Shown: in pieces, positions 1-64,000 of the stretch
How the letters are laid out: the number at the start of each line of letters is the position of its first letter
Numbering within the stretch: the first letter of the stretch is position 1
DNA from: Helicobacter cetorum
GTDB taxonomy: Bacteria > Campylobacterota > Campylobacteria > Campylobacterales > UBA6016
Assembly: GCA_022729705.1 (NCBI GenBank)
Contig: DZAX01000004.1
Location: forward strand, 1 to 64,000
Length of the DNA stretch: 64,000 nt
Direction of reading: 5' to 3'
Translations under genes and position numbers: made by a program
The notes under the pieces: generated by a model
What the model was told of the DNA's origin: nothing
Databases searched by the model: none
The model's input: only the letters and a program-made list of their open reading frames with translations

Positions 1-7
1 ATGAGTT

Positions 8-130
8 TTATGCTATTGCTTTGAATGGAATGGTACAACGTGGTGAAACTTGACATTTTTGCTCAATAATAATATCTTTGTTCTCTATGATTTCAGTTAA
101 GGATTCTATTGTTATTACTTCTTGTTTCAT
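8..130 (-). CDS. Short ORF, probably truncated by an IS remnant
   Basis: This is a 40-codon reading frame beginning MKQEVITIESLTEIIENKDI. A TATAAT box (138-143) lies 7 bases upstream of its ATG, so the message could be leaderless. Its last third runs through the IS-like segment at 24-55, which suggests that the original 3' end was replaced by insertion debris. I do not recognise the N-terminal part. It may be a real truncated gene or a chance frame. Confidence 0.25.
   Translation of the reverse strand: MKQEVITIESLTEIIENKDIIIEQKCQVSPRCTIPFKAIA
24..55. mobile_element. Terminal remnant of an insertion sequence
   Basis: These 32 bases match 33137-33168 with two mismatches. Both copies read through ATGGTACAACGTGGT into AAACTTGACA, and the copy at 33137 follows coding debris of an IS481-like transposase. 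The shared block is probably the last codons plus terminal repeat of one IS family. No intact transposase accompanies it here; the rest may lie beyond the window edge. Confidence 0.4.
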
Positions 131-237
131 AGTGCAAATTATACCAGAAAGCCTATAAATAGGGGCTTTAATAGATAACTTAATTTTGAAATTAGAGGAA
201 TTTATTTGGTTTTTTGGATGGGGTTTACTTGGGGGGG

Positions 238-348
238 TTACATATTATTTGCACTTGCAATATCATTTATCGTTTTATCCCCTTTTAAAACTTCTAGAAC
301 AATTTTAGTTTTAAATTCTGTACTATATGTGGTTCTTTTTTTACTCAT
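238..348 (-). pseudogene. IS3-family OrfA transposase remnant
   Basis: From the ATG at 348 the frame reads MSKKRTTYSTEFKTKIVLEV and continues through LKGDKTINDIASANNM before a stop. This is the helix-turn-helix start of IS3-family OrfA proteins. Downstream codons in another frame (P-K-N-Q-I-N after a run of seven C on the minus strand) still resemble the family, so a frameshift at the homopolymer is likely. The rest of OrfA and all of OrfB are missing. It is a decayed fragment. Confidence 0.6.
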
Positions 349-429
349 TTTTTACCCCTCTTTTGTATAATCAAATTTTACTCACAAGGAATAAGACTTT
401 CTAAAAAATTGTTTGTTTTTCTTGGGGGA

Positions 430-1017
430 TTATAATTTTGCAGCCCTAACAAAACACGCTATTTTCTCTCTATCTTTTACGCCCCTAGAGCTCTCCACTC
501 CGCTGGATACGTCTACGCCGTAAAAGCCGAGGTTTTTTAGTTCGCTTATGTTGTCGGCGTTTAGACCTCCGGCTAGGATGATTTTTGAGTTGTCTTGGTT
601 TTCAAACCACTCAAGATTTAGCCTCTTCGCCTCTCCGCCATAGCTCTCTACAAAACTATCCACAAGCCTGTATTCATCGCCGTAAAGCCCTATGTCGTCT
701 TGCTTGGCGGCTCTTACGACTTTGATATGTCTTGTCTTTAGCGTCTCATAAAAAGTAGGGCTCGCTTCAAAATGTATTTGAGCCAAGCTAACGCCGCAAA
801 AAGAGCATATTTCGTCCACCTTTGCCGCCTCTTCGTTTACAAATAGCCCGACTCGCTCCACAAAAGGTGGAAGCTTTGAGAGCAGCGCTTTGGCTTCGTG
901 CGGCGTAATATATCTTGGCGACTTCTCATAAAAGACAAAGCCTAGCGCGTCCGCCCCCGCATCTATCGCGGCGTAAGCGTCATCCAGCTTTGTGATTCCG
1001 CAGATTTTTACCCTCAT
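430..1017 (-). CDS. trpF: Phosphoribosylanthranilate isomerase
   Basis: TrpF converts N-(5-phosphoribosyl)anthranilate to the carboxyphenylamino-deoxyribulose phosphate, the third step of tryptophan synthesis in the cytoplasm. The 195-residue protein has normal family length. It opens with VKICGIT, which holds the catalytic cysteine (Cys6). It keeps the LVDSFVESYGG segment, probably carrying the acid residue, and the C-terminal phosphate loop VDVSSGVE near 168-175. The start ATG overlaps the stop of rpe by four bases (ATGA), so the two are translationally coupled. No other trp gene is nearby. Confidence 0.95.
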   Translation of the reverse strand: MRVKICGITKLDDAYAAIDAGADALGFVFYEKSPRYITPHEAKALLSKLPPFVERVGLFVNEEAAKVDEICSFCGVSLAQIHFEASPTFYETLKTRHIKVVRAAKQDDIGLYGDEYRLVDSFVESYGGEAKRLNLEWFENQDNSKIILAGGLNADNISELKNLGFYGVDVSSGVESSRGVKDREKIACFVRAAKL

Positions 1018-1652
1018 CTGAGAGAGTCTATCGCTTTTTTATAATCAGCCTGACCAAATACATAGCTTCCCGCTACGAGCACGTCGGCTCCCGCGTCTTT
1101 GAGTAGCGGGGCGTTTTTGTCGTTTACGCCGCCGTCTACTTGCACGAGAGTTTTTAAGCCTCTACGCAAAATTTCGTTTTTGAGGCTTTCCACTTTTCGC
1201 AGTACGCTCTCTATAAATTTTTGTCCGCCAAAGCCAGGATTTACGCTCATGACAAGCACCATATCCACATCGTCTAGCAGATATTCGAGCGTTTTTTCGT
1301 TTGTATGCGGGTTTAGTACGACGCCTGGTTTGATTCCAAGAGCTCTTATCTTTTGTGCTAGTCTATGTGCGTGCTTCTCCTCTTCGATATGAAACGTGAT
1401 GAATTCGGGCTTTAATGGCGCAAACAAATCTACAAAAAAACTATTATTTTCCACCATCAGATGCACATCCAAAGGCTTTGTAGCCGCTTTTGCGACCGCT
1501 TCGACGACTACGGGTCCGATTGTGAGATTTGGCACAAAATGACCGTCCATCACGTCCACATGCACAAAGTCGCATCCGGCGTCGCATATCGCCTTAACAT
1601 CCCTTGAAAGATTGCCAAAATCGGCGGATAGAATACTTGGAGCTATTAGCAT
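1014..1652 (-). CDS. rpe: Ribulose-phosphate 3-epimerase
   Basis: Rpe interconverts D-ribulose 5-phosphate and D-xylulose 5-phosphate in the pentose phosphate pathway. The 212-residue TIM barrel carries the family signatures SILSADFGNL at the N-terminus, HVDVMDGHFVPNLTIGP with metal-binding His and Asp, MSVNPGFGGQKF and VDGGVN. Length is normal. It is the first gene of a two-gene minus-strand unit with trpF. The gap upstream, toward the divergent rpmB, is filled by palindromic repeats. Confidence 0.96.
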   Translation of the reverse strand: MLIAPSILSADFGNLSRDVKAICDAGCDFVHVDVMDGHFVPNLTIGPVVVEAVAKAATKPLDVHLMVENNSFFVDLFAPLKPEFITFHIEEEKHAHRLAQKIRALGIKPGVVLNPHTNEKTLEYLLDDVDMVLVMSVNPGFGGQKFIESVLRKVESLKNEILRRGLKTLVQVDGGVNDKNAPLLKDAGADVLVAGSYVFGQADYKKAIDSLR

Positions 1653-1683
1653 TATGCTGTACCTTTTATATTTTATTAATTAC

Positions 1684-1760
1684 GCCTCGACGAACAAAGT
1701 CCGTCGAGGCTACGCTGAGCGCTGAGCTACTAAAGCTAGCCGTCGTGGACGGCAGAGTTT
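1684..1760. repeat. Composite hairpin repeat, minus orientation
   Basis: The first hairpin has perfect 9-base arms GCCTCGACG (1684-1692) and CGTCGAGGC (1702-1710) around the loop AACAAAGTC. It is followed by a TACGCTGAGCGCTGAGCTAC spacer, then CTAAAGCTAG and a second hairpin CCGTC-GTG-GACGG. The constant pieces (CAAAG loop, CTAAAGCTA flank) recur at 6930, 15298, 17541 and elsewhere with different stem sequences. It lies between the divergent rpe and rpmB. Confidence 0.7.
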
Positions 1761-1782
1761 GGCACTTTTAGCTTTTTAAAAA

Positions 1783-1843
1783 GCGACTAGTCGCGCGAGC
1801 CGTCTGCTGAAGACCTCATTTTGGGCTTTGCCCGAAATGTGAG
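1783..1843. repeat. Class II hairpin repeat
   Basis: Two hairpins stand in order. GCGAC-TA-GTCGC is at 1783-1794. A CTCATTTTGGGC arm then pairs with GCCCGAAATGTGAG around a TTT loop at about 1815-1843. The same arrangement, with a GAAGACC-like linker, occurs at 13976-14032 and 21420-21481, and the second hairpin alone recurs at 48097-48118. Confidence 0.65.
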
Positions 1844-1927
1844 AATTAATTAGTCGGTGAAATTATATTTTAAGCCGTGTTAAAGTAAAATTCGCCAAAA
1901 ATTTATTAAAATTTAAAGGTTTTTAAG

Positions 1928-2116
1928 ATGGCAAGAAGATGTATGGTAACAGGCAAAGGCGTTCTAGCCGGCAATAACGTTAGTCACGCTAACAACAAAA
2001 ATAAAAGAAGATTTCTTCCAAATATCAGAACGGTAAGAATCCAACTAGAAGACGGAACAACAAGAAAAATCAAAGTAGCCGCTTCAACTCTTAGAACAAT
2101 GAAAAAAGGCGCTTAA
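1928..2116 (+). CDS. rpmB: 50S ribosomal protein L28
   Basis: L28 is a small basic protein of the large ribosomal subunit. The 62-residue product begins [20 protein letters not shown] and continues with the typical basic [17 protein letters not shown] stretch. Length and composition fit. An AAAGG motif lies upstream of the ATG. The stop codon lies inside a perfect inverted repeat that probably ends transcription. The gene stands alone between repeats and a toxin-antitoxin pair. Confidence 0.97.
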
Positions 2117-2128
2117 TCTCTTAAGCGC
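2109..2128 (+). terminator. Hairpin at the rpmB stop codon
   Basis: Arms GCGCTTAA (2109-2116) and TTAAGCGC (2121-2128) pair perfectly around TCTC. The left arm includes the rpmB stop codon. The downstream tract is pyrimidine-rich (CTTCCTCCTTAC) rather than a clean T run, so termination is likely but not certain. Confidence 0.6.
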
Positions 2129-2197
2129 TTCCTCCTTACTTTATTCTCTTTTTAGTTAAAATCGCACTACAAAATTTTCTTATATTAAGGTTTGAAT

Positions 2198-2422
2198 ATG
2201 CAAGCCACTTTTATTTTGGAACCGGGCGAGATAAACGCTTCGTTTATAGATAAGCTAAAAGTAATGTTTGGCGACAAAAAAATAGAGCTAAACGTGCAAG
2301 AAGCCGATGATACAAAATATCTAACTAAATCCACAGCCAACGAAATAAGACTTCTAAACGCTATCTCAAATATACAATCAGGTAAAAATATAATTGAAGC
2401 GGACGCTAAGCTATTCCAATGA
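2198..2422 (+). CDS. Antitoxin of a YoeB-type pair
   Basis: This 74-residue protein (MQATFILEPGEINASFIDKL onwards) resembles the small antitoxins that accompany Txe/YoeB ribonucleases: an N-terminal beta segment, then ADDTKYLTKSTANEIRLLNAI and a short acidic tail. I chose the ATG at 2198 because AAGG stands 7 bases upstream; a TTG six bases earlier is also in frame. Its stop overlaps the toxin start (ATGA), which couples the two. Such antitoxins usually bind their own promoter and neutralise the toxin. The exact antitoxin family is uncertain. Confidence 0.75.
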   Translation: MQATFILEPGEINASFIDKLKVMFGDKKIELNVQEADDTKYLTKSTANEIRLLNAISNIQSGKNIIEADAKLFQ

Positions 2423-2676
2423 AAAAAGTCCTTTTTGAAGGCTCTGCTTTTGAAGATTTTGGCGAATGGGCTACGAATGACAAAAAAATATACCAAAAGA
2501 TTATAACTCTCATAAAAGATATAGATAGAAGTCCATTTGGCGGACTTGGCAAACCGGAAGCTTTGAAGCATGACCTTGGCGGTTACTGGTCGAGACGAAT
2601 AAACGACGAACATAGGCTTGTGTATAAAATAACGAATGAGAGCATTGTAATCGCCTCGTGCAAGTATCACTATTGA
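2419..2676 (+). CDS. Txe/YoeB family mRNA interferase toxin
   Basis: YoeB toxins cleave mRNA on the ribosome. The 85-residue product has the full family length. It contains PFGGLGKPEALKHDLGGYWS, the RRINDEHRLVYKI block, and ends in KYHY, which supplies the catalytic His-Tyr pair. All residues expected for activity seem present, so the toxin looks intact. It overlaps the antitoxin gene by four bases. The pair sits between rpmB and the radical SAM gene, with no other mobile sequence beside it. Confidence 0.88.
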   Translation: MKKVLFEGSAFEDFGEWATNDKKIYQKIITLIKDIDRSPFGGLGKPEALKHDLGGYWSRRINDEHRLVYKITNESIVIASCKYHY

Positions 2677-2854
2677 GAGTTATGGTGAAAAAAATAAAAA
2701 AATGCTTAGTATCTTGAAGTGGAACAATTAATCAACCGAAACAATACTTCCAATCTATACGGAAGTTTAACCATAAAAAGTTGATTTCAATTTAATAAAC
2801 TTGCAATTTGCAATATTTTTTGCAAATATTTTCTATTTTGCCTAAAATTTGCAA

Positions 2855-4054
2855 ATGATTTTAGAAGAAAAACTAGAGATATTATCGGATGCTGCAAAAT
2901 ATGACTCCTCATGCTCCTCGTCAGGTTCTGATAGGGCTAGCGTAAAGGGCGGAATTGGCTCTTGCTCGCTTGGCGGGATATGTCACACTTTTACAAGCGA
3001 CGGCAGATGTGTAAGCTTGCTAAAAGTGCTTTTGACTAACCACTGCATACTAGATTGTGCGTATTGCAAAAATCGTGTTTCAAACGACGTAAAAAGAGCC
3101 GCTTTTACGCCCGAAGAGTTAGCCAAACTAACAATAGAGTTTTATAGACGTAACTTTATAGAGGGGCTTTTTTTAAGTTCTGGCGTCGTCAAAAGTGCCG
3201 ACCATACGATGGAGTTGATGATTCGATGCGCAAAAATTCTTAGGCATACATATAGGTTTGGCGGATATATACACATCAAGCTCATTCCGGGAGCCTCGGA
3301 CGAACTCGTAAGAGAGATTAGCTCATTAGCGGATAGAGTCAGCTCAAATATCGAACTGCCAAGCGAAGAGAGCCTAAAGCTTTTAGCGCCGCAAAAAAGC
3401 AGACAAAGCGTGCTAGAACCTCTCAAAATCGCAAAAGAGGCAAATATCTCTATGTCTACGCAGATGATAGTTGGTGCGTCGCCTGAAAGCGATTTTGATA
3501 TTATACGCCTTAGTGAGAGCCTATACAAAAATAGATACCTAAAAAGGGTCTACTACTCTGCATATATCCCCGTCAACTTCGATAAAAGACTGCCCGTGCC
3601 AACAGATTTTAAACCCCCGCTTCTTAGAGAGCATAGGCTTTATCAGGCTGATTGGCTTTTGCGCTTTTATAAGTTTAGAGCCGATGAGATACTTTGCGCC
3701 AAAGAGCCATTTTTGGACGAGCGGCTTGACCCAAAATCGATATGGGCTCTAAAAAATATACATCTTTTTCCAATAGATATTAACAAGGCTAGCTATGAGG
3801 AGCTTATCCGTATCCCAGGGCTTGGGCTTATCGGCACCAAAAAAATCATAGAGGCTAGAAAATATAAAAAGCTTGGACTAGATGAACTCAAAACACTCAA
3901 AATTTCAATTAAAAAAAGCAGATTTTTTATTACGGCAAAGGGGTATTTTCCGACTGAGGCGCCAAAAGAGCGGGCATATCTAGCACTTGCAAACGCCGAG
4001 GCAAAAACAAGTTTTATAAATCTATTTTCAATAAACGGGGAGGTCGCGGTATGA
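2855..4054 (+). CDS. Putative DNA modification/repair radical SAM protein
   Basis: The protein has a radical SAM cluster motif CILDCAYC (CxxxCxxC), preceded by a cysteine-rich segment (SCSLGGICHTFTSDGRCVSL), and a C-terminal helix-hairpin-helix IPGLGLIGTKKIIEARKY typical of DNA binding. This combination defines the family always paired with a UDG-like partner (TIGR03916-type), and that partner follows with a four-base overlap. The chemistry is unknown. I took the ATG at 2855; a TTG at 2849 is the alternative, and neither has a clear ribosome-binding site. Product about 399 residues. Confidence 0.88.
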   Translation: MILEEKLEILSDAAKYDSSCSSSGSDRASVKGGIGSCSLGGICHTFTSDGRCVSLLKVLLTNHCILDCAYCKNRVSNDVKRAAFTPEELAKLTIEFYRRNFIEGLFLSSGVVKSADHTMELMIRCAKILRHTYRFGGYIHIKLIPGASDELVREISSLADRVSSNIELPSEESLKLLAPQKSRQSVLEPLKIAKEANISMSTQMIVGASPESDFDIIRLSESLYKNRYLKRVYYSAYIPVNFDKRLPVPTDFKPPLLREHRLYQADWLLRFYKFRADEILCAKEPFLDERLDPKSIWALKNIHLFPIDINKASYEELIRIPGLGLIGTKKIIEARKYKKLGLDELKTLKISIKKSRFFITAKGYFPTEAPKERAYLALANAEAKTSFINLFSINGEVAV

Positions 4055-4734
4055 TAAGGGCTGTATTTAACGGGAGTTTTGACTCTTTATTGTGTTTGGC
4101 TGATTTTTTGTATGAGAGTAAGCTTGATTTTGACGAAGTCTTTGACGCAGAAGATAGGGCGTCGCTTTTTAGCGAAAATATTTACGCAGATAGAAGCGCT
4201 ATATGCACACTCCACAAACTAAACGTCGAGAGGTTAAAAAAAGTATTTTTGGCAAACGACAAAGAGGTCTATAAACTCATAGTCAAATACTACTTTGAAG
4301 TAATGGACGGGGTGCTTACGATGGAGACAAACGCAAAGATGAGAGAGCTTGAGCAGATGATAGACAAAGAGACGCATAAATACAAAGGGTTTATCCGATT
4401 TGAGATGACGGAGATTGGATTTTTTGCCCGTATCGCTCCAAAACACGATATTTTACCGCTATTGGCTCCGCATTTTTGGGGGAGATTTGGCGATGATAGG
4501 GTGATATTTGATGAAAAAAGAGGTCTGGCGGCGGTTATGAGTAGGAGCGGGTATAGGCTTGTGTCCGCAAGTGTGGGCAGGTTTGAAAAACATCGGAGCG
4601 AAAAGGAGTTTGAGGCGTTATGGAGAAAGTTTTTTGAGAGCGTAAGCATTAAAGAGCGAGAAAACAAAAGAGCTCAGCAGGGTTTTGCACCGCTTCGATA
4701 TAGGGAGTATATGGGCGAGTTTGCAGAGGTCTAA
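4051..4734 (+). CDS. DUF4130 / UDG-like DNA metabolism protein
   Basis: This 227-residue protein is the partner of the radical SAM gene upstream (TIGR03915-type, DUF4130). Recognisable features are the VFNGSFDSLL opening, the PHFWGRFGDD segment and DEKRGLAAV. The family is distantly related to uracil-DNA glycosylases and is thought to act on DNA together with the radical SAM enzyme; the substrate is not established. ATG overlaps the preceding stop (ATGA). It was placed here from motifs and partnership, not from a catalytic residue I can name. Confidence 0.85.
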   Translation: MIRAVFNGSFDSLLCLADFLYESKLDFDEVFDAEDRASLFSENIYADRSAICTLHKLNVERLKKVFLANDKEVYKLIVKYYFEVMDGVLTMETNAKMRELEQMIDKETHKYKGFIRFEMTEIGFFARIAPKHDILPLLAPHFWGRFGDDRVIFDEKRGLAAVMSRSGYRLVSASVGRFEKHRSEKEFEALWRKFFESVSIKERENKRAQQGFAPLRYREYMGEFAEV

Positions 4735-4786
4735 TATAGCCGCAAAGTCAAAAAAGGGTAAAATCGTTCAAAAAAAGAGCAAAGTT

Positions 4787-5437
4787 TTGAATATCGCCAA
4801 TATCTCATATCTTAATCTTCTACCGTTTCGATTTTTCCTCAAAAAAAAGCAAAAAACTTTTTCCCAAAAGTTACAAAGCGAAAAAATAGGCTCATACCCG
4901 TCAAAAATAAACGAACTATTTAAAAAAAAAGCGGTTGAAGCGGCTTTTATATCCTCCATTGAAAGCGTGCGTAAAAATAGAACCTCAAGCGGCATCGTCG
5001 CAAAAAAAGCGGTAAAAAGCGTGATTATAAGGCTAGGCTCGCAAAAAAACGACTCCGAATCCGCGACTTCAAACGCTCTCGCAAAAACTCTTGGGCTACA
5101 AGGAGAGGTGTTTATAGGCGATAAAGCGCTTTTAAAATATCTCGAAAATCCATCAGAGTATATAGACTTAGCCGAGATGTGGCAAAAAAAAACAGGTTTG
5201 CCTTTTGTGTTTGGCAGGTTTTGTTTTAATAAAAACGGAGCGTATTACAAAAAAATAGCGCATGAGTTTAGCCGCTGCAAACTCAAAACGCCGCAATATC
5301 TGCTAGAGCGCGAGTCCAAGCAAAAAGGCTTTAGCCAAAAAGACGCAAAAGAGTATCTAAAATTAATCAGCTATCGCATCGGCGTAAAGGAAGAGAGAGG
5401 CTTTAAGCTCTTTATGAAAAAGGTAAAATCATTTTGA
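4787..5437 (+). CDS. mqnA: Chorismate dehydratase of the futalosine pathway
   Basis: MqnA dehydrates chorismate to 3-[(1-carboxyvinyl)oxy]benzoate, the first step of futalosine-dependent menaquinone synthesis. Signatures are NISYLNLLPF at the start, AAFISSIES, and the SATSNALAKTLGL substrate-binding loop. The open frame extends upstream to 4685, but family similarity begins at the TTG at 4787, giving 216 residues; no ATG is available, so the start is uncertain. A second enzyme of the pathway, MqnD, is at 46051. The stop overlaps the next gene's TTG start. Confidence 0.82.
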   Translation: MNIANISYLNLLPFRFFLKKKQKTFSQKLQSEKIGSYPSKINELFKKKAVEAAFISSIESVRKNRTSSGIVAKKAVKSVIIRLGSQKNDSESATSNALAKTLGLQGEVFIGDKALLKYLENPSEYIDLAEMWQKKTGLPFVFGRFCFNKNGAYYKKIAHEFSRCKLKTPQYLLERESKQKGFSQKDAKEYLKLISYRIGVKEERGFKLFMKKVKSF

Positions 5438-6666
5438 AAAAAGCTTTTTTATCCAGCATTATCGTTACTATAGCCTCCGTCGTTATCTCCATTTTTTTTA
5501 AGACATTGGCGACTTCTCTTTATACAAAAGAGCTCCTCGCCCTATTTTTTAGCGCTGTAGACGTCGTCGGACTCTTTATGCTTTTTTTTATCGGCTTTAG
5601 AGCCTCCATGAGCGTCTCGTACGCAAGAGGCGTAAGCGCGGCGCAGATACTAGCGGTTTTTAGAGTGTTTGTTATCGGCGTTTGTTTCTTTGGTTTTGTA
5701 AGTTCTTTTTTATTTTTGAAGTACACCGGATTTTTTATTGACACAACATATCTTTTTTTACTTTTTGCTTCTTTTGGATTTTATGCGTATTTCTCAAATC
5801 AACTTAGTATGTACAGGCTCTATTTTGATATAAATGCAACTTCTTTATTGGAGCCGCTCGCTTCTCTTGCATGGTTTTGCGCTTTCTATTATATCTTTTT
5901 TACACAATCCATTGACGCTCTATTTTTATCCTCTATAGCTGGAATGTCAAGCGTAAGTCTCTATATCTATTTTCGCAAAAATAGACTCCACAAAGAGCTG
6001 CCGTTTACGTTTTACAAGCTAGACCCAAGTATAAAAATTTTTATTAAAAATTCAATGCTTGGCGGAGCGGAGTTTATCTTTGGTTTATTGATCATCTATT
6101 TTGCTACGCTATTTGTGGGGTATAAGTTTTCATTGGAGCTTTTGGGCGATTTTCAAGTTGTTGTTAAGAGCTTTTTTCTATATTTTATAGCCATATTTGT
6201 ATTTCCAATTGTCAAATTTATACTACCCGAGCTCTCCTCTTTAGTCGCCAAAAAAGATTTTATCGCTATCAAAAAGCTTAATATTTTTGCTTTTAGATAC
6301 TCTCTAGCTTCCGGCGGTGCCCTATTTTTGCTATGCCTATTTTTGTCGACTCCGGTCATATCTTGGCTCTTTGGAAGTGAGTATATATCGGCGGCAAACG
6401 CTTTAACCGCACTATCGGCGGCTGTTTTTTTTGTATGTCTCAACACATATCAAGTGGCGTTGCTAAAATCTCTTGATAAGTTTTTTTTGTCGGCGAGCGT
6501 TAGGGTTTTTGGAAGTTTTTTATTTCTATTTTTTGTGTTTGCTATCTTTTACGCATATCCGACGCTAGAGGGCGTTAGCGTAGCTCTTACGCTTAGCTAC
6601 GCCTCCATGTCGGTCGTCTCTTATTATCTAGTGAAAAAAGAGCTCAAAAGGAGTTTTGAAAATTAA
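5434..6666 (+). CDS. Polysaccharide-type flippase, multi-pass membrane protein
   Basis: The 410-residue product is almost entirely hydrophobic, with about a dozen predicted membrane helices and short charged loops. This matches the MOP superfamily of lipid-linked oligosaccharide flippases (Wzx/MATE-like). It starts with TTG at 5434, overlapping the mqnA stop, so expression is coupled to mqnA. No glycosyltransferase lies beside it, so its substrate cannot be guessed. The 3' end overlaps the convergent DUF465 gene by four bases. Confidence 0.75.
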   Translation: MKKAFLSSIIVTIASVVISIFFKTLATSLYTKELLALFFSAVDVVGLFMLFFIGFRASMSVSYARGVSAAQILAVFRVFVIGVCFFGFVSSFLFLKYTGFFIDTTYLFLLFASFGFYAYFSNQLSMYRLYFDINATSLLEPLASLAWFCAFYYIFFTQSIDALFLSSIAGMSSVSLYIYFRKNRLHKELPFTFYKLDPSIKIFIKNSMLGGAEFIFGLLIIYFATLFVGYKFSLELLGDFQVVVKSFFLYFIAIFVFPIVKFILPELSSLVAKKDFIAIKKLNIFAFRYSLASGGALFLLCLFLSTPVISWLFGSEYISAANALTALSAAVFFVCLNTYQVALLKSLDKFFLSASVRVFGSFLFLFFVFAIFYAYPTLEGVSVALTLSYASMSVVSYYLVKKELKRSFEN

Positions 6667-6881
6667 AGATTGTGCTCTTTTTTGTAAGCCATAATCATAT
6701 TATAGGCTTCATCTTTAAGGTGGAGCTTCTCTTTTTTTAACTTTTCAAGTTCAAACTGCTCAATATGCTGAGCCTCTTTATCTAGTTTAGCGTCTAACTC
6801 ATTATGCTTTTCAAAAATCTTCACAAAGTGTGGATTTTCTACTTTTAGCTTTGATACAATGTCTCTATATTCGTGGAACAT
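6663..6881 (-). CDS. DUF465/YdcH family small coiled-coil protein
   Basis: A 72-residue, highly charged helical protein with the DUF465 pattern: FHEYRDIVSKLKVENPHFVK, then an EHNELDAKLDK-like turn and KLKKEKLHLKDEAYNMI. Members are short antiparallel helical hairpins of unknown function, common in proteobacteria. It is convergent with the flippase gene and followed upstream by a repeat-rich gap. AT-rich sequence precedes the ATG. Confidence 0.85.
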   Translation of the reverse strand: MFHEYRDIVSKLKVENPHFVKIFEKHNELDAKLDKEAQHIEQFELEKLKKEKLHLKDEAYNMIMAYKKEHNL

Positions 6882-6929
6882 AAATACTCTCCCGTTTAAA
6901 TTTTACTTAAGAACTGATGTTACGCATTC

Positions 6930-7010
6930 TAAATAAACAAAGCTTATTTAAAACGGCAAAGACGCGAGCATCCTTTGAGAATCCCCTGAAGCTACCCGCA
7001 TAAATGCGGG
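6930..7010. repeat. Composite hairpin repeat in the 6882-7197 gap
   Basis: The gap between the DUF465 gene and glmU holds a minus-orientation copy. A GATGTTACGCAT terminus leads to arms TAAATAA (6930-6936) and TTATTTA (6944-6950) around ACAAAGC. A degenerate middle module GGCAAAGACGCGAGCATCC follows, then CCCTGAAGCTA and a perfect CCCGCAT-AA-ATGCGGG is at 6995-7010. I saw no gene in the remaining 7011-7197. Confidence 0.7.
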
Positions 7011-7197
7011 AGAATATTTGAATTTAGCGCTTTTTTTGCAAAAGTGCGTAAGGTCAGTTAGGAATATTCTACAAAAAAGGCGCTTAAGCCCTACGACTAT
7101 AAGGGGCGGGATAAGTGGATTGCGCTCGCAAGACGCATAAGGCGAACATCTAGGAGGTTTTCAACAAAGGGTTGTTTGATTCTTCCTCTTTTTTCCG

Positions 7198-8490
7198 CTA
7201 TTTCTTCCCAAAAAACCTATCAAAAAACCCAGTAATACTCTTTTGCGGAGAGCGTGAAATAGCGAGTGAACCGCTTATCACGTCTTTGGTTACCGTCGTA
7301 CCCGCCGCTATCATCGTATTATCTTCCAGCGTCACAGGCGCCACAAGTTGCGTATCGCTTCCTATAAAGACGTTTTTGCCGATTTTTGTCTCATATTTTT
7401 TTATCCCGTCGTAGTTGCAGGTGATGGTTCCCGCTCCTATGTTGGTGCCCTCACCCGCCGTGCAGTCGCCAAGGTAGCTTAGGTGTCCCGCTTTTACGCC
7501 CTCAAGTCTTGCATTTTTGCACTCTACGAAGTTTCCTATGTGCGTGGTTTTTATTACGGTTTTTGGTCTGAGTCTTGCCATTGGTCCGCAATCGCTATCG
7601 CACATTACGGCGTCTTCTACGACGCTTCCCGCTTTTATTACGCTTCTTTCGATGCGGCTTTTGCCTTTTATGACGCAGTGGCTCTGTACTTCGCACTCTC
7701 CGACGAACTCTACGGCGTCGTCTATATATATGGTTTGCGGCAGTCTCATTGTTACGCCTTCTCTCATCCATTTTGCGCGGATTTTCTCCAGCATTAGCTC
7801 TTCGGCGTGAGCCAAATCTACTTTGGAGTTTACGCCCTTAAACTCCTCTTCGCCAACCTCCGCCCATTTGACTGTTTTGCCGTTTTTTACGCCGTATCCT
7901 ATCGTGTCAGTGAGGTAGTACTCTTTTTGGGCGTTGTTTGAGTCTATGGACGCCAAAGCCTCTTTCAAAAATAGCGCGTCAAAAGCGTATACTCCGGCGT
8001 TTACAAGTCCTATTTTTTTCTCCGCCAAACTTGCGTCTTTTTCCTCCACAATTCTTATGACTTCATCGCCGTCTGTTATTACTCTGCCGTATCCGCTAGG
8101 ATTTTGCAAAGATATTGCGCACATTGCCGCCTCGGCTTTATACTCCAATAAAGGCGCTATCGCCTCGGCGGTGATTAGCGGCATATCGCCGTTTAATACA
8201 ATCACTCTATCATTTTTTGGGCTAGCCGCCATGACCGCTCCGGCTGTACCCGGAAAGTTTGCGTGGTCTTGAATACAAAAGCGTACACCCAAAAACTCTT
8301 TTTCTATCTCATTTTTTATCATCTCAAACTCATGGTGCAACACTACTTGCACGTCGTTTGATAGCTTTTGCGCCTCTCTTATAGCGTAGTAAATCATCGG
8401 CTTTCCGCATATCTCATGCAGTACCTTTGGGGTTTTGGACTTCATTCTAGTTCCTTGACCAGCAGCCATGATTATTACTGAAACAGACAT
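7198..8490 (-). CDS. glmU: Bifunctional UDP-GlcNAc pyrophosphorylase / GlcN-1-P acetyltransferase
   Basis: GlmU acetylates glucosamine 1-phosphate and couples it to UTP, making UDP-GlcNAc for peptidoglycan and lipid A. The 430-residue protein has the N-terminal nucleotidyltransferase domain (MAAGQGTRMKSKTPKVLHE with the GxGTRM loop, then LNGDMPL), and a C-terminal left-handed beta helix containing ARLRPKT, HIGNFVE and GHLSYLGD with the catalytic histidine. Length is slightly short, as usual in this phylum. It appears monocistronic. Confidence 0.97.
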   Translation of the reverse strand: MSVSVIIMAAGQGTRMKSKTPKVLHEICGKPMIYYAIREAQKLSNDVQVVLHHEFEMIKNEIEKEFLGVRFCIQDHANFPGTAGAVMAASPKNDRVIVLNGDMPLITAEAIAPLLEYKAEAAMCAISLQNPSGYGRVITDGDEVIRIVEEKDASLAEKKIGLVNAGVYAFDALFLKEALASIDSNNAQKEYYLTDTIGYGVKNGKTVKWAEVGEEEFKGVNSKVDLAHAEELMLEKIRAKWMREGVTMRLPQTIYIDDAVEFVGECEVQSHCVIKGKSRIERSVIKAGSVVEDAVMCDSDCGPMARLRPKTVIKTTHIGNFVECKNARLEGVKAGHLSYLGDCTAGEGTNIGAGTITCNYDGIKKYETKIGKNVFIGSDTQLVAPVTLEDNTMIAAGTTVTKDVISGSLAISRSPQKSITGFFDRFFGKK

Positions 8491-8573
8491 ATAAAACCTC
8501 GTTTTTTTATTACGATTTTAGACAATTTTACTTTAATAGCAAAAGCTAATCGTCGTTTGTGTAAAATCTAAGC

Positions 8574-9323
8574 ATGAAAAGATTTATAGGTTTATTACTA
8601 TTTTTTGTGTTCTTTGGAGTTTTGGCTTACGCTGCGCCTGAGGCACCGCGGATACCAATTGTAGATCTCTCGATAAACGCACCTCAAAAACCTGAACAGC
8701 TTGTGAAAAGCTTAAACATGATGGTAATCCTTACGCTTCTCGTGTTGGCGCCTTCTTTGGTGCTAGTCATGACAAGCTTTACAAGGATTATTATTGTATT
8801 TTCGTTTCTTCGTCAAGCTATTGGAACACAGCAGATGCCTCCGACGCAAGTGCTTGTTTCGCTTGCGATGGTTTTGACGTTTTTTATTATGGAGCCTATA
8901 GGTAAAAAGTCATATGACGAGGGCGTAAAGCCGTATATGGAAGAAAAGATTGGGTATGAAGAGGCGTTTACAAAGGCGATGAACCCTTTTAAGCAGTTTA
9001 TGATCAAAAACACAAGAGAAAAAGATTTAGCCCTTTTTATCAGGGTTAGAAAGATGGAAAATCCGGCGACAATAGAGGCTGTACCGCTTAGCATCATAAT
9101 TCCGGCGTTTATGATTAGTGAGATGAAGACCGCTTTTGAGATAGGTTTTCTTCTATTTTTACCATTTCTTGTTATAGATATGGTCGTCTCTTCGGTGCTT
9201 ATGAGTATGGGTATGATGATGCTTCCGCCGGTTATGATCTCCCTGCCCTTAAAGCTGCTTTTGTTTGTTATGGTGGACGGCTGGAATCTGATAGTTGAAA
9301 ATCTAGTAGCTAGTTTTCGCTAA
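8574..9323 (+). CDS. fliP: Flagellar type III export protein FliP
   Basis: FliP is a core membrane subunit of the flagellar export gate, working with FliQ and FliR. The 249-residue protein has a cleavable signal-like N-terminus (LLLFFVFFGVLAYAA) and the conserved LVMTSFTRIIIVFSFLRQA and MGMMMLPPVMISLPLKLLLF segments with four membrane helices. fliQ lies far away at 46925, the scattered pattern normal for Campylobacterota. A TAAAAT box stands in front of the ATG. It is divergent from glmU. Confidence 0.96.
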   Translation: MKRFIGLLLFFVFFGVLAYAAPEAPRIPIVDLSINAPQKPEQLVKSLNMMVILTLLVLAPSLVLVMTSFTRIIIVFSFLRQAIGTQQMPPTQVLVSLAMVLTFFIMEPIGKKSYDEGVKPYMEEKIGYEEAFTKAMNPFKQFMIKNTREKDLALFIRVRKMENPATIEAVPLSIIIPAFMISEMKTAFEIGFLLFLPFLVIDMVVSSVLMSMGMMMLPPVMISLPLKLLLFVMVDGWNLIVENLVASFR

Positions 9324-9329
9324 ATTACG

Positions 9330-9355
9330 CCGTGGCGAGACTTTGTCCGTCACGG
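9330..9355. repeat. Single hairpin related to the composite repeat
   Basis: Arms CCGTGGCG and CGTCACGG pair (with one G-T) around AGACTTTGTC. The CTTTG loop and the preceding TTACGC match the hairpin at 1684-1710, although the stems differ. It lies between the convergent fliP and histidine kinase genes, so it may also act as a bidirectional terminator. Confidence 0.5.
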
Positions 9356-10525
9356 TTGCGCATTATTGTCAAAGCTCCATCTAAGCTCAAATCTCGACCC
9401 CTTGTCAACTTCTGATTCAACAAAGATTTGTATCTTATATTCATCGCAAATCATTTTGACGATGTTTAGCCCTATACCAAAACCGCCGCTTGCATCGTCA
9501 AATCTTGAATATCTAGCAAAAATATCTGCTATCTTCTCTTTTGGAATTCCTTTACCCTCGTCCTCAATGATAAGCGCTCCCTCGGCCGTTTTGATACGTA
9601 CTTTTCCGCCTATTTTGTTGTATTTTATGGCGTTTGCGACCAAATTGTCAATCAAAATCCTAAGCTTATTACTATCAATCGATATATGCGAACCAAGAAG
9701 AGTCATTTCAAAGCTAATTTTTTTCACATCCGCCAAAGGCTCGAAATACTCGACTCTCTCAAGAGCTACTTTGTCTAGTTCTATCACTTCGTCTTTATTT
9801 TGGTGTTTGCCGTTTAGAGCCATAAAACTAAGGTCTTGATAGAGGCTTGATATTGTCTTTGCGGCGTTGTCAATACGCACTATTTTGCGCAAGGTCTTTG
9901 GGTCTAGCGTTGTTTTGTCTATTGTCTCTATGCTCATCGTTATCGCCGCAAGAGGAGTGTTAAGCTCATGTGTCGTGTCTTTGATAAAGTCGTCTAGTTT
10001 TGAGATGTAGTTTCGGATTGGGCGCAAAAACATTTTTGACAAGAAGTAGGCAAGAATGGTGATAAATAAAAACGATGCGGACATAATAAGATAAAGGTGC
10101 GTCTTAATGGCGGACAACTCTTGCTCTATATCGCGACCTCTTATGACGAGATATTTGGCGCTCAAATAACCAAGCTCTATCTTATCCATGTAGTAAAGAT
10201 ATTCTCCTGATTGGTAAAAGCTTTTTTTGAAGTTGATTTTATCCTCAAAGGTTGAAAAAACCTGCTTTTTTTTAAAGTCAAAAATAGCAATCTCAAAACG
10301 TTTATCCTCCGCATAATAAAGCTCTATCTCCTCCACTCTTTGCAAATCATATATTGAGTCCACTACCTTTTCTGAATATATCTGCATAGAGGTTCGTCTA
10401 TTTTCCAAAAATATGTTTTTTTGATAATTGTAATAAACAACCGACATAGCGATAAGAAACAGCGTAGTCGATACGGCGTAAAGTAAAACAAACTGCAAAA
10501 ACGATTTTTTCTCAACCTGTAACAA
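9350..10525 (-). CDS. Membrane sensor histidine kinase
   Basis: The 391-residue kinase has a first membrane helix at about 11-31, a periplasmic sensor of about 110 residues, and a second helix near 146-166. The phosphorylated histidine is in DTTHELNTPLAAITMSIETI. ATP-binding boxes follow: IDNLVANAIKYN (N), IEDEGKGIP (G1) and GFGIGLNIV (G2). There is no clear HAMP domain. It overlaps the response-regulator gene by 14 bases and forms one two-gene unit with it. The signal sensed cannot be read from the sequence. Confidence 0.93.
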   Translation of the reverse strand: MLQVEKKSFLQFVLLYAVSTTLFLIAMSVVYYNYQKNIFLENRRTSMQIYSEKVVDSIYDLQRVEEIELYYAEDKRFEIAIFDFKKKQVFSTFEDKINFKKSFYQSGEYLYYMDKIELGYLSAKYLVIRGRDIEQELSAIKTHLYLIMSASFLFITILAYFLSKMFLRPIRNYISKLDDFIKDTTHELNTPLAAITMSIETIDKTTLDPKTLRKIVRIDNAAKTISSLYQDLSFMALNGKHQNKDEVIELDKVALERVEYFEPLADVKKISFEMTLLGSHISIDSNKLRILIDNLVANAIKYNKIGGKVRIKTAEGALIIEDEGKGIPKEKIADIFARYSRFDDASGGFGIGLNIVKMICDEYKIQIFVESEVDKGSRFELRWSFDNNAQP

Positions 10526-11183
10526 TCGTATACCCTTGCCCTCTGACGTTTTCTATCAGCTCTTTGCCCACAATCTTTCGGATGTTTTTTATATATGTTC
10601 TTAAGCTCATCTCGCTAGGCTCATCCTCGTAATCCCATGCGTTTTCAAATATCATTTGCGGCGTTACTATCTTGCCCCTATGCTTTACTAGAAGCCTTAA
10701 GATGAGACTCTCTTTTTTGGAGAGCGTGACCGCCGCCCCGTCTTTTGTGATTTTGCTGGAGTTTACATCAAAAAATACGCCGCCGCCTAGCTCTATCATC
10801 GGCGCCGCTTTGTGAAAAAAAGCTCTTTTTGTGATAGTTTTTACCCTTAAAAGTAGCTCTCTTAATTCAAACGGTTTTTTGAGATAGTCGTCGCACCCGA
10901 CCTCAAAAGCCCGCGATAAATCGTCCATACTATTTAGAGAGGTCAAAAAAATAGCCGGCGTCTCATTGCCCTCGTTTCTAACCTTCAAAAGTAAATCAAA
11001 CCCATTCATAAGCGGCACTTTCACGTCAAGCAGCAGTATGTCAAATCTCTCCTCATATATCCTATCAATAGCCTCTTGTCCATCATACGCAAGCGTAACG
11101 GCGCAACTATTCTCCTCAAGGTACTCGGCTATAATCTCTGATAGTTGCGCGTCGTCTTCTAGTAGTAAAACTTTTATTTTCAT
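10512..11183 (-). CDS. OmpR-family response regulator
   Basis: The 223-residue regulator has a receiver domain with the acidic pair in LLEDDAQ, the phospho-acceptor aspartate in ILLLDVKVPLMNGF, and the lysine in YLKKPFELREL. A winged-helix DNA-binding domain follows, with LSKKESLILRLLVKHRGKIV and the C-terminal SLRTYIKNIRKIVGKELIEN hairpin. It precedes and overlaps its cognate kinase gene. Target genes are unknown. Confidence 0.94.
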   Translation of the reverse strand: MKIKVLLLEDDAQLSEIIAEYLEENSCAVTLAYDGQEAIDRIYEERFDILLLDVKVPLMNGFDLLLKVRNEGNETPAIFLTSLNSMDDLSRAFEVGCDDYLKKPFELRELLLRVKTITKRAFFHKAAPMIELGGGVFFDVNSSKITKDGAAVTLSKKESLILRLLVKHRGKIVTPQMIFENAWDYEDEPSEMSLRTYIKNIRKIVGKELIENVRGQGYTIVTG

Positions 11184-11257
11184 ATTTCGCCGTTTTTTGT
11201 GAAGTTTTAGAGTGGTTTATTTTAGCAAAAAAGATTGTGTTGTTTGTTAATAGCCTA

Positions 11258-11356
11258 GTAACCATTCAGCACCCCTCTAAAAAAAGCAAAAATGCCGACT
11301 TTTTTGAGGATTTCATCTTAAAAAATGAACTTTGAGAAGGGATGCTGAATGGTTAC
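11258..11356. repeat. Long imperfect inverted repeat at an IS remnant
   Basis: The left arm GTAACCATTCAGCACCCCTC (11258 onward) and the right arm ending GATGCTGAATGGTTAC (to 11356) pair along about 20 bases with two or three mismatches, separated by about 57 AT-rich bases. The right arm runs directly into the transposase remnant. It could be an IS end captured in inverted form or a small non-autonomous element. Confidence 0.6.
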
Positions 11357-11586
11357 AAATATTTAACAAGACCATTAAAAATGCTACGACAAAAACATAT
11401 TACTATGAAACTATAGAAGAGCTTAAAAAACACTTGATGAGTTACTTGCTTTATTATAATCATCAGAAGAAACCAAAGGCTTTGAAGTTTAAGGCTCCTT
11501 ATGATACGTTACTTGGAAAGTTTGACACAAATCCTGAACTTTTTAAAGATAACCCTTGCCAGAAGTTGAGGAGACTGAACAATTAA
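11357..11586 (+). pseudogene. C-terminal fragment of an IS481-like transposase
   Basis: The frame keeps IFNKTIKNATTKTYYYETIE, then ELKKHLMSYLLYYNHQKKPK and KFKAPYDTLL. This is the segment after the last catalytic glutamate of DDE integrase-type transposases (IS481-like). Everything upstream of FNKT is missing and is replaced by the inverted repeat. It cannot be active. A matching N-terminal fragment of an IS481-like transposase lies at 54504-54608, far away on the same strand. Confidence 0.7.
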
Positions 11587-11607
11587 AATTACCAAAAATA
11601 GTTATCA

Positions 11608-12663
11608 ATGCTAATCCACATTTGTTGTTCCGTTGATAGCCACTACTTTCTTACCCGTCTAAAAGCCGATTTTCCGGATGAAAAGCTAATCGGCTTTTTC
11701 TACAACCCAAATATCCACCCAAAAAGCGAATATGACCTGAGACTGCAAGATGCGCAAAAAAGCTGTAAAAAACTTGACATAGAGCTGCTAGAGGGCGAAT
11801 ACGACGATATGCGATGGTTTGGGCTTGCAAAAGGGCTTGAAGATTGCGCCGAAAAAGGGGAGCGGTGCGAGGTCTGCTTTGATATGCGCTTTGAGGAGTC
11901 GGCAAAAAAGGCGGCTCTTTTGGGGTGCAAAAGCTTTACCTCTACGCTTCTTCAAAGTCCCCTAAAAGACAAAGAGCAGCTTCGTGCGAGCCTCGCCAAA
12001 ATAGCGGCGAAACACGGTGTTGAGTTTATCTTTGTGGATTATCTAACCAAAGGCGGCATGGAGGCGCAAAACAGGGCGGCAAAAGAAGCGGGATTATACC
12101 GCCAAAACTACTGCGGATGCTCGCATGGACTCATAAATCAACGAGCCAAAAAAGAGGAGCCAATCTTTGAGAGTTTCACAGAGATAGCTCCAAGAGCCCT
12201 ACCCACCTCAGCCGAGCAGAGAGCGGAGTTTTACGCAAAAAATGAAGGCGTTGTGTTTCGCTCCAAGATATTTGACTATCGACTGCTAAAGTTTGCCGTC
12301 TTTGCAAACAACAAGCCGCTTGCCGTATACCCTCTTGTCTATTCTATAAGCCAAAAAGAGAGCTTTAGCGCAAAAGAGCTTTTTGTAAAAGACGGCGTTC
12401 AATATCTTGATAAAGAGGGCGCAAAAGTCGTCTCGCTCTCACGGCTAAATAGCTTTTTTGGCTCAAACTATTTGGATATAAAAGAGCTGATATACAATCC
12501 CCCTACTTTTGAAGAGGAGATGCGATTTCGCGCCTCTTTGGTCTCTCACCCCTTTGATGTGTCGCCTATTTTTGTGTTAAACGACGAAGATTTTAAAGAC
12601 TCATACAAAATTGAACTAATTTTTGCCGCGGCATACTCTATGCAGGAAGTTGCGACGCTTTAA
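11608..12663 (+). CDS. queH: Epoxyqueuosine reductase QueH with C-terminal extension
   Basis: QueH reduces epoxyqueuosine to queuosine in tRNA, replacing QueG in many bacteria. The N-terminal half has the family's cysteines: LIHICCSVDS (Cys6-Cys7), GERCEVCFDMRF and YRQNYCGCSHG, which bind an iron-sulfur cluster and metal. The protein is 351 residues, so about 170 residues follow the catalytic domain; I recognise no domain in that extension. queC, which makes the preQ0 precursor, is at 33244. The gene follows IS debris directly. Confidence 0.9.
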   Translation: MLIHICCSVDSHYFLTRLKADFPDEKLIGFFYNPNIHPKSEYDLRLQDAQKSCKKLDIELLEGEYDDMRWFGLAKGLEDCAEKGERCEVCFDMRFEESAKKAALLGCKSFTSTLLQSPLKDKEQLRASLAKIAAKHGVEFIFVDYLTKGGMEAQNRAAKEAGLYRQNYCGCSHGLINQRAKKEEPIFESFTEIAPRALPTSAEQRAEFYAKNEGVVFRSKIFDYRLLKFAVFANNKPLAVYPLVYSISQKESFSAKELFVKDGVQYLDKEGAKVVSLSRLNSFFGSNYLDIKELIYNPPTFEEEMRFRASLVSHPFDVSPIFVLNDEDFKDSYKIELIFAAAYSMQEVATL

Positions 12664-12720
12664 AAAGCTAATTTTTGATAAAATGACGCAATTTTGCTAT
12701 AACAAAGGTGACCTACAAGT

Positions 12721-13161
12721 ATGCTTGATATTAATGAAATATCCAAAATTCTGCCTCATAAATACCCTTTTTTACTCATAGACAGAATTGAGTCTATAAC
12801 AAATGGGGAGAGTATAGAGGGGTACAAAAACATCTCCATCTCAGACCAAGTATTTCAAGGTCACTTCCCCGGACACCCCATATATCCCGGCGTTCTAATC
12901 ATCGAGGGGATGGCGCAAGCCGGCGGCGTGCTCGCTTTTAAGAGTTCCACAAACGAAGACGAATTTGAAAATAAAGTTGTCTATTTTATGAGCATCGACA
13001 AAGCAAAATTTAGAAGCCCTGTATTTCCCGGCGATAAGCTCGTATACAAGCTAAATGTCGTAAAACACAAAGGAAATATTTGGGTGCTTGACGGTAAAGC
13101 GTATGTCGAGGATAAGCTTGTCTGCGAAGCGGAGTTAAAAGCTATGATTGTAGACAAATAA
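12721..13161 (+). CDS. fabZ: 3-hydroxyacyl-ACP dehydratase FabZ
   Basis: FabZ removes water from 3-hydroxyacyl-ACP in fatty acid elongation. The 146-residue hot-dog protein has [13 protein letters not shown] and the active-site block [20 protein letters not shown] with the catalytic histidine and glutamate. It overlaps lpxA by one base (TAATG), a standard pairing because both use 3-hydroxyacyl-ACP. A TATAAC box precedes it at about 12697. Confidence 0.97.
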
Positions 13162-13952
13162 TGATACATCAAACAGCAATAATAGAAGATGGAGCAACCA
13201 TCGGCGAGGGCGTGAAAATCGGGGCTTACGCGTATATCGGAGCCAAAGTCACAATCGGCGACGAGTGTGAAATAGGAAACTCTGCTCAAATAATAGGCAA
13301 GACTACGATAGGCAAAAAAAATCGTATCTTCTCCCATGCGGTCATCGGTTCAATCCCTCAAGACCTCAAATATGGCGGCGAGGAGACGGAACTTATAATG
13401 GGAGACGGCAATACAGTAAGAGAGTTTTGTCTATTTAACCCCGGAACTGTTCAAGACAAGGGCGTCACAAGACTTGGAAACAACTCGCTTTTTATGGCGT
13501 ATGTGCATATAGCCCACGATTGCGTGGTCGGAAACAACTGCATTTTGGCGAACAACGCCACGCTTGCGGGACATGTAGAGCTTGGAAATTACGCCGTTGT
13601 CGGCGGCATGACTCCTGTTCACCAGTTTGTAAAAGTCGGCGAGTTTGCCATGCTTGGCGGCGCTAGCGCTGTAAATCAAGACATACCTCCATACTGCCTA
13701 GCAGAGGGAAACAGGGCTCATCTTAGAGGACTGAATCTAGTAGGCTTAAGAAGACATATAGCGCATTCAGATTTGGACGCCGTCAAAAAAGCGTACAGAG
13801 AGCTTTTTTTAAAAGGCAGAATCCTAAAAGAAGCGGCTGAGGAGCTGTCAAAATCAGACAATAGCTACGTAGCGAATATCGCAAAATTTTGCCTTGAAAC
13901 AAAAAGAGGCATACCATACCACCAAAAAGATGCGGGCACAATAGATGAGTGA
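13161..13952 (+). CDS. lpxA: UDP-GlcNAc acyltransferase LpxA
   Basis: LpxA transfers a 3-hydroxyacyl chain to UDP-GlcNAc, the first step of lipid A synthesis. The 263-residue protein is a left-handed beta helix of hexapeptide repeats, with the catalytic histidine in YVHIAHDC and HQFVKVG, and a helical C-terminal domain. Its last two codons and stop (GATGAGTGA) form the beginning of a 26-base direct repeat that also begins clpX. The gene itself is intact. Confidence 0.97.
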   Translation: MIHQTAIIEDGATIGEGVKIGAYAYIGAKVTIGDECEIGNSAQIIGKTTIGKKNRIFSHAVIGSIPQDLKYGGEETELIMGDGNTVREFCLFNPGTVQDKGVTRLGNNSLFMAYVHIAHDCVVGNNCILANNATLAGHVELGNYAVVGGMTPVHQFVKVGEFAMLGGASAVNQDIPPYCLAEGNRAHLRGLNLVGLRRHIAHSDLDAVKKAYRELFLKGRILKEAAEELSKSDNSYVANIAKFCLETKRGIPYHQKDAGTIDE

Positions 13953-14070
13953 AAAAGTTTGTAATTTCTCAAAAAGCGGCAAGCCGCGCGGGCAGTCTGC
14001 GAAAGACCTAATTTACGGCTTTGCCGGAAATTTGAGGAGCGTCTGATGAGTGAAAAAGTTTGTAATTTCT
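13944..14070. repeat. 26-bp direct repeats flanking a 75-bp hairpin element
   Basis: GATGAGTGAAAAAGTTTGTA plus six more bases occurs identically at 13944-13969 and 14045-14070. The first copy supplies the lpxA stop, the second the clpX start. Between them lies a class II hairpin element: GCGGC-AA-GCCGC at 13976-13987, and AATTTACGGC with GCCGGAAATT at 14010-14032. The simplest reading is an insertion at an originally overlapping lpxA/clpX junction with duplication of the target. Confidence 0.8.
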
Positions 14071-15290
14071 GCGGAGCGCAAGATACCGAAGAAAATCCGC
14101 TTTTGGCGGGGGAAGATGCGTATATATGCAAAAACTGCGTATTAAGCGCTTATAAAATAATTTTAGGCGATTTAGCAATCTCAAAAAAAGAGGCTATAAA
14201 AGGCGAAGTGGTTCCAAAAAAGCTTAAAGAGGCTTTGGATGGCTATGTAATAGGTCAAGATAGAGCAAAAAAAATAATCGCCGTAGCGGTTTACAACCAT
14301 TTTAAGCGTGTTTTAAAAGATTTGCCCTCAGAAGACGATGAGACGGAACTTAAAAAATCAAACATCTTGCTCGTTGGGCCAACCGGAAGCGGTAAAACCC
14401 TAATAGCTCAGACGCTTGCAAAATATCTGGACGTGCCTATAGCGATTACGGATGCGACAAGCCTCACAGAGGCGGGATATGTCGGCGAAGACGTGGAAAA
14501 CATCTTGGTTAGACTTCTGCAATCAGCCGACGGCGACGTAAAAAAAGCGGAGCACGGCATAGTCTTTATAGACGAAGTTGACAAAATAGCTAGAATGAGC
14601 GAAAACCGCTCGATAACAAGAGACGTATCCGGCGAGGGCGTACAGCAAGCTCTTCTCAAAATCATAGAGGGAAGCAGCGTAAACATCCCTCCAAAAGGCG
14701 GAAGAAAACACCCAAATCAAGAGTTTATCCAGATGGATACGACAAATATACTCTTTATTGCGGGCGGCGCATTTGACGGGCTTGGCGAAATCATCAAAAA
14801 CAGAATATCCGGCTCGGCTATGGGATTTTTGCAAAAAGAGGTAAAAGAGCTAAAAGATGAAAATATCTTTGACTCGATAGAGCCAGACGACTTAGTCAAA
14901 TTTGGACTTATCCCCGAGCTTATAGGCAGACTCCATGTAATAGCGAGCCTAAAAGAGCTAAATCTTGAAGAGCTTGTTCAAGTGTTTACAGAGCCAAAAA
15001 ATTCGCTACTAAAGCAATACAAAAAGCTATTTGCGATAGACAACGTAACGCTAACCTTTACAGACGACGCAATAGAGGCTATCTGCAAAGAGAGTATCAA
15101 ACGAAAAACCGGCGCAAGGGGGCTTAGGGCGATAATAGAAGATATTATGACCGATACGATGTATGATTTACCGGAACTTAGCGGATATGAGATTATTGTA
15201 AACAAAGAGTGCATAGAAAAAAGTGAAAAACCGTTAAAAATCAAGCTATCAAAATCCGAAACCACAAAAAGCAAAAAAGCTAGCGCATAA
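14046..15290 (+). CDS. clpX: ClpX, ATPase of the Clp protease
   Basis: ClpX unfolds tagged substrates and feeds them to ClpP. The 414-residue protein starts with the zinc-binding domain (Cys6, Cys9, Cys28, Cys31), followed by Walker A GPTGSGKT, Walker [12 protein letters not shown] and sensor segments ([13 protein letters not shown]-like region, [12 protein letters not shown]). The start ATG lies inside the duplicated 26-base segment, so its upstream region is recent in origin. GAGGAG at about 14034 provides a ribosome-binding site inside the inserted element. Confidence 0.97.
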
Positions 15291-15297
15291 AGAGAAC

Positions 15298-15513
15298 GTC
15301 GCAAGAAGCAAAGCTCCTTACGACTACGCTGCGCTATGCTACCAAAGCTAACCCCTGACGGGGTAGAGGGCTGTCTTTTTTTACTATAGCTAACCCTTGG
15401 TGGGATAAAGGGCTGTCATTTTTTTACTCTGCCGCATCTATGCGGCTAGCTTTAGGGGGTCGGTAGGGACACTTGTGTCCCTACCGCCAAAGACGGGCTT
15501 AGCTCGTCTTTGG
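15298..15513. repeat. Pair of opposed composite hairpin repeats
   Basis: A minus-orientation copy comes first: a GTCGCAAG/CTTACGAC hairpin with CAAAG loop (15298-15324), then ACCAAAGCTAA and CCCC-TGA-CGGGG. A 42-base unit containing this last hairpin is repeated in tandem (15344-15385 and 15386-15428). A plus-orientation copy follows: GCCGCAT-CT-ATGCGGC (15431), CGGTAGGGACAC with GTGTCCCTACCG (15461-15486), and CCAAAGACGGGC with GCTCGTCTTTGG (15487-15513). Confidence 0.8.
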
Positions 15514-15542
15514 CGTTAATATATGCACAAAGGATATAAACA

Positions 15543-16577
15543 ATGTTTTTAGATAAATTGATAGGTTTTTTCTCAAGCGACCTCGCTATCGACCTTGGAA
15601 CCGCAAACACAATAGTGAGCATGAAAGGTAAAGGTATCATAATCAACGAACCCTCGGTTGTAGCGGTGCAAACAGACAAACATGGCAAACAAAAGATACT
15701 AGCCGTGGGTCAAGACGCAAAAGACATGATAGGCAAAACACCCGGTAATATCGCCGCTATTCGTCCAATGAAAGACGGGGTTATCGCCGACTTTGACACT
15801 ACCGAAAAGATGATTAGGTACTTTATAGAAAAAGTCCACAACAGACAAGCGTTTATCAGACCGCGTATCGTCATCTGTGTACCGTACGGTCTTACTCAGG
15901 TTGAGAGAAAAGCGGTTAGGGAGTCGGCTATGAGTGCTGGGGCTAGAGAGGTTTATCTGGTTGATGAGCCTATGGCGGCGGCTATCGGTGTGGGTCTGCC
16001 TGTAAAAGAGCCGCAAGGAAACGTAGTAGTGGATATTGGCGGCGGAACAACCGAGATAGGCGTAACCTCGCTAGGTGGGCTTGTAATCAGCAAATCAATC
16101 AGAGTTGCGGGTGACAAACTAGACAGCGATATTATGAACTATGTAAGAAAAAAATACAACCTTTTGATAGGCGAGCGAACGGCTGAGGACATCAAAACAA
16201 CGATAGGCTCCGCTATCAAACTAGACGAATCTCTTACGATGAGTATCAAGGGGCGAGATCAGATAAACGGGCTTCTTACGACGATAGAGTTTACGAGCGA
16301 AGAGGTGAGAGACGCTATCAAGGAGTCTTTAAAATCTATTCTTGACGCAGTCAGAATGGTGCTAGAGCTTATGCCCCCGGATCTAGCAGGCGACGTAGTT
16401 GAAAACGGTATTGTGTTAACAGGCGGCGGAGCTCTTCTTAGGGGGCTTGATAGATATATTGCAGACTCGGTAAAGCTTCCGGTATATGTTGGAGATGAGC
16501 CGCTTTTGGCGGTTGTTAGAGGAACTGCTATAGTTCTTGAAGAGTTAGATCTGTTACAACAAATCTCATATGAGTAA
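15543..16577 (+). CDS. mreB: Rod-shape actin homologue MreB
   Basis: MreB forms membrane-bound filaments that guide sidewall peptidoglycan synthesis. The 344-residue protein shows the actin-fold phosphate loops DLGTANTIV and DIGGGTTEIGV, the PIMA-like VPYGLTQVERKAV segment, and the adenosine motif LTGGGALLRGLDRY. It overlaps mreC by eight bases and belongs to the same unit. The upstream 250 bases are almost entirely repeat elements, so the promoter probably lies within or before them. Confidence 0.97.
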   Translation: MFLDKLIGFFSSDLAIDLGTANTIVSMKGKGIIINEPSVVAVQTDKHGKQKILAVGQDAKDMIGKTPGNIAAIRPMKDGVIADFDTTEKMIRYFIEKVHNRQAFIRPRIVICVPYGLTQVERKAVRESAMSAGAREVYLVDEPMAAAIGVGLPVKEPQGNVVVDIGGGTTEIGVTSLGGLVISKSIRVAGDKLDSDIMNYVRKKYNLLIGERTAEDIKTTIGSAIKLDESLTMSIKGRDQINGLLTTIEFTSEEVRDAIKESLKSILDAVRMVLELMPPDLAGDVVENGIVLTGGGALLRGLDRYIADSVKLPVYVGDEPLLAVVRGTAIVLEELDLLQQISYE

Positions 16578-17382
16578 AAAATGGGTTCTCTCGTTCGCCC
16601 TCTTAGCACTTTTGAGTGTAGTTTACTATTTTTTGGGTTCCCTGTTGCAAAAACAGATTCAGCCGCTATCATCAAACGTTAGGCTTCTTTATCTAAATAT
16701 TACAGAGTATTTTGGCGACACGATAGATAAACACTACTCGCAAGCCGAAATGATTGCGTCTTTAAAAACCCAAAACGAAAAGCTCCAAAAAGACGCTCTT
16801 ACATACAAAAATGCCATCAAAGAGGCGGGATACAGCCAAAATGTATCCAACTTTTCGGTTTTGGACGCAAATAAAAGCGTAAAAATCAAGCTCTCAAGGG
16901 CTCTTTCATACTCAAACTTACCAAATCTTTATAGGCTTTGGATAGATTTTGAGCCGTCAAAAGAAAGCGACAACAACGTAATTACGCCAAAGATATACGG
17001 TGTCATCTATCCGACAAAAAATAAATTGGACTCTGTAGCGTGCGGTATAGCCGTTAAAGGTCAAAATAGCGCTTATGAGGTTTTTTTGAACGGGGACTCA
17101 AGATGTTCTTACGGAGTATACATAGGCAAATCAAAAGCTCTCGGAATAGTGTATGGTAAAAATCAAGATAAACTCATAGTGAAGTATATACCGACCTGGA
17201 TGGAGGTAAACCCCGGAGATGAAGTGCTGACAAGCGGATTGGATAATATTTTTTTTGAGGGCGTTTTGGTTGGCGTCGTAAAAAGCGTAAGCTCAAATAG
17301 CGCATACAAAGAGGCGTTGGTGCAGGGGTACTACAACCCCCTCTCTCCAAATTATTTTTATGTCATTGAAAGAGCCAAATGA
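16570..17382 (+). CDS. mreC: Rod-shape determining protein MreC
   Basis: MreC is an inner-membrane periplasmic scaffold that links MreB to the elongation penicillin-binding protein. The 270-residue protein has one N-terminal membrane helix (LSFALLALLSVVYYFLGSLL), a coiled coil (SLKTQNEKLQKDALTYKNAI) and C-terminal beta domains with PGDEVLTSGLDNIFFEGVLV. The start overlaps mreB, indicating co-translation. mreD does not follow, as is common in this phylum. Confidence 0.93.
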   Translation: MSKKWVLSFALLALLSVVYYFLGSLLQKQIQPLSSNVRLLYLNITEYFGDTIDKHYSQAEMIASLKTQNEKLQKDALTYKNAIKEAGYSQNVSNFSVLDANKSVKIKLSRALSYSNLPNLYRLWIDFEPSKESDNNVITPKIYGVIYPTKNKLDSVACGIAVKGQNSAYEVFLNGDSRCSYGVYIGKSKALGIVYGKNQDKLIVKYIPTWMEVNPGDEVLTSGLDNIFFEGVLVGVVKSVSSNSAYKEALVQGYYNPLSPNYFYVIERAK

Positions 17383-17387
17383 TTATC

Positions 17388-17610
17388 TGATGTTATGCAC
17401 TTTTATAAAAAAGGGCGTATGAATACCTCTAAAATTCTCAAAAACAAAGTTTTTGTAGCTTTAGGGGGGGGGGTTGCAAGGGACATTTGTCCCTGCCGCT
17501 AAAACGAATGTATTTGTTTTAGCGCGTAGCATAATGACACGCACAAAGGAGCAAAGCCCCTTTGTGCTACGCTAGCCGCTGAGGCGCTAAAACTAGTCGC
17601 ATAAAGCGCC
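17388..17610. repeat. Opposed pair of composite hairpin repeats between mreC and carB
   Basis: A plus-orientation copy starts with CTGATGTTATGCAC and has CAAAAAC-AAA-GTTTTTG (17439-17455) followed by TAGCTTTAGGGGG. Next come GGGAC-ATTT-GTCCC with outer GCA/TGC pairs (17476-17496), GCTAAAAC with GTTTTAGC (17498-17523), and GCGTAGCATAAT. A minus-orientation copy begins at once: GCACAAAGG with CCTTTGTGC around AGCAAAGCC (17541-17567), TACGCT, then CTAAAACTAG and GCATAAAGC. The flanks match other copies, but the stems do not. Confidence 0.8.
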
Positions 17611-17645
17611 AGATTTTGAAAGGTGAAATAAAAAAGAGGTAAAAG

Positions 17646-20600
17646 ATGAGAAAACAACTTACAAAAAAAAGAAGCGATATAGAGACAATTTTATTGATAG
17701 GTTCCGGTCCTATCGTCATTGGTCAGGCTTGCGAGTTTGACTACTCCGGCGCGCAAGCGGCTAAGACCTTAAAGGAGCTTGGCTATCGCGTAGTTCTCAT
17801 CAACTCAAATCCGGCGACGATTATGACCGACCCTGAGTTTGCGGATAAGACCTATATAGAGCCTATCACAGAGGATGTAGTCGCAAAGATAATAGAGCAA
17901 GAGGGCGTGGATGCGATATTGCCGACAATGGGCGGACAAACAGCTCTGAATATCGCCATGAAGATGCACGACAAAGGAAGATTAGAGGGGATTAAATTTC
18001 TTGGCGCAAACCCTGAGGCTATCAAAAAAGGTGAAGATAGACAAATCTTTAAAGAGTGCATGCTAAAAATTGGTATGGATATTCCAAAAAGTAAGTACGC
18101 CTACGCCCTCGAAGAGGCGGCTGAGGCGGCAAAAGAGATGGGTTTTCCTCTTATTATCAGAGCCTCTTTTACCCTTGCGGGCGGCGGTTCGGGTGTGGCT
18201 TACAACATCGATGAGTTTAAAGACCTTGCAATGAAAGGGATAGAGGCTAGTCCGATAGGCGAAATCCTCATAGAAGAGAGCCTTCTTGGGTGGAAAGAGT
18301 ATGAGATGGAGGTAATAAGGGACAACGCCGACAACTGCATCATCGTCTGCTCCATCGAAAATCTTGACCCAATGGGCGTGCATACGGGAGACTCCATCAC
18401 CATAGCTCCGGCTCTTACGCTAACCGACAAAGAGTATCAGAGAATGAGGGACGCATCGTTTGCTATTTTGCGTGAAATAGGCGTGGATACGGGCGGCTCC
18501 AACGTGCAGTTTGCCATCAATCCGGACACTGGTAGAATGACTGTTATCGAGATGAACCCACGAGTTTCAAGAAGTTCGGCGCTTGCGTCCAAAGCGACGG
18601 GGTATCCGATAGCAAAAATAGCGACGCTTCTAGCGGTTGGCTTTACGCTTGATGAGATAGAAAACGATATTACGGGTACTGCGGCATCCTTTGAACCTAC
18701 AATCGACTATATCGTGACAAAACTTCCTAGATTTACCTTTGAAAAATTCGCCGGAGCAGACTCTACGCTTACGACATCTATGAAATCAGTCGGCGAGGCG
18801 ATGGCTATAGGCACGACTTTTAAAGAGTCTATCCAAAAAGCTCTCTGCTCTCTTGAAACAGGACTTACAGGCTTTGATGAGATGGCTGGTGAGACGGAAT
18901 TTATCAAAAAAGAGATTAGACGTCCAAACGCCGATAGAGTCCTTTATGTAGCCGAAGGATTTAGACGCGGTCTAAGCATTGAAGACGTGTTTGCACTCTC
19001 AAAGATTGACCCTTGGTTTTTAGGTGAGATTAAAGAGATAGTGGATTTTGAGAAAAAAATAAACAGCTCGCTTTTAAATGACAAAGAGTCTCTATTTGCC
19101 GCAAAATCAATGGGCTTTAGCGACGCAAGACTAGCAAGGCTAGCAAGGGTGACAGAAGGCGACGTCAAAGACGCAAGAAGCAGAAAAGGTATAGCTCTTA
19201 CTTACAACGAAGTGGACACTTGCGCCGCCGAATTTAGAGCTCTTACGCCGTATCTTTACTCTAGCTATGAGCAAAACCCTTATGTGAAAAACGAAGAGCT
19301 TTTCGCAGGGGATAAAAAAGTACTTATCATAGGCGGCGGACCAAACCGTATCGGACAAGGTATAGAGTTTGACTACTGTTGCGTTCATGCGGCGTTTGCG
19401 CTAAAAGATTTGGGGATTCGCTCCATCATGCTAAACTGCAACCCTGAGACCGTATCGACGGATTACGACACAAGCGATATACTATTTTTTGAGCCGATAG
19501 ATTTTGAGAGAGTAAGCTCTATTATCGACAAAGAAAAACCAGACGGTATCATCGTTCACTTCGGCGGTCAAACGCCTCTAAAGCTCTCCAAAAAAATCTC
19601 CGCATATGGCGGTAAAATCATCGGCACATCGGCTGAGACTATCGATGTGGCTGAGGATAGAAGACTATTTAGCGAGTTTGCCGACAGAACAGGACTACTT
19701 CAGCCGCGCAACGCAACCGCAATCAGCATAGACGAAGCGGCGAAATACGCAAACGAAATAGGTTATCCGGCGCTTGTTCGTCCATCATTTGTGCTTGGCG
19801 GAAGGGCTATGAAAACAGTCGGAAGTGAAGAGGAGCTTAGAAACTATATGGCTGAGGCTATATCTGTTAGTCACAACTCTCCGGTGCTAATTGACAAATT
19901 CCTAGAGGGAGCCATCGAGCTTGATGCGGACGCTATCACGGATGGCGTGGACGTATATGTGGGCGGCGTTATGCAACACATAGAAGAAGCTGGGATTCAC
20001 TCCGGCGACTCGGCTTGCTCTTTGCCTCCTGTTTCGCTAGATGAAGAGATGATAAAAGAGGTTCGCGCGACAACCGCCAAAATAGCTCTTAGCCTTGGCG
20101 TAAAAGGGCTTTTAAATATTCAGTTTGCGATATTTGAAAACAAGCTTTATTTGATAGAGGTAAACCCAAGAGCGAGCCGAACGGTGCCTTTTGTCTCAAA
20201 AGCCACAGGCGTGCCGATGGCAAAAGTGGCGACAAGAGTGATGTGGCAAGGCAACCTAAGAGAGGCTCTAAGTTTTTATGACAAACACAACGTCGTATGC
20301 GAAGAAGACGGCTTATTGATTCCTAGATTAAAAGGTCACATCGCCGTCAAAGAAGCCGTTTTTCCATTTAATAAGCTCTCAGGTTCTGATGTTAGCCTTG
20401 GACCTGAGATGAAGTCTACCGGAGAGGTTATGGGTATATCTTGCGACTTTGGCGTATCGTTTGCCAAAAGCCAAGCGGCGGCGGGAAATAAGCTACCAAA
20501 AGGCGGTAAGCTATTTTTATCGCTCTCGCAAGCGGATAAAATTCATGCGGCGGCGCTTGCTAAGATGTATAAAGAGCTTGGATTTGAGATTATCGCGACA

Positions 20601-20897
20601 AACGGAACAGCAAAAACAATAAGAGACGGCGGCGGAGCGTGCGAGACTGTGCTCAAAATATCAGAGGGCAGACCAAATATCGAAGACCACCTCAAAAACG
20701 GTGAAATAGCGATGGTTATCAATACTTCAGACAACCACTCGGTCAAAAATGATGCGATAAAAATACGCCAATCGGTAGTTAGATTTACAGTGCCTTATAT
20801 CACGACAATAGCCGCCGCAAACGCCGCTGCAAACGCCATACAAGGGCTTCAAACCGGAGAGCTTGGCGTAAAAGCTATTCAGGATTATTTTGCGTAA
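17646..20897 (+). CDS. carB: Carbamoyl-phosphate synthase large subunit
   Basis: CarB makes carbamoyl phosphate from bicarbonate, ammonia and two ATP, for arginine and pyrimidine synthesis. The 1083-residue protein has two homologous halves: an ATP-grasp unit beginning [20 protein letters not shown] and a second beginning [23 protein letters not shown]-binding signatures such as [20 protein letters not shown] and the ENPRVSR-like metal sites are present. A C-terminal MGS-type regulatory domain ([20 protein letters not shown]) ends the protein. carA is not adjacent. The stop overlaps the next ATG by one base. Confidence 0.98.
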
Positions 20898-21337
20898 TGG
20901 ACCCCAATAAGATATATCTACTCCAGACCGACACAACAGTCGGTCTTGTCTCCCAAAACAGAGAGGCTCTTAAAGAGATAAAACACAGGAGCGACGAAAA
21001 ACCGTTTATCATAACCTGCGCCGGACTAAAAGAGCTAAAAAATCTTGCAAGAATTCCAAAAAAACACAAAAAAACCGTCAGAAAAGCGCAAAAAACAACT
21101 TTTGTGTATCCGCACAAAAATATCGCCATAAGAGCGGTGCATAGCGGCGACTACCACGACTTTTTAAAACCTTTTGGCTGGATGTATTCGACTAGTGCAA
21201 ACGAATCCGGCAAAGCTTACGATATAGAGTTTGCGAAAAATGCGGCGGATGAGGTGATAGGCGACATACAAAACCTCAAGGAGAGTGCTCCTTCAAAAAT
21301 AATCAAACTCGGAAAAAGGCAAAAAAAACTACGATAA
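20897..21337 (+). CDS. Sua5/YciO/YrdC family protein
   Basis: The family binds nucleotides and RNA; Sua5/TsaC members make threonylcarbamoyl-AMP for tRNA t6A37. This protein is only 146 residues, but retains LLQTDTTVGL (the threonine/ATP-binding opening), KPFIITCAGL, TTFVYPHKN and STSANESGK. The short length and the lysine-rich tail (KIIKLGKRQKKLR) match a small paralogue usual in Campylobacterota. Whether it is the t6A enzyme itself or a YciO-like relative cannot be decided here. It overlaps carB by one base. Confidence 0.8.
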   Translation: MDPNKIYLLQTDTTVGLVSQNREALKEIKHRSDEKPFIITCAGLKELKNLARIPKKHKKTVRKAQKTTFVYPHKNIAIRAVHSGDYHDFLKPFGWMYSTSANESGKAYDIEFAKNAADEVIGDIQNLKESAPSKIIKLGKRQKKLR

Positions 21338-21419
21338 GCTTGATTGTCGCAATAGCCGGCGTATATAATGCCCCCAAATTTCCAAACTGTAAACTCTTTA
21401 TGGAGTCTTTTGGATAAGA

Positions 21420-21481
21420 GCGGCGAGCCGTGAGAGCTTTCACAGCACGAAGACCACATTTTGGGATTCGCCCAAAATGTG
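21420..21481. repeat. Class II hairpin repeat between convergent genes
   Basis: GCGGC-GA-GCCGT (21420-21431) is followed by a CAGCACGAAGACC linker and perfect arms CACATTTTGGG and CCCAAAATGTG around ATTCG (21455-21481), ending GAGCATTAAT. It corresponds to 1783-1843 and 13976-14032. It lies between the ends of the Sua5-like gene and pflB, where it may also serve as a terminator. Confidence 0.65.
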
Positions 21482-21499
21482 AGCATTAATCGGATACTC

Positions 21500-23806
21500 T
21501 TATTTGATGTCAAAATCAAAAAAATCAGACTCAAAAGTGCCTTTTATAGATTTAAATTGTTTTGAAGATTGAGGTAGATTTGCCGCCTCAAGGTACAAAA
21601 CTCCAAGCGCATAGAGGCTCTCGGCACTTGCTGGGTCATATAGCTTAGCAAGTTCAAAATATGATATAGCGTCTGAGTGTTTGCCGGAGGCTATAGCGGA
21701 AGCCCCTGCCATAAAAAGAGTTTGCGCATTTACAAAGTTTGTATCCATGACAACGGCCGAATAAGCTTCTCTAGCCTCTTTAAACATCTTAAGATACATT
21801 AGCGTTGCGCCGTATCCGTTTAGCAGTTGTGCTCTATCGCTTTTTTCTGTTTGGAGTCTTGCTTCATACAACTCTTTTGCTTTTGAAAGTAGCCCCGATA
21901 CTCTATGAAGCGACAAAAACATATCTTTTACTATCTCAGGACCATAAAATACAGGCTCTATGTTGTAGGCTTTTTTATTTAGATACATCTGCGTCTCTCT
22001 TGCAAAAGACTTTATATCGCTACCTGAATTTTTGACGAAAATATCAAGACCCGACGCCACTATATCGTTTGTAGACGCTTCAGTAAGAGCTTTTGAGTAT
22101 GTGACGGCTTGACTTTTTTTGCCGACTTTTAAGGATGCGAGTGCGCCTATTGTTAACAGCATATTGTTTTTATTTGGCGTTGAGCCTATCCATGTAATTG
22201 CGGATGGGTAGTTGTCTAGCGCAAAAGCAAGCATCGCCGAATATGCTGTTTTGTTGTCAAAATTAACTTGACCAAAAATATCGTTTGTGAGAGAGTCTTT
22301 GATTCTATCGTATGGGACTCCCATGATTTTTGAAGTAAGAACAGAGAAGATTCCAGCTTCATAATTTTTTGGATCAAAGTTGTACGCTTTTATAAAGTAT
22401 TTATTTGCTTCTTTAAAATCGCCGCTTTGAGCGTATGATAGTCCCAAATTATACATCAAAACGGCGTGAGCTGGATATTTTGACTCTAGCGACTTAAATA
22501 GATTATTGGCTTGGTACACTCTGCCCGATAACGCATAGTCTATGCCGCGAACCATCTCTGCGTTAACTTTTGATTGTTTAGCGGCGTTTTCAAGATAACC
22601 GATTCCGGCTTTAATATCGTCTACCATAATTCCGGCTTGACCTTTTTTGATAGAGGAGATTGTTTTGTTTGGATTAAACACTTTGTATGGTGCGTAATAA
22701 AATATTAAAGACGCTTCGTTTTTTTGATTTAACAAAAATTGATTTAAAAGCTTATCTTGCAACGAACTTGCTTCAAAGGCGTTGTGTCTCAAAAAAATCT
22801 CAATATTAAACATATTTGAAGCGTTTTGCTCTGATATAGCTGTGGCTTCATTGATAGCGTCGGCCGCTTTTTGCGGATTTTTGGCTTTTATATAGACAAG
22901 CGCTTCGCCCATTGCCGCTTTTAGTTTTTGCTCGTCATTTTTTTTCGCATTTTCTAAGGCGTTAATCGCTTCATCATATCTGCCGACTCTAGCTTCCAAA
23001 AAGCCTATATTAAGGTAGTCTTTGTTTTTTTCGTTTTTTAGTATTTTGAGCATCTCATACGGGTCGTCAAAGAGCAAATAAGCTCTTTTTGCAAGCTCAG
23101 CGCTCTCTTCTTCGAAAAACTTTGAGGTTGGCGAGTGAATAGAGGACAAAGCCTCAAAATAGTCTCCGTCGTAGTAGCTAATCATCGTGTAATAAAAAGA
23201 GTAGAGCGGAGAACTTGCATATCTAGGAAGCGAGGCTTTTGCCAAAGCGATATACTCTCTAGCGGCTTTTTTATCTCCAAGTTTTAACATGCAAACAGCC
23301 GCATTTATTGCGCTTGGCAGTTCGTTATCGGCGGATTCTATAGAGCTTTTGAAGTATTCCAAAGCGCCTTTTGGATCCCCCTCGTGCATTTTTGCCACAC
23401 CCAAATTGTAATTTGAAACCCCTTCTGAATAAATAGAAATCTCTTCAAATATTTTTAGGGCACCCGATTTGTCGCCATTTTCATACAAAGCTTTTGCTTT
23501 TTTGATTAGTTGTTCCATCTCGCCGACGCTAATTTTTTGCTTTACGCCAAGTTTTGATCTATTTGAATCAGATACGTTTACTTCTACTTTTTCGCTTTTT
23601 GGCCATTTCATTATTGCAAGCGCTATTGCGCCAACCAAAAGAGCGGCTCCGATAATTGAACCGCCTCTTTGAAGAATTTTTTTAATTCGTTCTTTTTTTT
23701 TGTTTACAATCTCTTTTTTTTCAGTTTCCGGCTTTGTTGGTTCGCCAAATGACATTGACGAGAAGCCATCGTTCTCTTCGACTATTACTATCTCTTCAGC
23801 TGCCAT
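21500..23806 (-). CDS. pflB: PflB-like TPR membrane protein of the flagellar motor
   Basis: In Campylobacter jejuni the gene after serS encodes PflB, a scaffold around the polar flagellar motor that works with PflA to position stator units. This 768-residue protein is in the same position (trpS-serS-this gene). It has a cytoplasmic N-terminus, one membrane helix at about 49-67 (GSIIGAALLVGAIALAIMKW), and then many tetratricopeptide-like helical pairs, for example KALYENGDKSGALKIFEEIS, AVLMYNLGLSYAQSGDFKEA and AESLYALGVLYLEAANLPQS. The identification rests on architecture and synteny. Confidence 0.85.
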   Translation of the reverse strand: MAAEEIVIVEENDGFSSMSFGEPTKPETEKKEIVNKKKERIKKILQRGGSIIGAALLVGAIALAIMKWPKSEKVEVNVSDSNRSKLGVKQKISVGEMEQLIKKAKALYENGDKSGALKIFEEISIYSEGVSNYNLGVAKMHEGDPKGALEYFKSSIESADNELPSAINAAVCMLKLGDKKAAREYIALAKASLPRYASSPLYSFYYTMISYYDGDYFEALSSIHSPTSKFFEEESAELAKRAYLLFDDPYEMLKILKNEKNKDYLNIGFLEARVGRYDEAINALENAKKNDEQKLKAAMGEALVYIKAKNPQKAADAINEATAISEQNASNMFNIEIFLRHNAFEASSLQDKLLNQFLLNQKNEASLIFYYAPYKVFNPNKTISSIKKGQAGIMVDDIKAGIGYLENAAKQSKVNAEMVRGIDYALSGRVYQANNLFKSLESKYPAHAVLMYNLGLSYAQSGDFKEANKYFIKAYNFDPKNYEAGIFSVLTSKIMGVPYDRIKDSLTNDIFGQVNFDNKTAYSAMLAFALDNYPSAITWIGSTPNKNNMLLTIGALASLKVGKKSQAVTYSKALTEASTNDIVASGLDIFVKNSGSDIKSFARETQMYLNKKAYNIEPVFYGPEIVKDMFLSLHRVSGLLSKAKELYEARLQTEKSDRAQLLNGYGATLMYLKMFKEAREAYSAVVMDTNFVNAQTLFMAGASAIASGKHSDAISYFELAKLYDPASAESLYALGVLYLEAANLPQSSKQFKSIKGTFESDFFDFDIK

Positions 23807-23819
23807 CTATTGCGCTCCC

Positions 23820-25073
23820 CTATAAATATTTTAAAAGAGCGGTCGGAATCTCTATAGTTCCGTCGCTCTTTTGGTAGTTTTCCATGATAGCCACAAGCGT
23901 TCGTCCAACCGCGAGGGACGAGCCGTTTAGCGTGTGCACCAACCTGTTTGCTTTGCCGTCTTTGTATCTTATCTTTGCGCGCCTAGCCTGAAAATCGCCG
24001 CAGTTTGACACGGAGCTTATCTCTCTATATTTGTTTTGAGATGGTATCCAAACCTCTAGGTCTATAGTTTTGGTTGCGGAAAAGCCCATATCTCCGGTGC
24101 ATAGAGCCATAAGCCTATGCGGGAGTCCAAGTTCACGAAGCATATCAGAGGCGCATGAAACCATCTCATCTAAGATATCCATGCTTTCTTCAGGTTTTGA
24201 GATTACCACAAGCTCAACCTTGTGAAACTGGTGTTGTCTTATCATGCCTCTAGTGTCTCGCCCGGCGCTTCCTGCTTCTTTTCGAAAGCACGGAGTGTGC
24301 GCAGTCATTTTGATTGGTAGATTCGCAATATTTATTATTTCGTCGTAGTAGAGATTGGTTAGCGGCACTTCGGCTGTTGGTATTAGATAAAACGTCCTCT
24401 CTTCATCGCTCTCTAGCAAAAAAAGATCCTCTTCAAACTTCGGCAACTGTCCGGTGCCCTGCATTGCATCCGCATTTACAATAAACGGCACGCTTACAAG
24501 TTCAAAACCACGAGAGCCGTTAAAGTCAATCATGAAGTTGATAAGAGCTCTCTCTAGTTTTGCCGCTTCGCCTTTTAAAACCGTAAAGCGACTTTTTGAG
24601 ATTTTTGCCGCTCTCTCAAAATCAAGCCAATTAAGAGCCTCGCCCAGCTCAACGTGATCTTTTGGCGTAAAATCAAACGCTTTTGGCTCTAAGACTGTTT
24701 TGATTAGTACGTTTTCATCTTCGTCTTTGCCCTCCGGCACGCTATCGTCCGGCAGGTTTGGAAACGTTAGGGCAAATTCATATAGTTTTATTTCAAGCTC
24801 TCTGCTTTTTGTCTCAAGCTCTGAGGCTTCGGCTTTTAGTTTGTCTAGCTCCGCTTTAAGAGCGTCTACATCTTTTCCCTCTTTTTTGTATTGTCCAAAT
24901 AGTCTACTTTTTTCATTTTGAAGCGCAAGACACTCCTCCATCCTTCTTTTTGCCTCTTTGGCGTCAAAGGCTAACTCTCTAAGAGAGTTTAGAATCTCTC
25001 TATCCAAATTTCTTTTTGATAGTTTTGCCGCCGCTTCGTCAAAACTATTTTGTAAAAGTTTTATATCCAACAT
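23820..25073 (-). CDS. serS: Seryl-tRNA synthetase
   Basis: SerS charges tRNA-Ser. The 417-residue class II enzyme has the N-terminal antiparallel coiled coil that contacts the tRNA (about residues 30-110), motif 2 ([20 protein letters not shown], followed by HQFHKVEL) and motif 3 ([19 protein letters not shown]) with the class II arginine. It is followed 13 bases later by pflB and preceded by trpS, so the three probably share a transcript. Confidence 0.98.
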
Positions 25074-25079
25074 AAAAAG

Positions 25080-25168
25080 CTACTCCTCGTCCTCTACTAT
25101 CTTTATAATACTATTTTCTTCTATCGCCCTATTAGTTCGTCAACTTTTTTTATTTGCGTCTTTGCCAT
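25080..25168 (-). pseudogene. Possible remnant of a short gene between trpS and serS
   Basis: From the ATG at 25168 the frame reads MAKTQIKKVDELIGR and then stops. One base out of frame, the sequence continues as AIEENSIIKIVEDEE and ends just before serS. AGGAGC stands upstream of the ATG. The lysine/glutamate-rich helical character resembles exonuclease VII small subunit (XseB), but there is far too little sequence to prove it. It may be an internally deleted gene or chance. Confidence 0.25.
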
Positions 25169-25176
25169 GATAGCTC

Positions 25177-26139
25177 CTATAGTATTCCCGTTACGGTTCT
25201 GACTTTTTCTAAAATAGGCGCACTTTTTTCTCTTGCTTTTATAGCTCCGCTTTTTAGTATATCTCTTACGTCGTCTTTGTGGTTTAGATAATACTCTCTT
25301 TTTTTGCGGTATGGCTCAAAATAAGTCCATATTTTATCTTTAAGCTCCGCTTTAAAGACTCCATACCCTTCCCCGCCCTTGGCGTATCTTGCTTTATACT
25401 CTTCAAGTTCATTTTCGTTGCAAAAGAGCGTTAAGAGGGCAAATATATTGCATTTTTGCGCATCTTTTGGCTCTTCTACTGGGGTTGAGTCTGTTACTAT
25501 GGAGCTTATTCTTTTTTTGAGGGCTTTTTCTTCTGAAAACATCTCAATCGTATTTTTGTAGCTTTTGCTCATTTTTTGACCATCAATACCGGGGACGGTC
25601 GCAACGCCGTCGTCTATACTAACCTCTGGTAGTTTGAATATCTCGCCGTATTCGTTGTTAAACTTTTGCGCAATATCTCTTGTGATTTCTACATGCTGTA
25701 TTTGGTCTTTGCCTACAGGCACAAGGTCGGCGTTAAAAAGCAGTATATCCGCCGCCATAAGAACGGGATAGCTAAAAAGCCCATGGTTTGCGGCTATGCC
25801 TCTAGCCGTCTTGTCTTTGTAGCTGTGCGCTCTCTCCAAAAGTCCCATCGGTGTAAAGTTTGATAAAATCCAATAAAGCTCCAAAACCTCGGGTAGGTCT
25901 GATTGCGCCCAAAAAATAGCCTTTTGCGGGTCAATACCAAGGGAAAGCATATTGACGGCGGCATTTATCGTATTTTCTTTTAGCGCCTTACCGTCTGTTA
26001 CGGAGGTCATAGCGTGATAGTTGACGATAAAAGCGTAAAGCTCGCCCCTCTCTTGATTTTCAACCATTCGCTTTATCATTCCAAAATAGTTGCCGATGTG
26101 AAGCTCGCCTGATGGCTGAATGCCTGATAAAATTTTCAT
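25177..26139 (-). CDS. trpS: Tryptophanyl-tRNA synthetase
   Basis: TrpS charges tRNA-Trp. The 320-residue class I enzyme carries the HIGH-type motif in SGIQPSGELHIGNYFG and the KMSKS motif in IDGQKMSKSYKN, with PVGKDQIQHVEITRDIAQ between them. Length is normal. It begins the trpS-serS-pflB run on the minus strand and is divergent from the type I secretion genes. Confidence 0.98.
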   Translation of the reverse strand: MKILSGIQPSGELHIGNYFGMIKRMVENQERGELYAFIVNYHAMTSVTDGKALKENTINAAVNMLSLGIDPQKAIFWAQSDLPEVLELYWILSNFTPMGLLERAHSYKDKTARGIAANHGLFSYPVLMAADILLFNADLVPVGKDQIQHVEITRDIAQKFNNEYGEIFKLPEVSIDDGVATVPGIDGQKMSKSYKNTIEMFSEEKALKKRISSIVTDSTPVEEPKDAQKCNIFALLTLFCNENELEEYKARYAKGGEGYGVFKAELKDKIWTYFEPYRKKREYYLNHKDDVRDILKSGAIKAREKSAPILEKVRTVTGIL

Positions 26140-26297
26140 TGTTATTTAGTCCGTAATAATTATTCCCTCTTATTGTATAAAAACAGAGATAAAAACCGCT
26201 TGGCGTTTGCGTCGCTTGATAAATATAGTTACTTTTTTGTAAAATACGTGATTTTATTTCAAAAATATATTGTAGAACAAGAGAAGGATAAGTAAAA

Positions 26298-28052
26298 GTG
26301 AATGTAAAAGCCTTGAGAAACGCTAAGACGGAGGAGTCGGAGCTAAAACAGACGCTCAGACACTCCAAGGATTCGTTTGTGTACGCCGGTTTTGTGAGTA
26401 TGTTTATCAATCTTTTAATGTTGGTTCCGTCTATCTATATGCTTCAGTTGTATGATAGAGTTCTAGCCAGTAGAAGCGAATACACGCTTTTAATGCTGAC
26501 CATTATTACGGTGGCGCTCTTTGCAATGCTTGGCTCCTTGGAGCTTGTGCGTTCTCGTATACTCGTAAGAGTTGGTAACAAAATAGATTCAGAGCTAAGC
26601 CCTAGAATCTTTAACGCTATGTTTTCAATGGCAAATAAATATCCCGGCAAAGCCTCGGCTCAGCCTCTTAACGACCTTACGCAAATAAGACAGTTTATGA
26701 CGGGAACCCCGCTTTTCGCTTTTTTTGACGCTCCTTGGATGCCTATTTATATAGCTCTTTTGTTTGTATTTGACGTATATTTTGGCGTTTTTGCTATTTT
26801 TGCGGCTCTTATTATTTTATCACTAACGATTATAAATGACAAAAAAACAAAAGACGAGCTTGAAAACGCAAACAAAGTTTACCAGAGCTCTACAAGTTTT
26901 GTAAGCCATAGCCTAAGAAATGCTGAAGTTATAGAAGCTATGGGCATGCATGAAAACGTAAAAAAAAGATGGATGGATAAATACATAGACTTTTTAAATA
27001 AACAGTCCAGAGCAAGCGACGAAGCCGGACTTTGGTCAAATCTATCTAAAACGCTTAGAATGCTTTTTCAATCGCTTATTTTGGGTCTGGGGGGCTGGCT
27101 TGCAATCGAGGGGCATTTGACTCCGGGTATGATGATAGCGGGTTCAATTATTATGGGTAGGGCTTTGGCTCCTCTTGATCTTTTGACCGGTAGTTGGAAG
27201 TTGTTTGTAAACGCTAGGCAGTCGTACTATAGACTAGAGACGCTTTTGGGCGAGTTTCCTATCGCAAAAGAGCCTACGCCGCTTCCGTCTCCAGTTGGTC
27301 ACATAATGGTGGAAAATTTGGTTGTATTACCTCCAAACTCACAGATTCCATCTATCAAAAATATAACAATGCATGTTCCGGCAGGCGAAATAGTCGCAAT
27401 TATAGGTCCAAGCGCCGCTGGAAAATCTACGCTTGCTAGAACAATGCTTGGTGTTTGGAAACCATACTCCGGTAAGGTGCGTATCGATTCGGCTGAACTA
27501 GATCACTACAATAAAGTTGATTTAGGAAAATATATAGGCTATCTACCACAAGATATTGAGCTGTTTGAGGGTACGGTAAGCGAAAATATCGCCAGATACA
27601 ACGAACCAGATCCGGCGAAAGTGGTTGAGGCTGCAAAAGTGGCCGGAGTTCATGAGATGATACTACAATTGCCGCAAGGATACGACACTCCTATCGGTGT
27701 TGGCGGAGCGACATTGTCGGGTGGACAGAGACAGAGAATAGGTCTTGCAAGAGCGCTTTACGACTATCCAAAAATAATAGTCCTAGACGAACCAAACTCA
27801 AATCTTGACGACCTAGGCGAGCAAGCACTTGTGAACGCCATCATTCACTTAAAGAAAAAAGGCTCAACAGTCGTGCTTATAACACACAGACCGGCCATAC
27901 TAAATATCACGGACAGAATAGCTCTTCTTGTTGAAGGGACGTTAAAAATGTACGGACCAAGCGCCGAGGTCATAGCCGCTCTTGCGCCAAAACCGACTCC
28001 TCAGGCTTTGACGGCGGAGCAACAACCAAATAACGGCAAAGGAGCAATCTAA
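26298..28052 (+). CDS. Type I secretion ABC transporter (PrtD-like)
   Basis: This is the inner-membrane ATPase of a type I secretion system, which moves a protein directly from the cytoplasm to the outside. The 584-residue protein has an N-terminal membrane domain with about six helices (first at SMFINLLMLVPSIYMLQLYD) and a nucleotide-binding domain with Walker A GPSAAGKST, signature LSGGQRQR and Walker B IIVLDEPNSNLDD. There is no N-terminal peptidase domain, so the substrate is probably of the RTX/PrtA kind. The start is GTG with GAAGGA upstream. The next gene overlaps by one base. Confidence 0.93.
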   Translation: MNVKALRNAKTEESELKQTLRHSKDSFVYAGFVSMFINLLMLVPSIYMLQLYDRVLASRSEYTLLMLTIITVALFAMLGSLELVRSRILVRVGNKIDSELSPRIFNAMFSMANKYPGKASAQPLNDLTQIRQFMTGTPLFAFFDAPWMPIYIALLFVFDVYFGVFAIFAALIILSLTIINDKKTKDELENANKVYQSSTSFVSHSLRNAEVIEAMGMHENVKKRWMDKYIDFLNKQSRASDEAGLWSNLSKTLRMLFQSLILGLGGWLAIEGHLTPGMMIAGSIIMGRALAPLDLLTGSWKLFVNARQSYYRLETLLGEFPIAKEPTPLPSPVGHIMVENLVVLPPNSQIPSIKNITMHVPAGEIVAIIGPSAAGKSTLARTMLGVWKPYSGKVRIDSAELDHYNKVDLGKYIGYLPQDIELFEGTVSENIARYNEPDPAKVVEAAKVAGVHEMILQLPQGYDTPIGVGGATLSGGQRQRIGLARALYDYPKIIVLDEPNSNLDDLGEQALVNAIIHLKKKGSTVVLITHRPAILNITDRIALLVEGTLKMYGPSAEVIAALAPKPTPQALTAEQQPNNGKGAI

Positions 28053-29401
28053 TGCAAGAAAAGAATAAACAAATGGAATTACTAACAAGTAGCGTTCAAA
28101 TTGTTCCCGATACAAACGATAAAAAATATAGAAAAATAGCTCTTATAGTAATTGCGTCGTTTTTAGGGTTTTTTGTATTGTGGGGTGGTTTTGCAAAACT
28201 ATCAAGCGCCGTTGGGGCTCCTGGAAAAGTTAGCGTAGCCATAAATCACAAAACGGTTCAACACTTAGAGGGCGGTATAATAAAAGAGTTGCTAGTAAAA
28301 GATGGGGATCAGGTAAAAGAGGGGCAGACGCTTGTCGTGCTTGATAGCGCAAAAGCTGTGTCTGAACTTGGAGCCGTGGAGTCTCAATACTTAGAGCTGC
28401 TTGCTATGGAGTCTAGACTTATATCGGAAAGAGACAATAAGGGACAAATAGTTTTTAATCCGGAGTTGACATCAAAAGGAAACGAGCAGTTAAAGCAAAC
28501 TCTAATAAAAAATCAAAAGTATGAGTTTGACGCAAGACGTGGGCAGTTAAATCAAGAGATTGCCGTTTATACGGAGAGAAAATCGCAACTAAAACAGCAG
28601 ATAGAGGGGCTAAAGTCGGTAATAGCGGCTAGAGAAGATCTATTAAAGTCGTATAGCGAAGAGGTTAGAGAGTGGACGGCGCTGTATAAAGAGCAGTTGA
28701 TAGATAAAGTAAGACTAAGAGATGTGACTAGAGAGAAAACTAGACTTGAGGGTGAAATATCGTCTCAAAAAGCAGACCTTGCTAAGGCTTTTGCGCAGAT
28801 TACAGAAGTGGACGCCCAATTGATGTCTAGAAGAGCGGAAATACAAAAAGATATAGGCGCTACTCTTAGAGAGGTGCAAACAAAACTCTCGGATTATAAA
28901 GCGAGAGTAGCGGCGTTAAGAGATTCGTTTGGTAGAACAGAGATAAAAGCTCCCATATCTGGTAGAGTCGTAGGGCTTGCTATCCATACGGTGGGCGGCG
29001 TAATTCCATCCGGCAAACCTATCTTGGATATTGTTCCGAATGGAGAGCGCCTTATTTTGACGTGCAGGGTTGATCCGTCAAATATCAACTATGTGCACAA
29101 AGGACTCAAAGCCCAAATAACCTTTCCTGGTTTTGCTCACATAAAGTCAATAAAAAATATTGAGGGAACAGTGATGGACCTCTCAGCTGACACGCTTTTT
29201 GACGAAACGGCTAGAGTTCCATATTTTGAGGCAAAAATTGAGTTAACAAAAGAGGGTGAAGCGGAGCTTATAAAGCATAAGTTGCAACTACTTCCTGGTA
29301 TGCCGGCGGACGCCATGATAATAACTGGCGAACGAACGTTTATCGACTACCTTATCAAGCCTATAAGAGATATGTTTGAAAAAGGAATGAGAGAGCAGTA
29401 A
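28052..29401 (+). CDS. Type I secretion membrane fusion protein (HlyD family)
   Basis: The adaptor connects the ABC transporter to the outer-membrane channel. The 449-residue protein has one N-terminal membrane helix (about 28-47, KIALIVIASFLGFFVLWGGF), a lipoyl half-motif around VQHLEGGIIKELLVKDGDQV, a long periplasmic coiled coil (about 110-290), and the second lipoyl half at KAPISGRVVGLAIHTVGGV. It overlaps the transporter gene by one base and precedes the TolC-like gene. Confidence 0.93.
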   Translation: MQEKNKQMELLTSSVQIVPDTNDKKYRKIALIVIASFLGFFVLWGGFAKLSSAVGAPGKVSVAINHKTVQHLEGGIIKELLVKDGDQVKEGQTLVVLDSAKAVSELGAVESQYLELLAMESRLISERDNKGQIVFNPELTSKGNEQLKQTLIKNQKYEFDARRGQLNQEIAVYTERKSQLKQQIEGLKSVIAAREDLLKSYSEEVREWTALYKEQLIDKVRLRDVTREKTRLEGEISSQKADLAKAFAQITEVDAQLMSRRAEIQKDIGATLREVQTKLSDYKARVAALRDSFGRTEIKAPISGRVVGLAIHTVGGVIPSGKPILDIVPNGERLILTCRVDPSNINYVHKGLKAQITFPGFAHIKSIKNIEGTVMDLSADTLFDETARVPYFEAKIELTKEGEAELIKHKLQLLPGMPADAMIITGERTFIDYLIKPIRDMFEKGMREQ

Positions 29402-29430
29402 GATTGTAGACTCTTAAGGAAAATATAACA

Positions 29431-30738
29431 ATGAAAAAACATTTTAAAAACTATTTTTTGATAAGTGCGGTGCTTAGCGCCTCACTTTTGGCGCAAGAGG
29501 ATACTCTCACTTTGAGCGAAGCGTATTCGCTCGCATTAAAAAATGAATCCAAAACTCGTGGAGCCGCTTTTAAAGCGGAGGCTTCCGCCGAGGGAGTTTA
29601 TCAGGCCAGGTCAAGACTTCTTCCTCAGATACAGTACGCTTACTCAAAAGGTAAGACGGAGTATGAATCGCAATATTATAGAACCACCACAAAAGAGATG
29701 TATACGTATAATCAAATATCATTAGTTCAGCCGCTATTTCATGCCGACTACTGGTTTGGAGCATCGCAGGCGTATATGAGAAGAGACGGCGGCGCAATTG
29801 AGTATAAGCGCCAATCTGAGCTTCTTGGAATCGACCTTGCAAAAACATATTTTAACTACCTTAAGACAAAAAGAGAAGAGGCTCTTGCCGGTTGGCAAAT
29901 GGAGCAGTATGAATCAAAATATAAGCAGTTAGACAAGATGCTTTCCATGGGGCTATCAAATAAGATTGATATGCTGGAAGCTAAAATCAGATTTGATAAA
30001 ACAAAAGCGGAGTGGCTTAGTTGGCAAAAGCAACTTGGCGTCGCTAAATACGCTCTTGAAAAGATGATTGGCGAGCCTATTGATAAAAAAAGACTACTGG
30101 AGCCGGAGAGAATTAATTTAACAACCCTTGCGGCGGATAGGGCGGAATGGGAGCAAAAACTAACTCAAAATAACGATGTTCGTTTGGCAAAAACATATCT
30201 CAAAATAGCGGAAAAAGAGATTGATATAAGAGCCGCCGATCACTATCCTAGAGTAGATATGAGAGTTTCTTATACAAAGACGGATACGCAAGATATTTCC
30301 GCGCACAAATACGATAAGAGTTTTTTTATAGATATTAAGATACCAATCTATCAAGGCGGCTATGTAAGCTCAAGAGTAGCCGAGGCGAAGCTACTTGCTC
30401 GTGCGGCAAAAGAGGATTTGGATGCGGCTACAAAAGAGAGTAAGCTAAAGTTTGAGGATCTTTGGTCAAGAAGAGATCTTAGCATTCAAAGCGTTGATCT
30501 ATTCAAAGAGCACGAAAAAGCCGCCGAACTTTATGTGGTTTCTATGGAAAAAGCCCATAAGGCCGGATTAAAAAGCGTTGTAGATGTTTTGGAGGCGAAA
30601 GCCAAGCTTTACGGTGCAAAAAGAGATCTTATAAACGCCACATACGACCTTATCAATAACCAGTTAGAGTTGCTAAACGCCACAGGCGAACTAAACAGCA
30701 CAAAAATAAAAGAGCTTGAAGATAGAATTAGCATATGA
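29431..30738 (+). CDS. TolC family outer membrane channel
   Basis: TolC-like trimers form the outer-membrane exit duct. The 435-residue protein has a signal peptide (NYFLISAVLSASLLAQE), followed by the long helices typical of the family, with LTLSEAYSLALKNESKTRGA and a second repeat beginning near NNDVRLAKTYLKIAEKEIDI. Thirty bases separate it from the adaptor gene, so the three form a complete exporter. I find no RTX or other secreted substrate gene in the window. Confidence 0.92.
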   Translation: MKKHFKNYFLISAVLSASLLAQEDTLTLSEAYSLALKNESKTRGAAFKAEASAEGVYQARSRLLPQIQYAYSKGKTEYESQYYRTTTKEMYTYNQISLVQPLFHADYWFGASQAYMRRDGGAIEYKRQSELLGIDLAKTYFNYLKTKREEALAGWQMEQYESKYKQLDKMLSMGLSNKIDMLEAKIRFDKTKAEWLSWQKQLGVAKYALEKMIGEPIDKKRLLEPERINLTTLAADRAEWEQKLTQNNDVRLAKTYLKIAEKEIDIRAADHYPRVDMRVSYTKTDTQDISAHKYDKSFFIDIKIPIYQGGYVSSRVAEAKLLARAAKEDLDAATKESKLKFEDLWSRRDLSIQSVDLFKEHEKAAELYVVSMEKAHKAGLKSVVDVLEAKAKLYGAKRDLINATYDLINNQLELLNATGELNSTKIKELEDRISI

Positions 30739-30854
30739 TGTTATGCGCTTTATATGCGTAACATCTTATACTCTCCCGCATTTATGCGGGTAGCTTCAGG
30801 GGGTGCAGGGACATTTATGTCCTTGCCGCCAATACGGGCTTTGCCCGTATTGGC
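30737..30854. repeat. Most complete composite hairpin repeat
   Basis: This copy shows all modules. GATGTTATGCGC folds back on TATGCGTAACATC (30737-30765). CCCGCAT-TT-ATGCGGG (30775-30790) is followed by TAGCTTCAGGGGG. GCAGGGACAT pairs with ATGTCCTTGC (30805-30826). GCCAATACGGGC pairs with GCCCGTATTGGC around TTT (30828-30854), and GCGTAACATTAAT ends the unit. It lies between the convergent TolC and sugar transferase genes. Confidence 0.8.
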
Positions 30855-30862
30855 GCGTAACA

Positions 30863-32224
30863 TTAATAAGCCCCGCTTTTTTTAATCACGACTTTGATTG
30901 TTTTTAGCAGTATGACAATATCAAGCCAAATAGACCAGTTAAGCGTATACCATACATCCATACTGAGACGCTCTTCAAAAGTGAGTTCGTTGCGTCCTGA
31001 GACCTGCCAAAGCCCTGTAATCCCAGGTTTTGCCTCCAGAATATACTCTCTTTTATCCCCCATATCCTCTGATTCGATAAGCAAGTATGGGCGTGGGCCT
31101 ACTATGCTCATCTCTCCTTTTAGTACGTTAAATATCTGCGGAAGTTCATCGATAGACATAGCCCGTAAAAATCTACCAACCTTTGTGATTCTAGGGTCGT
31201 TTCCTTTTATTTTTTTATATATGCACCATTCAAGATTTGCCTCGCTATTTTCGGCTAAATGGTTTGCTAAAATTTCATCCGCATTTTGATACATACTTCG
31301 AAATTTGTAGACCCAAAACTCTTTACCACCCTCGCCAAGGCGCTTTTGTTTAAATATCGCTAGACCCTTAGAGTCAAGCCTAATTAAAATAGAGATAGCG
31401 GCTATAAGCGGCAGAATAAACGGTATCGCCAAAATGGATAACGTAACGTCAAGCGTTCTTTTTATAAAAATATTTGTCTCAGATTTAAGGTTATTTTTGA
31501 TGGTAAGAAAAAAAGTGCGTTCGTCAAAAGAGTAGTTAAACTCTGTATTAAGGACGGCTACGCCTTGAATGTCGGGAGAGAGTATTATATTTTTAGCTAC
31601 TTTTTGCAGTGTTATCAGCTCTTTTTCAGTTACGGCTCCGCACACTACGACCGTATCTATTTTCTGATTTACAAACTCTTTATGCCCGTCAATATTTTGT
31701 GCAAAACCAACAATTTTATAACCAAGATAACTATCGGCTTCAAATTTTTCAGCAAGTTCTGTAGCTTTTTTATTTTCCCCTATAATAATCGCTTTTTCGC
31801 CCCAAATGTGAGCCTTATAAAGCCTTTTTTTCAATAAAAGTTTTACCACCGGAACAAATAAGGCTATAAGAAAAATACCAAATAGCAGAGCCGCACGGGA
31901 CATCGAGTGTTCAAGTTTGAAAATAGCCGTCGCAAAAAAGAATATAACAATTGCCGCAAAAGCGGTTCTAGTTACCTCTTTTGTCTCATCCCAAAAACCT
32001 ATCCTTTTTCTATACAACCCTCTTAGATAAAATAAAAAGACAAAAAAAGCGGCAAATACCGTAAAAAACCATGTTTTTTCACTAAGAATATATATACTTG
32101 TTGTTACGCTAAAACCATTTTCGACCAAATATCTTATAAAAAAAGAGCTAGTAATAGAGAAAAAGATTACGGTATAATCAAAAGCCGCAAGAAGTAAAAA
32201 AACAAAAAATTTACGTCCAAACAT
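30863..32224 (-). CDS. WbaP-like polyprenyl-phosphate sugar-1-phosphate transferase
   Basis: Such enzymes start O-antigen, capsule or exopolysaccharide units by moving a sugar phosphate to undecaprenyl phosphate. The 453-residue protein has about five membrane helices in the N-terminal 270 residues and then the bacterial sugar transferase domain: KRTLDVTLSILAIPF, VYKFRSMYQNADEIL, DPRITKVGRFLRAMSIDELP, GEMSIVGPRPYL and GITGLWQVSGRNELTFEERL. All catalytic segments are present. No glycosyltransferase cluster is adjacent, and the sugar is unknown. Confidence 0.92.
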   Translation of the reverse strand: MFGRKFFVFLLLAAFDYTVIFFSITSSFFIRYLVENGFSVTTSIYILSEKTWFFTVFAAFFVFLFYLRGLYRKRIGFWDETKEVTRTAFAAIVIFFFATAIFKLEHSMSRAALLFGIFLIALFVPVVKLLLKKRLYKAHIWGEKAIIIGENKKATELAEKFEADSYLGYKIVGFAQNIDGHKEFVNQKIDTVVVCGAVTEKELITLQKVAKNIILSPDIQGVAVLNTEFNYSFDERTFFLTIKNNLKSETNIFIKRTLDVTLSILAIPFILPLIAAISILIRLDSKGLAIFKQKRLGEGGKEFWVYKFRSMYQNADEILANHLAENSEANLEWCIYKKIKGNDPRITKVGRFLRAMSIDELPQIFNVLKGEMSIVGPRPYLLIESEDMGDKREYILEAKPGITGLWQVSGRNELTFEERLSMDVWYTLNWSIWLDIVILLKTIKVVIKKSGAY

Positions 32225-32329
32225 ACACTCTCTTTTTTTGGCTTTATTATACCAATCTATATGAATTTTTGCAAAGCAATAACACGCTTTAATGATGTAG
32301 ATAAAAAAACCTTTGATATAATTTTTGCC

Positions 32330-32791
32330 ATGAAAACAAGAGCCGCAAAAACATTTACATGTTCATACGATCAAAAAGAAGACAGAATTCGACTCGTTTT
32401 AAATTATCAAGAACATGCCGAGAGAGTAGATTTTTGGATTACAAGAAGTTTTTTACTACGACTGTTGCCGCTACTCTCAAAATTTGGCTCCAGCCACAAT
32501 GAGATGAGCCTAATAAGCGACAACAACGCAAATGAAACAAGAGTGGATGAGCAGACGTCTATACCAACAGATGAGTCAATGATGGCTTTGACGCAAAAAG
32601 AGCCTGTACTTCTTGAACGAGTTGATTTTGGTAAAAACGACGGGGTTGTAAATATAGTATTCTCCACTCCAGACCTTGACAAATACGCCGCCGCGCTAAG
32701 AAGCCCAGAAGTTGACGCTTTGGCGGATTTGCTCATCAAGACAGCCCCGACCTACGATTGGGGCATTGGTCCTTGGTGGAGGGCGATGTAG
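32330..32791 (+). CDS. Hypothetical protein
   Basis: I do not recognise this 153-residue protein. It is soluble, with a beta-rich N-terminal half (FTCSYDQKEDRIRLVLNYQE) and a C-terminal stretch ending YDWGIGPWWRAM. A TATAAT box at 32317-32322 stands only 7 bases before the ATG at 32330, which suggests a leaderless message. A longer frame from 32261 is possible. It lies between the sugar transferase and transposase debris and could be linked to the type I exporter, but nothing shows that. Confidence 0.6.
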   Translation: MKTRAAKTFTCSYDQKEDRIRLVLNYQEHAERVDFWITRSFLLRLLPLLSKFGSSHNEMSLISDNNANETRVDEQTSIPTDESMMALTQKEPVLLERVDFGKNDGVVNIVFSTPDLDKYAAALRSPEVDALADLLIKTAPTYDWGIGPWWRAM

Positions 32792-32879
32792 GGGGCGGCG
32801 CAGCCATTGACTTAAGAAAATCCAATTATTCCGTCGATATAAACACTTTCTATACAACAGTACCGATTTCACCGCTATT

Positions 32880-33192
32880 GACGTAAGAGAAAAACTGCAT
32901 ACATTACAGAGTTTTCAAAAGCATGTGGACATACTCCCATCATCGATGTTCATCCTGGAAACCGTGAAGAGACAAAAATAGCGATTGAGGGACAAAGAAT
33001 ACTTGAAAAGACGGGGTTTGATATACTACAGCACAAATAGAAAACACGGTGGACTGAAAAAAGAACTTAAGGCCAGAACGCCGTGTGAAGCGGTTAAAAG
33101 TTGGTTCGATATAGAACCGCAAAATTTTAAGATTTCAATGGGATGGTACAACGTGGTAAAACTTGACAGTTGGCGACTTAGAGTGTGGTAAA
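32880..33192 (+). pseudogene. Mosaic of decayed transposase fragments
   Basis: Two pieces are visible. At 32900-33040 a frame reads YITEFSKACGHTPIIDVHPG followed by ILEKTGFDI, resembling the middle of DDE transposases of the IS4/IS1182 or ISNCY kind. A second frame at about 33060-33190 has LKARTPCEAVKSWFDIEPQN, like the C-terminus of IS481-type transposases. It ends in two successive IS-end-like blocks (GTGGTAAAACTTGACA and GTGGTAAAACTGGACA). Several stops and frameshifts make it inactive. Confidence 0.6.
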
Positions 33193-33243
33193 ACTGGACA
33201 ATTTAAAATTTCTATAAAATAACACAAAAACTTTAGAGGCAAC

Positions 33244-33909
33244 ATGAAAAAAGCGGTATGTATAATCTCCGGTGGAATGGATAGTGCTGTGGCGGCAAAA
33301 ATAGCGAAAGACGAAGGTTATGAGCTAGTAGCCGTACATTTCAACTACGGACAACGAACGCAAGATAGAGAGCTAGAGGCTTTTAGGGCGGTGAGCGATA
33401 CGCTTGGGGCGTGTGGAAAGTATGAGATAGACCTTCCGTTTTTCCAAAGCGTCGGCGGTTCGGCGCTTACCGATAAAAGCATCGCCGTTCCGGTAGGCGG
33501 CATAGAAGACGGCGTTCCTGTGACGTATGTGCCTTTTAGAAACGGTATATTTTTGTCAATTGCGACGGCGATAGCAGAAAAAGAGGGTGCTACAGCCGTA
33601 GTTATAGGGGCGGTTGAAGAAGACAGCAGCGGTTATCCAGACTGCACTGAGAGCTTTCTAGCCTCTTTTGAAAATGCGGCAAACGAGGGTACAAAAAAAG
33701 ATACTTCTATCAAAATATTTGCCCCGCTACTACACAAACGCAAAAAAGAGATAGTAATAGAGGGCGCAAAAAGAGGCGTAGATCTATCAATTACATGGAG
33801 TTGCTACCAAAACGAGCAAATCGCTTGCGGCGTATGCGATAGTTGCAGACTTAGGCTAAGGGGATTTGCGGAAGCCGGCGCAGAGGATAAAATATCTTAT
33901 AGGGTGTAA
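33244..33909 (+). CDS. queC: 7-cyano-7-deazaguanine synthase QueC
   Basis: QueC converts carboxy-deazaguanine to preQ0 with ammonia and ATP, in queuosine synthesis. The 221-residue protein has the PP-loop SGGMDSAVAAKI (about residue 10), the YVPFRNGIFLSIA segment, and the zinc site SCYQNEQIACGVCDSCRLRL. Length is normal. The second queuosine gene in this window, queH, lies at 11608. It follows IS debris directly and has no partner on the same strand. Confidence 0.96.
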   Translation: MKKAVCIISGGMDSAVAAKIAKDEGYELVAVHFNYGQRTQDRELEAFRAVSDTLGACGKYEIDLPFFQSVGGSALTDKSIAVPVGGIEDGVPVTYVPFRNGIFLSIATAIAEKEGATAVVIGAVEEDSSGYPDCTESFLASFENAANEGTKKDTSIKIFAPLLHKRKKEIVIEGAKRGVDLSITWSCYQNEQIACGVCDSCRLRLRGFAEAGAEDKISYRV

Positions 33910-34241
33910 AATACTCAACTTTCGTGCATAACTCCAGCTCCAAATTCATTCAAACAACATCTAGGCAGGATTACTATGTCTATGTTTACCTGCAATATTC
34001 TAAGTTACATTAACCGCATAAGCCATGAGCCAAAAACATTGGGAGAGCTATTTAGAGATTTAGAGTGCGAACTACAAGCACTGGCTATTTCAATGGAGAG
34101 GCTTCTGCGGATACTGACCACTATTGCGGAGTTGTCAAGGAGAATAAAGATTTGTTGAAGAGCATAGCGCTCTTAGAGCCTCATATTTAACCAAGAGGGT
34201 TCAAGGGCTCTATTTTATCGTAATTAGCATAGTATACACAA
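33910..34241. other. Gap without a supported gene
   Basis: A 60-codon frame at 33976-34158 starts MSMFTCNILSYINRISHEPK behind an AGGA motif, but I recognise no family and its coding character is weak. The rest contains a GAGCATAGCGCTC stretch near 34160 and AT-rich sequence before the pseudouridine synthase gene. No repeat of the composite family is visible here. Confidence 0.3.
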
Positions 34242-35225
34242 ATGAAAAAAACTATTTTAAAAATATTTCAAGCAGAGTCAAGAAAACGTTTAGATGCGAT
34301 TTTGTCGGACGCTTTGGGCATTCCTAGGCGAGAGGCCAAAAGAGTTGTTGAAGAGGGTTTTTGCGAGGTAAACGGCAAAAACTTTACAAAAGCCTCTTTT
34401 GAGCCAATAGAGGGGGATACTATAAGCGTTTATGAGTACGAAGAGTCTCTCAAAAAAATACCTCTTCAATCCACTCTCGCACCGACAATCAAATATGAAG
34501 ACGATGCGATAATCGTTTTGTCAAAGCCGTCAGGCCTTACTGTGCATGAGGGAAGCGGCGTAAGAGAGTCTACGCTTGTAGACTGGCTAAAGCAAAACAA
34601 TTACACACTATTTGCTTGCGACGACGCAAACAGAGACGGTGTGGTTCATAGGCTGGATAAAGAGACATCAGGTCTTATGGTTGTGGCAAAAACATCAGAG
34701 GCGGCCGAGGCTCTAAAGGCTCAGTTTAAAGATAAAAGCGCCGGAAGATATTATCTAGCCGTGATTATGCCTCCACTAAAAGACGATGTGAGTGTCGAGG
34801 CAAAAATCGCAAGAAATCCAAAAAATAGAGTCAAGATGAGCGTGCAAAAAGAGGGCAGGGAGTCAAAAAGCTCTTTTAAAAAAGTCGTGTTATCGGATAA
34901 TCAAAAATTTGAGCTTATAGCGGCAAAGCTCTTTAGCGGCAGAACTCACCAAATAAGGGCGCATCTAGCGCATCTAGGGCGATATATAATCGGTGATGAT
35001 TTATACGGGTTTAACGCCCAAAGCGCTAAAATTGAGATAAACAGGGTGATGCTTCATGCGGCGGTTTTATACTTTTATCATCCTATGACGGCGGAGAAAG
35101 TCAGTTTTTTTGATGCGCCGCCGGAAGATTTTACGACTCTTTTTAGCAGACTTTTTACAAAGGAGAATTCAGTTGAGATATTTAACGAAGGGTTTATCGG
35201 CTCTCTTTTTAGCGGCTCTCATTAG
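34242..35225 (+). CDS. RluD-like 23S rRNA pseudouridine synthase
   Basis: The enzyme isomerises uridines in 23S rRNA. The 327-residue protein has an N-terminal S4 RNA-binding domain (about 14-70, RLDAILSDALGIPRREAKRV) and the catalytic domain with VHRLDKETSGLMVVAKT, whose Asp139 is the nucleophile, and GRTHQIRAHLAHLGRYIIGD. It belongs to the RluA/RluC/RluD group; the exact target position is not clear. Its 3' end overlaps the start of the flpA-like gene by 53 bases. Confidence 0.93.
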   Translation: MKKTILKIFQAESRKRLDAILSDALGIPRREAKRVVEEGFCEVNGKNFTKASFEPIEGDTISVYEYEESLKKIPLQSTLAPTIKYEDDAIIVLSKPSGLTVHEGSGVRESTLVDWLKQNNYTLFACDDANRDGVVHRLDKETSGLMVVAKTSEAAEALKAQFKDKSAGRYYLAVIMPPLKDDVSVEAKIARNPKNRVKMSVQKEGRESKSSFKKVVLSDNQKFELIAAKLFSGRTHQIRAHLAHLGRYIIGDDLYGFNAQSAKIEINRVMLHAAVLYFYHPMTAEKVSFFDAPPEDFTTLFSRLFTKENSVEIFNEGFIGSLFSGSH

Positions 35226-36417
35226 CGGGTGCGCAGGCAAAGATTCGCTTCTTGACGTAACAAAGACGGATACGAGTCTGCCAAAGCCTTCAAACGTTAG
35301 AACAATGAGCGATAGAACATCCATTGGTTTTGAGTGGGATTACCCCAACAATCCAGCTATTGCGGGTTATCGCATATATAGGGGTTCTCCAAATGGCGGT
35401 TCGGAGCTTATCGGTATTACAAAGGATAGGTTTACGTCTCATTATGTGGACACCGATTTGAAAGAGGAGACGGCTTATTCATATAGATTTTCATCATATA
35501 CAATCGATAAAACAGAATCAGACGCCACGCCGGTTGTAAGCGTAAAAACCGCTCCGCAATTAGAAGCGGTCAGCTTTATAGCCTCTGTAAGCAACTTGCC
35601 AAATAGATCAAAAATAGTTTGGAGACCACACGTTAGCCCTGAAGTCTCTGGGTATATTGTGCAAAAAAACGTAGCGGGCGGTAAAAACTGGGAGGATGTC
35701 GCAAAAGTTTCATCTAGGTTAATGTCTGAATATATAGACAAAGAAGTGGATAATGGAAAAGTGTACTACTACAGAGTTATTGCAAAAACATGCGACGGCT
35801 CGTATTCCAAGCCTAGTCAAGCCGTTGCCGTAAATACAAAAAATCCTCCCGCGGCAATCCCTGAGCTTGGCGCATCAAAAAACTTGCCAAGACAGATTGC
35901 TCTTAGTTGGCAACCTACAATCCAAAAAGAGTTTTTTGCCTACAGGCTATACAGAGCAGACGCTATTGACTCAGCTTATTCGCTTATCTATACGGGAAAA
36001 GAGACAAAATATCTCGACACGATAAGTCGTGATGGGGAGACAAAATACTACAAAATAACAGTTATAGATAAAGACGAATTGGAGTCCCCGCTAAGTCAAT
36101 CTTTTGGCGTAATGGGTTTGAGTAGAAAAAGCCCAAACACTCCGGCGTTTACGCTAGCTACTATTAAAGATAACAGGGTTTATCTTACATGGAGCAATCC
36201 AAACGGCGAAGCGGCAACATACAAAGTTACAAAAAAATGGGGTCCGATTATAGATAGGCAAAGTATCACGTATACGGATATACGAGGTCTTAGTTTTGAA
36301 GACAAAGAGATAGATTCGGGCGTTAAATATCTATATTCCATAGAGGCTGTTGATAAAGACGGCTTGATAAGCAAAGCTAGCGACGATGTGGAGCTGTTTG
36401 TTCCAAAAGGGCTTTAA
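35173..36417 (+). CDS. flpA: FlpA-like fibronectin type III lipoprotein
   Basis: In Campylobacter jejuni the lipoprotein between the pseudouridine synthase and trmB is FlpA, which binds host fibronectin. This 414-residue protein has the same neighbours, a lipoprotein signal ending LISGC, and about four fibronectin type III-like repeats, for example PSNVRTMSDRTSIGFEWDYP and ELGASKNLPRQIALSWQPTI. I chose the TTG at 35173 because AAAGGAG lies just upstream and the signal peptide follows directly; a longer upstream frame adds unlikely basic residues. A role in host adhesion is not implied for a free-living cell. Confidence 0.85.
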   Translation: MRYLTKGLSALFLAALISGCAGKDSLLDVTKTDTSLPKPSNVRTMSDRTSIGFEWDYPNNPAIAGYRIYRGSPNGGSELIGITKDRFTSHYVDTDLKEETAYSYRFSSYTIDKTESDATPVVSVKTAPQLEAVSFIASVSNLPNRSKIVWRPHVSPEVSGYIVQKNVAGGKNWEDVAKVSSRLMSEYIDKEVDNGKVYYYRVIAKTCDGSYSKPSQAVAVNTKNPPAAIPELGASKNLPRQIALSWQPTIQKEFFAYRLYRADAIDSAYSLIYTGKETKYLDTISRDGETKYYKITVIDKDELESPLSQSFGVMGLSRKSPNTPAFTLATIKDNRVYLTWSNPNGEAATYKVTKKWGPIIDRQSITYTDIRGLSFEDKEIDSGVKYLYSIEAVDKDGLISKASDDVELFVPKGL

Positions 36418-37587
36418 TTGCCGCATGCGTTTGTCCGAAACATAAAAAGCGATATTACGCCGCATGTCATCGGCGACTTCACGCTTATTGAATTTTTTGA
36501 TGCGTCTCGCTATTCTTTGGCGTTTGTAGAGATGAGGGGCGTACGCTTTGCCCTCTCTGTTAGAAAAAAAGGGGACGCTTACCTGATAAAGCCGGAAAAG
36601 CTAACGCGCCCCTCGGAGCTAAGCTTAACAAAAGAGGCGATAGCGATTTTTTGCGACGCTTTTTGCGGCGATAGGTTAGCGTCAAATGTGGCGCTTAAAA
36701 AAGAGAAGCCAAAGAGCCGAAAACTATTAGACCCCCTCTTTTTTTGCGAACACCCTGAGTTTTTTATGGGTGAGGTCTCTGTTGAGGTCGGTTTTGGTAG
36801 CGGACGACATCTGCTTTTTCGCGCCAAAGAGGAGCCAGATAAGAAATTTATCGGCATAGAGATTTATAAACCTTCCATAGAGCAGGTATTAAGGCAGTGC
36901 GAGCTTCAAGGGCTTGAAAATGTGTATATAGTTGATTTTGACGCAAGGCTTGTTATTGAGACGATGAAAGAAGGCTCTATTTCGGAAATATATGTACACT
37001 TTCCGGTTCCTTGGCCAAATAGTCCGACTAGGCGCGTAATCTCTAAAAGCTTTTTAGAGGTTTGCGCAAAAACACTAAAAAACGGCGGCTTTATGGAGCT
37101 TCGAAGCGACGATAGAGAGTATTTTGAGTATGCATTTAATTGCGCCATGGAGCTTTGTAAAACAAAGGTTGACGCATACAAAAACGAACCCGCTGATATA
37201 GTGAGTAAATATGAAGATAGATGGCTAAGACAGGGTAAAGATATTTTTGAGATGAGGGTGTATCCGCAAAAAAAAGAGGATTTTTGCGCCGTGGACGCCT
37301 CTTTTTGTTTTGAGGAGTCGATTGAGCTAAAAACACTTGAAAACTTACCTCAAAACGCAATAATCAATGACGGCGTATTGATTAATTTTGAAGAGACTCT
37401 TTTTTCAAAAGACGGTAAAAATTTTGCGGTTAAAGTCACTTTTGGGGATACAGCTAGACCCGATAGAAGGTATATTATGCAAATTGACGGCAAAACGTCA
37501 TACTATCCGTATTCCCCGCTTTGTGTGGAGGCGGGCAAAAAGGCGCATAAAATTATGAAAGAGTATTTGTATGGAAAAAATAGTTAA
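36418..37587 (+). CDS. trmB: tRNA (guanine-N7)-methyltransferase, extended form
   Basis: TrmB methylates G46 of tRNAs. The SAM-binding motif is VEVGFGSGRHLLFRA, and the catalytic region is VHFPVPWPNSPTRRVISKSF. At 389 residues the protein is much longer than typical TrmB (about 220), with roughly 110 extra residues in front and about 100 behind; this extended form is usual in Campylobacterota. The start is TTG at 36418, directly after the flpA stop. It overlaps ftsE by 17 bases. Confidence 0.92.
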   Translation: MPHAFVRNIKSDITPHVIGDFTLIEFFDASRYSLAFVEMRGVRFALSVRKKGDAYLIKPEKLTRPSELSLTKEAIAIFCDAFCGDRLASNVALKKEKPKSRKLLDPLFFCEHPEFFMGEVSVEVGFGSGRHLLFRAKEEPDKKFIGIEIYKPSIEQVLRQCELQGLENVYIVDFDARLVIETMKEGSISEIYVHFPVPWPNSPTRRVISKSFLEVCAKTLKNGGFMELRSDDREYFEYAFNCAMELCKTKVDAYKNEPADIVSKYEDRWLRQGKDIFEMRVYPQKKEDFCAVDASFCFEESIELKTLENLPQNAIINDGVLINFEETLFSKDGKNFAVKVTFGDTARPDRRYIMQIDGKTSYYPYSPLCVEAGKKAHKIMKEYLYGKNS

Positions 37588-38239
37588 CGCACAAAATCTG
37601 TTTTTGGGATATAAAAAAGAGGAGCCTGTCATTAAAGGTAGCTCTTTTTCAATAAACAGGGGCGAATTCGTCTTTTTGACCGGAAACAGCGGGAGCGGCA
37701 AAACAACCCTTATAAAATCTCTTTACGGCGGTATGCGACCAAAAAGCGGTATACTTGAAGTTGGCGGGTTCAATATGATGAAGATTGGCAGCTCAAAACT
37801 AAGGGGGCTTAGGCGCAAAATGGGGCTTGTTTTCCAAGACTATAAGCTTATCGAGGAGTGGAGCATCAAAAAAAACGTGATGTTACCGCTTCTTATAGAG
37901 GGGTATTCGGGCGCAATTTGTGAACAACAGAGTGCAAAGCTTTTGACTCATGTTAAGCTTACGCATAAGGCGGAAGCTTATCCAGATGAACTATCAGGAG
38001 GAGAACAGCAGCGAGCGGCGGTTGCGAGAGCTCTTGTGCATAGTCCGCTTATGATAATTGCCGACGAACCAACGGGAAATCTTGACGACTACTCGTCTGA
38101 GGTTGTTATGGATCTTTTAAAAACGGCGTACAATTGTGAGATAACGGTGCTTATAGCCACACATCATATACCAAATAGGTTTGAGTTGCCGTACAAAACC
38201 CTTCACATTGAAAGCGGAAATATTCATGAAATATCTTAA
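37571..38239 (+). CDS. ftsE: Cell division ATP-binding protein FtsE
   Basis: FtsE is the ATPase of the FtsEX complex, which switches on murein hydrolases at the division site. The 222-residue protein has Walker [12 protein letters not shown]-loop [10 protein letters not shown], signature [15 protein letters not shown] and Walker [14 protein letters not shown]. It overlaps both trmB and ftsX, and the likely hydrolase activator follows, so the whole division module is together. Confidence 0.95.
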
Positions 38240-39038
38240 AAATCATTTAATGCTTATATTTTCCCTAGTCGCCCTGCTTGGCAGTTATCAGTTTTATCTT
38301 ACTATCGTGGATTTGACCTCATCTTATGAAAAGAAGCTTGCAAAAGAGTATTCGATAGTTGCAGTAGCGACGCACAAGATAGAAGAGAGTGCTTTTAAAG
38401 ATAGATCTAGCTTGATAGCTTCAGCGGAAATTATCAATGCAGAGCCATTTTTTGCAGAGTTTAGCGATGATTTATCACCTGAGATTTATGAGCAGCTTAA
38501 GACGTCCCTACCTATTTTTTATCGACTAAAGCTAACCAGATACCCGACTAAAGCCGAATTAGAAGACGTGTGCGACTCTGTCCGCACCGCACAGGACGTT
38601 GTAAAAGTAGAGAATTTTGCGATGGCGCAAAGCTCTATTTCCGCCTTATTAAACGGGCTTAAGTCCGCTACGGCGCTCTATCTTGCGGTTATTTTTATTT
38701 TTAATGTTTTGCTATTTATTAAGTTTATGGAGGTGTGGAGCTTTGAGCACATCTCAAGAATGCAGATAATGGCGATTTTTGGGGCTCCAGCTTGGATGCG
38801 TAGCGCAACGCTTATCAAAACGGCGGTTATGGACTCTTTGGCGGCGACAATTATTACCGTGGCTATGTTTTATTATATATCAATTTCGCCTGAGTCGGTT
38901 AGTTACCTAAAAAATATAGGAATTGACGGCAAAATATATTTTTATCCATTGGAGAGTTTTTTACATCTTGGCGGTATGGCTCTTAGCGTCTCTCTCTTTT
39001 CTGTACTTATGGTGGCGTTTAGAAGGCGTATGCCTTGA
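38226..39038 (+). CDS. ftsX: Cell division membrane protein FtsX
   Basis: FtsX is the membrane partner of FtsE. I start it at the ATG at 38226 ([20 protein letters not shown]), which overlaps the ftsE end by 14 bases; a longer frame from 38181 would only copy ftsE sequence. The 270-residue protein has a first helix at the N-terminus, a periplasmic domain, and three further helices (ALYLAVIFIFNVLLFIKFME, SLAATIITVAMFYYI, LGGMALSVSLFSVLMVAF). Four helices match the family. Confidence 0.92.
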   Translation: MKYLKNHLMLIFSLVALLGSYQFYLTIVDLTSSYEKKLAKEYSIVAVATHKIEESAFKDRSSLIASAEIINAEPFFAEFSDDLSPEIYEQLKTSLPIFYRLKLTRYPTKAELEDVCDSVRTAQDVVKVENFAMAQSSISALLNGLKSATALYLAVIFIFNVLLFIKFMEVWSFEHISRMQIMAIFGAPAWMRSATLIKTAVMDSLAATIITVAMFYYISISPESVSYLKNIGIDGKIYFYPLESFLHLGGMALSVSLFSVLMVAFRRRMP

Positions 39039-40306
39039 AACGCGCCTCGATTATAGCATCCATTGCGTGTCTTGCGATATATACGGCGGGAGCGGCAAAC
39101 GGCTCGCTTGAGAAAGATATAAAAAAGACGCAGTCGCAAATCGCAAAAAAAGGAAAGGAGTATAACAGGCTTACAAACTCTATCGACGAAGCCGCAAAGG
39201 ATATTATCGAAGAGCAAAATAGAATTAAGTCTTTGGATATTCAGATAGCGGAGCTGGAAGCTGATGTTTTAAAGCTGAGCATTGAGCATAAAGAAAAAAA
39301 TACGCAAGCGCAAGCGGTAGAAGAGCAAAAAAGAAAACTTGAAAACGAAAAAGATGAGTTAGAGAGAAAACTTATCACAATATTGGCTAAAGATTTATCA
39401 TCTTCTTTTGTGCTTAGCGCAACACAAGCATCAAAAGAAGATGACATCATAAAGGCGGAACTCTCCAAAACTCTTTCAAAAACCGTTGGCGGATATGTGC
39501 AGAAGCTAAAAGCGGAATATTTAGTGCGTCAGCAGATGATAGTTGAGCTTGAGGATAAAATTAAGCAGATAAAAAACTCAATGACCGTTTTGGAGCAAAA
39601 AAAAGCAAAACTTGCCGCCACAAAAGAAGAAAGAATCAAAAGAATTGCAAAAATCCAAAAACAAGCGGAAAACTATAAGGCGAGGTTGGAGAGTTTGGCA
39701 AGAGAGCAACAACAAGCCAGAGCGACGCTTGAGCAGCTCAATATTCTAAAAAGACAAAAACTGGCAGAATCTAGTAGGGCAAAACCTGAAGTAAAACAGA
39801 TGGTAAAAAAGTCAACTTCCTCAACAAAACCTCTTAACGATATTAATATTGAAGATATTGAGCTAAGCAGCGATATTAAAATGATGGGTTCTTCATATCA
39901 GGCCGCAAAAACGGTTAGGTACACGGGGCGGAAAACGCCCCCTCCAATCGATGACTATCAGGTTGTTAAGCAGTTTGGACCTTATATCGATCCGATATAC
40001 AAAATACGAATACACAACGATTCGGTGGTTCTTCGCTCAAACTCATCTGATGTGATGGTAAAAAACATACTGGATGGCAAAGTAGTATTTGCAAAGCCTG
40101 TGGCGGCTCTTGGCAATGTGGTAATAGTGCAGCATGAGGGTAATTTGCACTCTATCTATGCGCATTTGAGCAAAATTGCCCCAACCCTGCAAAGCGGTAA
40201 AAAGATAGAGCAAGGCGATGTCGTTGGCAGAGTGGAAAAAGAGCTTACTTTTGAGGTGACAAAAGAGGATGTTCCGATAAATCCGATGGAGGTCATTGCG
40301 AATTAG
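39035..40306 (+). CDS. EnvC-like murein hydrolase activator (degenerate M23)
   Basis: The 423-residue protein has a signal peptide, a long coiled coil (about 25-245, starting LEKDIKKTQSQIAKKGKEYN) and a C-terminal LytM/M23 domain with GNVVIVQHEGNLHSIYAHLS. The final metal-binding site of active enzymes (normally HFE) reads LTFEVTKED, so the histidine is missing. That loss is typical of EnvC-type activators, which do not cut peptidoglycan themselves but are gated by FtsEX. It overlaps ftsX by four bases. Confidence 0.88.
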   Translation: MKRASIIASIACLAIYTAGAANGSLEKDIKKTQSQIAKKGKEYNRLTNSIDEAAKDIIEEQNRIKSLDIQIAELEADVLKLSIEHKEKNTQAQAVEEQKRKLENEKDELERKLITILAKDLSSSFVLSATQASKEDDIIKAELSKTLSKTVGGYVQKLKAEYLVRQQMIVELEDKIKQIKNSMTVLEQKKAKLAATKEERIKRIAKIQKQAENYKARLESLAREQQQARATLEQLNILKRQKLAESSRAKPEVKQMVKKSTSSTKPLNDINIEDIELSSDIKMMGSSYQAAKTVRYTGRKTPPPIDDYQVVKQFGPYIDPIYKIRIHNDSVVLRSNSSDVMVKNILDGKVVFAKPVAALGNVVIVQHEGNLHSIYAHLSKIAPTLQSGKKIEQGDVVGRVEKELTFEVTKEDVPINPMEVIAN

Positions 40307-40525
40307 TAGGCGCTACGCTTAAAAAAAACCGTCACTCTTCTGCTGATTTTTAAGTGCGATGGTTTGCCCTATTGATTATTTACGATTATTTTAGTAGAAT
40401 TTGCGGTTTTAAAGTCGTTAAGCGGCTATTGTGTTGGCGGATACAGTCTTGCAAGGTCTTGTAGGGGCTTTGCTATCTTGCGATATAAAGTCGCAATTAA
40501 ATTAAGATCTTTTTGGGAGGTTGGT

Positions 40526-40696
40526 ATGAAAATAGCATACAGCGAAGCGCTTCAAAATTTTGAGTACGATGATAACAATGATTATTGGGTAAGAAAAGAG
40601 GACGGTAGAGCTTTTTATTTTCTTGAGAAAGACACAGACGATATGGTAAAAATAACCGAAGTTTGTGACGACTCCTGTAATCAATCAATGGTCTAA
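40526..40696 (+). CDS. Small acidic hypothetical protein
   Basis: A 56-residue protein, MKIAYSEALQNFEYDDNNDY at its start and TEVCDDSCNQSMV at its end. I do not recognise a family. The case for a real gene is a strong ribosome-binding site, GGGAGG, six bases before the ATG at 40526, and the inverted repeat just after its stop. Two cysteines near the C-terminus (CDDSC) could bind a metal. It precedes the porin gene. Confidence 0.6.
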   Translation: MKIAYSEALQNFEYDDNNDYWVRKEDGRAFYFLEKDTDDMVKITEVCDDSCNQSMV

Positions 40697-40706
40697 ATAT
40701 AAAAAT

Positions 40707-40749
40707 CTATAGCAACCTTATTCTGCTATAAAGTTTAAGGTTGCTATAG
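40707..40749 (+). terminator. Perfect 14-base inverted repeat
   Basis: CTATAGCAACCTTA (40707-40720) and TAAGGTTGCTATAG (40736-40749) pair without a mismatch around a 15-base loop. No T run follows, so it is either an atypical terminator of the small gene, an mRNA stabiliser, or an operator for the porin gene about 210 bases downstream. Confidence 0.55.
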
Positions 40750-40960
40750 AGGACTCTCACGACACCTCCTCTTAACCACGAAACCCTCTTTAGTAAAACC
40801 TGTAACAATTTATCAAAATATATCTATAAAAATTAGAAAAATTAATATTTAATAGTGCGTTAATGCTACTTGTCATAAAATTCAATAATCTGTTGCTTAT
40901 CGCTTTGTTAATTTAAAAGTAAGAACGATACAGATTTACAAAAAAATAAAAGGAGTGCTT

Positions 40961-42496
40961 ATGAAAAGAATAAGCGTGTTTTCGATTGCAACCATATTAG
41001 CGACTTCGGCTTTTGCCTCAGATGATTTGACGGCTATGAAGGCTGAATTGGAGGCTTTGAAGCTTCAAGTAGTAGAACTTAAAAAAAATCAAGAGGCTTC
41101 AGACATAAAAGCTATCGCCACACAAATAAAAGAGCTTAAGACAAGAACAGGCGGGAACAACCTAAAGTGGGACGCCGATTATAGAGCAAGCTACGACGTG
41201 CTTGACTACAAAATGGCCGATGGCTCAAAAACTTCTAACGGCGTACTATCAAATAGGCTTTGGCTTGGTATGAAAGCGGCTCCTAGAAAAGATTTTAGTT
41301 TCATAGGTCGGCTCTCTTATAATAAAGCATTTGGCGCAACCGCAAATAATGCGTCTGCAAACACATCGGGAAATGCAAATTTTGACTGGGTAACCAACGA
41401 AAATCTTGGCTCAAACGAAGTCAAGGTAAAAACTCTTTACGGTATCTATTTTGGAAACATAGGCGATGTAGACTACACGGCTAGTATCGGTAGAAGAGCC
41501 TCTACAAACGGAACTCTTGCAAATCTAAGAAGCGACGATACAGAAGCCTCTCCAAACGGGCATATGATAAACGTAGAGTTTGACGGTGCAAGCTTTAACT
41601 TTAACCTAGACAAAGTAACCGACGTTCCCGGCATGGCGTTTAAGCTCTGTATGGGAAGAGGGCTTACAAATGCAAACTCTAGGTTTATGATGACCAATGA
41701 GGGTAAGATGCAGATGGCGGACTATACGCATGACGATACAAGAAACGTCAATATCGATATGTTTGGCTTTATTTTTACGCCGTTTGACAACGGACAGTAC
41801 CGCGTGACCACTCAGGTGTTTAAAGCGTGGAATCTAATCGGTTACGATATGATGAATGCGACTACGTCTATGAGTGCTATGAATGTTGCCAAAATGATGA
41901 ACGAGGTAAAAAACGGCGGATTTGAAACGTTTGGCGATTTCTACGGCGGCACCGTTAGCTTTGTGGCTACCGGTATAGGAAATGATATTAGTGATTTCCT
42001 TGACAATACAACCGCATTTGCCAGCTGGTCTATAAGCAAAACGGATCCCAACAATCAGCACGCTCCAAAACAGATGGCTAGTGCTCTTGGGCTTGCTACG
42101 GGCGGTATGATGGGTGATGATAAATCACAAATCGGAACGTCTATTTGGCTTGGCGTTCAGATGCCTGCCGTATTCACAAAAGATGGTAAAATCGGACTAG
42201 AGTACAATCAAGGAAGCAAGTGGTGGAGAAGCTTCACATATGGCGAAGATACTATGGTTGGTTCAAAACTAGCCGCTAGGGGTAAGGCGTATGAGGCTTA
42301 CTATACTCAGCCGATATTGGGAAAAATTTTGACCGGTCAGCTAAGGTATACAAAAATTGATTATGACTATGCCGGAAGCAACGCATTCTTTGGAGACGAG
42401 GGGCATCCGTATGATATAGATAGCGCACAAGCTAAGATGTTTGGCGCCGTAAAAACGGCTTCAAATATAATGGGCTACTTAAGATATAGATATTAA
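40961..42496 (+). CDS. DUF3373-type outer membrane porin
   Basis: The 511-residue precursor has a signal peptide (VFSIATILATSAFAS), a short coiled coil (MKAELEALKLQVVELKKNQE) and then alternating strands rich in Gly, Asn and aromatics, ending in YLRYRY with the terminal aromatic of beta-barrel proteins. The segment KTRTGGNNLKWDADYRASYD is typical of the DUF3373 family of epsilonproteobacterial outer membrane proteins. GGAG before the ATG at 40961 fixes the start. Substrate unknown. Confidence 0.85.
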   Translation: MKRISVFSIATILATSAFASDDLTAMKAELEALKLQVVELKKNQEASDIKAIATQIKELKTRTGGNNLKWDADYRASYDVLDYKMADGSKTSNGVLSNRLWLGMKAAPRKDFSFIGRLSYNKAFGATANNASANTSGNANFDWVTNENLGSNEVKVKTLYGIYFGNIGDVDYTASIGRRASTNGTLANLRSDDTEASPNGHMINVEFDGASFNFNLDKVTDVPGMAFKLCMGRGLTNANSRFMMTNEGKMQMADYTHDDTRNVNIDMFGFIFTPFDNGQYRVTTQVFKAWNLIGYDMMNATTSMSAMNVAKMMNEVKNGGFETFGDFYGGTVSFVATGIGNDISDFLDNTTAFASWSISKTDPNNQHAPKQMASALGLATGGMMGDDKSQIGTSIWLGVQMPAVFTKDGKIGLEYNQGSKWWRSFTYGEDTMVGSKLAARGKAYEAYYTQPILGKILTGQLRYTKIDYDYAGSNAFFGDEGHPYDIDSAQAKMFGAVKTASNIMGYLRYRY

Positions 42497-42508
42497 TTCA
42501 CGTTATGT

Positions 42509-42535
42509 GCCAATACGAACAAAACTCGTATTGGC
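42509..42535. repeat. Single hairpin module
   Basis: Arms GCCAATACGA and TCGTATTGGC pair perfectly around ACAAAAC. CGTTATGT stands before it and GCATAGACG after, echoing the ATGTTATGC/GCGTAACAT ends of the composite repeat. The outer stem matches the last module at 30828, while the inner stem differs. It sits between the convergent porin and aroK genes and could terminate both. Confidence 0.6.
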
Positions 42536-42590
42536 AGCATAGACGCCATATTCCGCAATCAGTCTTTCATATAGACGAAAGTAAGCTTTT

Positions 42591-43076
42591 TTATATGAAA
42601 CGTAGCTCTTTTATCACTTCCTCAAAGCCTCTATTTGCATCTATAATAAATGTGGCTTTTGATTCATAAATTGGCTTGCGAGCTTCAAAAATCTTTTGGG
42701 CAAACCCTATATCTTGAAATAGCGGTCTTTTGTCAAACTCTTCAGCTTTTAGTCTTGTAAGCAACGTCTGAAAATCTACTTTTAGATATATCGTATCGCC
42801 AAGCGGCGCAAAACTATCCACCACCGTCGGCATTCCGCCGCCAACCGATATTACGCTATTGGAGACGCTAGAAGCAAGCCAGTTGAAACATTTTTTTTCC
42901 AACTCTCTGAAATACGCTTCGCCTTGTGAGGCAAAAATATCTCTAATTTTGATATCTTCAAAACTCTCTATTAAAGCGTCAGTATCAATAAAAAACATCT
43001 TTTTCTCTTTTGCGAGAGCTCTACCTACGCTACTTTTTCCGCTTCCCATAAAGCCTATCAGTGTTATGTTGTTCAT
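42591..43076 (-). CDS. aroK: Shikimate kinase
   Basis: AroK phosphorylates shikimate in the aromatic amino acid pathway. The 161-residue protein has Walker A GFMGSGKSSVGRALA, the shikimate-binding DTDALIE and FRELEKKC segments, and GGGMPTVVD. Length fits. It closes the conserved recA-eno-(two small genes)-aroK run on the minus strand and overlaps the AMIN-like gene by four bases. Confidence 0.96.
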   Translation of the reverse strand: MNNITLIGFMGSGKSSVGRALAKEKKMFFIDTDALIESFEDIKIRDIFASQGEAYFRELEKKCFNWLASSVSNSVISVGGGMPTVVDSFAPLGDTIYLKVDFQTLLTRLKAEEFDKRPLFQDIGFAQKIFEARKPIYESKATFIIDANRGFEEVIKELRFI

Positions 43077-43363
43077 TGGTGTATCTTTAGAGGTTTTAGA
43101 GGTTCTACGCTTTTTTCTATTTCATACACTTTTTTGGCTTTTTGTCCGTCTACGCCTTGATATTCGATTGTAATCTTTTTTATTTTGACGATCTCTAAGG
43201 GTAGTTGTAGTCCAATGGTTTGGAGTTTGTCGATTTTATTTATCTCTTCCATTGAGGTGCTTACATGCTCCTCTTTTTGCGTATTCTGTGCAATCTTAAA
43301 TGGATTATCTCTTGCCGCCGCAAAAACGGCGACAAATGCGGTGAGTAGCATAATACCCTTCAT
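43073..43363 (-). CDS. Small periplasmic AMIN-like protein
   Basis: The 96-residue product has a signal peptide (GIMLLTAFVAVFAAARDN), an NPFKI segment and a beta-rich end (IEYQGVDGQKAKKVYEIEKS). In relatives this place holds an AMIN-domain periplasmic protein; here the domain is short, so the assignment rests mostly on position. It lies between the FtsB-like gene and aroK, overlapping both by four bases. Confidence 0.65.
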   Translation of the reverse strand: MKGIMLLTAFVAVFAAARDNPFKIAQNTQKEEHVSTSMEEINKIDKLQTIGLQLPLEIVKIKKITIEYQGVDGQKAKKVYEIEKSVEPLKPLKIHQ

Positions 43364-43635
43364 TTGTCTCCTCCCAATTTTTCTAACTCAAAGAGCTCTT
43401 TTTGGTACATTGCGTTTTGGTTTTTTAATCTTTCTATCTCAACTTTTAGATAGTCTCTTTGATCCATTAGGCTAAAAAGAGCGGAGACTGAGTTTTGTCC
43501 AAAAAACAGATTAACCATATAAAATGTTAGCAGGGCGGCTAATAGGCAAAGAACTATTAGCTTTTTAACGCCAAGGCTAAAATCAAATAGCCTTCGGCGT
43601 TTAGGAGATTCTAGTTCTTCGAAAATATCGTTCAT
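43360..43635 (-). CDS. FtsB/DivIC-like septum initiator
   Basis: A 91-residue bitopic membrane protein: short cytoplasmic start, one membrane helix (KLIVLCLLAALLTFYMVNLFF), then a coiled coil (DYLKVEIERLKNQNAMYQKE). This is the architecture of FtsB/DivIC division proteins, and an FtsB-like gene is expected after eno in Campylobacterota. Sequence motifs are too short to be sure which family member it is. Confidence 0.8.
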   Translation of the reverse strand: MNDIFEELESPKRRRLFDFSLGVKKLIVLCLLAALLTFYMVNLFFGQNSVSALFSLMDQRDYLKVEIERLKNQNAMYQKELFELEKLGGDK

Positions 43636-43642
43636 CTATTTA

Positions 43643-45954
<2,312 letters not shown>

Positions 45955-46050
45955 TTGGATTTGCAACCTTTTAGCTGTTTATAAAATATGGTAACACTCG
46001 TTTGCTTAAAGTAGTAAGCTGTAAAATCCGCTTAAAAACATGGATTCAAA

Positions 46051-46911
46051 ATGCCAAAAATTACCATAGCCCACTCGCCGGATGCGGATGACATCTTTAT
46101 GTATTACGCTATCAAGTTTGGTTGGGTGGATACCGATAACCTTGAGTTTCAAAACTTCGCTTTGGACATAGAGACGCTTAACGAGCAAGCTTTGGCTGGG
46201 ATTTATGACGCTAGCGCCATAAGTTTTGGCGCATATCCGTTTATGAGAGACGACTACGCTCTTTTAAGGTGCGCGATGAGTTTTGGCGAAGGGTATGGTC
46301 CAAAACTGGTAAAACTAAAAGGCAAAATGCTCAAAAGAAACTTTAAAGTCGCCCTAAGCGGTAAATACACCACAAACGCAATGTTGTTTCGTATCGCCTA
46401 TCCTGAGGCTAGGTGCGTCTATATGAACTTTTTGGATATTGAAAAAGCCGTATTGGACGGTGTGACGGATGCGGGGGTGTTGATACATGAGGCGATACTT
46501 ACATACTCTGACGAGCTTGAAGTGGAGCGCGAAATATTTGACGTTTGGCGATCTTTGGCGGGCGAGCTTCCCCTGCCGCTTGGAGGTATGGCGGTTAGGC
46601 GTAGCATCCCGCTCTTAAGGGCTATAAAGATAGAACAAATACTGCAAAAAGCCGTAAATGTAGCGGTTGGCAACAAAGAGGTGTTAAGCAGAATGTTAAT
46701 TGAAAGAGATTTAATCAGGGTGGACGCTAAAAAGTTGGAAAAATATCTCTCTCTTTATGCAAACGAACGCTCAAAAGAGCTAAGCGAAGAGTCGCTCTCG
46801 GCTATTGATAAGCTTTTTGAAATAGGATATAATCATGGAATCTATGATAAAAGAATAGAAACTCGCAATATGCTTGTTCCGCACGAGTATATAGACTACA
46901 GATTTTGCTAA
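46051..46911 (+). CDS. mqnD: 1,4-dihydroxy-6-naphthoate synthase MqnD
   Basis: MqnD opens cyclic dehypoxanthine futalosine to 1,4-dihydroxy-6-naphthoate in the futalosine route to menaquinone. The 286-residue periplasmic-binding-like fold begins ITIAHSPDADDIFMYYAIKF and has DIETLNEQAL, SAISFGAYPFM and GYGPKLVKLKG, as expected. It starts a unit with fliQ and murB, and is divergent from recA. MqnA is at 4787. Confidence 0.95.
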   Translation: MPKITIAHSPDADDIFMYYAIKFGWVDTDNLEFQNFALDIETLNEQALAGIYDASAISFGAYPFMRDDYALLRCAMSFGEGYGPKLVKLKGKMLKRNFKVALSGKYTTNAMLFRIAYPEARCVYMNFLDIEKAVLDGVTDAGVLIHEAILTYSDELEVEREIFDVWRSLAGELPLPLGGMAVRRSIPLLRAIKIEQILQKAVNVAVGNKEVLSRMLIERDLIRVDAKKLEKYLSLYANERSKELSEESLSAIDKLFEIGYNHGIYDKRIETRNMLVPHEYIDYRFC

Positions 46912-46924
46912 AAGGGTAATTAAA

Positions 46925-47191
46925 GTGGAAGCAAAACTTATCGCAATAACAATAGAGACATTGCGAATAACATTTTTTGTATCAATGCCGCTGCTTCTTG
47001 CCGGATTGGTCGCCGGTCTTGTTATTAGTATTTTTCAAGCCACCACACAAATCAATGAAGCGACTCTCTCATTTTTGCCAAAGGTCGTTCTTACGGGCGT
47101 TGTAATGATTTTTACGATGCCTTGGATGATTAATATGATGCTTGACTTTACAACAAAAATATTCAAAATGATTCCCACGTTTGCTTTTTAA
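46925..47191 (+). CDS. fliQ: Flagellar export protein FliQ
   Basis: FliQ is a small two-helix membrane subunit of the flagellar export gate. The 88-residue protein has helix 1 LRITFFVSMPLLLAGLVAGL and helix 2 VLTGVVMIFTMPWMINMML, with the conserved FQATTQINEATLSFLPK between them. The start is GTG (with a nearby GGGTAAT ribosome-binding site). It overlaps murB by one base. Confidence 0.95.
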   Translation: MEAKLIAITIETLRITFFVSMPLLLAGLVAGLVISIFQATTQINEATLSFLPKVVLTGVVMIFTMPWMINMMLDFTTKIFKMIPTFAF

Positions 47192-47970
47192 TGCGTAAAA
47201 AAATAGTAGATTTTTCCAAATACTCCTCAATAAAACTCGGCTCCTCTATGGAGGTCTTTGTTATTGAAAACGACTACGACGCTTTAAATTATGATGGAAC
47301 TATAATAGGCGGGGCTTGTAATCTTATCGTAAGCTCTGCTGATAAAAACCTTGCCGTTCTTGGTGAAGAGTTTGATTATGTACGGCTTGAAGACGACAGA
47401 CTGTATGTCGGAGCGGCGATAAGCGGCGGGCGTGTGTTTCGCTTTGCCAAAAAAAATAACTTAGCTGGATTTGAATTTTTGGGCGGACTCCCTGGAACTA
47501 TAGGCGGGATGCTCTCTATGAATGCGGGGCTAAAGACGCAAGAGATTTTTAATCGTCTCATTGCAATCAGATTTGCGGATGGCTACAAACAAAAAAGCGA
47601 AATACAGCACGGCTATAGATATGCAAAACTAGGCGGCATAGCTTTAGAGGCGGTATTTGAGGCGCAAAAAGGGTACGACGAAGCTTTGTATGAAGAGCTC
47701 AAAAACGCACGGAAAAATCAACCCAAAAACCCAAGCGCCGGAAGCTGCTTCAAAAACCCGCCAAACAATTACGCCGGAAAACTCATCGAAGATGCGGGGT
47801 TAAAAGGGTTTCGTATCGGAGACATGGCTTTTAGCGATGTCCATGCTAATTTTTTGGTAAATCTTGGAAATGGAAAAGCTGAAGAGGCTTTTGAGATTAT
47901 TGAGATTGCAAAGAAAAGAGTACTTGAATATTGCGGTATAGAGTTGGAGTTGGAAATCAAGATAATATAG
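47191..47970 (+). CDS. murB: UDP-N-acetylenolpyruvoylglucosamine reductase
   Basis: MurB reduces the enolpyruvyl group to make UDP-MurNAc for peptidoglycan, using FAD and NADPH. The 259-residue protein has GGACNLIVS in place of the usual GGGSN, the FAD-binding FEFLGGLPGTIGGMLSMNAG, the catalytic serine in SAGSCFKNP, and GKLIEDAGLKG. The short length agrees with the compact MurB of Campylobacterota. Confidence 0.95.
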   Translation: MRKKIVDFSKYSSIKLGSSMEVFVIENDYDALNYDGTIIGGACNLIVSSADKNLAVLGEEFDYVRLEDDRLYVGAAISGGRVFRFAKKNNLAGFEFLGGLPGTIGGMLSMNAGLKTQEIFNRLIAIRFADGYKQKSEIQHGYRYAKLGGIALEAVFEAQKGYDEALYEELKNARKNQPKNPSAGSCFKNPPNNYAGKLIEDAGLKGFRIGDMAFSDVHANFLVNLGNGKAEEAFEIIEIAKKRVLEYCGIELELEIKII

Positions 47971-48300
47971 CTTAAACAAAGGATCTGCGATGAGAAATTA
48001 TCGGTTAGAGGTAGGTTGATTATTATTGCCGCCGCTAAAAGCATTAGATGCGAGTTAGGATAAAATACGCCAATAGAACCCTCTGATTAATTCTCACATT
48101 TTGGGCAAAGCCCAAATGGATATGAGTTATTTTACGAAGCCGATAATTTGAGTCGTCAAATAGAAAGCCTATCCGCCAATTCAAATGAGCAAGACGGCAT
48201 GAATGTGACAAATAAGACGGTTTTGACAACGAAGGAGATTTTGTCCGCAACAAACGCAATGGAGGGTTTAATCATGCGTCGCTTATCTTCTCATCTTTAG
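47971..48300. other. Repeat fragment and gene remnant after murB
   Basis: The hairpin CATTTTGGGC-AAA-GCCCAAATG at 48097-48118 is a reversed class II element. Directly after it an open frame without a credible start runs from about 48120 to a stop at 48298-48300: YELFYEADNLSRQIESLSAN, then MNVTNKTVLTTKEILSATNA. I do not recognise it; it reads like the 3' end of a lost gene, with its stop inside the rdgB end. Confidence 0.4.
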
Positions 48301-48879
48301 TAGCGCCTTAGCATTCACAAGAGCTCGCCCTCTATGTGAAATCATATTTTTAATCTCATCATCTAGCTCGCCCAGCGTCTTATCAAACCCCTCGGGAATA
48401 AACATCGGGTCGTACCCAAACTCCTTATCGCCTCTAGGCTCCGTAATAGCCGTACCGTACATGTATCCGTGAACCGTGAAAACACCATCTTTTGAGGCTA
48501 TTGCAATAGAGGCTGTGTAGTGGGCGGGGGATGAGCTAAATCCGGCGGACTTTATTGTTTCTACTAATCTTTGCAGGTTTTGTTTATCGCTTGCGCCGAC
48601 TCCCGCATATCTTGCGCTATATATTCCCGGTTCTCCGCCGAGCGCATCTACGCATATACCGCTATCGTCTGACAATACGATGGCTTCATCGTCTCCTAGA
48701 GTATCAAATACCGCTTTTGCTTTGATGATTGCGTTGCCTTTGAAAGTGTCGGCGTCTTCTTCGATGTGAAATGGGGCTATGATGTCGGTATAGTTTTTTA
48801 CCTCGTAGCCCTCCATCATGTTTTTTATCTCTACGACTTTGCCTTTGTTTGAGGTCGCAAGAACTATTTTTTTACTCAT
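48283..48879 (-). CDS. rdgB: XTP/dITP pyrophosphatase
   Basis: RdgB clears non-canonical purine triphosphates (dITP, XTP) from the nucleotide pool. The 198-residue protein has [14 protein letters not shown], the catalytic [31 protein letters not shown] and [12 protein letters not shown]. Length is normal. Its start overlaps the end of a small membrane-protein gene upstream, so it is probably co-transcribed with the two-component system. Confidence 0.96.
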
Positions 48880-48979
48880 TACCGTTTATCCTCTTTTTGC
48901 GCTCCAAAAACCTAACCGTAAAATACAATAAAACCCCTATAAAAACAAGGCTCGCCGCCTCAATCGCTACAGTGTACAT
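48872..48979 (-). CDS. 35-residue single-helix membrane protein
   Basis: An ATG at 48979, inside the last codons of the histidine kinase gene, opens a 35-codon frame: one membrane helix ([20 protein letters not shown]) and a basic tail (RKKRINGNE). Its stop lies inside the rdgB start (ATGAGTAA). Overlap with both neighbours suggests translational coupling, and the helix-plus-positive-tail pattern is not random. It might be a modulator of the kinase, but there is no direct evidence. Confidence 0.6.
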
Positions 48980-50223
48980 TTCTTGAAGTCTATAAAAAAC
49001 GAGTTTAAGCCATCACTATGCGAGTATTCAAGCTCAAGAGAGTGTTTTTTTAGAATTTTTGCGACTATTGAGAGCCCCAAACCATATCCGCCGGAGAGTC
49101 TCGCTTGGTCTCCTTTTGTAAAGGCGTTTAGGTAGTATGAAATATCTTTTTCTAGTTTGTCACCCCTGCTGTACACCGATATAACACCGTCTTTTGCTTC
49201 AAATATAGCGGTTTTATCGACAGAGTATTTGATGGCGTTTTCTAGTAGGTTTTTTAATACCATCACAAAATATCGAGTATCTACGGAGACATCAAAATCA
49301 TCTACACTTATGTCTTTGCACTCCGCATTATCCGCCATTGACGGCAGTGTTTTTTTGTATAGTTCGGAGGCTTTTTGCGTCTCTATTTTTAGTGTGGAGA
49401 AGCTTACCTCTTCATCTTGCAGTAGCATTGTGGTTAGAGAGTCCATTGACTCCACGCCTTTTTGAATGCTCTCTTTGTATTTTGAAGCGTCTATAAACCC
49501 AAGAGCCAGCTTGATTTTCATAATCGGCGTACGAAGCTCATGGCTGATGTTTGCCAAAAGCTCCTCTTTATCAAGTAAAAGCGCCTCTTTATCCTTCAAA
49601 AGATTTTGCATCTTGTTCGCAACGTCGTTAAACTCTCTAGCAAGCTCGCCTATCTCACCCTCGTCGGAGACTTTTGCTCTAGCTGAGAGGTTGCCGCGCC
49701 CAAAATCCTCCATATCCGCCTTTAAACGCCTTATCGGAGAAAAAAGATTCATAACAACCAGATAAAGAAGCACGTTTGAGATAATAGCCCCAAAGAAAAA
49801 GAGTAAAACGCCGTGTCTTTCAAAAAAACTCTGCCTCAAAAGATTGTCTTGAATAACCAGTTGTCTCCCAAGCGCCCCTATGCGGATAAAGGTGTGAGCC
49901 TCTTCATCCTTGAATATCTCTACAGTATCAAAGTTTCTTGTGACCGCCCCAACAAGCCTCATGCTTAACAAATCTACGTCGCAATTTTCATGAAAACAGA
50001 GAAGCTTTAGAGAGTTTGTCTTTAGCTCTCTATCCAGCCCCTCCATATCCTCTTCAATAATGTTTTTTTTGATTGCGGAGGCTAGCTGCATATACCGCTT
50101 TGTCGTTAGCGTCTCTAGCCTTACAGCATTTTGTTTGATAACATCGTATGCGATAAAAGATAAGAAAAATATCGCCGTCAAAAAAAGTAGCGTTACCTTG
50201 ACAAAAAGAGAGTTCTGACTCAT
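48967..50223 (-). CDS. CpxA-like sensor histidine kinase
   Basis: The 418-residue kinase has a membrane helix at about 8-28, a periplasmic domain of about 110 residues with two cysteines (LLCFHENCDVDL), a second helix at about 136-158, a HAMP domain (FSPIRRLKADMEDFGRGNLS), the phosphorylated histidine in NISHELRTPIMKIKLA, and ATP-binding boxes LKNLLENAIKYS and GGYGLGLSIV. It overlaps the regulator gene by four bases. With a Spy/CpxP-like gene upstream, it looks like an envelope-stress sensor. Confidence 0.9.
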   Translation of the reverse strand: MSQNSLFVKVTLLFLTAIFFLSFIAYDVIKQNAVRLETLTTKRYMQLASAIKKNIIEEDMEGLDRELKTNSLKLLCFHENCDVDLLSMRLVGAVTRNFDTVEIFKDEEAHTFIRIGALGRQLVIQDNLLRQSFFERHGVLLFFFGAIISNVLLYLVVMNLFSPIRRLKADMEDFGRGNLSARAKVSDEGEIGELAREFNDVANKMQNLLKDKEALLLDKEELLANISHELRTPIMKIKLALGFIDASKYKESIQKGVESMDSLTTMLLQDEEVSFSTLKIETQKASELYKKTLPSMADNAECKDISVDDFDVSVDTRYFVMVLKNLLENAIKYSVDKTAIFEAKDGVISVYSRGDKLEKDISYYLNAFTKGDQARLSGGYGLGLSIVAKILKKHSLELEYSHSDGLNSFFIDFKKCTL

Positions 50224-50888
50224 TGACCGATAAATTTATAGCCGTGCCCCCATACCGACTTGATGTATTTTGGATTTTTCGGGTCGTCGCCTAGTTTGCT
50301 TCTTAGTTTGCTTACTAGCACATCTACGTTTCTACTTGCAGAGTCCCAGTTTAAAAACTCTATGGCATTTGCTATGTCGTCTCTGTTTAACGCTTTGCCT
50401 TTGGAGTTTAAAAATAGTCTCATAAGCTCATATTCTGAGTTTGTAAGAGCCAAAGACTCGCCGCGAAACCTTATAGTCATAGCTCTTTCGTCTACGGTAA
50501 ACTCAACCGCAGCGTTAGCCTCTTGCTTTCTATATCTTCTAAGTACCGCCTCAATTCGTTTTACAAGCTCTATCGGCTCATAACCTTTGATTAGATAATC
50601 ATCCGCTCCAAGGTCAAGACCTAGCACTTTATCGCTAGTGTTGCCCCTTGCCGAGGAGATGATGACTGGAAGGTCGTATTCGCCTTTTAGTCTTTTGCAC
50701 ACCTCAAAACCGTTTGTTTCCGGCAACATAATATCTAGCACCACAAGGTCAAAATCCCCGCTTTTTAGGGCTTCATACGCCTCTGAGGGCTTTTTGGCGC
50801 ATACCACGGTCATGCCGTATCCGCTTAAGTGTTCGCTTAGAAGTTCGCCTATCTCTTTATCATCTTCTATTAATAGTATTTTGCTCAA
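50220..50888 (-). CDS. CpxR-like OmpR-family response regulator
   Basis: The 222-residue regulator has LIEDDKEIG, the phospho-acceptor aspartate in LVVLDIMLPETNGF, and a lysine in DYLIKGYEPIELV where most relatives have KPF. The winged-helix domain contains ALTNSEYELMRLFL and ASRNVDVLVSKLRSKLGDDP. It overlaps the kinase by four bases downstream and the CpxP-like gene by four bases upstream. The LIKGY replacement of the usual LxKPF is worth noting, but the lysine itself is kept. Confidence 0.92.
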   Translation of the reverse strand: MSKILLIEDDKEIGELLSEHLSGYGMTVVCAKKPSEAYEALKSGDFDLVVLDIMLPETNGFEVCKRLKGEYDLPVIISSARGNTSDKVLGLDLGADDYLIKGYEPIELVKRIEAVLRRYRKQEANAAVEFTVDERAMTIRFRGESLALTNSEYELMRLFLNSKGKALNRDDIANAIEFLNWDSASRNVDVLVSKLRSKLGDDPKNPKYIKSVWGHGYKFIGQ

Positions 50889-51319
50889 TTCATCATTCCT
50901 TGGAATTTTTTTAGAAACTGTTCTCTTTGCTTAGGCGTTAATGTTTTGTGAATAGAGTTTAGCAAAGACTCTCTTCCGTTTAGCTCCGCATCGCTATTGT
51001 CGCTTACAAGTGATCTAAACTGCTCTTTTTGCATATCGTCAGACTGAAATTTTTTTACATTTGCACCCATTTGTTTATCTTTTTTGAGCTGAAACTCTTT
51101 GAGGGCTTGATTGATGGACTCTTTTTGTGCGGGAGTTAAATCCTCTATTTTTTCTAGTCCGTAGTATACTCTCTTTTCAAAACTAGTTTTTTTGTAATCT
51201 CTGTCTTTTAAATCTCGCAAATCATCAACCGCACATACGCCGCTTACGACAAGTATGGCGCTGACAAAAAAAATCGACCCGTTAAATCTAGCAAACATCG
51301 CCTTAGCCCTTTGAGACAA
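50885..51319 (-). CDS. Spy/CpxP-like periplasmic protein
   Basis: The 144-residue protein has a signal peptide (IFFVSAILVVSGVCA) and helical sequence with two LTxxQ motifs, DLTPAQKESINQALKEFQLK and TLTPKQREQFLKKFQG, the hallmark of CpxP/Spy periplasmic chaperones. CpxP binds CpxA and keeps the system off. Here the gene is first in the operon, ahead of regulator and kinase, rather than divergent as in enterobacteria. Confidence 0.8.
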   Translation of the reverse strand: MSQRAKAMFARFNGSIFFVSAILVVSGVCAVDDLRDLKDRDYKKTSFEKRVYYGLEKIEDLTPAQKESINQALKEFQLKKDKQMGANVKKFQSDDMQKEQFRSLVSDNSDAELNGRESLLNSIHKTLTPKQREQFLKKFQGMMN

Positions 51320-51406
51320 TTTTTTTTGTTAATGATAAAACTAAAGCGTAAAAAATATATTGTTGATTTGTATTAGATTTTTGATAGAAAAAATTTTTTA
51401 GGAATT

Positions 51407-51436
51407 TTTACTATTAAAATCTTTTTATGCTACAAT
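51407..51436 (+). promoter_or_regulatory. Promoter of the PerR-like gene, probably leaderless
   Basis: TTTACT (51407-51412) and TACAAT (51431-51436) are 18 bases apart. The ATG begins 6 bases after the -10 box, so transcription would start at or next to the start codon. No ribosome-binding site is visible. The AT-rich stretch ATTAGATTTTTGATAG upstream might hold an operator, but I could not define one. Confidence 0.5.
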
Positions 51437-51442
51437 TATGCG

Positions 51443-51862
51443 ATGGAAAAATTCAAACTACTACTAAAACAAAAAAAATTAAAATCTACAACACAAAGAG
51501 CTCTAATGTTAGAGGCAATAGAGAAAGCTGGGCATATTGATATTGACGCCCTAAGAGAGAAGATGCAAGAAAGGGCTCCATCTATATCTCTAAATACAAT
51601 CTATCTAAATTTGGAGCAACTGTCCAACGAAGAGCTTATCTCAAAAGTTGCTCTAAATAGTCAAAAGAGTGTTTATGAGATAACAAAACACGCTCACGCT
51701 CATCTGGTTTGCAAGGTATGCGGCGGCGTGGAGGATATGGATATTAACCCAAAACTATTAACGGCGATGAAAGAGGGCGCCGAAAAGATGGAGTTTAAGC
51801 CCTTTTTTGTCGCCGTTAATATCTATGGCGTTTGTGCAAAATGCGCTATGCAACCAAAATAA
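51443..51862 (+). CDS. perR: PerR-like Fur family regulator
   Basis: Fur-family proteins are metal-dependent repressors; the PerR branch senses peroxide. The 139-residue protein has a winged-helix domain (LKSTTQRALMLEAIEKAGHI, SISLNTIYLNLEQLSNEELI), the metal site HAHAHLVC and two CxxC zinc motifs (CKVC, CAKC). Twelve bases separate it from a cytochrome c peroxidase gene, followed by a rubrerythrin. That context favours PerR over Fur, but the residues that decide peroxide sensing were not checked. Confidence 0.8.
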   Translation: MEKFKLLLKQKKLKSTTQRALMLEAIEKAGHIDIDALREKMQERAPSISLNTIYLNLEQLSNEELISKVALNSQKSVYEITKHAHAHLVCKVCGGVEDMDINPKLLTAMKEGAEKMEFKPFFVAVNIYGVCAKCAMQPK

Positions 51863-51874
51863 CAAGGAGAAAAA

Positions 51875-52906
51875 ATGAGTAAACTGAGATTTTTAGCGCT
51901 GTCGCTTTTTAGCGTAGGCTCTTTATTTGCAAGCGACGCTTTGGTGGATTCTGCAAAAAAAGCGGGTCTAAAACCGATTCCATTTGAGCATAAAGCACAG
52001 ATGAAACTAATAGGCGAGTTTCAAAAGGGGATTACGGTAGAAAAAGTCGAACTTGGTAAAAAACTTTTCTTTGAGCCTAGACTATCTAAAAGCGGTATTA
52101 TCTCCTGTAATACATGTCACAATTTGGGGCTTGGCGGAACGGACGGTGTAAGTGCGGCGATAGGACACCAATGGACGGCAAATCCGCACCATCTTAACTC
52201 TCCAACTGTATACAACTCCGTATTTAACACAACGCAGTTTTGGGATGGCAGAAGTCCGAACTTGGGCGATCAAGCAAAAGGACCTATGCAGGCTATGCCT
52301 GAAATGGCTATAACGCCAAAGATGGCCGAGGAGAGAATCTCGTCAATGCCTGAGTATGCGGCGCAGTTTAAAAAAGTTTTTCCAAAAGATAAAAACCCTG
52401 TGACGTTTGAAAACATAGTAGACTCTATCGCAGCTTTTGAAGCTGTGCTTGTAACCCCTTCAAAGTTTGATAAATTCCTTGCAGGAAACGCTAAAGCTCT
52501 ACATAAAGATGAAAAAGAGGGGCTTAAGCTCTTTATTGACAAAGGTTGTGCTGCATGCCATACAGGATACAATCTTGGCGGTGCTAGCAAACAAAAATTC
52601 CCGCTGATAGGCGAGTATAAATACGCACATTTGGGCGACTTTAAAGGCGATAAAGTTGGAACGGTAAAAGTGCCGACGCTTAGAAATATCACGCAAACAG
52701 CCCCATATATGCATAACGGCGCAATCTGGAAACTAGAAGAAGTCGTACAAACAATGGGCGAAAATCAACTAGGAACAAAGATTAGCGACGCCGAAGCGAC
52801 AAAAATCGTCACATTCCTAAAAACGTTAGAGGGTAAAAAACCATCGATCGAATACCCGATGTTGCCGAGCTCAACGAGCAAAACGCCAATACCTGATTCA
52901 AAATAA
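51875..52906 (+). CDS. Di-haem cytochrome c peroxidase
   Basis: This periplasmic enzyme reduces hydrogen peroxide with electrons from cytochrome c. The 343-residue precursor has a signal peptide (FLALSLFSVGSLFAS) and two haem-binding motifs, CNTCH and CAACH, about 150 residues apart. Other MauG/CcpA family segments are present: GKKLFFEPRLSKSG, DGRSPNLGDQAKGP and VPTLRNITQTAPYMHNG. It lies between the PerR-like gene and the desulforubrerythrin, probably in one operon. Confidence 0.95.
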   Translation: MSKLRFLALSLFSVGSLFASDALVDSAKKAGLKPIPFEHKAQMKLIGEFQKGITVEKVELGKKLFFEPRLSKSGIISCNTCHNLGLGGTDGVSAAIGHQWTANPHHLNSPTVYNSVFNTTQFWDGRSPNLGDQAKGPMQAMPEMAITPKMAEERISSMPEYAAQFKKVFPKDKNPVTFENIVDSIAAFEAVLVTPSKFDKFLAGNAKALHKDEKEGLKLFIDKGCAACHTGYNLGGASKQKFPLIGEYKYAHLGDFKGDKVGTVKVPTLRNITQTAPYMHNGAIWKLEEVVQTMGENQLGTKISDAEATKIVTFLKTLEGKKPSIEYPMLPSSTSKTPIPDSK

Positions 52907-52915
52907 AGGACAACA

Positions 52916-53563
52916 GTGAAAAAATACCAATCCTATAAGTGCGCTATCTGTGGAAACGAAGTAGAGCTTCAAAACGTAGGCGGCGGCAAACTAGTGTGTT
53001 GCGGCGAGCCGATGGGCGTTGTAAATGAAAACGTAACGGCGGTAAACCTAATGAAGGCGTTTGCCGGCGAGAGTATGGCGAGAAACAAATATCAGTTTTT
53101 TGCCGAACTAGCCGAAAAAGAGGGGTATCATGCAGTCGCTAGACACTTTATGGAAGCCTCAGAAAACGAGAGATGGCACGCCATTGCGCAGTTTAAGCTA
53201 TATAACAATCTAGTAAACGGCGTAGAGCTAAACAGCACGCTAAAAAATATCGAATACGCAATGGCGGGCGAACACTATGAGCATACTACGATGTATCCTG
53301 AGTTTGCGGCTCTTGCCGAGGCTGAGGGGCTTTTGGACATCGCTAGAATCTTTAGGGCTATCGCAAAAGTAGAAGTAGAGCATGAAAGAGAGTATGGCGA
53401 ACTAAAAGCGGCTCTTGAGGCTGACGGTTTCTTTTCGGGTGAAGAAGAGGAATCATGGGTGTGCGAAGTGTGCGGACACGTCCACAGAGGCAAAAAAGCT
53501 CCGGGAGCTTGCCCGCTTTGTAAAGTCCCAAAAGAGTATTTTAAGAGAGAAAGCCTGTATTAA
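52916..53563 (+). CDS. Desulforubrerythrin (three-domain rubrerythrin)
   Basis: The 215-residue protein has a desulforedoxin-like iron site at the N-terminus (YKCAICGNEVELQNVGGGKL, then VCCGEPM), a four-helix diiron domain (GESMARNKYQFFAELAEKEG, ENERWHAIAQF, GEHYEHTTMYPEFA) and a C-terminal rubredoxin (WVCEVCGHVHRGKKAPGACP, LCKVPKEYF). This fusion was described in Campylobacter jejuni as desulforubrerythrin, an NADH-linked peroxide reductase. The start is GTG with AGGA upstream. It acts in the cytoplasm, complementing the periplasmic peroxidase. Confidence 0.93.
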   Translation: MKKYQSYKCAICGNEVELQNVGGGKLVCCGEPMGVVNENVTAVNLMKAFAGESMARNKYQFFAELAEKEGYHAVARHFMEASENERWHAIAQFKLYNNLVNGVELNSTLKNIEYAMAGEHYEHTTMYPEFAALAEAEGLLDIARIFRAIAKVEVEHEREYGELKAALEADGFFSGEEEESWVCEVCGHVHRGKKAPGACPLCKVPKEYFKRESLY

Positions 53564-53635
53564 CATTTTGATTGATTCTCACAGCTTGCCGCTCTTAAGA
53601 TTTCATATTTTCTCAGAGGATTTAATTAATATAAT

Positions 53636-53935
53636 ATGTTTACAAATGCGCAACTTCTTTGGCGTTCACGCTCACCACTATGCCGGTCTCTCAACTGGCA
53701 TAGGGGCTCTAATTGTTCCTATGGTCAAGAGCCAATCAAAATCTATTCTCTCTATTGGTCTTGGTTTTTCAGCAGGAGTCATGCGCTATGTCTCTTTTAT
53801 GGAGATACTACCCTTTTCGATATTTGAATTAAGCAAAAGTTTACGCCAAAAGAAGCCAAAACGACGGCGGTAATCGCATTTATCGATAGGATGGTTCCAA
53901 GCGAGATAAATCCGCATGAGTTTTCAGGCGGCAAA
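53636..53935 (+). pseudogene. Broken ZIP-family zinc transporter
   Basis: Pieces of a ZupT-like transporter are visible in shifting frames: LAFTLTTM, then AGLSTGIGALIVPMV with SILSIGLGFSAGVMRYVSFM, and in another frame KEAKTTAVIAFIDRMVPSEI with NPHEFSGG. At least two frameshifts and a small deletion (the FFGGM-like stretch between AVIAF and IDR) inactivate it. Coding similarity stops exactly where a composite hairpin repeat begins at 53931, and the C-terminal two thirds of the gene are missing. Confidence 0.75.
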
Positions 53936-53980
53936 GACATAAATGTCCCTGCACCCCCTAAAGCTTCCCGCATTTGCGGG
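53931..53980. repeat. Composite hairpin repeat at the end of the ZIP pseudogene
   Basis: Minus-orientation copy: GCAAAGACATAAATGTCCCT (53931-53950) carries the GACAT/ATGTC stem, followed by GCACCCCCTAAAGCTT and CCCGCA-TT-TGCGGG (53967-53980). It matches 30775-30826 read on the other strand. It marks the break point of the pseudogene, which suggests insertion or deletion at the repeat. Confidence 0.75.
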
Positions 53981-53995
53981 AGAGCGCATGGCGAG

Positions 53996-54376
53996 CTAAA
54001 TATTTTTCAGACAACTTTGCATTTTATGTGCCAGCTCTTTATAGAAAATTTCCTTGTCGGCAAACGCGGGCGAAAACTCCCTTTGCTTTTGCCCCCACAT
54101 AGGCTCTGGAAAATAAGCGTCGTCCATAAATCTTGCCTGTATATGCAGATGAACCCTTGGAAGCATATTTCCAAAGCTAGCCCAGTTTACTTTATCCGGC
54201 TTAAAATACAAAAGTATCTCCTTTTCTATCAAAAAAGCCGCATCAAATAGAACCGCTCTACTCTTGTCATCAAGCTCTGAGAGCTCTTTATGCGGCGTTT
54301 GCGTAAATATTTTTACCCAAGGATTTTGCGACTCGTGTATCTCTACATAGATATATTTATTTTCGAATATTCTCAT
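53996..54376 (-). CDS. HIT-family nucleotide-binding protein
   Basis: HIT proteins hydrolyse or transfer nucleotides through a histidine triad. In this 126-residue protein the motif is PRVHLHIQARF: His76 and His78 are present, but the third histidine is glutamine (Gln80), as in the GalT branch. The rest (WVKIFTQTPHKELSELDDKS near the N-terminus) fits short HIT proteins of Campylobacterota. Substrate unknown; activity as a hydrolase is plausible because His78, the nucleophile position, is kept. Confidence 0.82.
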   Translation of the reverse strand: MRIFENKYIYVEIHESQNPWVKIFTQTPHKELSELDDKSRAVLFDAAFLIEKEILLYFKPDKVNWASFGNMLPRVHLHIQARFMDDAYFPEPMWGQKQREFSPAFADKEIFYKELAHKMQSCLKNI

Positions 54377-54503
54377 ATTTTGGCACCTATCCTTTGTAAA
54401 ATCATAACTTTAAAAGTGCTATTTTACAATAAGTTTTACACTGGAGATGTTTAGTCCCCCATTCTTCAGGCATAATATACAAACACCTTATGGAAGCTAA
54501 TTT

Positions 54504-54608
54504 ATGGGAAATTTATTGCACGCTAACGCCAAGACCACGCCAAGAATCAGAAAAGAAATTCAAGACTCTTATGAGAGTATCGCAAAGTTAGCAATCAAAT
54601 ATTATACC
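54504..54608 (+). pseudogene. N-terminal fragment of an IS481-like transposase
   Basis: The ATG at 54504 opens MGNLLHANAKTTPRIRKEIQ followed by DSYESIAKLAIKYY, the first helix-turn-helix of IS481-family transposases. Similarity stops abruptly and a stop follows soon after. It is complementary in content to the C-terminal fragment at 11357. No terminal repeats were found here. The surrounding 54377-54646 region otherwise holds no gene. Confidence 0.65.
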
Positions 54609-54646
54609 ACCCCCGTTTGTCAAGACAACTTTTTCTTCCTCTTTTC

Positions 54647-55423
54647 TTAAACTTGTTTTGCGAGAGCATCTAACGGTAACGGCTTTTGAAACACAAACAG
54701 ATGCTCGTGCATGATAAGGAGAAAATTCGCCTCTTTTGATTTTTTGACCCAAAAGCCTGTGGCTTTGCAGTTGTGCTGGTGTTTGATAATATCCTCTTTG
54801 AGCGCAAAACCGACTTTGATAAATCTTTGCATTACCATAAACGCCAAAGGTTGATACATCTTTTTGCGTCTTGTGTCGCCTATGAGGAGGGCGCAAAATT
54901 TACCGTCTTTTAGCGCCCTAAAAAGCTCCGCCGCCACTCTCTCTATCTCATCGCAAAACTTCTCCAAATCGTGTATATGCGACAAATCGCCCTCTATGTC
55001 GTCCGAATACCTGATAATGTCGGCGTATGGCGGGTGTATAAGAGCAAAGTCTATGCTTTTAGCCTTTACAATATCTATATTCCTAGCGTCTTTTTGAACC
55101 AGTTTTATTTTTGGGTCATACTCGCATTCAAAATCCAAAGCTGTTTTTGTAATCTCTAGCGCATTTGGGTTTATATCTAGCGCAAGCAAGTTTCTATTTA
55201 GCAGTTTGCACTCTATCGCCGTCGTGCCGCCGCCTATCATCGGGTCAAGCAGATATTCGCCCTCAGCGGAGTAGCGAAGCAGTAGATTTCGCACAACCTC
55301 CGGCGACCAGTTGCCTCTGTATTTGCTGTTGTGCGTAGCCCATGCGCCGCGACGCGGGAAGCTCCAAACAGTTGTGCATTCTTGTTCAAACTCGTCTGGG
55401 TTTAATTTTGTTATTTTTTTCAT
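54647..55423 (-). CDS. Site-specific DNA methyltransferase with HPPY motif
   Basis: The 258-residue protein has the SAM-binding motif LLDPMIGGGTTAIECKLLNR (about 59-78) and the catalytic motif ALIHPPYADIIRYS (HPPY at 130-133), followed by IEGDLSHIHDLEKF and ALLIGDTRRKKMYQP. HPPY in place of DPPY is the known variant of this amino-methyltransferase family (N6-adenine or N4-cytosine). There is no nuclease gene clearly paired with it; it ends the seven-gene run that starts with the Dam-type gene. Recognition sequence unknown. Confidence 0.85.
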   Translation of the reverse strand: MKKITKLNPDEFEQECTTVWSFPRRGAWATHNSKYRGNWSPEVVRNLLLRYSAEGEYLLDPMIGGGTTAIECKLLNRNLLALDINPNALEITKTALDFECEYDPKIKLVQKDARNIDIVKAKSIDFALIHPPYADIIRYSDDIEGDLSHIHDLEKFCDEIERVAAELFRALKDGKFCALLIGDTRRKKMYQPLAFMVMQRFIKVGFALKEDIIKHQHNCKATGFWVKKSKEANFLLIMHEHLFVFQKPLPLDALAKQV

Positions 55424-55425
55424 CT

Positions 55426-55722
55426 TTAAATCAGTAGAAAATATCTATTGATACCTTCCTCTGTGACATGCTCGCGAGAAAAGTCGATTATCTTCTTTCT
55501 GTCTATCTCATACGATTCAAGCTCTTGCGCCGTATTGAACCCTATCAGCTCCACATTCTCAAACTCTCCAAATTCTCTATTCCTCCCTTTGTCCATACAA
55601 TAGTAGTCCCAATTACCACTTCCGCAAAAAATAAAAGACTCTTTCGCTTTTTTTGAGCGACAAAATTTTTCGCCAGTAAAGCTATATAACTTTTCATAAA
55701 TTTTTTCGTATTCAGTTTTCAT
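55426..55722 (-). CDS. Hypothetical protein between HTH and methylase genes
   Basis: I do not recognise this 98-residue protein (MKTEYEKIYEKLYSFTGEKF onwards). It has an aromatic-rich centre (CGSGNWDYYCMDK) and an acidic C-terminus. It begins directly after the stop of the HTH gene (TAGATG) and ends two bases before the methylase ATG, so the three are one translational unit. A role as partner of the HTH protein or methylase is inference. Confidence 0.7.
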   Translation of the reverse strand: MKTEYEKIYEKLYSFTGEKFCRSKKAKESFIFCGSGNWDYYCMDKGRNREFGEFENVELIGFNTAQELESYEIDRKKIIDFSREHVTEEGINRYFLLI

Positions 55723-55920
55723 CTAGCTACCTTTATGTGTTAGCGAAACAGATATTTCAAGCCCTAGATAATCCAGTATCTTATGCAGGGTTTTGTTGTT
55801 TAGATTGCTTGTCCTGATGGCTTGATAAAACACGACCTTATCAATACCTAGAGCTTTATAAACATCAGAGGTCTTTAACCCTCTCTGCGCCAAAACAACT
55901 TTTATCTCTTTTTCAAACAA
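55723..55920 (-). CDS. Small HTH regulator
   Basis: A 65-residue protein with a helix-turn-helix of the Cro/CI or antitoxin kind: KVVLAQRGLKTSDVYKALGI, then DKVVFYQAIRTSNLNNKTLH and a C-terminal LDYLGLEISVSL. Its size and place after the DpnII-like gene (43 bases) and before a methylase fit a controller (C) protein of a restriction-modification system. An antitoxin role with the next gene is an alternative. Confidence 0.72.
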   Translation of the reverse strand: MFEKEIKVVLAQRGLKTSDVYKALGIDKVVFYQAIRTSNLNNKTLHKILDYLGLEISVSLTHKGS

Positions 55921-55963
55921 AATTCTAACCTCACGAAACTTAAAAGTTAATAAAAAAGATTAC

Positions 55964-56893
55964 TTAGTTAGTCTTATTATTTACTATAAAATCTAATATT
56001 CCATTTTTGAGCATATCTAAATTAATTACATAGTCGTTATGATTAAAGGTTTCTTCAAGCGGTCGCAATGATGTTTTCCAACCTGCGCCGTCCGTTATCC
56101 ATATAAGACCGTAATTCTGACTTTTTAGCAAACCGTCTAGGCTTTTATACTCCTCTGCCGTGGCTTTTAGTTTTGAACCGCCACCGCTGTAAAAATTAAC
56201 TTCGATTAAGAAAAGTTTTTTACTTGTTTTATGAAATAAAGCAAAATCAAACCGTCTACTTTTTTTGTCAATGCCAACAGCGCAATTAAACTCTTTAAAT
56301 ATTTTATCCTCGCTAGCTTGCGAAATATAGGTAAAATCAGGCTCTTTTTTGCAAAAATTAACTAAGAAGTTTTCTACTATCTCTTCCATTGATGAACCGG
56401 TTCTATTTTTTCTCGCATTGCTGTTTAGTCCAACCTCTATACCAAAAACGTAATCAACCAAATTTTTAATATCATAGTCGCAAAATAAAGATTTCAGTCC
56501 TGTTTTTTCTATAAAATCGTAGTAATGATTTATAATGTCTATATTTACTAAATTCGGTTTTTTAAAAACAAATCTATAAATATTTAGATCTTTGTAGTTA
56601 TCTATAATGCTAATTTCTCTGTCTCTACTTGCCAGCAAAATTGGTAAAGCTTCGACAATAGCTGGATTTTGCCTCAATAGATATTCAAAATCTTCTCTAA
56701 AACTTTCTTTTTTACCTAGCAGAAAATTTAAATTGTTAAGTAATAATTCATATTTTTTCTTATTTTCTAAAACCGTATTCCAGTCTACAAGATACTTGAA
56801 ATCGGCTATTGTTGGTATAAAATTTTTATACAAGTATTCAAAGGCATTTTCAGCTCTAATATTTTGCTTTATAATAAAATCTTGATATTTCAC
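55964..56893 (-). CDS. DpnII-family type II restriction endonuclease (GATC)
   Basis: The 309-residue protein matches the DpnII/MboI family, which cuts unmethylated GATC. The PD-(D/E)xK core is at about 214-243: FDFALFHKTSKKLFLIEVNF, then YSGGGSKLKATAEEY, the hallmark of this family. Length is normal (DpnII is 288 residues). It overlaps the preceding gene by four bases. The matching Dam-type methylase lies upstream in the same operon, separated by two unrelated genes. Base composition is more AT-rich than in neighbouring housekeeping genes. Confidence 0.88.
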   Translation of the reverse strand: MKYQDFIIKQNIRAENAFEYLYKNFIPTIADFKYLVDWNTVLENKKKYELLLNNLNFLLGKKESFREDFEYLLRQNPAIVEALPILLASRDREISIIDNYKDLNIYRFVFKKPNLVNIDIINHYYDFIEKTGLKSLFCDYDIKNLVDYVFGIEVGLNSNARKNRTGSSMEEIVENFLVNFCKKEPDFTYISQASEDKIFKEFNCAVGIDKKSRRFDFALFHKTSKKLFLIEVNFYSGGGSKLKATAEEYKSLDGLLKSQNYGLIWITDGAGWKTSLRPLEETFNHNDYVINLDMLKNGILDFIVNNKTN

Positions 56894-57756
56894 TTTAATA
56901 ATTCTCCTATCAGAGCCTTTGTGCTCGCATTAATATTATGAAATACCGTATCGTATTTTTGATTTATAGCATTGGATAATCTTTGAATTTTTATTTTAAA
57001 AGCCGGATTTATGGCTTTTATTTCATCTAACAACATAGACAAAAATAGAAACCTCTTTTCGTTTATAATCAATAATTGGAAATAGTCCGGATAATCTGAA
57101 CTGATTTTGTTTTCTAAAACAATATCATCATGCCACTTTTTATACCTGTCAAAATACTCAGTTTCTAAATTTATTTCTTTATAGTGTTTCAGTCGATAAT
57201 TGATTTCATTTCTTATTTCTGATTCTTTGATTTCATTATCGATAGTGTATTTAAATAAATTACTTGCCGCTGGATCGATATTGACCGTAGCAGCTATTTG
57301 GTTAAATTTGGCTCTGCTATTAACTTCCCAAGGCTTAATTCTTTCATAGTTCTTTTTAAGTATACTGAACTCTCTTTCATGACTACTATGTCCGTCTTGT
57401 TGTAGCGTCAAATCATATAAATTAGAACTAGAATCAAGTTTAATCATTTTGTTAAACTTATCATTGACATAAACATAAAACTTATCAGACAATCTATTTA
57501 ATATTTGGGCTAAATAAAAATTTGAATAATACACAGTCACAAATCCCCATGTCCAATAGTTTTTTTGAAACTCTATATCTGATGATAATTTATTTAAAAT
57601 AGCTTTTTCAATCAAAACCAAAATATCATTTAAAAGATATATTTTTAAATCAATGAAAGAATCCCTATTTTGAATGGCAATTTTTATAGCCTCATTGACG
57701 CTCTTATCGTTGGATACCGTAAAATCTTTAAATTTGTTTGTATAAAAATCAAACAT
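56890..57756 (-). CDS. Unknown helical protein inside the restriction operon
   Basis: I do not recognise this 288-residue protein. It is mostly helical, lysine- and asparagine-rich. Residues 66-90 (NYWTWGFVTVYYSNFYLAQI) recall the aromatic helix of HEPN-type proteins, but the usual RxxxxH motif is not evident. It starts one base after the DGQHR gene and overlaps the DpnII-like gene by four bases, so it is translated with both. Low GC suggests transfer as a unit with its neighbours. Confidence 0.7.
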   Translation of the reverse strand: MFDFYTNKFKDFTVSNDKSVNEAIKIAIQNRDSFIDLKIYLLNDILVLIEKAILNKLSSDIEFQKNYWTWGFVTVYYSNFYLAQILNRLSDKFYVYVNDKFNKMIKLDSSSNLYDLTLQQDGHSSHEREFSILKKNYERIKPWEVNSRAKFNQIAATVNIDPAASNLFKYTIDNEIKESEIRNEINYRLKHYKEINLETEYFDRYKKWHDDIVLENKISSDYPDYFQLLIINEKRFLFLSMLLDEIKAINPAFKIKIQRLSNAINQKYDTVFHNINASTKALIGELLK

Positions 57757-57757
57757 T

Positions 57758-58813
57758 CTATAGCTCTATTTTCCCAATTTTATCTTCACTTTTAAGGCTA
57801 TCTTTTAATATTTTTGTGAATTTTTTACTGAAATTATCCTGAGCTTTTACTCCTCCGCCAATACCGTTAGATAGACTCTCTAGCGTATTTTCCTGAATCT
57901 TTGCAAGAGTAAAAATAATACTATTTTCTTTAAAATTTTTATGCTCGATAAATGTTTCGTCAAAAACATCGCCTAAAGATTTTATCAATCCTCCCAAAAC
58001 TGTCGTTTTAAAGACTACGCCCTTTTCCCAATCGCTTTCAAAAACAACTTTTATAGCGTTAAAATAATTTATAAAAATTTGAACCTGCTCATTAAATGAA
58101 GAACCTTTAAATTTTCCGTTTGTGTAGTTTATGTACTCTTTCACAAAAGGTGATATTGACGATAAACTAATTTTTTTAGCTTCTTCTCCAGTCATTGCAA
58201 TCAAATCTTTTAAACACGATTCGTCGTTAAAGTTCAAATCTCTTATAATTTCCGTTGCCTTTTGGTCAGCTGTTATATTCTCGCTATCCAAATTATCACG
58301 AATATCTTCATCAGAAGTTGTGCTAATCAAATCCATATATAATGAAGTTGGCAAAGGCGTTTGAGTTTTATTGATGGTTATAAAAAGTCTTGCTTGATGC
58401 TTTGGTTCTAAATCGGCAACCGCAACAACAATCAACTCAAATTTTGGACTAAACTCATACCCTCCTTTAGCCCTATGTTGACCATCTATTATTAGACCTT
58501 TATACCCATCTTCATTATCGCTAATAATTAACTCTTTTGTGTCTTCTTTATATTCTATGCTATCCAAAGCGATTAAAACATTGCTAGGTAGTATTGATGG
58601 ATAAGAATCTGGTGATTTTCCGCTCAAATATGCGACTATCTCTTTTATCTTTTTCCCTCTGACTATTCTTTGATAACCGTCGTCTCTATTTTCTAATCTT
58701 CTTGAAATAACGAAGTGATTATGTATCTCTTCGGAAGTCAATTTAAAAACATACAATTTTAGGCTATTTTGCACAACAATTAAGGGGTCTTTTATAATAA
58801 GATCATTTTGCAT
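57758..58813 (-). CDS. DGQHR-domain (DndB-like) protein
   Basis: The 351-residue protein has the DGQHR motif (110-114, in GLIIDGQHRAKGGYEF). It is preceded by QRIVRGKKIKEIVAYLSGKS and PSILPSNVLIALDS, the arrangement of DndB-like and related proteins distantly akin to ParB. DndB regulates phosphorothioate modification in Dnd systems, but no dnd gene is present here. It lies three bases after the Dam-type methylase and one base before the unknown gene. Its role in a restriction operon is not established. Confidence 0.82.
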   Translation of the reverse strand: MQNDLIIKDPLIVVQNSLKLYVFKLTSEEIHNHFVISRRLENRDDGYQRIVRGKKIKEIVAYLSGKSPDSYPSILPSNVLIALDSIEYKEDTKELIISDNEDGYKGLIIDGQHRAKGGYEFSPKFELIVVAVADLEPKHQARLFITINKTQTPLPTSLYMDLISTTSDEDIRDNLDSENITADQKATEIIRDLNFNDESCLKDLIAMTGEEAKKISLSSISPFVKEYINYTNGKFKGSSFNEQVQIFINYFNAIKVVFESDWEKGVVFKTTVLGGLIKSLGDVFDETFIEHKNFKENSIIFTLAKIQENTLESLSNGIGGGVKAQDNFSKKFTKILKDSLKSEDKIGKIEL

Positions 58814-58816
58814 TTT

Positions 58817-59689
58817 TTAACTCCTACCGTTTTTTATTATAACTTCTTTTATCTTCCCACGCCCGCTACTCTTGCTATTGATAAACCTATTTACCTCAAC
58901 AAACTTTATATCATAGCCCATGTAAAGCTCTTTAATAAACTCTGTATCAGAATTGGAGTGCATAGCCGATACACCTTTATCGTTCAGCTCTTCAAAAACC
59001 CCAAAAAGCCTCTTTTGCTCCTCATCCAAAAACACATTTTCATGATACGCCGTAAAGCTCGAAGTTGGATTTAGCGGATAGTATGGAGGATCAAAATATA
59101 CAAAATCGCTCTCTTTTGCATAGTCTAATACTTTAGCAAAATCAACATTTTGAATCTCCGCATTTTGTAAAGCCACGCTAGCCGCCACAATCAACTCTTC
59201 TTCGTAGATAATCGGATTTTTATATCTACCAATCGGCACATTATGGTAGCCTTTGCTATTTACCCGCCAAAGCCCGTTAAAGCAAGTTTTGTTCAGATAG
59301 ATAAACCTCGCCGCTCTTATCTCGTTTGGCAGGCTCTTAAATCCTTCCTCTCTATCCATAGCTCTCGTGGTGTAGTAAAACTCTTCAGAGTGTTGCACCT
59401 GAAACTCGCGAAGTTGTTTGAGTAGTTTTTTGGGTTGTTTTTTGACTGTTTTATATGTATTGATTAGTTCGGCGTTTGCGTCAAAGAGATACGCTTTTTT
59501 ACCCCTCAGCACTCCAAGCCTCGTAAGTTCAAAAAACAGCGCGCCGCCGCCGATAAACGGCTCAAAGTAGTTGTTAAATTCTTTTGGCATTAGCCTTAAA
59601 AGTTCAGGCAACAAAGCCCGTTTACCGCCCGCCCATTTGATGAACGGTCGCACTTTTACAAGCGATAAAGCCTCTACTCCAATTGTCAT
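58817..59689 (-). CDS. Dam-family adenine methyltransferase (DpnM type)
   Basis: This alpha-class N6-adenine methylase has VRPFIKWAGGKRALLPELL (residues 14-32 from the chosen start), the PFIGGGALFFEL SAM loop and the catalytic FVYFDPPYYPLNPTSSF (DPPY at 200-203). With a DpnII-family nuclease in the operon, GATC is the likely target. The open frame extends upstream to 59770, but that part lies in a direct repeat, so I take the ATG at 59689 (290 residues). Confidence 0.88.
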   Translation of the reverse strand: MTIGVEALSLVKVRPFIKWAGGKRALLPELLRLMPKEFNNYFEPFIGGGALFFELTRLGVLRGKKAYLFDANAELINTYKTVKKQPKKLLKQLREFQVQHSEEFYYTTRAMDREEGFKSLPNEIRAARFIYLNKTCFNGLWRVNSKGYHNVPIGRYKNPIIYEEELIVAASVALQNAEIQNVDFAKVLDYAKESDFVYFDPPYYPLNPTSSFTAYHENVFLDEEQKRLFGVFEELNDKGVSAMHSNSDTEFIKELYMGYDIKFVEVNRFINSKSSGRGKIKEVIIKNGRS

Positions 59690-59720
59690 ACCCGCCGCGC
59701 TCCCTGCAAAACTTTTACGC

Positions 59721-59793
59721 AAATTGTACCCGCCAAACGCAAAAAAAAAGCCCACAATTCCGACGTCCACACGCCCATAAGCTTTTGACTCTC
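59721..59793. repeat. 73-bp direct repeat, copy 1 (before the Dam-type gene)
   Basis: Identical to 60366-60438 except for four bases. It is a copy of the 3' end of the acetyltransferase gene plus a promoter-like GGGTACAATTT (minus strand), which here would drive the Dam-type methylase. The reading frame of the acetyltransferase tail (QKLMGVWT) is still visible. Confidence 0.85.
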
Positions 59794-59804
59794 ACACTAC
59801 GGCG

Positions 59805-60074
59805 CTAATCAAACAAATCAGAATGGGCGCCTGTTCTCTCAAAAAATATTTTGTCAACCTCTATTTTATATATAAGCAACCAATCAGGTTCAATATGACA
59901 TTCCATGCGTCCGACAAATTTTCCATGCAGTCGATGATTTCTGTATTTTTTAGGCAAAGGCTCTTTTGCAACCAGTTTGCCAATTATCTCTTTTAGTTTT
60001 TTTATATCTTTGTTTCGCTTCTTTGCAAGAGCCAAATCTTTTTCAAATTGATTTGTAAAATTCGGCTTTAGCAA
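59805..60074 (-). CDS. YafQ-family mRNA interferase toxin
   Basis: YafQ toxins cut mRNA on ribosomes. The 89-residue protein has full family length and all the usual catalytic histidines and aspartate: HRLHGKFVG, MECHIEPDWLLIYKI and RTGAHSDLF. The antitoxin gene ends two bases upstream. The pair sits exactly between two 73-base direct repeats. Confidence 0.9.
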   Translation of the reverse strand: MLKPNFTNQFEKDLALAKKRNKDIKKLKEIIGKLVAKEPLPKKYRNHRLHGKFVGRMECHIEPDWLLIYKIEVDKIFFERTGAHSDLFD

Positions 60075-60076
60075 TT

Positions 60077-60340
60077 TTATATACCAAGCTTTTCAAACAT
60101 ATCCTCGGCATTTTCGCATTTTGTAACGCATAAATTGTTATCCGTTGCCTCAAATGTATCTATAGTTGTTTGATTTGGGGTTTTTATATCAAACGGCAAA
60201 CTTTTATTTGCGACTACCTCGGAGAGCATAAGCCTTATGGCGTCTGATAACGATAGACCCATCTCTGAAAGCGCCTTTACGGCTTGCGCTTTTATGTCGG
60301 TATCGACCCTAGCCCTAACTATCGAAGATTGAGTACCCAT
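60077..60340 (-). CDS. RelB/DinJ-family antitoxin
   Basis: The 87-residue partner of the YafQ-like toxin has the ribbon-helix-helix start SSIVRARVDTDIKAQAVKAL and SEMGLSLSDAIRLMLSEVVA, as in RelB/DinJ. The start is the ATG at 60340, with AAGGGG nine bases upstream; the longer open frame runs into the direct repeat and is rejected. Transcription probably starts from the TACAAT box inside repeat copy 2. RelB-type proteins repress their own promoter. Confidence 0.9.
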   Translation of the reverse strand: MGTQSSIVRARVDTDIKAQAVKALSEMGLSLSDAIRLMLSEVVANKSLPFDIKTPNQTTIDTFEATDNNLCVTKCENAEDMFEKLGI

Positions 60341-60365
60341 TATGCAGCCCCTTGTTTTTGTTTTC

Positions 60366-60438
60366 AAATTGTACCCGCCAAACGCAAAAACAAAGCCTAC
60401 AATTCCGCCGTCCACACGCCCATAAGCTTTTGGCTCTC
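60366..60438. repeat. 73-bp direct repeat, copy 2 (end of the acetyltransferase gene)
   Basis: Sixty-nine of 73 bases match 59721-59793. This copy contains the last codons and stop of the acetyltransferase gene and a GGGTACAATTT promoter-like box on the minus strand in front of the antitoxin gene. It is probably the original copy, because the acetyltransferase frame is intact through it. Confidence 0.85.
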
Positions 60439-60981
60439 CCCTGCCGCCCCTATATCTTTCCAGCTGTATCGCGCCTTTTGCTCTTGTGATTTTTTAAATC
60501 CAAATCTCCGCCATAGATTATCCGGCGACACATAATCATTTGGGCGTAAAGGGTGATTTTCTTCTCTCTCCACGGCGCACAAAGACGCTTGCTTAAATCC
60601 CATATTCTTAATGATAGAGACGGCGTTTGTGAGAAGCTTTGAGCCTATACCTTTGCCTCTGTAGCCTTTGCGTATCATCACCTCGCCTATGTAGTACGTC
60701 TTGGCTATCTCTTGCGGCTCAAAAACGCTCCGAAACTCCTCGTCCGCGTCTTTCATACATATACCAGTACAAGCCGCGACAAAACCGCTTGCGTCCTCGC
60801 AAAAAATCAAAAAACTATTAGGCGAAGCGGCGTAACGGGCTAAGTATTTGCGCTCATACTCTATATTTCCGTCATAAAGATATGGATATTCTGCAAATAT
60901 CTCTATCCTAAAACGCCCTAGCCTTTCGGTATAACGCTCTATATCCGCACCCTGTGCGATTTGTAAATTTGACGTTGGCAA
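60397..60981 (-). CDS. GNAT-family N-acetyltransferase
   Basis: The 194-residue protein has the acetyl-CoA loop in MIRKGYRGKGIGSKLLTNAV (motif A, R/QxxGxG/A) and a downstream SLCAVEREENHPLRPNDYVS segment. GNAT enzymes acetylate amines of proteins, amino acids or antibiotics; the substrate here is unknown. Its last 14 codons lie within the direct repeat. Before the toxin-antitoxin insertion the Dam-type gene probably followed it directly. Confidence 0.88.
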   Translation of the reverse strand: MPTSNLQIAQGADIERYTERLGRFRIEIFAEYPYLYDGNIEYERKYLARYAASPNSFLIFCEDASGFVAACTGICMKDADEEFRSVFEPQEIAKTYYIGEVMIRKGYRGKGIGSKLLTNAVSIIKNMGFKQASLCAVEREENHPLRPNDYVSPDNLWRRFGFKKSQEQKARYSWKDIGAAGESQKLMGVWTAEL

Positions 60982-61095
60982 TTTGGTGCCCTCTTTGATT
61001 TAATATAAAACATTCTAGCATACCAAATTGTAAAAATTGTAAATTAAGTCGATATACAACACACATAGTTGTTTGGATTTTAAAAAGGGTAAATA

Positions 61096-61308
61096 GTGTC
61101 GCAAAAACAATCAGAAATTTTATTTTTAGTCGAAGAAGCTGAAGGTGGTGAGTTTGTCGCAAAAGCTGTTGGGGTATCTATTTATACGCAAGCCCCAACC
61201 CTAGAGGAGCTTAAGAAGAATATTTTTGAAGCTTTGGAGTGCCACTTTGAAGAAAACACCCTTATACCGCCGATTGTCAGACTTCATATTGTCAAAGACG
61301 CCGCGTGA
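61096..61308 (+). CDS. HicB-like small protein, no partner toxin
   Basis: A 70-residue protein of the HicB-like fold: FLVEEAEGGEFVAKAVGVSI, then APTLEELKKNIFEALECHFE and PPIVRLHIVKD. Databases often mislabel such proteins as 2-oxoisovalerate dehydrogenase E1 beta. HicB proteins usually accompany a HicA toxin, but none is present up- or downstream here. The start is GTG at 61096 with AAGGG before it. Confidence 0.8.
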   Translation: MSQKQSEILFLVEEAEGGEFVAKAVGVSIYTQAPTLEELKKNIFEALECHFEENTLIPPIVRLHIVKDAA

Positions 61309-61410
61309 CATATATTTACACGCAAACACATCTCTAAAAGCCCAAAACAGCCGTTAATGAGCCTCAATATGTTAAAATATCAGATTTAGAAGAGACAAAG
61401 GATACAAATA

Positions 61411-61857
61411 ATGAAAGTACTATTAATACAAGATGTAAAAGCTCTAGGCAAAGCCGGAGAAATAAAAGAAGTAAAAGACGGTTATGGCAATAACTTTCTA
61501 ATTGGCAAAGGGCTTGCGAAGCTGGCGACTCCGGCGGTCATGAAACAGTGGGAAGCTGGTGAGAGAGCCAAAAAAGAAGCGGCGGCGGCTGAGATAGCAA
61601 AGCTAAACGACGCAAAAGCAAAACTAGAAGAGATAAAGCTGGTTATTAAGACAAAAACAGGCGCAAACGGCGCGCTTTTTGGTTCTATCACAAAAGAGGA
61701 GATTGCAGACGAGCTAAAAAAACAGCACGGCGTTGAAATAGACAAAAAAAGCATAGAACACCACGGAGCAATCAAAGCAACGGGCGGATATGACCTTGAT
61801 CTTAAAATGGGACACGGTATCCACGCAAAACTTCATCTTTTGATTGAGGCGATATAA
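61411..61857 (+). CDS. rplI: 50S ribosomal protein L9
   Basis: L9 binds 23S rRNA and reaches across the ribosome. The 148-residue protein has the N-terminal domain MKVLLIQDVKALGKAGEIKE with GYGNNFLIGKGLAKLA, a long connecting helix, and the C-terminal GALFGSITKEEIADELKKQH domain. It begins the conserved rplI-hslV-hslU-era run. A TAAAAT box lies before it at about 61372. Confidence 0.97.
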   Translation: MKVLLIQDVKALGKAGEIKEVKDGYGNNFLIGKGLAKLATPAVMKQWEAGERAKKEAAAAEIAKLNDAKAKLEEIKLVIKTKTGANGALFGSITKEEIADELKKQHGVEIDKKSIEHHGAIKATGGYDLDLKMGHGIHAKLHLLIEAI

Positions 61858-61860
61858 ACA

Positions 61861-62397
61861 GTGTTTGAAGCAACCACAATACTAGCCTACTTAAAAGGCG
61901 GTAAAGCCGTCATAGGCGGCGACGGGCAGGTGACGTTTGGCAATTCGGTACTCAAATCAAACGCCGTAAAGATAAGAAAACTATATGAAGGCAAGATACT
62001 AGCGGGGTTTGCCGGAAGCACGGCGGACGCTTTTACGCTTTTTGATATGTTTGAGAATATCCTTAGCCAAAAAAAGGGCGATTTACTAAAATCCGTCATA
62101 GAGTTTGCCAAAGAGTGGCGTAAAGATAAAGCCCTTAGACGGCTTGAGGCGATGATGATAGTCCTTGATACCAAAAAGATATTTATCCTCACGGGAACGG
62201 GCGATGTGGTGGAACCTGAAGATGGAATGATGGCGTCTATCGGAAGCGGGGGAAACTTTGCTATATCGGCGGCTAGAGCCATCGCAAGACACACCGATAT
62301 GGACGCCGCCGAACTCGTCAAAGAGTCTCTTAAAATTGCAGGAGAACTCTGCATTTACACAAACCAAAACATCTCCATTTTGACACTGGAAAACTAG
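61861..62397 (+). CDS. hslV: HslV protease subunit
   Basis: HslV is the proteasome-like peptidase of the HslUV complex. The 178-residue protein begins [14 protein letters not shown], so after removal of the leader Thr5 or Thr6 would be the catalytic N-terminal threonine, as in other Hsl[21 protein letters not shown], the [20 protein letters not shown] block and [14 protein letters not shown] follow. The start is GTG, four bases after the rplI stop. hslU follows after one base. Confidence 0.96.
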
Positions 62398-62398
62398 C

Positions 62399-63727
62399 AT
62401 GAATCTAACCCCAAAAGAGATAGTAGCCGTATTAGACGAGTACGTCATAGGGCAACAAAACGCAAAAAAAGTAATAGCCATAGCGCTAAGAAACCGTATG
62501 AGACGGCTTAAGCTCTCCCCCGAGATGCAAGAAGACGTAGTTCCAAAAAATATACTGCTTATAGGTCCAACCGGCGTTGGTAAGACGGAAATCGCAAGAA
62601 GACTCGCCAAAACGTTTAACTTGCCGTTTGTCAAAGTAGAGGCTAGCAAATATACAGAGGTCGGTTTTGTCGGTAGGGACGTTGAGTCTATGGTGCGCGA
62701 CCTCGCCCTCGCCTCTTACAACCTTGTAAAAAAAGAGCACAAAGAGAGGCTAGCTCCGCAAATAAAAGAGAGAGCCTTGCACAAAACAGCTCTAAAGCTA
62801 ATGCCGGAACCGCCAATGGGCGCCTCTGAAGAGAAAAAAGAGGAGCACAAAAAAGCTCTCGAAAAGATGAAAGCAAAAGTAGTCTCAGGCGAAGCGGACG
62901 CTCTAAAAATAGAGGTGGAACACTCACGCTCAGCGAGTGACGGCTACGACTCAAGCCTACCGCCGGAGGTCGCCAAAATCCAAGAGTCTTTCTCAAAAAT
63001 ATTGGGCGGACTAGAGAAAAAAGATGTAAAAAAAGAGGTAAGCGTCAAAGAGGCTATATCTATTTTTGAACACGAAGCCGCTGAGGAGCTTGTAGATAAC
63101 GAAGCGATAAAGACGGAGGCTGTAAGACGCACCGAAGAAGAGGGAATAGTATTTATAGACGAGATAGACAAAATAGCCGTTAGCTCTTCTCAATCATCAA
63201 GACAAGACCCAAGCAAAGAGGGGGTGCAAAGAGACCTTTTGCCGATTATCGAGGGTTCTACGGTAAATACAAAGCTTGGACAGATAGACACAGACCACAT
63301 ACTTTTTATAGCGGCGGGAGCGTTTCATCTTACAAAGCCAAGCGACCTTATACCAGAGCTTCAAGGAAGATTTCCGCTTAGAGTTGAGATGGAGTCTTTG
63401 GATGAAGATGCGCTGTATGACATACTCACAAAGCCGAAAAACTCTATACTAAGACAGTATGAGGCGCTTTTGGGAGCTGAAGATGTTGAGGTTGTATTTG
63501 AAGAAGAGGCTGTGCGGGCGATGGCTCGTCTAGCGCAAAAGGCAAACGAGAAGACTGAGGATATAGGCGCAAGACGGCTTCACACCGTTATTGAAAGGGT
63601 GATGGAGGATATTAGCTTTGAAGCCGATACGATGGCGGGACAGAAACTATCCATCACAAGCGAGCTGGTTTTGCAAAAGCTAGAAAACATCGTAGAAAAC
63701 ATAGATCACGCAAGGTATATTCTTTGA
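62399..63727 (+). CDS. hslU: HslU ATPase subunit
   Basis: HslU is the AAA+ unfoldase that feeds HslV. The 442-residue protein has [20 protein letters not shown], Walker [16 protein letters not shown], an intermediate I-domain (about 110-235), Walker [13 protein letters not shown] and the C-terminal arginine region [20 protein letters not shown]. Length is normal. Its stop overlaps the TTG start of era. Confidence 0.97.
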
Positions 63728-64000
63728 GCACAAACACAAAATGCGGCTTTGTAGCCGTAATCGGAAAACCAAACGCAGGTAAAAGCACGCTTCTAAACTG
63801 GCTCGTTGGCGAAAAAATAATGCTTGTAAGCCACAAGGCAAACGCGACTAGAAAAAGGCTAAAAGGCATCTTAATGCACAAAGACGCCCAAATAGTGTTA
63901 ATAGACACGCCGGGGATTCAAACGGGTAATAAACTGCTAAACGAATATATGCTGGGAGAGGCGATAAAAGCGGTTAGCGATGCCGACCTTATACTTTTTA
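63724..64000 (+). CDS. era: GTPase Era, 5' part (runs off the window)
   Basis: Era is a GTPase needed for 16S rRNA maturation and 30S assembly. From the TTG at 63724, overlapping the hslU stop, the frame reads [20 protein letters not shown] with G1 GKPNAGKST, the switch region [12 protein letters not shown] (G2) and [16 protein letters not shown] (G3), and stays open to the edge. About 92 of roughly 300 residues are visible; the KH domain lies outside. Confidence 0.93.

Follow-up and report, generated by a model that had tools for sequence, protein, structure and literature searches.

Organisation of a hairpin element between two convergent genes

The 64,000-nucleotide stretch analysed here (the window) includes a series of hairpins at positions 30737–30865, and the question raised by this locus is what these hairpins are and how their stems can differ from copy to copy while remaining complementary. 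The genes on either side converge and are named from their translations: a TolC-family gene, whose last base is 30738, and a sugar-transferase-like gene with its stop at 30863–30865. The gap between the two stop codons is exactly filled by the element. In the related species G001, just the two gene ends are present at this site and the element is absent. Coding capacity at 30739–30865 is confined to chance open reading frames (ORFs) of at most 43 aa.

The copy at 30737–30865 consists, in order, of a left inverted repeat hairpin, CTCT, hairpin H1, the linker TAGCTTCAGGGGGT, hairpin M2, hairpin H3 and CGTAACATTA (Table 1). The TGA of its left arm is also the stop of the upstream TolC-family gene (ORF 29431–30738). 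The general layout of the element, here named type A, is invariant: CTCT, H1, TAGCTTYAGGGGG, M2, H3, then GTAACATCA. A second architecture, type B, retains H1, TAGCTTYAG and H3, but its middle hairpin is short (NGC..GCN) and H3 is preceded by AGCGTAG. The fixed UAGCUUYAGGGGG segment is likely to be a recognition part for a protein or RNA.

Table 1. Element copies in the window and parts of the copy between the convergent genes (CM, covariance model)
Feature	Coordinates	Strand	Evidence and remarks
Left arm, hairpin-forming, including the left terminal inverted repeat (TGATGTTATGCG...TGCGTAACAT)	30739–30765	+	Sequence
Type-A core, best model match	30770–30865	+	CM R1, 119.6 bits; empty site in G001:C124
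Hairpin H1, CCCGCA-TTTA-TGCGGG	30775–30790	+	
Fixed linker TAGCTTCAGGGGGT	30791–30804	+	
Hairpin M2, GCAGGGACA-TTTA-TGTCCTTGC	30805–30826	+	
Hairpin H3, CGCCAATACGGGC-TTT-GCCCGTATTGGCG	30827–30855	+	
Right terminal repeat CGTAACATTA	30856–30865	+	Contains TAA stop of convergent gene 30863–32224 (-)
Type-B copy	1675–1758	-	CM R2, 90 bits
Full-length type-A copy, both terminal inverted repeats	6915–7055 (CM match 6915–7015)	-	CM R1; target duplication matched at 6 of 7 positions (TTCCTAA/TTCTTAA)
Type-B copy	15289–15369	-	CM R2, 83 bits
Type-A copy	15426–15524	+	CM R1, 90 bits; absent in G001:C113 and G002:C80
Type-A copy, left arm CTGATGTTATGCAC upstream	17434–17534	+	CM R1, 60 bits; G001:C113 site empty
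Type-B copy	17532–17615	-	CM R2, 81 bits
Fragment, H3 and right end	42498–42584	-	CM R1, 31 bits
Type-A copy, H3 side truncated	53904–53985	-	CM R1, 55 bits

Copy number and distribution

Scattered sites in the window had been listed in a preliminary description as carrying the same ordered hairpins, and all of them were found to be present. The covariance models match them, that at 9330 being an isolated weak H3 module (E 0.24). When the search was extended to the whole 2.19-Mb genome, at least 150 type-A matches were found with model R1, down to an E value of 4e-26, together with about 37 type-B copies, and the element is therefore not limited to the few copies first listed. Matches were carried by 28 of 120 relatives and by 57 of the 397 genomes in a sample of the phylum, these 57 all falling within a single order. 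A scan of named genomes with a 21-mer from the linker identified at least 120 stretches, and among the matches listed all were from Campylobacterota, mostly Sulfurimonas, but also Sulfuricurvum, Sulfurovum and Sulfurospirillum. The carriers outside the source genome are many related sulfur-cycle bacteria. One copy was found on a plasmid, and none in viral contigs. The window had no match in Rfam at the gathering threshold, and loci L185, L120 and L110 had none at E values up to 0.1.

Covariation of the stems

The stems vary between copies yet remain complementary, with two-sided changes at 21 of 28 pairs (334 cells; 0 of 500 shuffles). Variants of H1 include CCCGC, CGAAAAG, CATAAAAC and CCATATC, and the stems originally quoted (CCCGCAT, GCCGCAT and CAAAAAC), like GCCGTC at 1740, all have their complement on the 3' side, with TAGCTTYAG or a near variant after it. 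When 80 copies were aligned, 96.2% of cells were paired; the covariation score was 0.454 for this alignment, which was fitted to the model, versus 0.157 when shuffled and 0.06–0.09 for slid partners. With one copy taken from each of 110 genomes, Watson-Crick pairing was 0.964 for H1, 0.977 for M2 and 0.876 for H3, and fell to 0.559, 0.616 and 0.472, respectively, when the 3' arms were re-dealt between copies. As the hairpin parser itself selects good hairpins, it was also run on shuffled flanks; all three hairpin thresholds were passed by 58% of linker matches versus 3% with shuffled flanks. Chance is excluded by the number of genome matches, the result with shuffled flanks and the loss of pairing on re-dealing. 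The initial proposal of a maintained structure with free stem sequence is borne out by the re-dealt arms and the two-sided changes, and it is the folded shape of the element that is preserved, probably as RNA.

G.U pairs outnumber A.C pairs on the strand that reads CTCT-H1-TAGCTT. The ratio was 84:40, versus about 1.2:1 expected with arms re-dealt, with two G.U-rich H3 positions left out and with counts that are not independent events, as the copies share ancestry. In alignment A3, pairs 65–118 and 133–165 are mostly U.G and G.U across genomes (59/79 and 54/79). In the linkers, G-to-A changes are commoner than C-to-T, hence there is no mutational bias matching the G.U excess. Folding of one strand, as RNA or single-stranded DNA, is favoured over a symmetric cruciform, and this evidence is moderate because the copies are related. 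Of the RNA or cruciform function first envisaged, a symmetric cruciform is disfavoured by the G.U excess, which is moderate beyond composition, and by the two positions that are usually G.U. The energy of the whole-element fold was rejected as evidence on the strand, since base composition fully explains the difference: an advantage of 5 kcal/mol for the + strand vanished against dinucleotide shuffles.

Complementary arms could also arise without selection if template switching (quasi-palindrome correction) rewrote the stems, and a copying process of this kind had been offered as an explanation. Between very similar copies there are indeed pairs changed on both sides, A-T to T-A flips among them. 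However, one-sided intermediates are common, and such a process does not predict an excess of G.U on one strand. In H3 of very similar copies in the source genome, 14 differences were two-sided and about 21 one-sided, of which 11 were G.U, 2 A.C and the remainder of other kinds, while a stricter count gave more two-sided changes but left out poorly paired stems. As one-sided intermediates are common, arm copying is not required for the two-sided changes; these can be reached step by step through wobble intermediates, and template switching is very improbable.

Evidence for mobility

The preliminary description had overlooked that the element is mobile, as indicated by terminal inverted repeats (TIRs), target duplications and empty sites. 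Full-length copies in other genomes have TIRs (CTGAYNTTACGCAC and its complement) and 7-bp AT-rich target duplications. For 40 full-length copies with both inverted repeats, the 7-bp match was 0.700 versus 0.506 when shuffled (sd 0.021); the duplication was perfect in 10 of the 40, other lengths were near background, and the result was repeated in a wider set of 65 copies from outside the source genome (z 8.1). Sites 15291–15528, 17381–17630 and 30722–30864 were found to be empty in related genomes.

The left TIR is present on 38% of copies from other genomes (3% for control sequence) and on 12% of those in the source genome (2% for control sequence). The boundaries of the source-genome copies are sharp at ACTCT and at GTAACATCA, and a target duplication was looked for in these copies and none was seen. 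Those that have neither left repeat nor duplication fall outside a simple model of TIRs and target duplications; either left arms that were old have been lost, or the short form moves differently. Where an antisense gene adjoins, the right end lies at most 10 nt from its stop in 60–69% of cases, and this stop is most often the element's own TGA or the adjacent TAA. No consistent sense bias was found in the orientation of the element relative to genes.

The high dispersed copy number, TIRs, 7-bp duplications, empty sites, gene-end position and covarying three-hairpin interior argue for a mobile element of the Campylobacterales that is non-autonomous and of MITE type, inserts at gene ends and maintains its interior fold, likeliest as one-strand RNA. 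This reading is considered reasonably probable. The inverted repeats would be recognised by a transposase acting in trans, and insertion beside or just within a stop codon may be tolerated where the end of the element provides a stop (CTGA..., TTA...). Transcripts of neighbouring genes would then include the element as their tail, and the + strand of the element is predicted to fold as RNA into H1, M2 and H3, with purifying selection presumably acting on the fold and leaving base identity free, giving rise to the covariation.

The gene-end placement and the covariation of the stems are also consistent with a host-useful structured RNA (a 3'-UTR stabiliser, RNase site or regulator) that was spread by an old mobile element and whose copies are now selected in place. 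In the source genome the core is better conserved than the left arm, and the sole orthologous type-B pair differs just by changes that preserve + strand pairs. However, copies are polymorphic among species within one genus, most genomes of the phylum sample lack the element and its orientation to genes is inconsistent, making this origin quite unlikely. It is extremely unlikely that the repeats are a family of intrinsic transcription terminators: hairpins do sit at convergent gene ends, and a copy in G002 occupies the place of a terminator-like hairpin in G001, but a T-tract is absent and a scan of 30650–30950 found no terminator.

Search for a transposase

The search, across the genomes and loci covered, yielded no autonomous element with these TIRs. 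The ends of IS4-type transposases (PF01609) do not match, and no autonomous element was found between distant TIRs, those in G080 enclosing a different interior. In that genome (L324–L326), identical TIRs surround a GTCATTGCGAGGCACGAAGCAATC-type palindromic repeat, forming a shell with a swapped interior.

In the absence of TIRs and target duplications, the short copies in the source genome resemble REP/BIME-like repeats that a RAYT or an IS200-type Y1 transposase mobilises as single-stranded DNA; such an enzyme would read hairpin shape together with a short fixed tag and thereby keep the fold. The hairpins have fixed unpaired flanks, GTAG lies 5' of H3 in type B, G.T pairs would likewise be favoured in one DNA strand, and Y1 transposase genes are present in the source genome. 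However, these Y1 genes, including those of RAYT type, are sited among other repeat families, and none of the 20 Y1 matches in the 15 genomes checked had an element copy, linker or TIR beside it; the single linker match in L033 is chance-like and distant from the Y1 gene. A Y1 match is absent in carriers G092, G079, G113, G093, G001 and G002. The GTAG tag at H1 is on the 3' side, the opposite polarity, the element has three hairpins over about 95 nt in place of a single short one, and full-length copies have 7-bp target duplications. Movement by a Y1 enzyme is thus judged unlikely.

It is distinctly doubtful, but conceivable, that the element is selfish and depends on an RNA fold for its mobility, with the three-hairpin core, once transcribed, being recognised as substrate by a guide-, reverse-transcriptase- or RNP-based mover. 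If true, this would account for the spread of short copies that have no left inverted repeat or target duplications. Integron attC sites, which are characterised by RYYYAAC/GTTRRRY, were also considered and rejected, as they do not fit and the copies are dispersed.

Two RAYT-like genes in the source genome (L032 and L033, in C17 and C72) lie amid their own repeats, GTGTCAGGCACTCTTTT and GGAAGTGGGRCTTTAGYCCCGC. A further locus (L031, in C48) is an IS605-like element that carries a TnpB-like gene together with a Y1 transposase gene broken by a stop codon.

Relationship to known repeats

The bacterial MITEs Correia/NEMIS, ERIC and RUP have TIRs and target duplications, no coding content and predicted folded transcripts (PMC2229807). 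The element described here is like them in being non-coding and about 100–200 bp, with TIRs, target duplications, many intergenic copies and predicted folding of the transcript. It differs in having three separate hairpins, which are joined by fixed linkers and covary in their stems, whereas the MITEs have one long end-to-end stem, and further in its 7-bp duplication and in that a parent IS was not found in the searched genomes.

GTAG- and CGTC-tagged REPs, published in 2013, combine a fixed tag with stems in which alternative residues are complementary; their frequent G-T pairs were read as hinting at a function in RNA (PMC3733652). The covarying stems beside a fixed tag are therefore not unusual for REP-like repeats, contrary to what had been supposed, and the element shares these features. 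However, the tagged REPs are single hairpins of 20–40 bp, while the element is a 95–190 bp composite with TIRs, has the opposite GTAG polarity at H1 and has no linked RAYT. Both kinds of tagged REP occur in Sulfurovum sp. NBC37-1 (PMC3733652), and the comparison with these families was made on their described features. Pneumococcal BOX, RUP and SPRITE are likewise repeats built of hairpin modules, which are co-transcribed and show enrichment where genes converge (PMC3049150), but belong to a different phylum and differ in sequence; BOX varies in module number, the element in stem sequence.

The present analysis adds a composite element of order-wide distribution, in which inverted repeats and 7-bp duplications accompany three hairpins that covary independently around fixed linkers, and no description of it was found in a literature search of incomplete coverage. 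With hundreds of copies per clade in which the fold is preserved while the sequence drifts, these natural variants allow testing of why bacterial interspersed repeats keep hairpins, be it reading by a transposase, RNA stability or an artefact of copying. The family model can also be used to annotate intergenic regions in Sulfurimonas-type genomes.

Other repeats in the window

Type C (GCGACTAGTCGC...GCTGAAGACCTCATTTTGGGCTTTGCCCAAAATGTGAGAATTAAT), a third kind of hairpin repeat, was seen in the window at 1774–1853, 13966–14035, 21437–21500 and 48066–48120, with dozens of copies in the source genome and relatives. The copy just before clpX (window 13940–14072) is flanked by a 25–26 nt direct duplication of the first clpX codons (ATGAGTGAAAAAGTTTGTAATTTCT), which is common to G001 and missing in another G001 paralogue. 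A long target duplication was rejected as its explanation, as this is a single event only.

A repeat of about 120 bp at 33018–33138 is 81–98% identical to several other sites in the genome, and part of it resembles window positions 20–58. The segment of about 230 bp at 11360–11589 has several genome copies with 77–89% identity, perhaps reflecting a shared protein domain. A direct repeat of 74 bp, 95% identical, is located at 59720–59793 and 60365–60438 with a spacing of 645 bp.

Follow-up and report, generated by a model that had tools for sequence, protein, structure and literature searches.

Why should a restriction-modification (R-M) operon with an expected specificity for GATC carry two further, tightly packed genes between its first methylase and its nuclease, and what could these genes contribute? 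This question is raised by a stretch of 64,000 nucleotides from Helicobacter cetorum (hereafter the window). On its minus strand the unit starts with a Dam/DpnM-type N6-adenine methylase of the D12 class (58817–59689; PF02086, E 6.9e-65; TIGR00571, 282 bits versus a cut-off of 115) in which the DPPY and FxGGG motifs are readable and for which GATC is the expected target. After 3 nt a DGQHR protein of 351 amino acids follows (57758–58813, minus strand; TIGR03187, 125.4 bits, cut-off 58.85). Directly behind it, at a distance of 1 nt, lies a protein of 288 amino acids without a known family, here called X (56890–57756, minus strand), whose gene shares a 4-nt overlap (GTGA) with the gene of a DpnII-family type II restriction endonuclease, again with GATC expected (55964–56893, minus strand; PF04556, E 2e-86, 290 bits, cut-off 23). 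The family scans and this spacing confirm the four densely packed genes described in an earlier note on this DNA.

The unit on the same strand does not end with the nuclease but extends to position 54647. It comprises a Cro/C1-type helix-turn-helix (HTH) protein of 65 amino acids (HTH_26; 55723–55920, minus strand; PF13443, 29 bits, cut-off 22), which is a candidate controller, a protein of 98 amino acids without a family in the scans (55426–55722, minus strand) and a second DNA methylase with the motif order FxGG then PPY (54647–55423, minus strand; PF01555, E 6.8e-22; PDLC03376, E 7.7e-89). With these three genes, one of them a second methylase, the locus is therefore a two-methylase GATC system plus extra genes, and the contrast which had been implied to classical DpnII operons with their pair of methylases was wrong. 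The low GC content, formerly ascribed to the whole unit, applies to the genes of DGQHR, X and DpnII (0.316, 0.272 and 0.295, respectively) but not to the first methylase (0.405, compared to 0.41 for the window). Just upstream of the unit a relBE toxin-antitoxin pair is located which is flanked by a 74-nt direct repeat. The flanking GNAT gene was not found in 20 related genomes, so that no empty site is demonstrable for comparison.

Operons of the DpnII/LlaDCHI type, as on pSRQ700 (L067) and on a plasmid of L. brevis (L066), resemble the locus in having a Dam-type methylase as first gene, a DpnII-family nuclease and a second methylase of PF01555; the nucleases of the window and of pSRQ700 are 41% identical. 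In both plasmid operons, however, the second methylase is placed between Dam and the nuclease, a slot occupied by DGQHR and X in the window. The second methylase of the window lies downstream together with the HTH and the 98-aa protein, and its motif order is unlike that of the DpnA-type enzyme of pSRQ700. Three genomes that lack X hold close relatives of this methylase: in G003 the gene follows DpnII immediately, in G175 it comes after Dam, DpnII and one more nuclease-like gene, and in G013 it is situated near Dam. Because these relatives adjoin GATC R-M genes, it corresponds in its role to the second methylase of DpnII systems. The GATC sequence itself is depleted in the window (observed/expected 0.20). 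This was considered as a sign of an active system and rejected; relatives without the system avoid GATC equally strongly (0.11–0.34), and the depletion is thus uninformative on activity.

When X was used as query against a public genome collection, a single scan yielded three loci. A Sulfurovum metagenome-assembled genome (MAG) contains Dam, DGQHR, X, DpnII, HTH and a partial 98-aa gene before the contig ends (L001), and in an Aliarcobacter MAG all seven genes are present in the order of the window (L002). The order Dam, DGQHR, X and DpnII thus recurs in other genera, and in this respect the previous proposal is supported: the unit is a GATC-type R-M operon to which two translationally coupled genes are added. 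In both contigs DGQHR, X and DpnII are as tightly spaced as in the window, and the 4-nt overlap between X and DpnII is conserved in all three; the preservation of order and spacing is therefore more than chance. Compared to the window, the identity of Dam amounts to 70% in L001 and 58% in L002, and the two contigs show 83–85% for DGQHR, 62–80% for X, 73–74% for DpnII and 67–68% for the HTH protein; the 98-aa protein is kept in both. In an Arcobacter MAG (L003) and in genome G174 (L007) the contigs end after Dam-DGQHR-X, and a DpnII gene elsewhere in these two of the five Campylobacterota genomes was not found. X was present in three of 396 other Campylobacteria genomes. Such a rare and patchy occurrence would be expected for a mobile unit. 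Weak matches to X in G289 and G290 lie in frames full of stop codons and were discarded as chance.

With DGQHR as query, a protein of about 300 amino acids belonging to the X family was found directly behind DGQHR on plasmids of Leptospira, Acinetobacter, Providencia and Burkholderia as well as in an Acinetobacter phage and the filamentous Pf phage PfAC19. A tblastn search of plasmids with the X of the window alone gave no match; X on plasmids was found only via its DGQHR neighbours. The Providencia pair was not found in E. coli genomes. A scan of viral contigs with a DGQHR alignment resulted in 42 loci, 41 of them with a readable DGQHR gene, and X follows directly in 32 of the 41, mostly with a 1-nt gap or a 4-nt overlap, a share which is biased upward because the query alignment included DGQHR proteins already known to occur with X. 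The X proteins form one divergent family of 44 sequences connected by transitive phmmer links. For 39 pairs the trees of DGQHR and X agree (mirror-tree r 0.90; none of 2000 permutations was as high), which shows that both proteins are co-inherited. Phages, plasmids and the R-M plasmid carrying the pair are typical places of defence genes.

The spread in mobile elements and the relBE pair with its direct repeat next to the unit would also suit a selfish addiction module, or neutral cargo that was caught between R-M genes. The pair has the same place and order in three contigs which belong to different genera, and the overlap of X and DpnII is conserved. Both observations argue against this explanation, which we regard as rather improbable.

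The partners of the pair differ from element to element. Ten viral contigs show the order methylase-DGQHR-X with no recognisable nuclease behind X, the methylases tested belonging to PF01555; L011 is an example of this arrangement. The phage methylases beside DGQHR-X are of the β-class. On an Acinetobacter plasmid a methylase and a NotI-type nuclease precede DGQHR and X, and other pairs stand alone. Of 39 pairs, 25 are without an adjoining methylase. Linkage to a methylase requires four changes on the tree compared to 11.6 in shuffles (0/500 as low). As the methylase-linked pairs cluster and the NotI case stands apart, the pair acquired R-M partners on at least two occasions, and the exchange of the methylase or nuclease partner of DGQHR-X is shown. 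Other DGQHR proteins have an apparently membrane-spanning protein as their partner; in two of these cases a Dam-type methylase lies next to them (L016, together with a BglII/BstYI nuclease, and L020). Still others adjoin a GIY-YIG (L019) or HNH nuclease (L018). DGQHR therefore resembles a sensor whose partners can be exchanged. As the pair is met again in viruses, on plasmids and in other bacteria, next to methylases of different kinds, it looks like a mobile add-on defence module. For the composite defence system suggested before, this means that the extended DGQHR-X family as a mobile pair fits a role in defence, but the pair is not specific for DpnII.

A function of the DndB or DpdB type cannot be assumed for the DGQHR protein. 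The protein stays below both equivalog cut-offs, for DGQHR_dnd_1 (DndB; TIGR04172) with 59 bits versus 450 and for DpdB (NF041060) with 91 bits versus 300, and neither dnd nor dpd genes are present in the unit. In PADLOC-DB 2.0.0 it matches DpdB models only. What is shared with DndB and DpdB is the DGQHR domain (TIGR03187) and the ParB-like fold; the partners in the window are instead X and an ordinary methylase. The AlphaFold model (pLDDT 81) predicts a ParB-N/sulfiredoxin-like (Srx) fold, and in a Foldseek search against the PDB the best match is the pNOB8-type ParB-N domain 5k5d (E 8e-4, prob 1.0), followed by other ParB domains and SspE. GmrSD proteins (DUF262) also have a DGQHR-like motif and a ParB/Srx fold, but the pair in the window is without the HNH partner domain and belongs to a type II R-M operon.

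DndB, a relative with the DGQHR domain, is reported as an ATP-dependent negative regulator (PMC4507180, PMC10853773). By analogy with DndB and the dnd genes, DGQHR-X could control the expression of the R-M genes or act as their checkpoint, with X as a helper and not as a toxic effector. The position of the pair inside the operon and near the HTH protein is in agreement with such a role. However, many phages and plasmids carry the pair without R-M genes, and the downstream HTH protein is already a candidate controller; we consider this explanation unlikely.

The chief rival explanation starts from the same fold, as ParB/Srx relatives are reported to be nucleases or NTPases (PMC10853773, PMC4619093) and GmrS-type relatives may cut. 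DGQHR-X would then be a restriction arm in which DGQHR cuts or nicks unmethylated DNA with X as essential partner, while the methylase protects the own DNA; the phage triads would represent a complete R-M-like system, which in the window adds to DpnII. The triads with a methylase but without a recognisable nuclease and the clustering of the methylase-linked pairs on the tree speak in its favour. The 25 of 39 pairs lacking an adjoining methylase do not fit, and no nuclease motif has been demonstrated in DGQHR. Altogether a restriction arm appears doubtful, with perhaps a modest chance of being right.

Which activity could X have? It has no family in Pfam, NCBIfam or PHROGs and no match in PADLOC-DB 2.0.0. 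Sequence searches of the PDB with X, with DGQHR and with alignments of either, and a fold search of BFVD with X, were without matches as well. In all 37 X sequences compared Y76, R182 and Y187 are invariant, the position of H126 is kept in 36 of the 37 and W70 is near-invariant. These residues belong to a W-x5-YY motif in a helix, a conserved histidine next to follow and an RNxxNY motif in a later helix, H126 being located between the predicted helices 68–89 and 178–188. The AlphaFold model (pLDDT 76, pTM 0.80) consists mostly of helices, with strands in between, and the PDB entry of highest Foldseek probability is the HEPN protein AF0298 (2hsb; prob 0.44, TMt 0.57), at a non-significant E of 3.2. 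One viral X among 26 members matched PF05168 over one of these motif-bearing helices (E 0.0021), against which a plainly unrelated PDB match that reached E 0.0059 has to be set. Profile-profile comparison (hhalign) of X with Campylobacterota proteins of PF05168 gave no signal (0.1%, as did ferritin and reversed controls).

The canonical HEPN motif Rx4-6H is absent from the X of the window, which has Rx8H, but several relatives show Rx6H. In HEPN-T (AF0298) and AbiV proteins the motif histidine is lost, and its place may be taken by another histidine between helices 2 and 3 (Anantharaman et al., PMC3710099). X displays this pattern, with the arginine kept and an alternative conserved histidine between helices. 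The likeness to HEPN-T (AF0298, PF05168) and AbiV thus comprises the retained R, the replaced motif H, the alternative H before R, the motif order and the nearest solved fold; on the other hand, the sequences show no significant similarity, X has roughly double the length, and neither the X of the window nor members of its family match the AbiV model PF18728. From motif pattern and predicted fold, a HEPN-like nature of X seems somewhat probable. The resemblance is weak, and the role of an effector, which had been considered before for the 288-residue protein, is a suggestion that depends on it.

We infer a HEPN nature for X and, for the pair, sensing, toxicity and a role in defence. The explanation we tentatively prefer, with a probability a little short of even, is a mobile DGQHR-X pair of sensor and HEPN-like effector which was built into a GATC R-M operon as a backup. 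The pair would have been inserted between the first methylase and the nuclease of a DpnII-type operon. DGQHR probably binds DNA and/or a nucleotide and may hold or release X, and the signal for release could be invasion or failure of the R-M system, i.e. unmethylated DNA, cut DNA or loss of the methylase. Freed X, as a HEPN-like effector, would attack RNA or otherwise halt growth and might form a second, suicidal line behind cleavage by DpnII. That a DpnII gene was not found in two of the five Campylobacterota genomes speaks against it. A link between R-M systems and suicide genes of the HEPN type is an established hypothesis (PMC3506569, PMC3710099), and if the pair fires on R-M failure it would provide a direct example of such a link between restriction and suicide, in a minimal design of two proteins which could easily be transferred to laboratory strains.

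A broader reading is quite possible, if on balance still doubtful: DGQHR-X may be a separate, widespread and undescribed defence system of temperate phages and plasmids, composed of a ParB-fold sensor and a HEPN-like or otherwise new effector. It would either watch over R-M systems and be triggered by failing methylation or by cleavage of DNA, or use the neighbouring methylase as a self-mark; in the window it would have merged with a GATC R-M operon. Many genomes have annotated DGQHR proteins, for which no job is known outside the dnd and dpd clusters. The stable partner X, the congruent trees and the recurring link to methylases offer a testable role for DGQHR as the sensor in a module of two genes, and with X a protein family is described which is missing from the family libraries searched.

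Parts of this arrangement were already known, and operons of methylase, ParB and HEPN come closest among those described. The MAE_28990 HEPN family, for which a conserved Rx4-6H is listed, was noted in 2013 in an operon with a ParB nuclease and a DNA methylase (PMC3710099). Methylase, ParB-fold protein and HEPN would be common to both loci if X is HEPN, but X of the window is without Rx4-6H and matches no HEPN model; among Pfam matches up to E 10 there was none of a model named MAE_28990. DGQHR beside DpnII together with X was not found described in the literature searched, the scope of which excluded most subscription journals and bioRxiv, and within this scope the arrangement is undescribed, as the earlier note had supposed. 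While the combination of methylase, ParB and HEPN is known, the X family and its modular spread are not, and there is a fair chance of a distinct system. In a study from 2022, clades of Mycobacterium abscessus were linked to a dpnIIA methylase and to a DGQHR gene (PMC9248903), which is an independent hint of a wider association between DpnII and DGQHR.

The DGQHR protein, which has a predicted ParB-N fold, is also found with a partner other than X, the 288-aa protein directly behind it in the GATC restriction-modification operon. Two loci (L016:1084-5051 and L020:3485-6035) combine a Dam-type methylase, a small hydrophobic, apparently membrane protein and DGQHR, and the first of them additionally possesses a nuclease of the BglII/BstYI type, the known site of which includes GATC. 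These sets are a variant in which a different partner replaces X. In genome G013 the gene of an unknown 175-aa protein (L101:6120-6647) sits between Dam and the second methylase, and its product is a candidate for another GATC nuclease, possibly occupying the place of DpnII.

The filamentous Pseudomonas phage PfAC19 contains the DGQHR-X pair (L021:4971-6950) as accessory cargo adjoining the phage repressor gene. On a Tritonibacter plasmid X is present but DGQHR is missing (L064:2240-5783); directly upstream of X lies an IS21-like transposase pair, which probably displaced DGQHR. Furthermore, several viral contigs (L037, L056, L060, L061 and L063) encode another type of DGQHR protein, about 770-810 aa long and without X, and a D12-class methylase adjoins it in both contigs tested (L056, L063).

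Immediately upstream of the operon, a relBE/YafQ toxin-antitoxin pair is bracketed by a 74-nt direct repeat (window 59720-59793 and 60365-60438; copies 95% identical). Because a GNAT acetyltransferase gene has its 3' end within the outer copy, the arrangement suggests insertion of the pair via duplication of this gene end.

Short palindromes were analysed in the window and in sampled contigs of four genomes (G000, G397, G398 and G008). GATC is strongly avoided in the window (1-64000; observed/expected 0.20), as are GGCC (0.10) and CGCG (0.24), and relatives without the restriction-modification system likewise avoid GATC.
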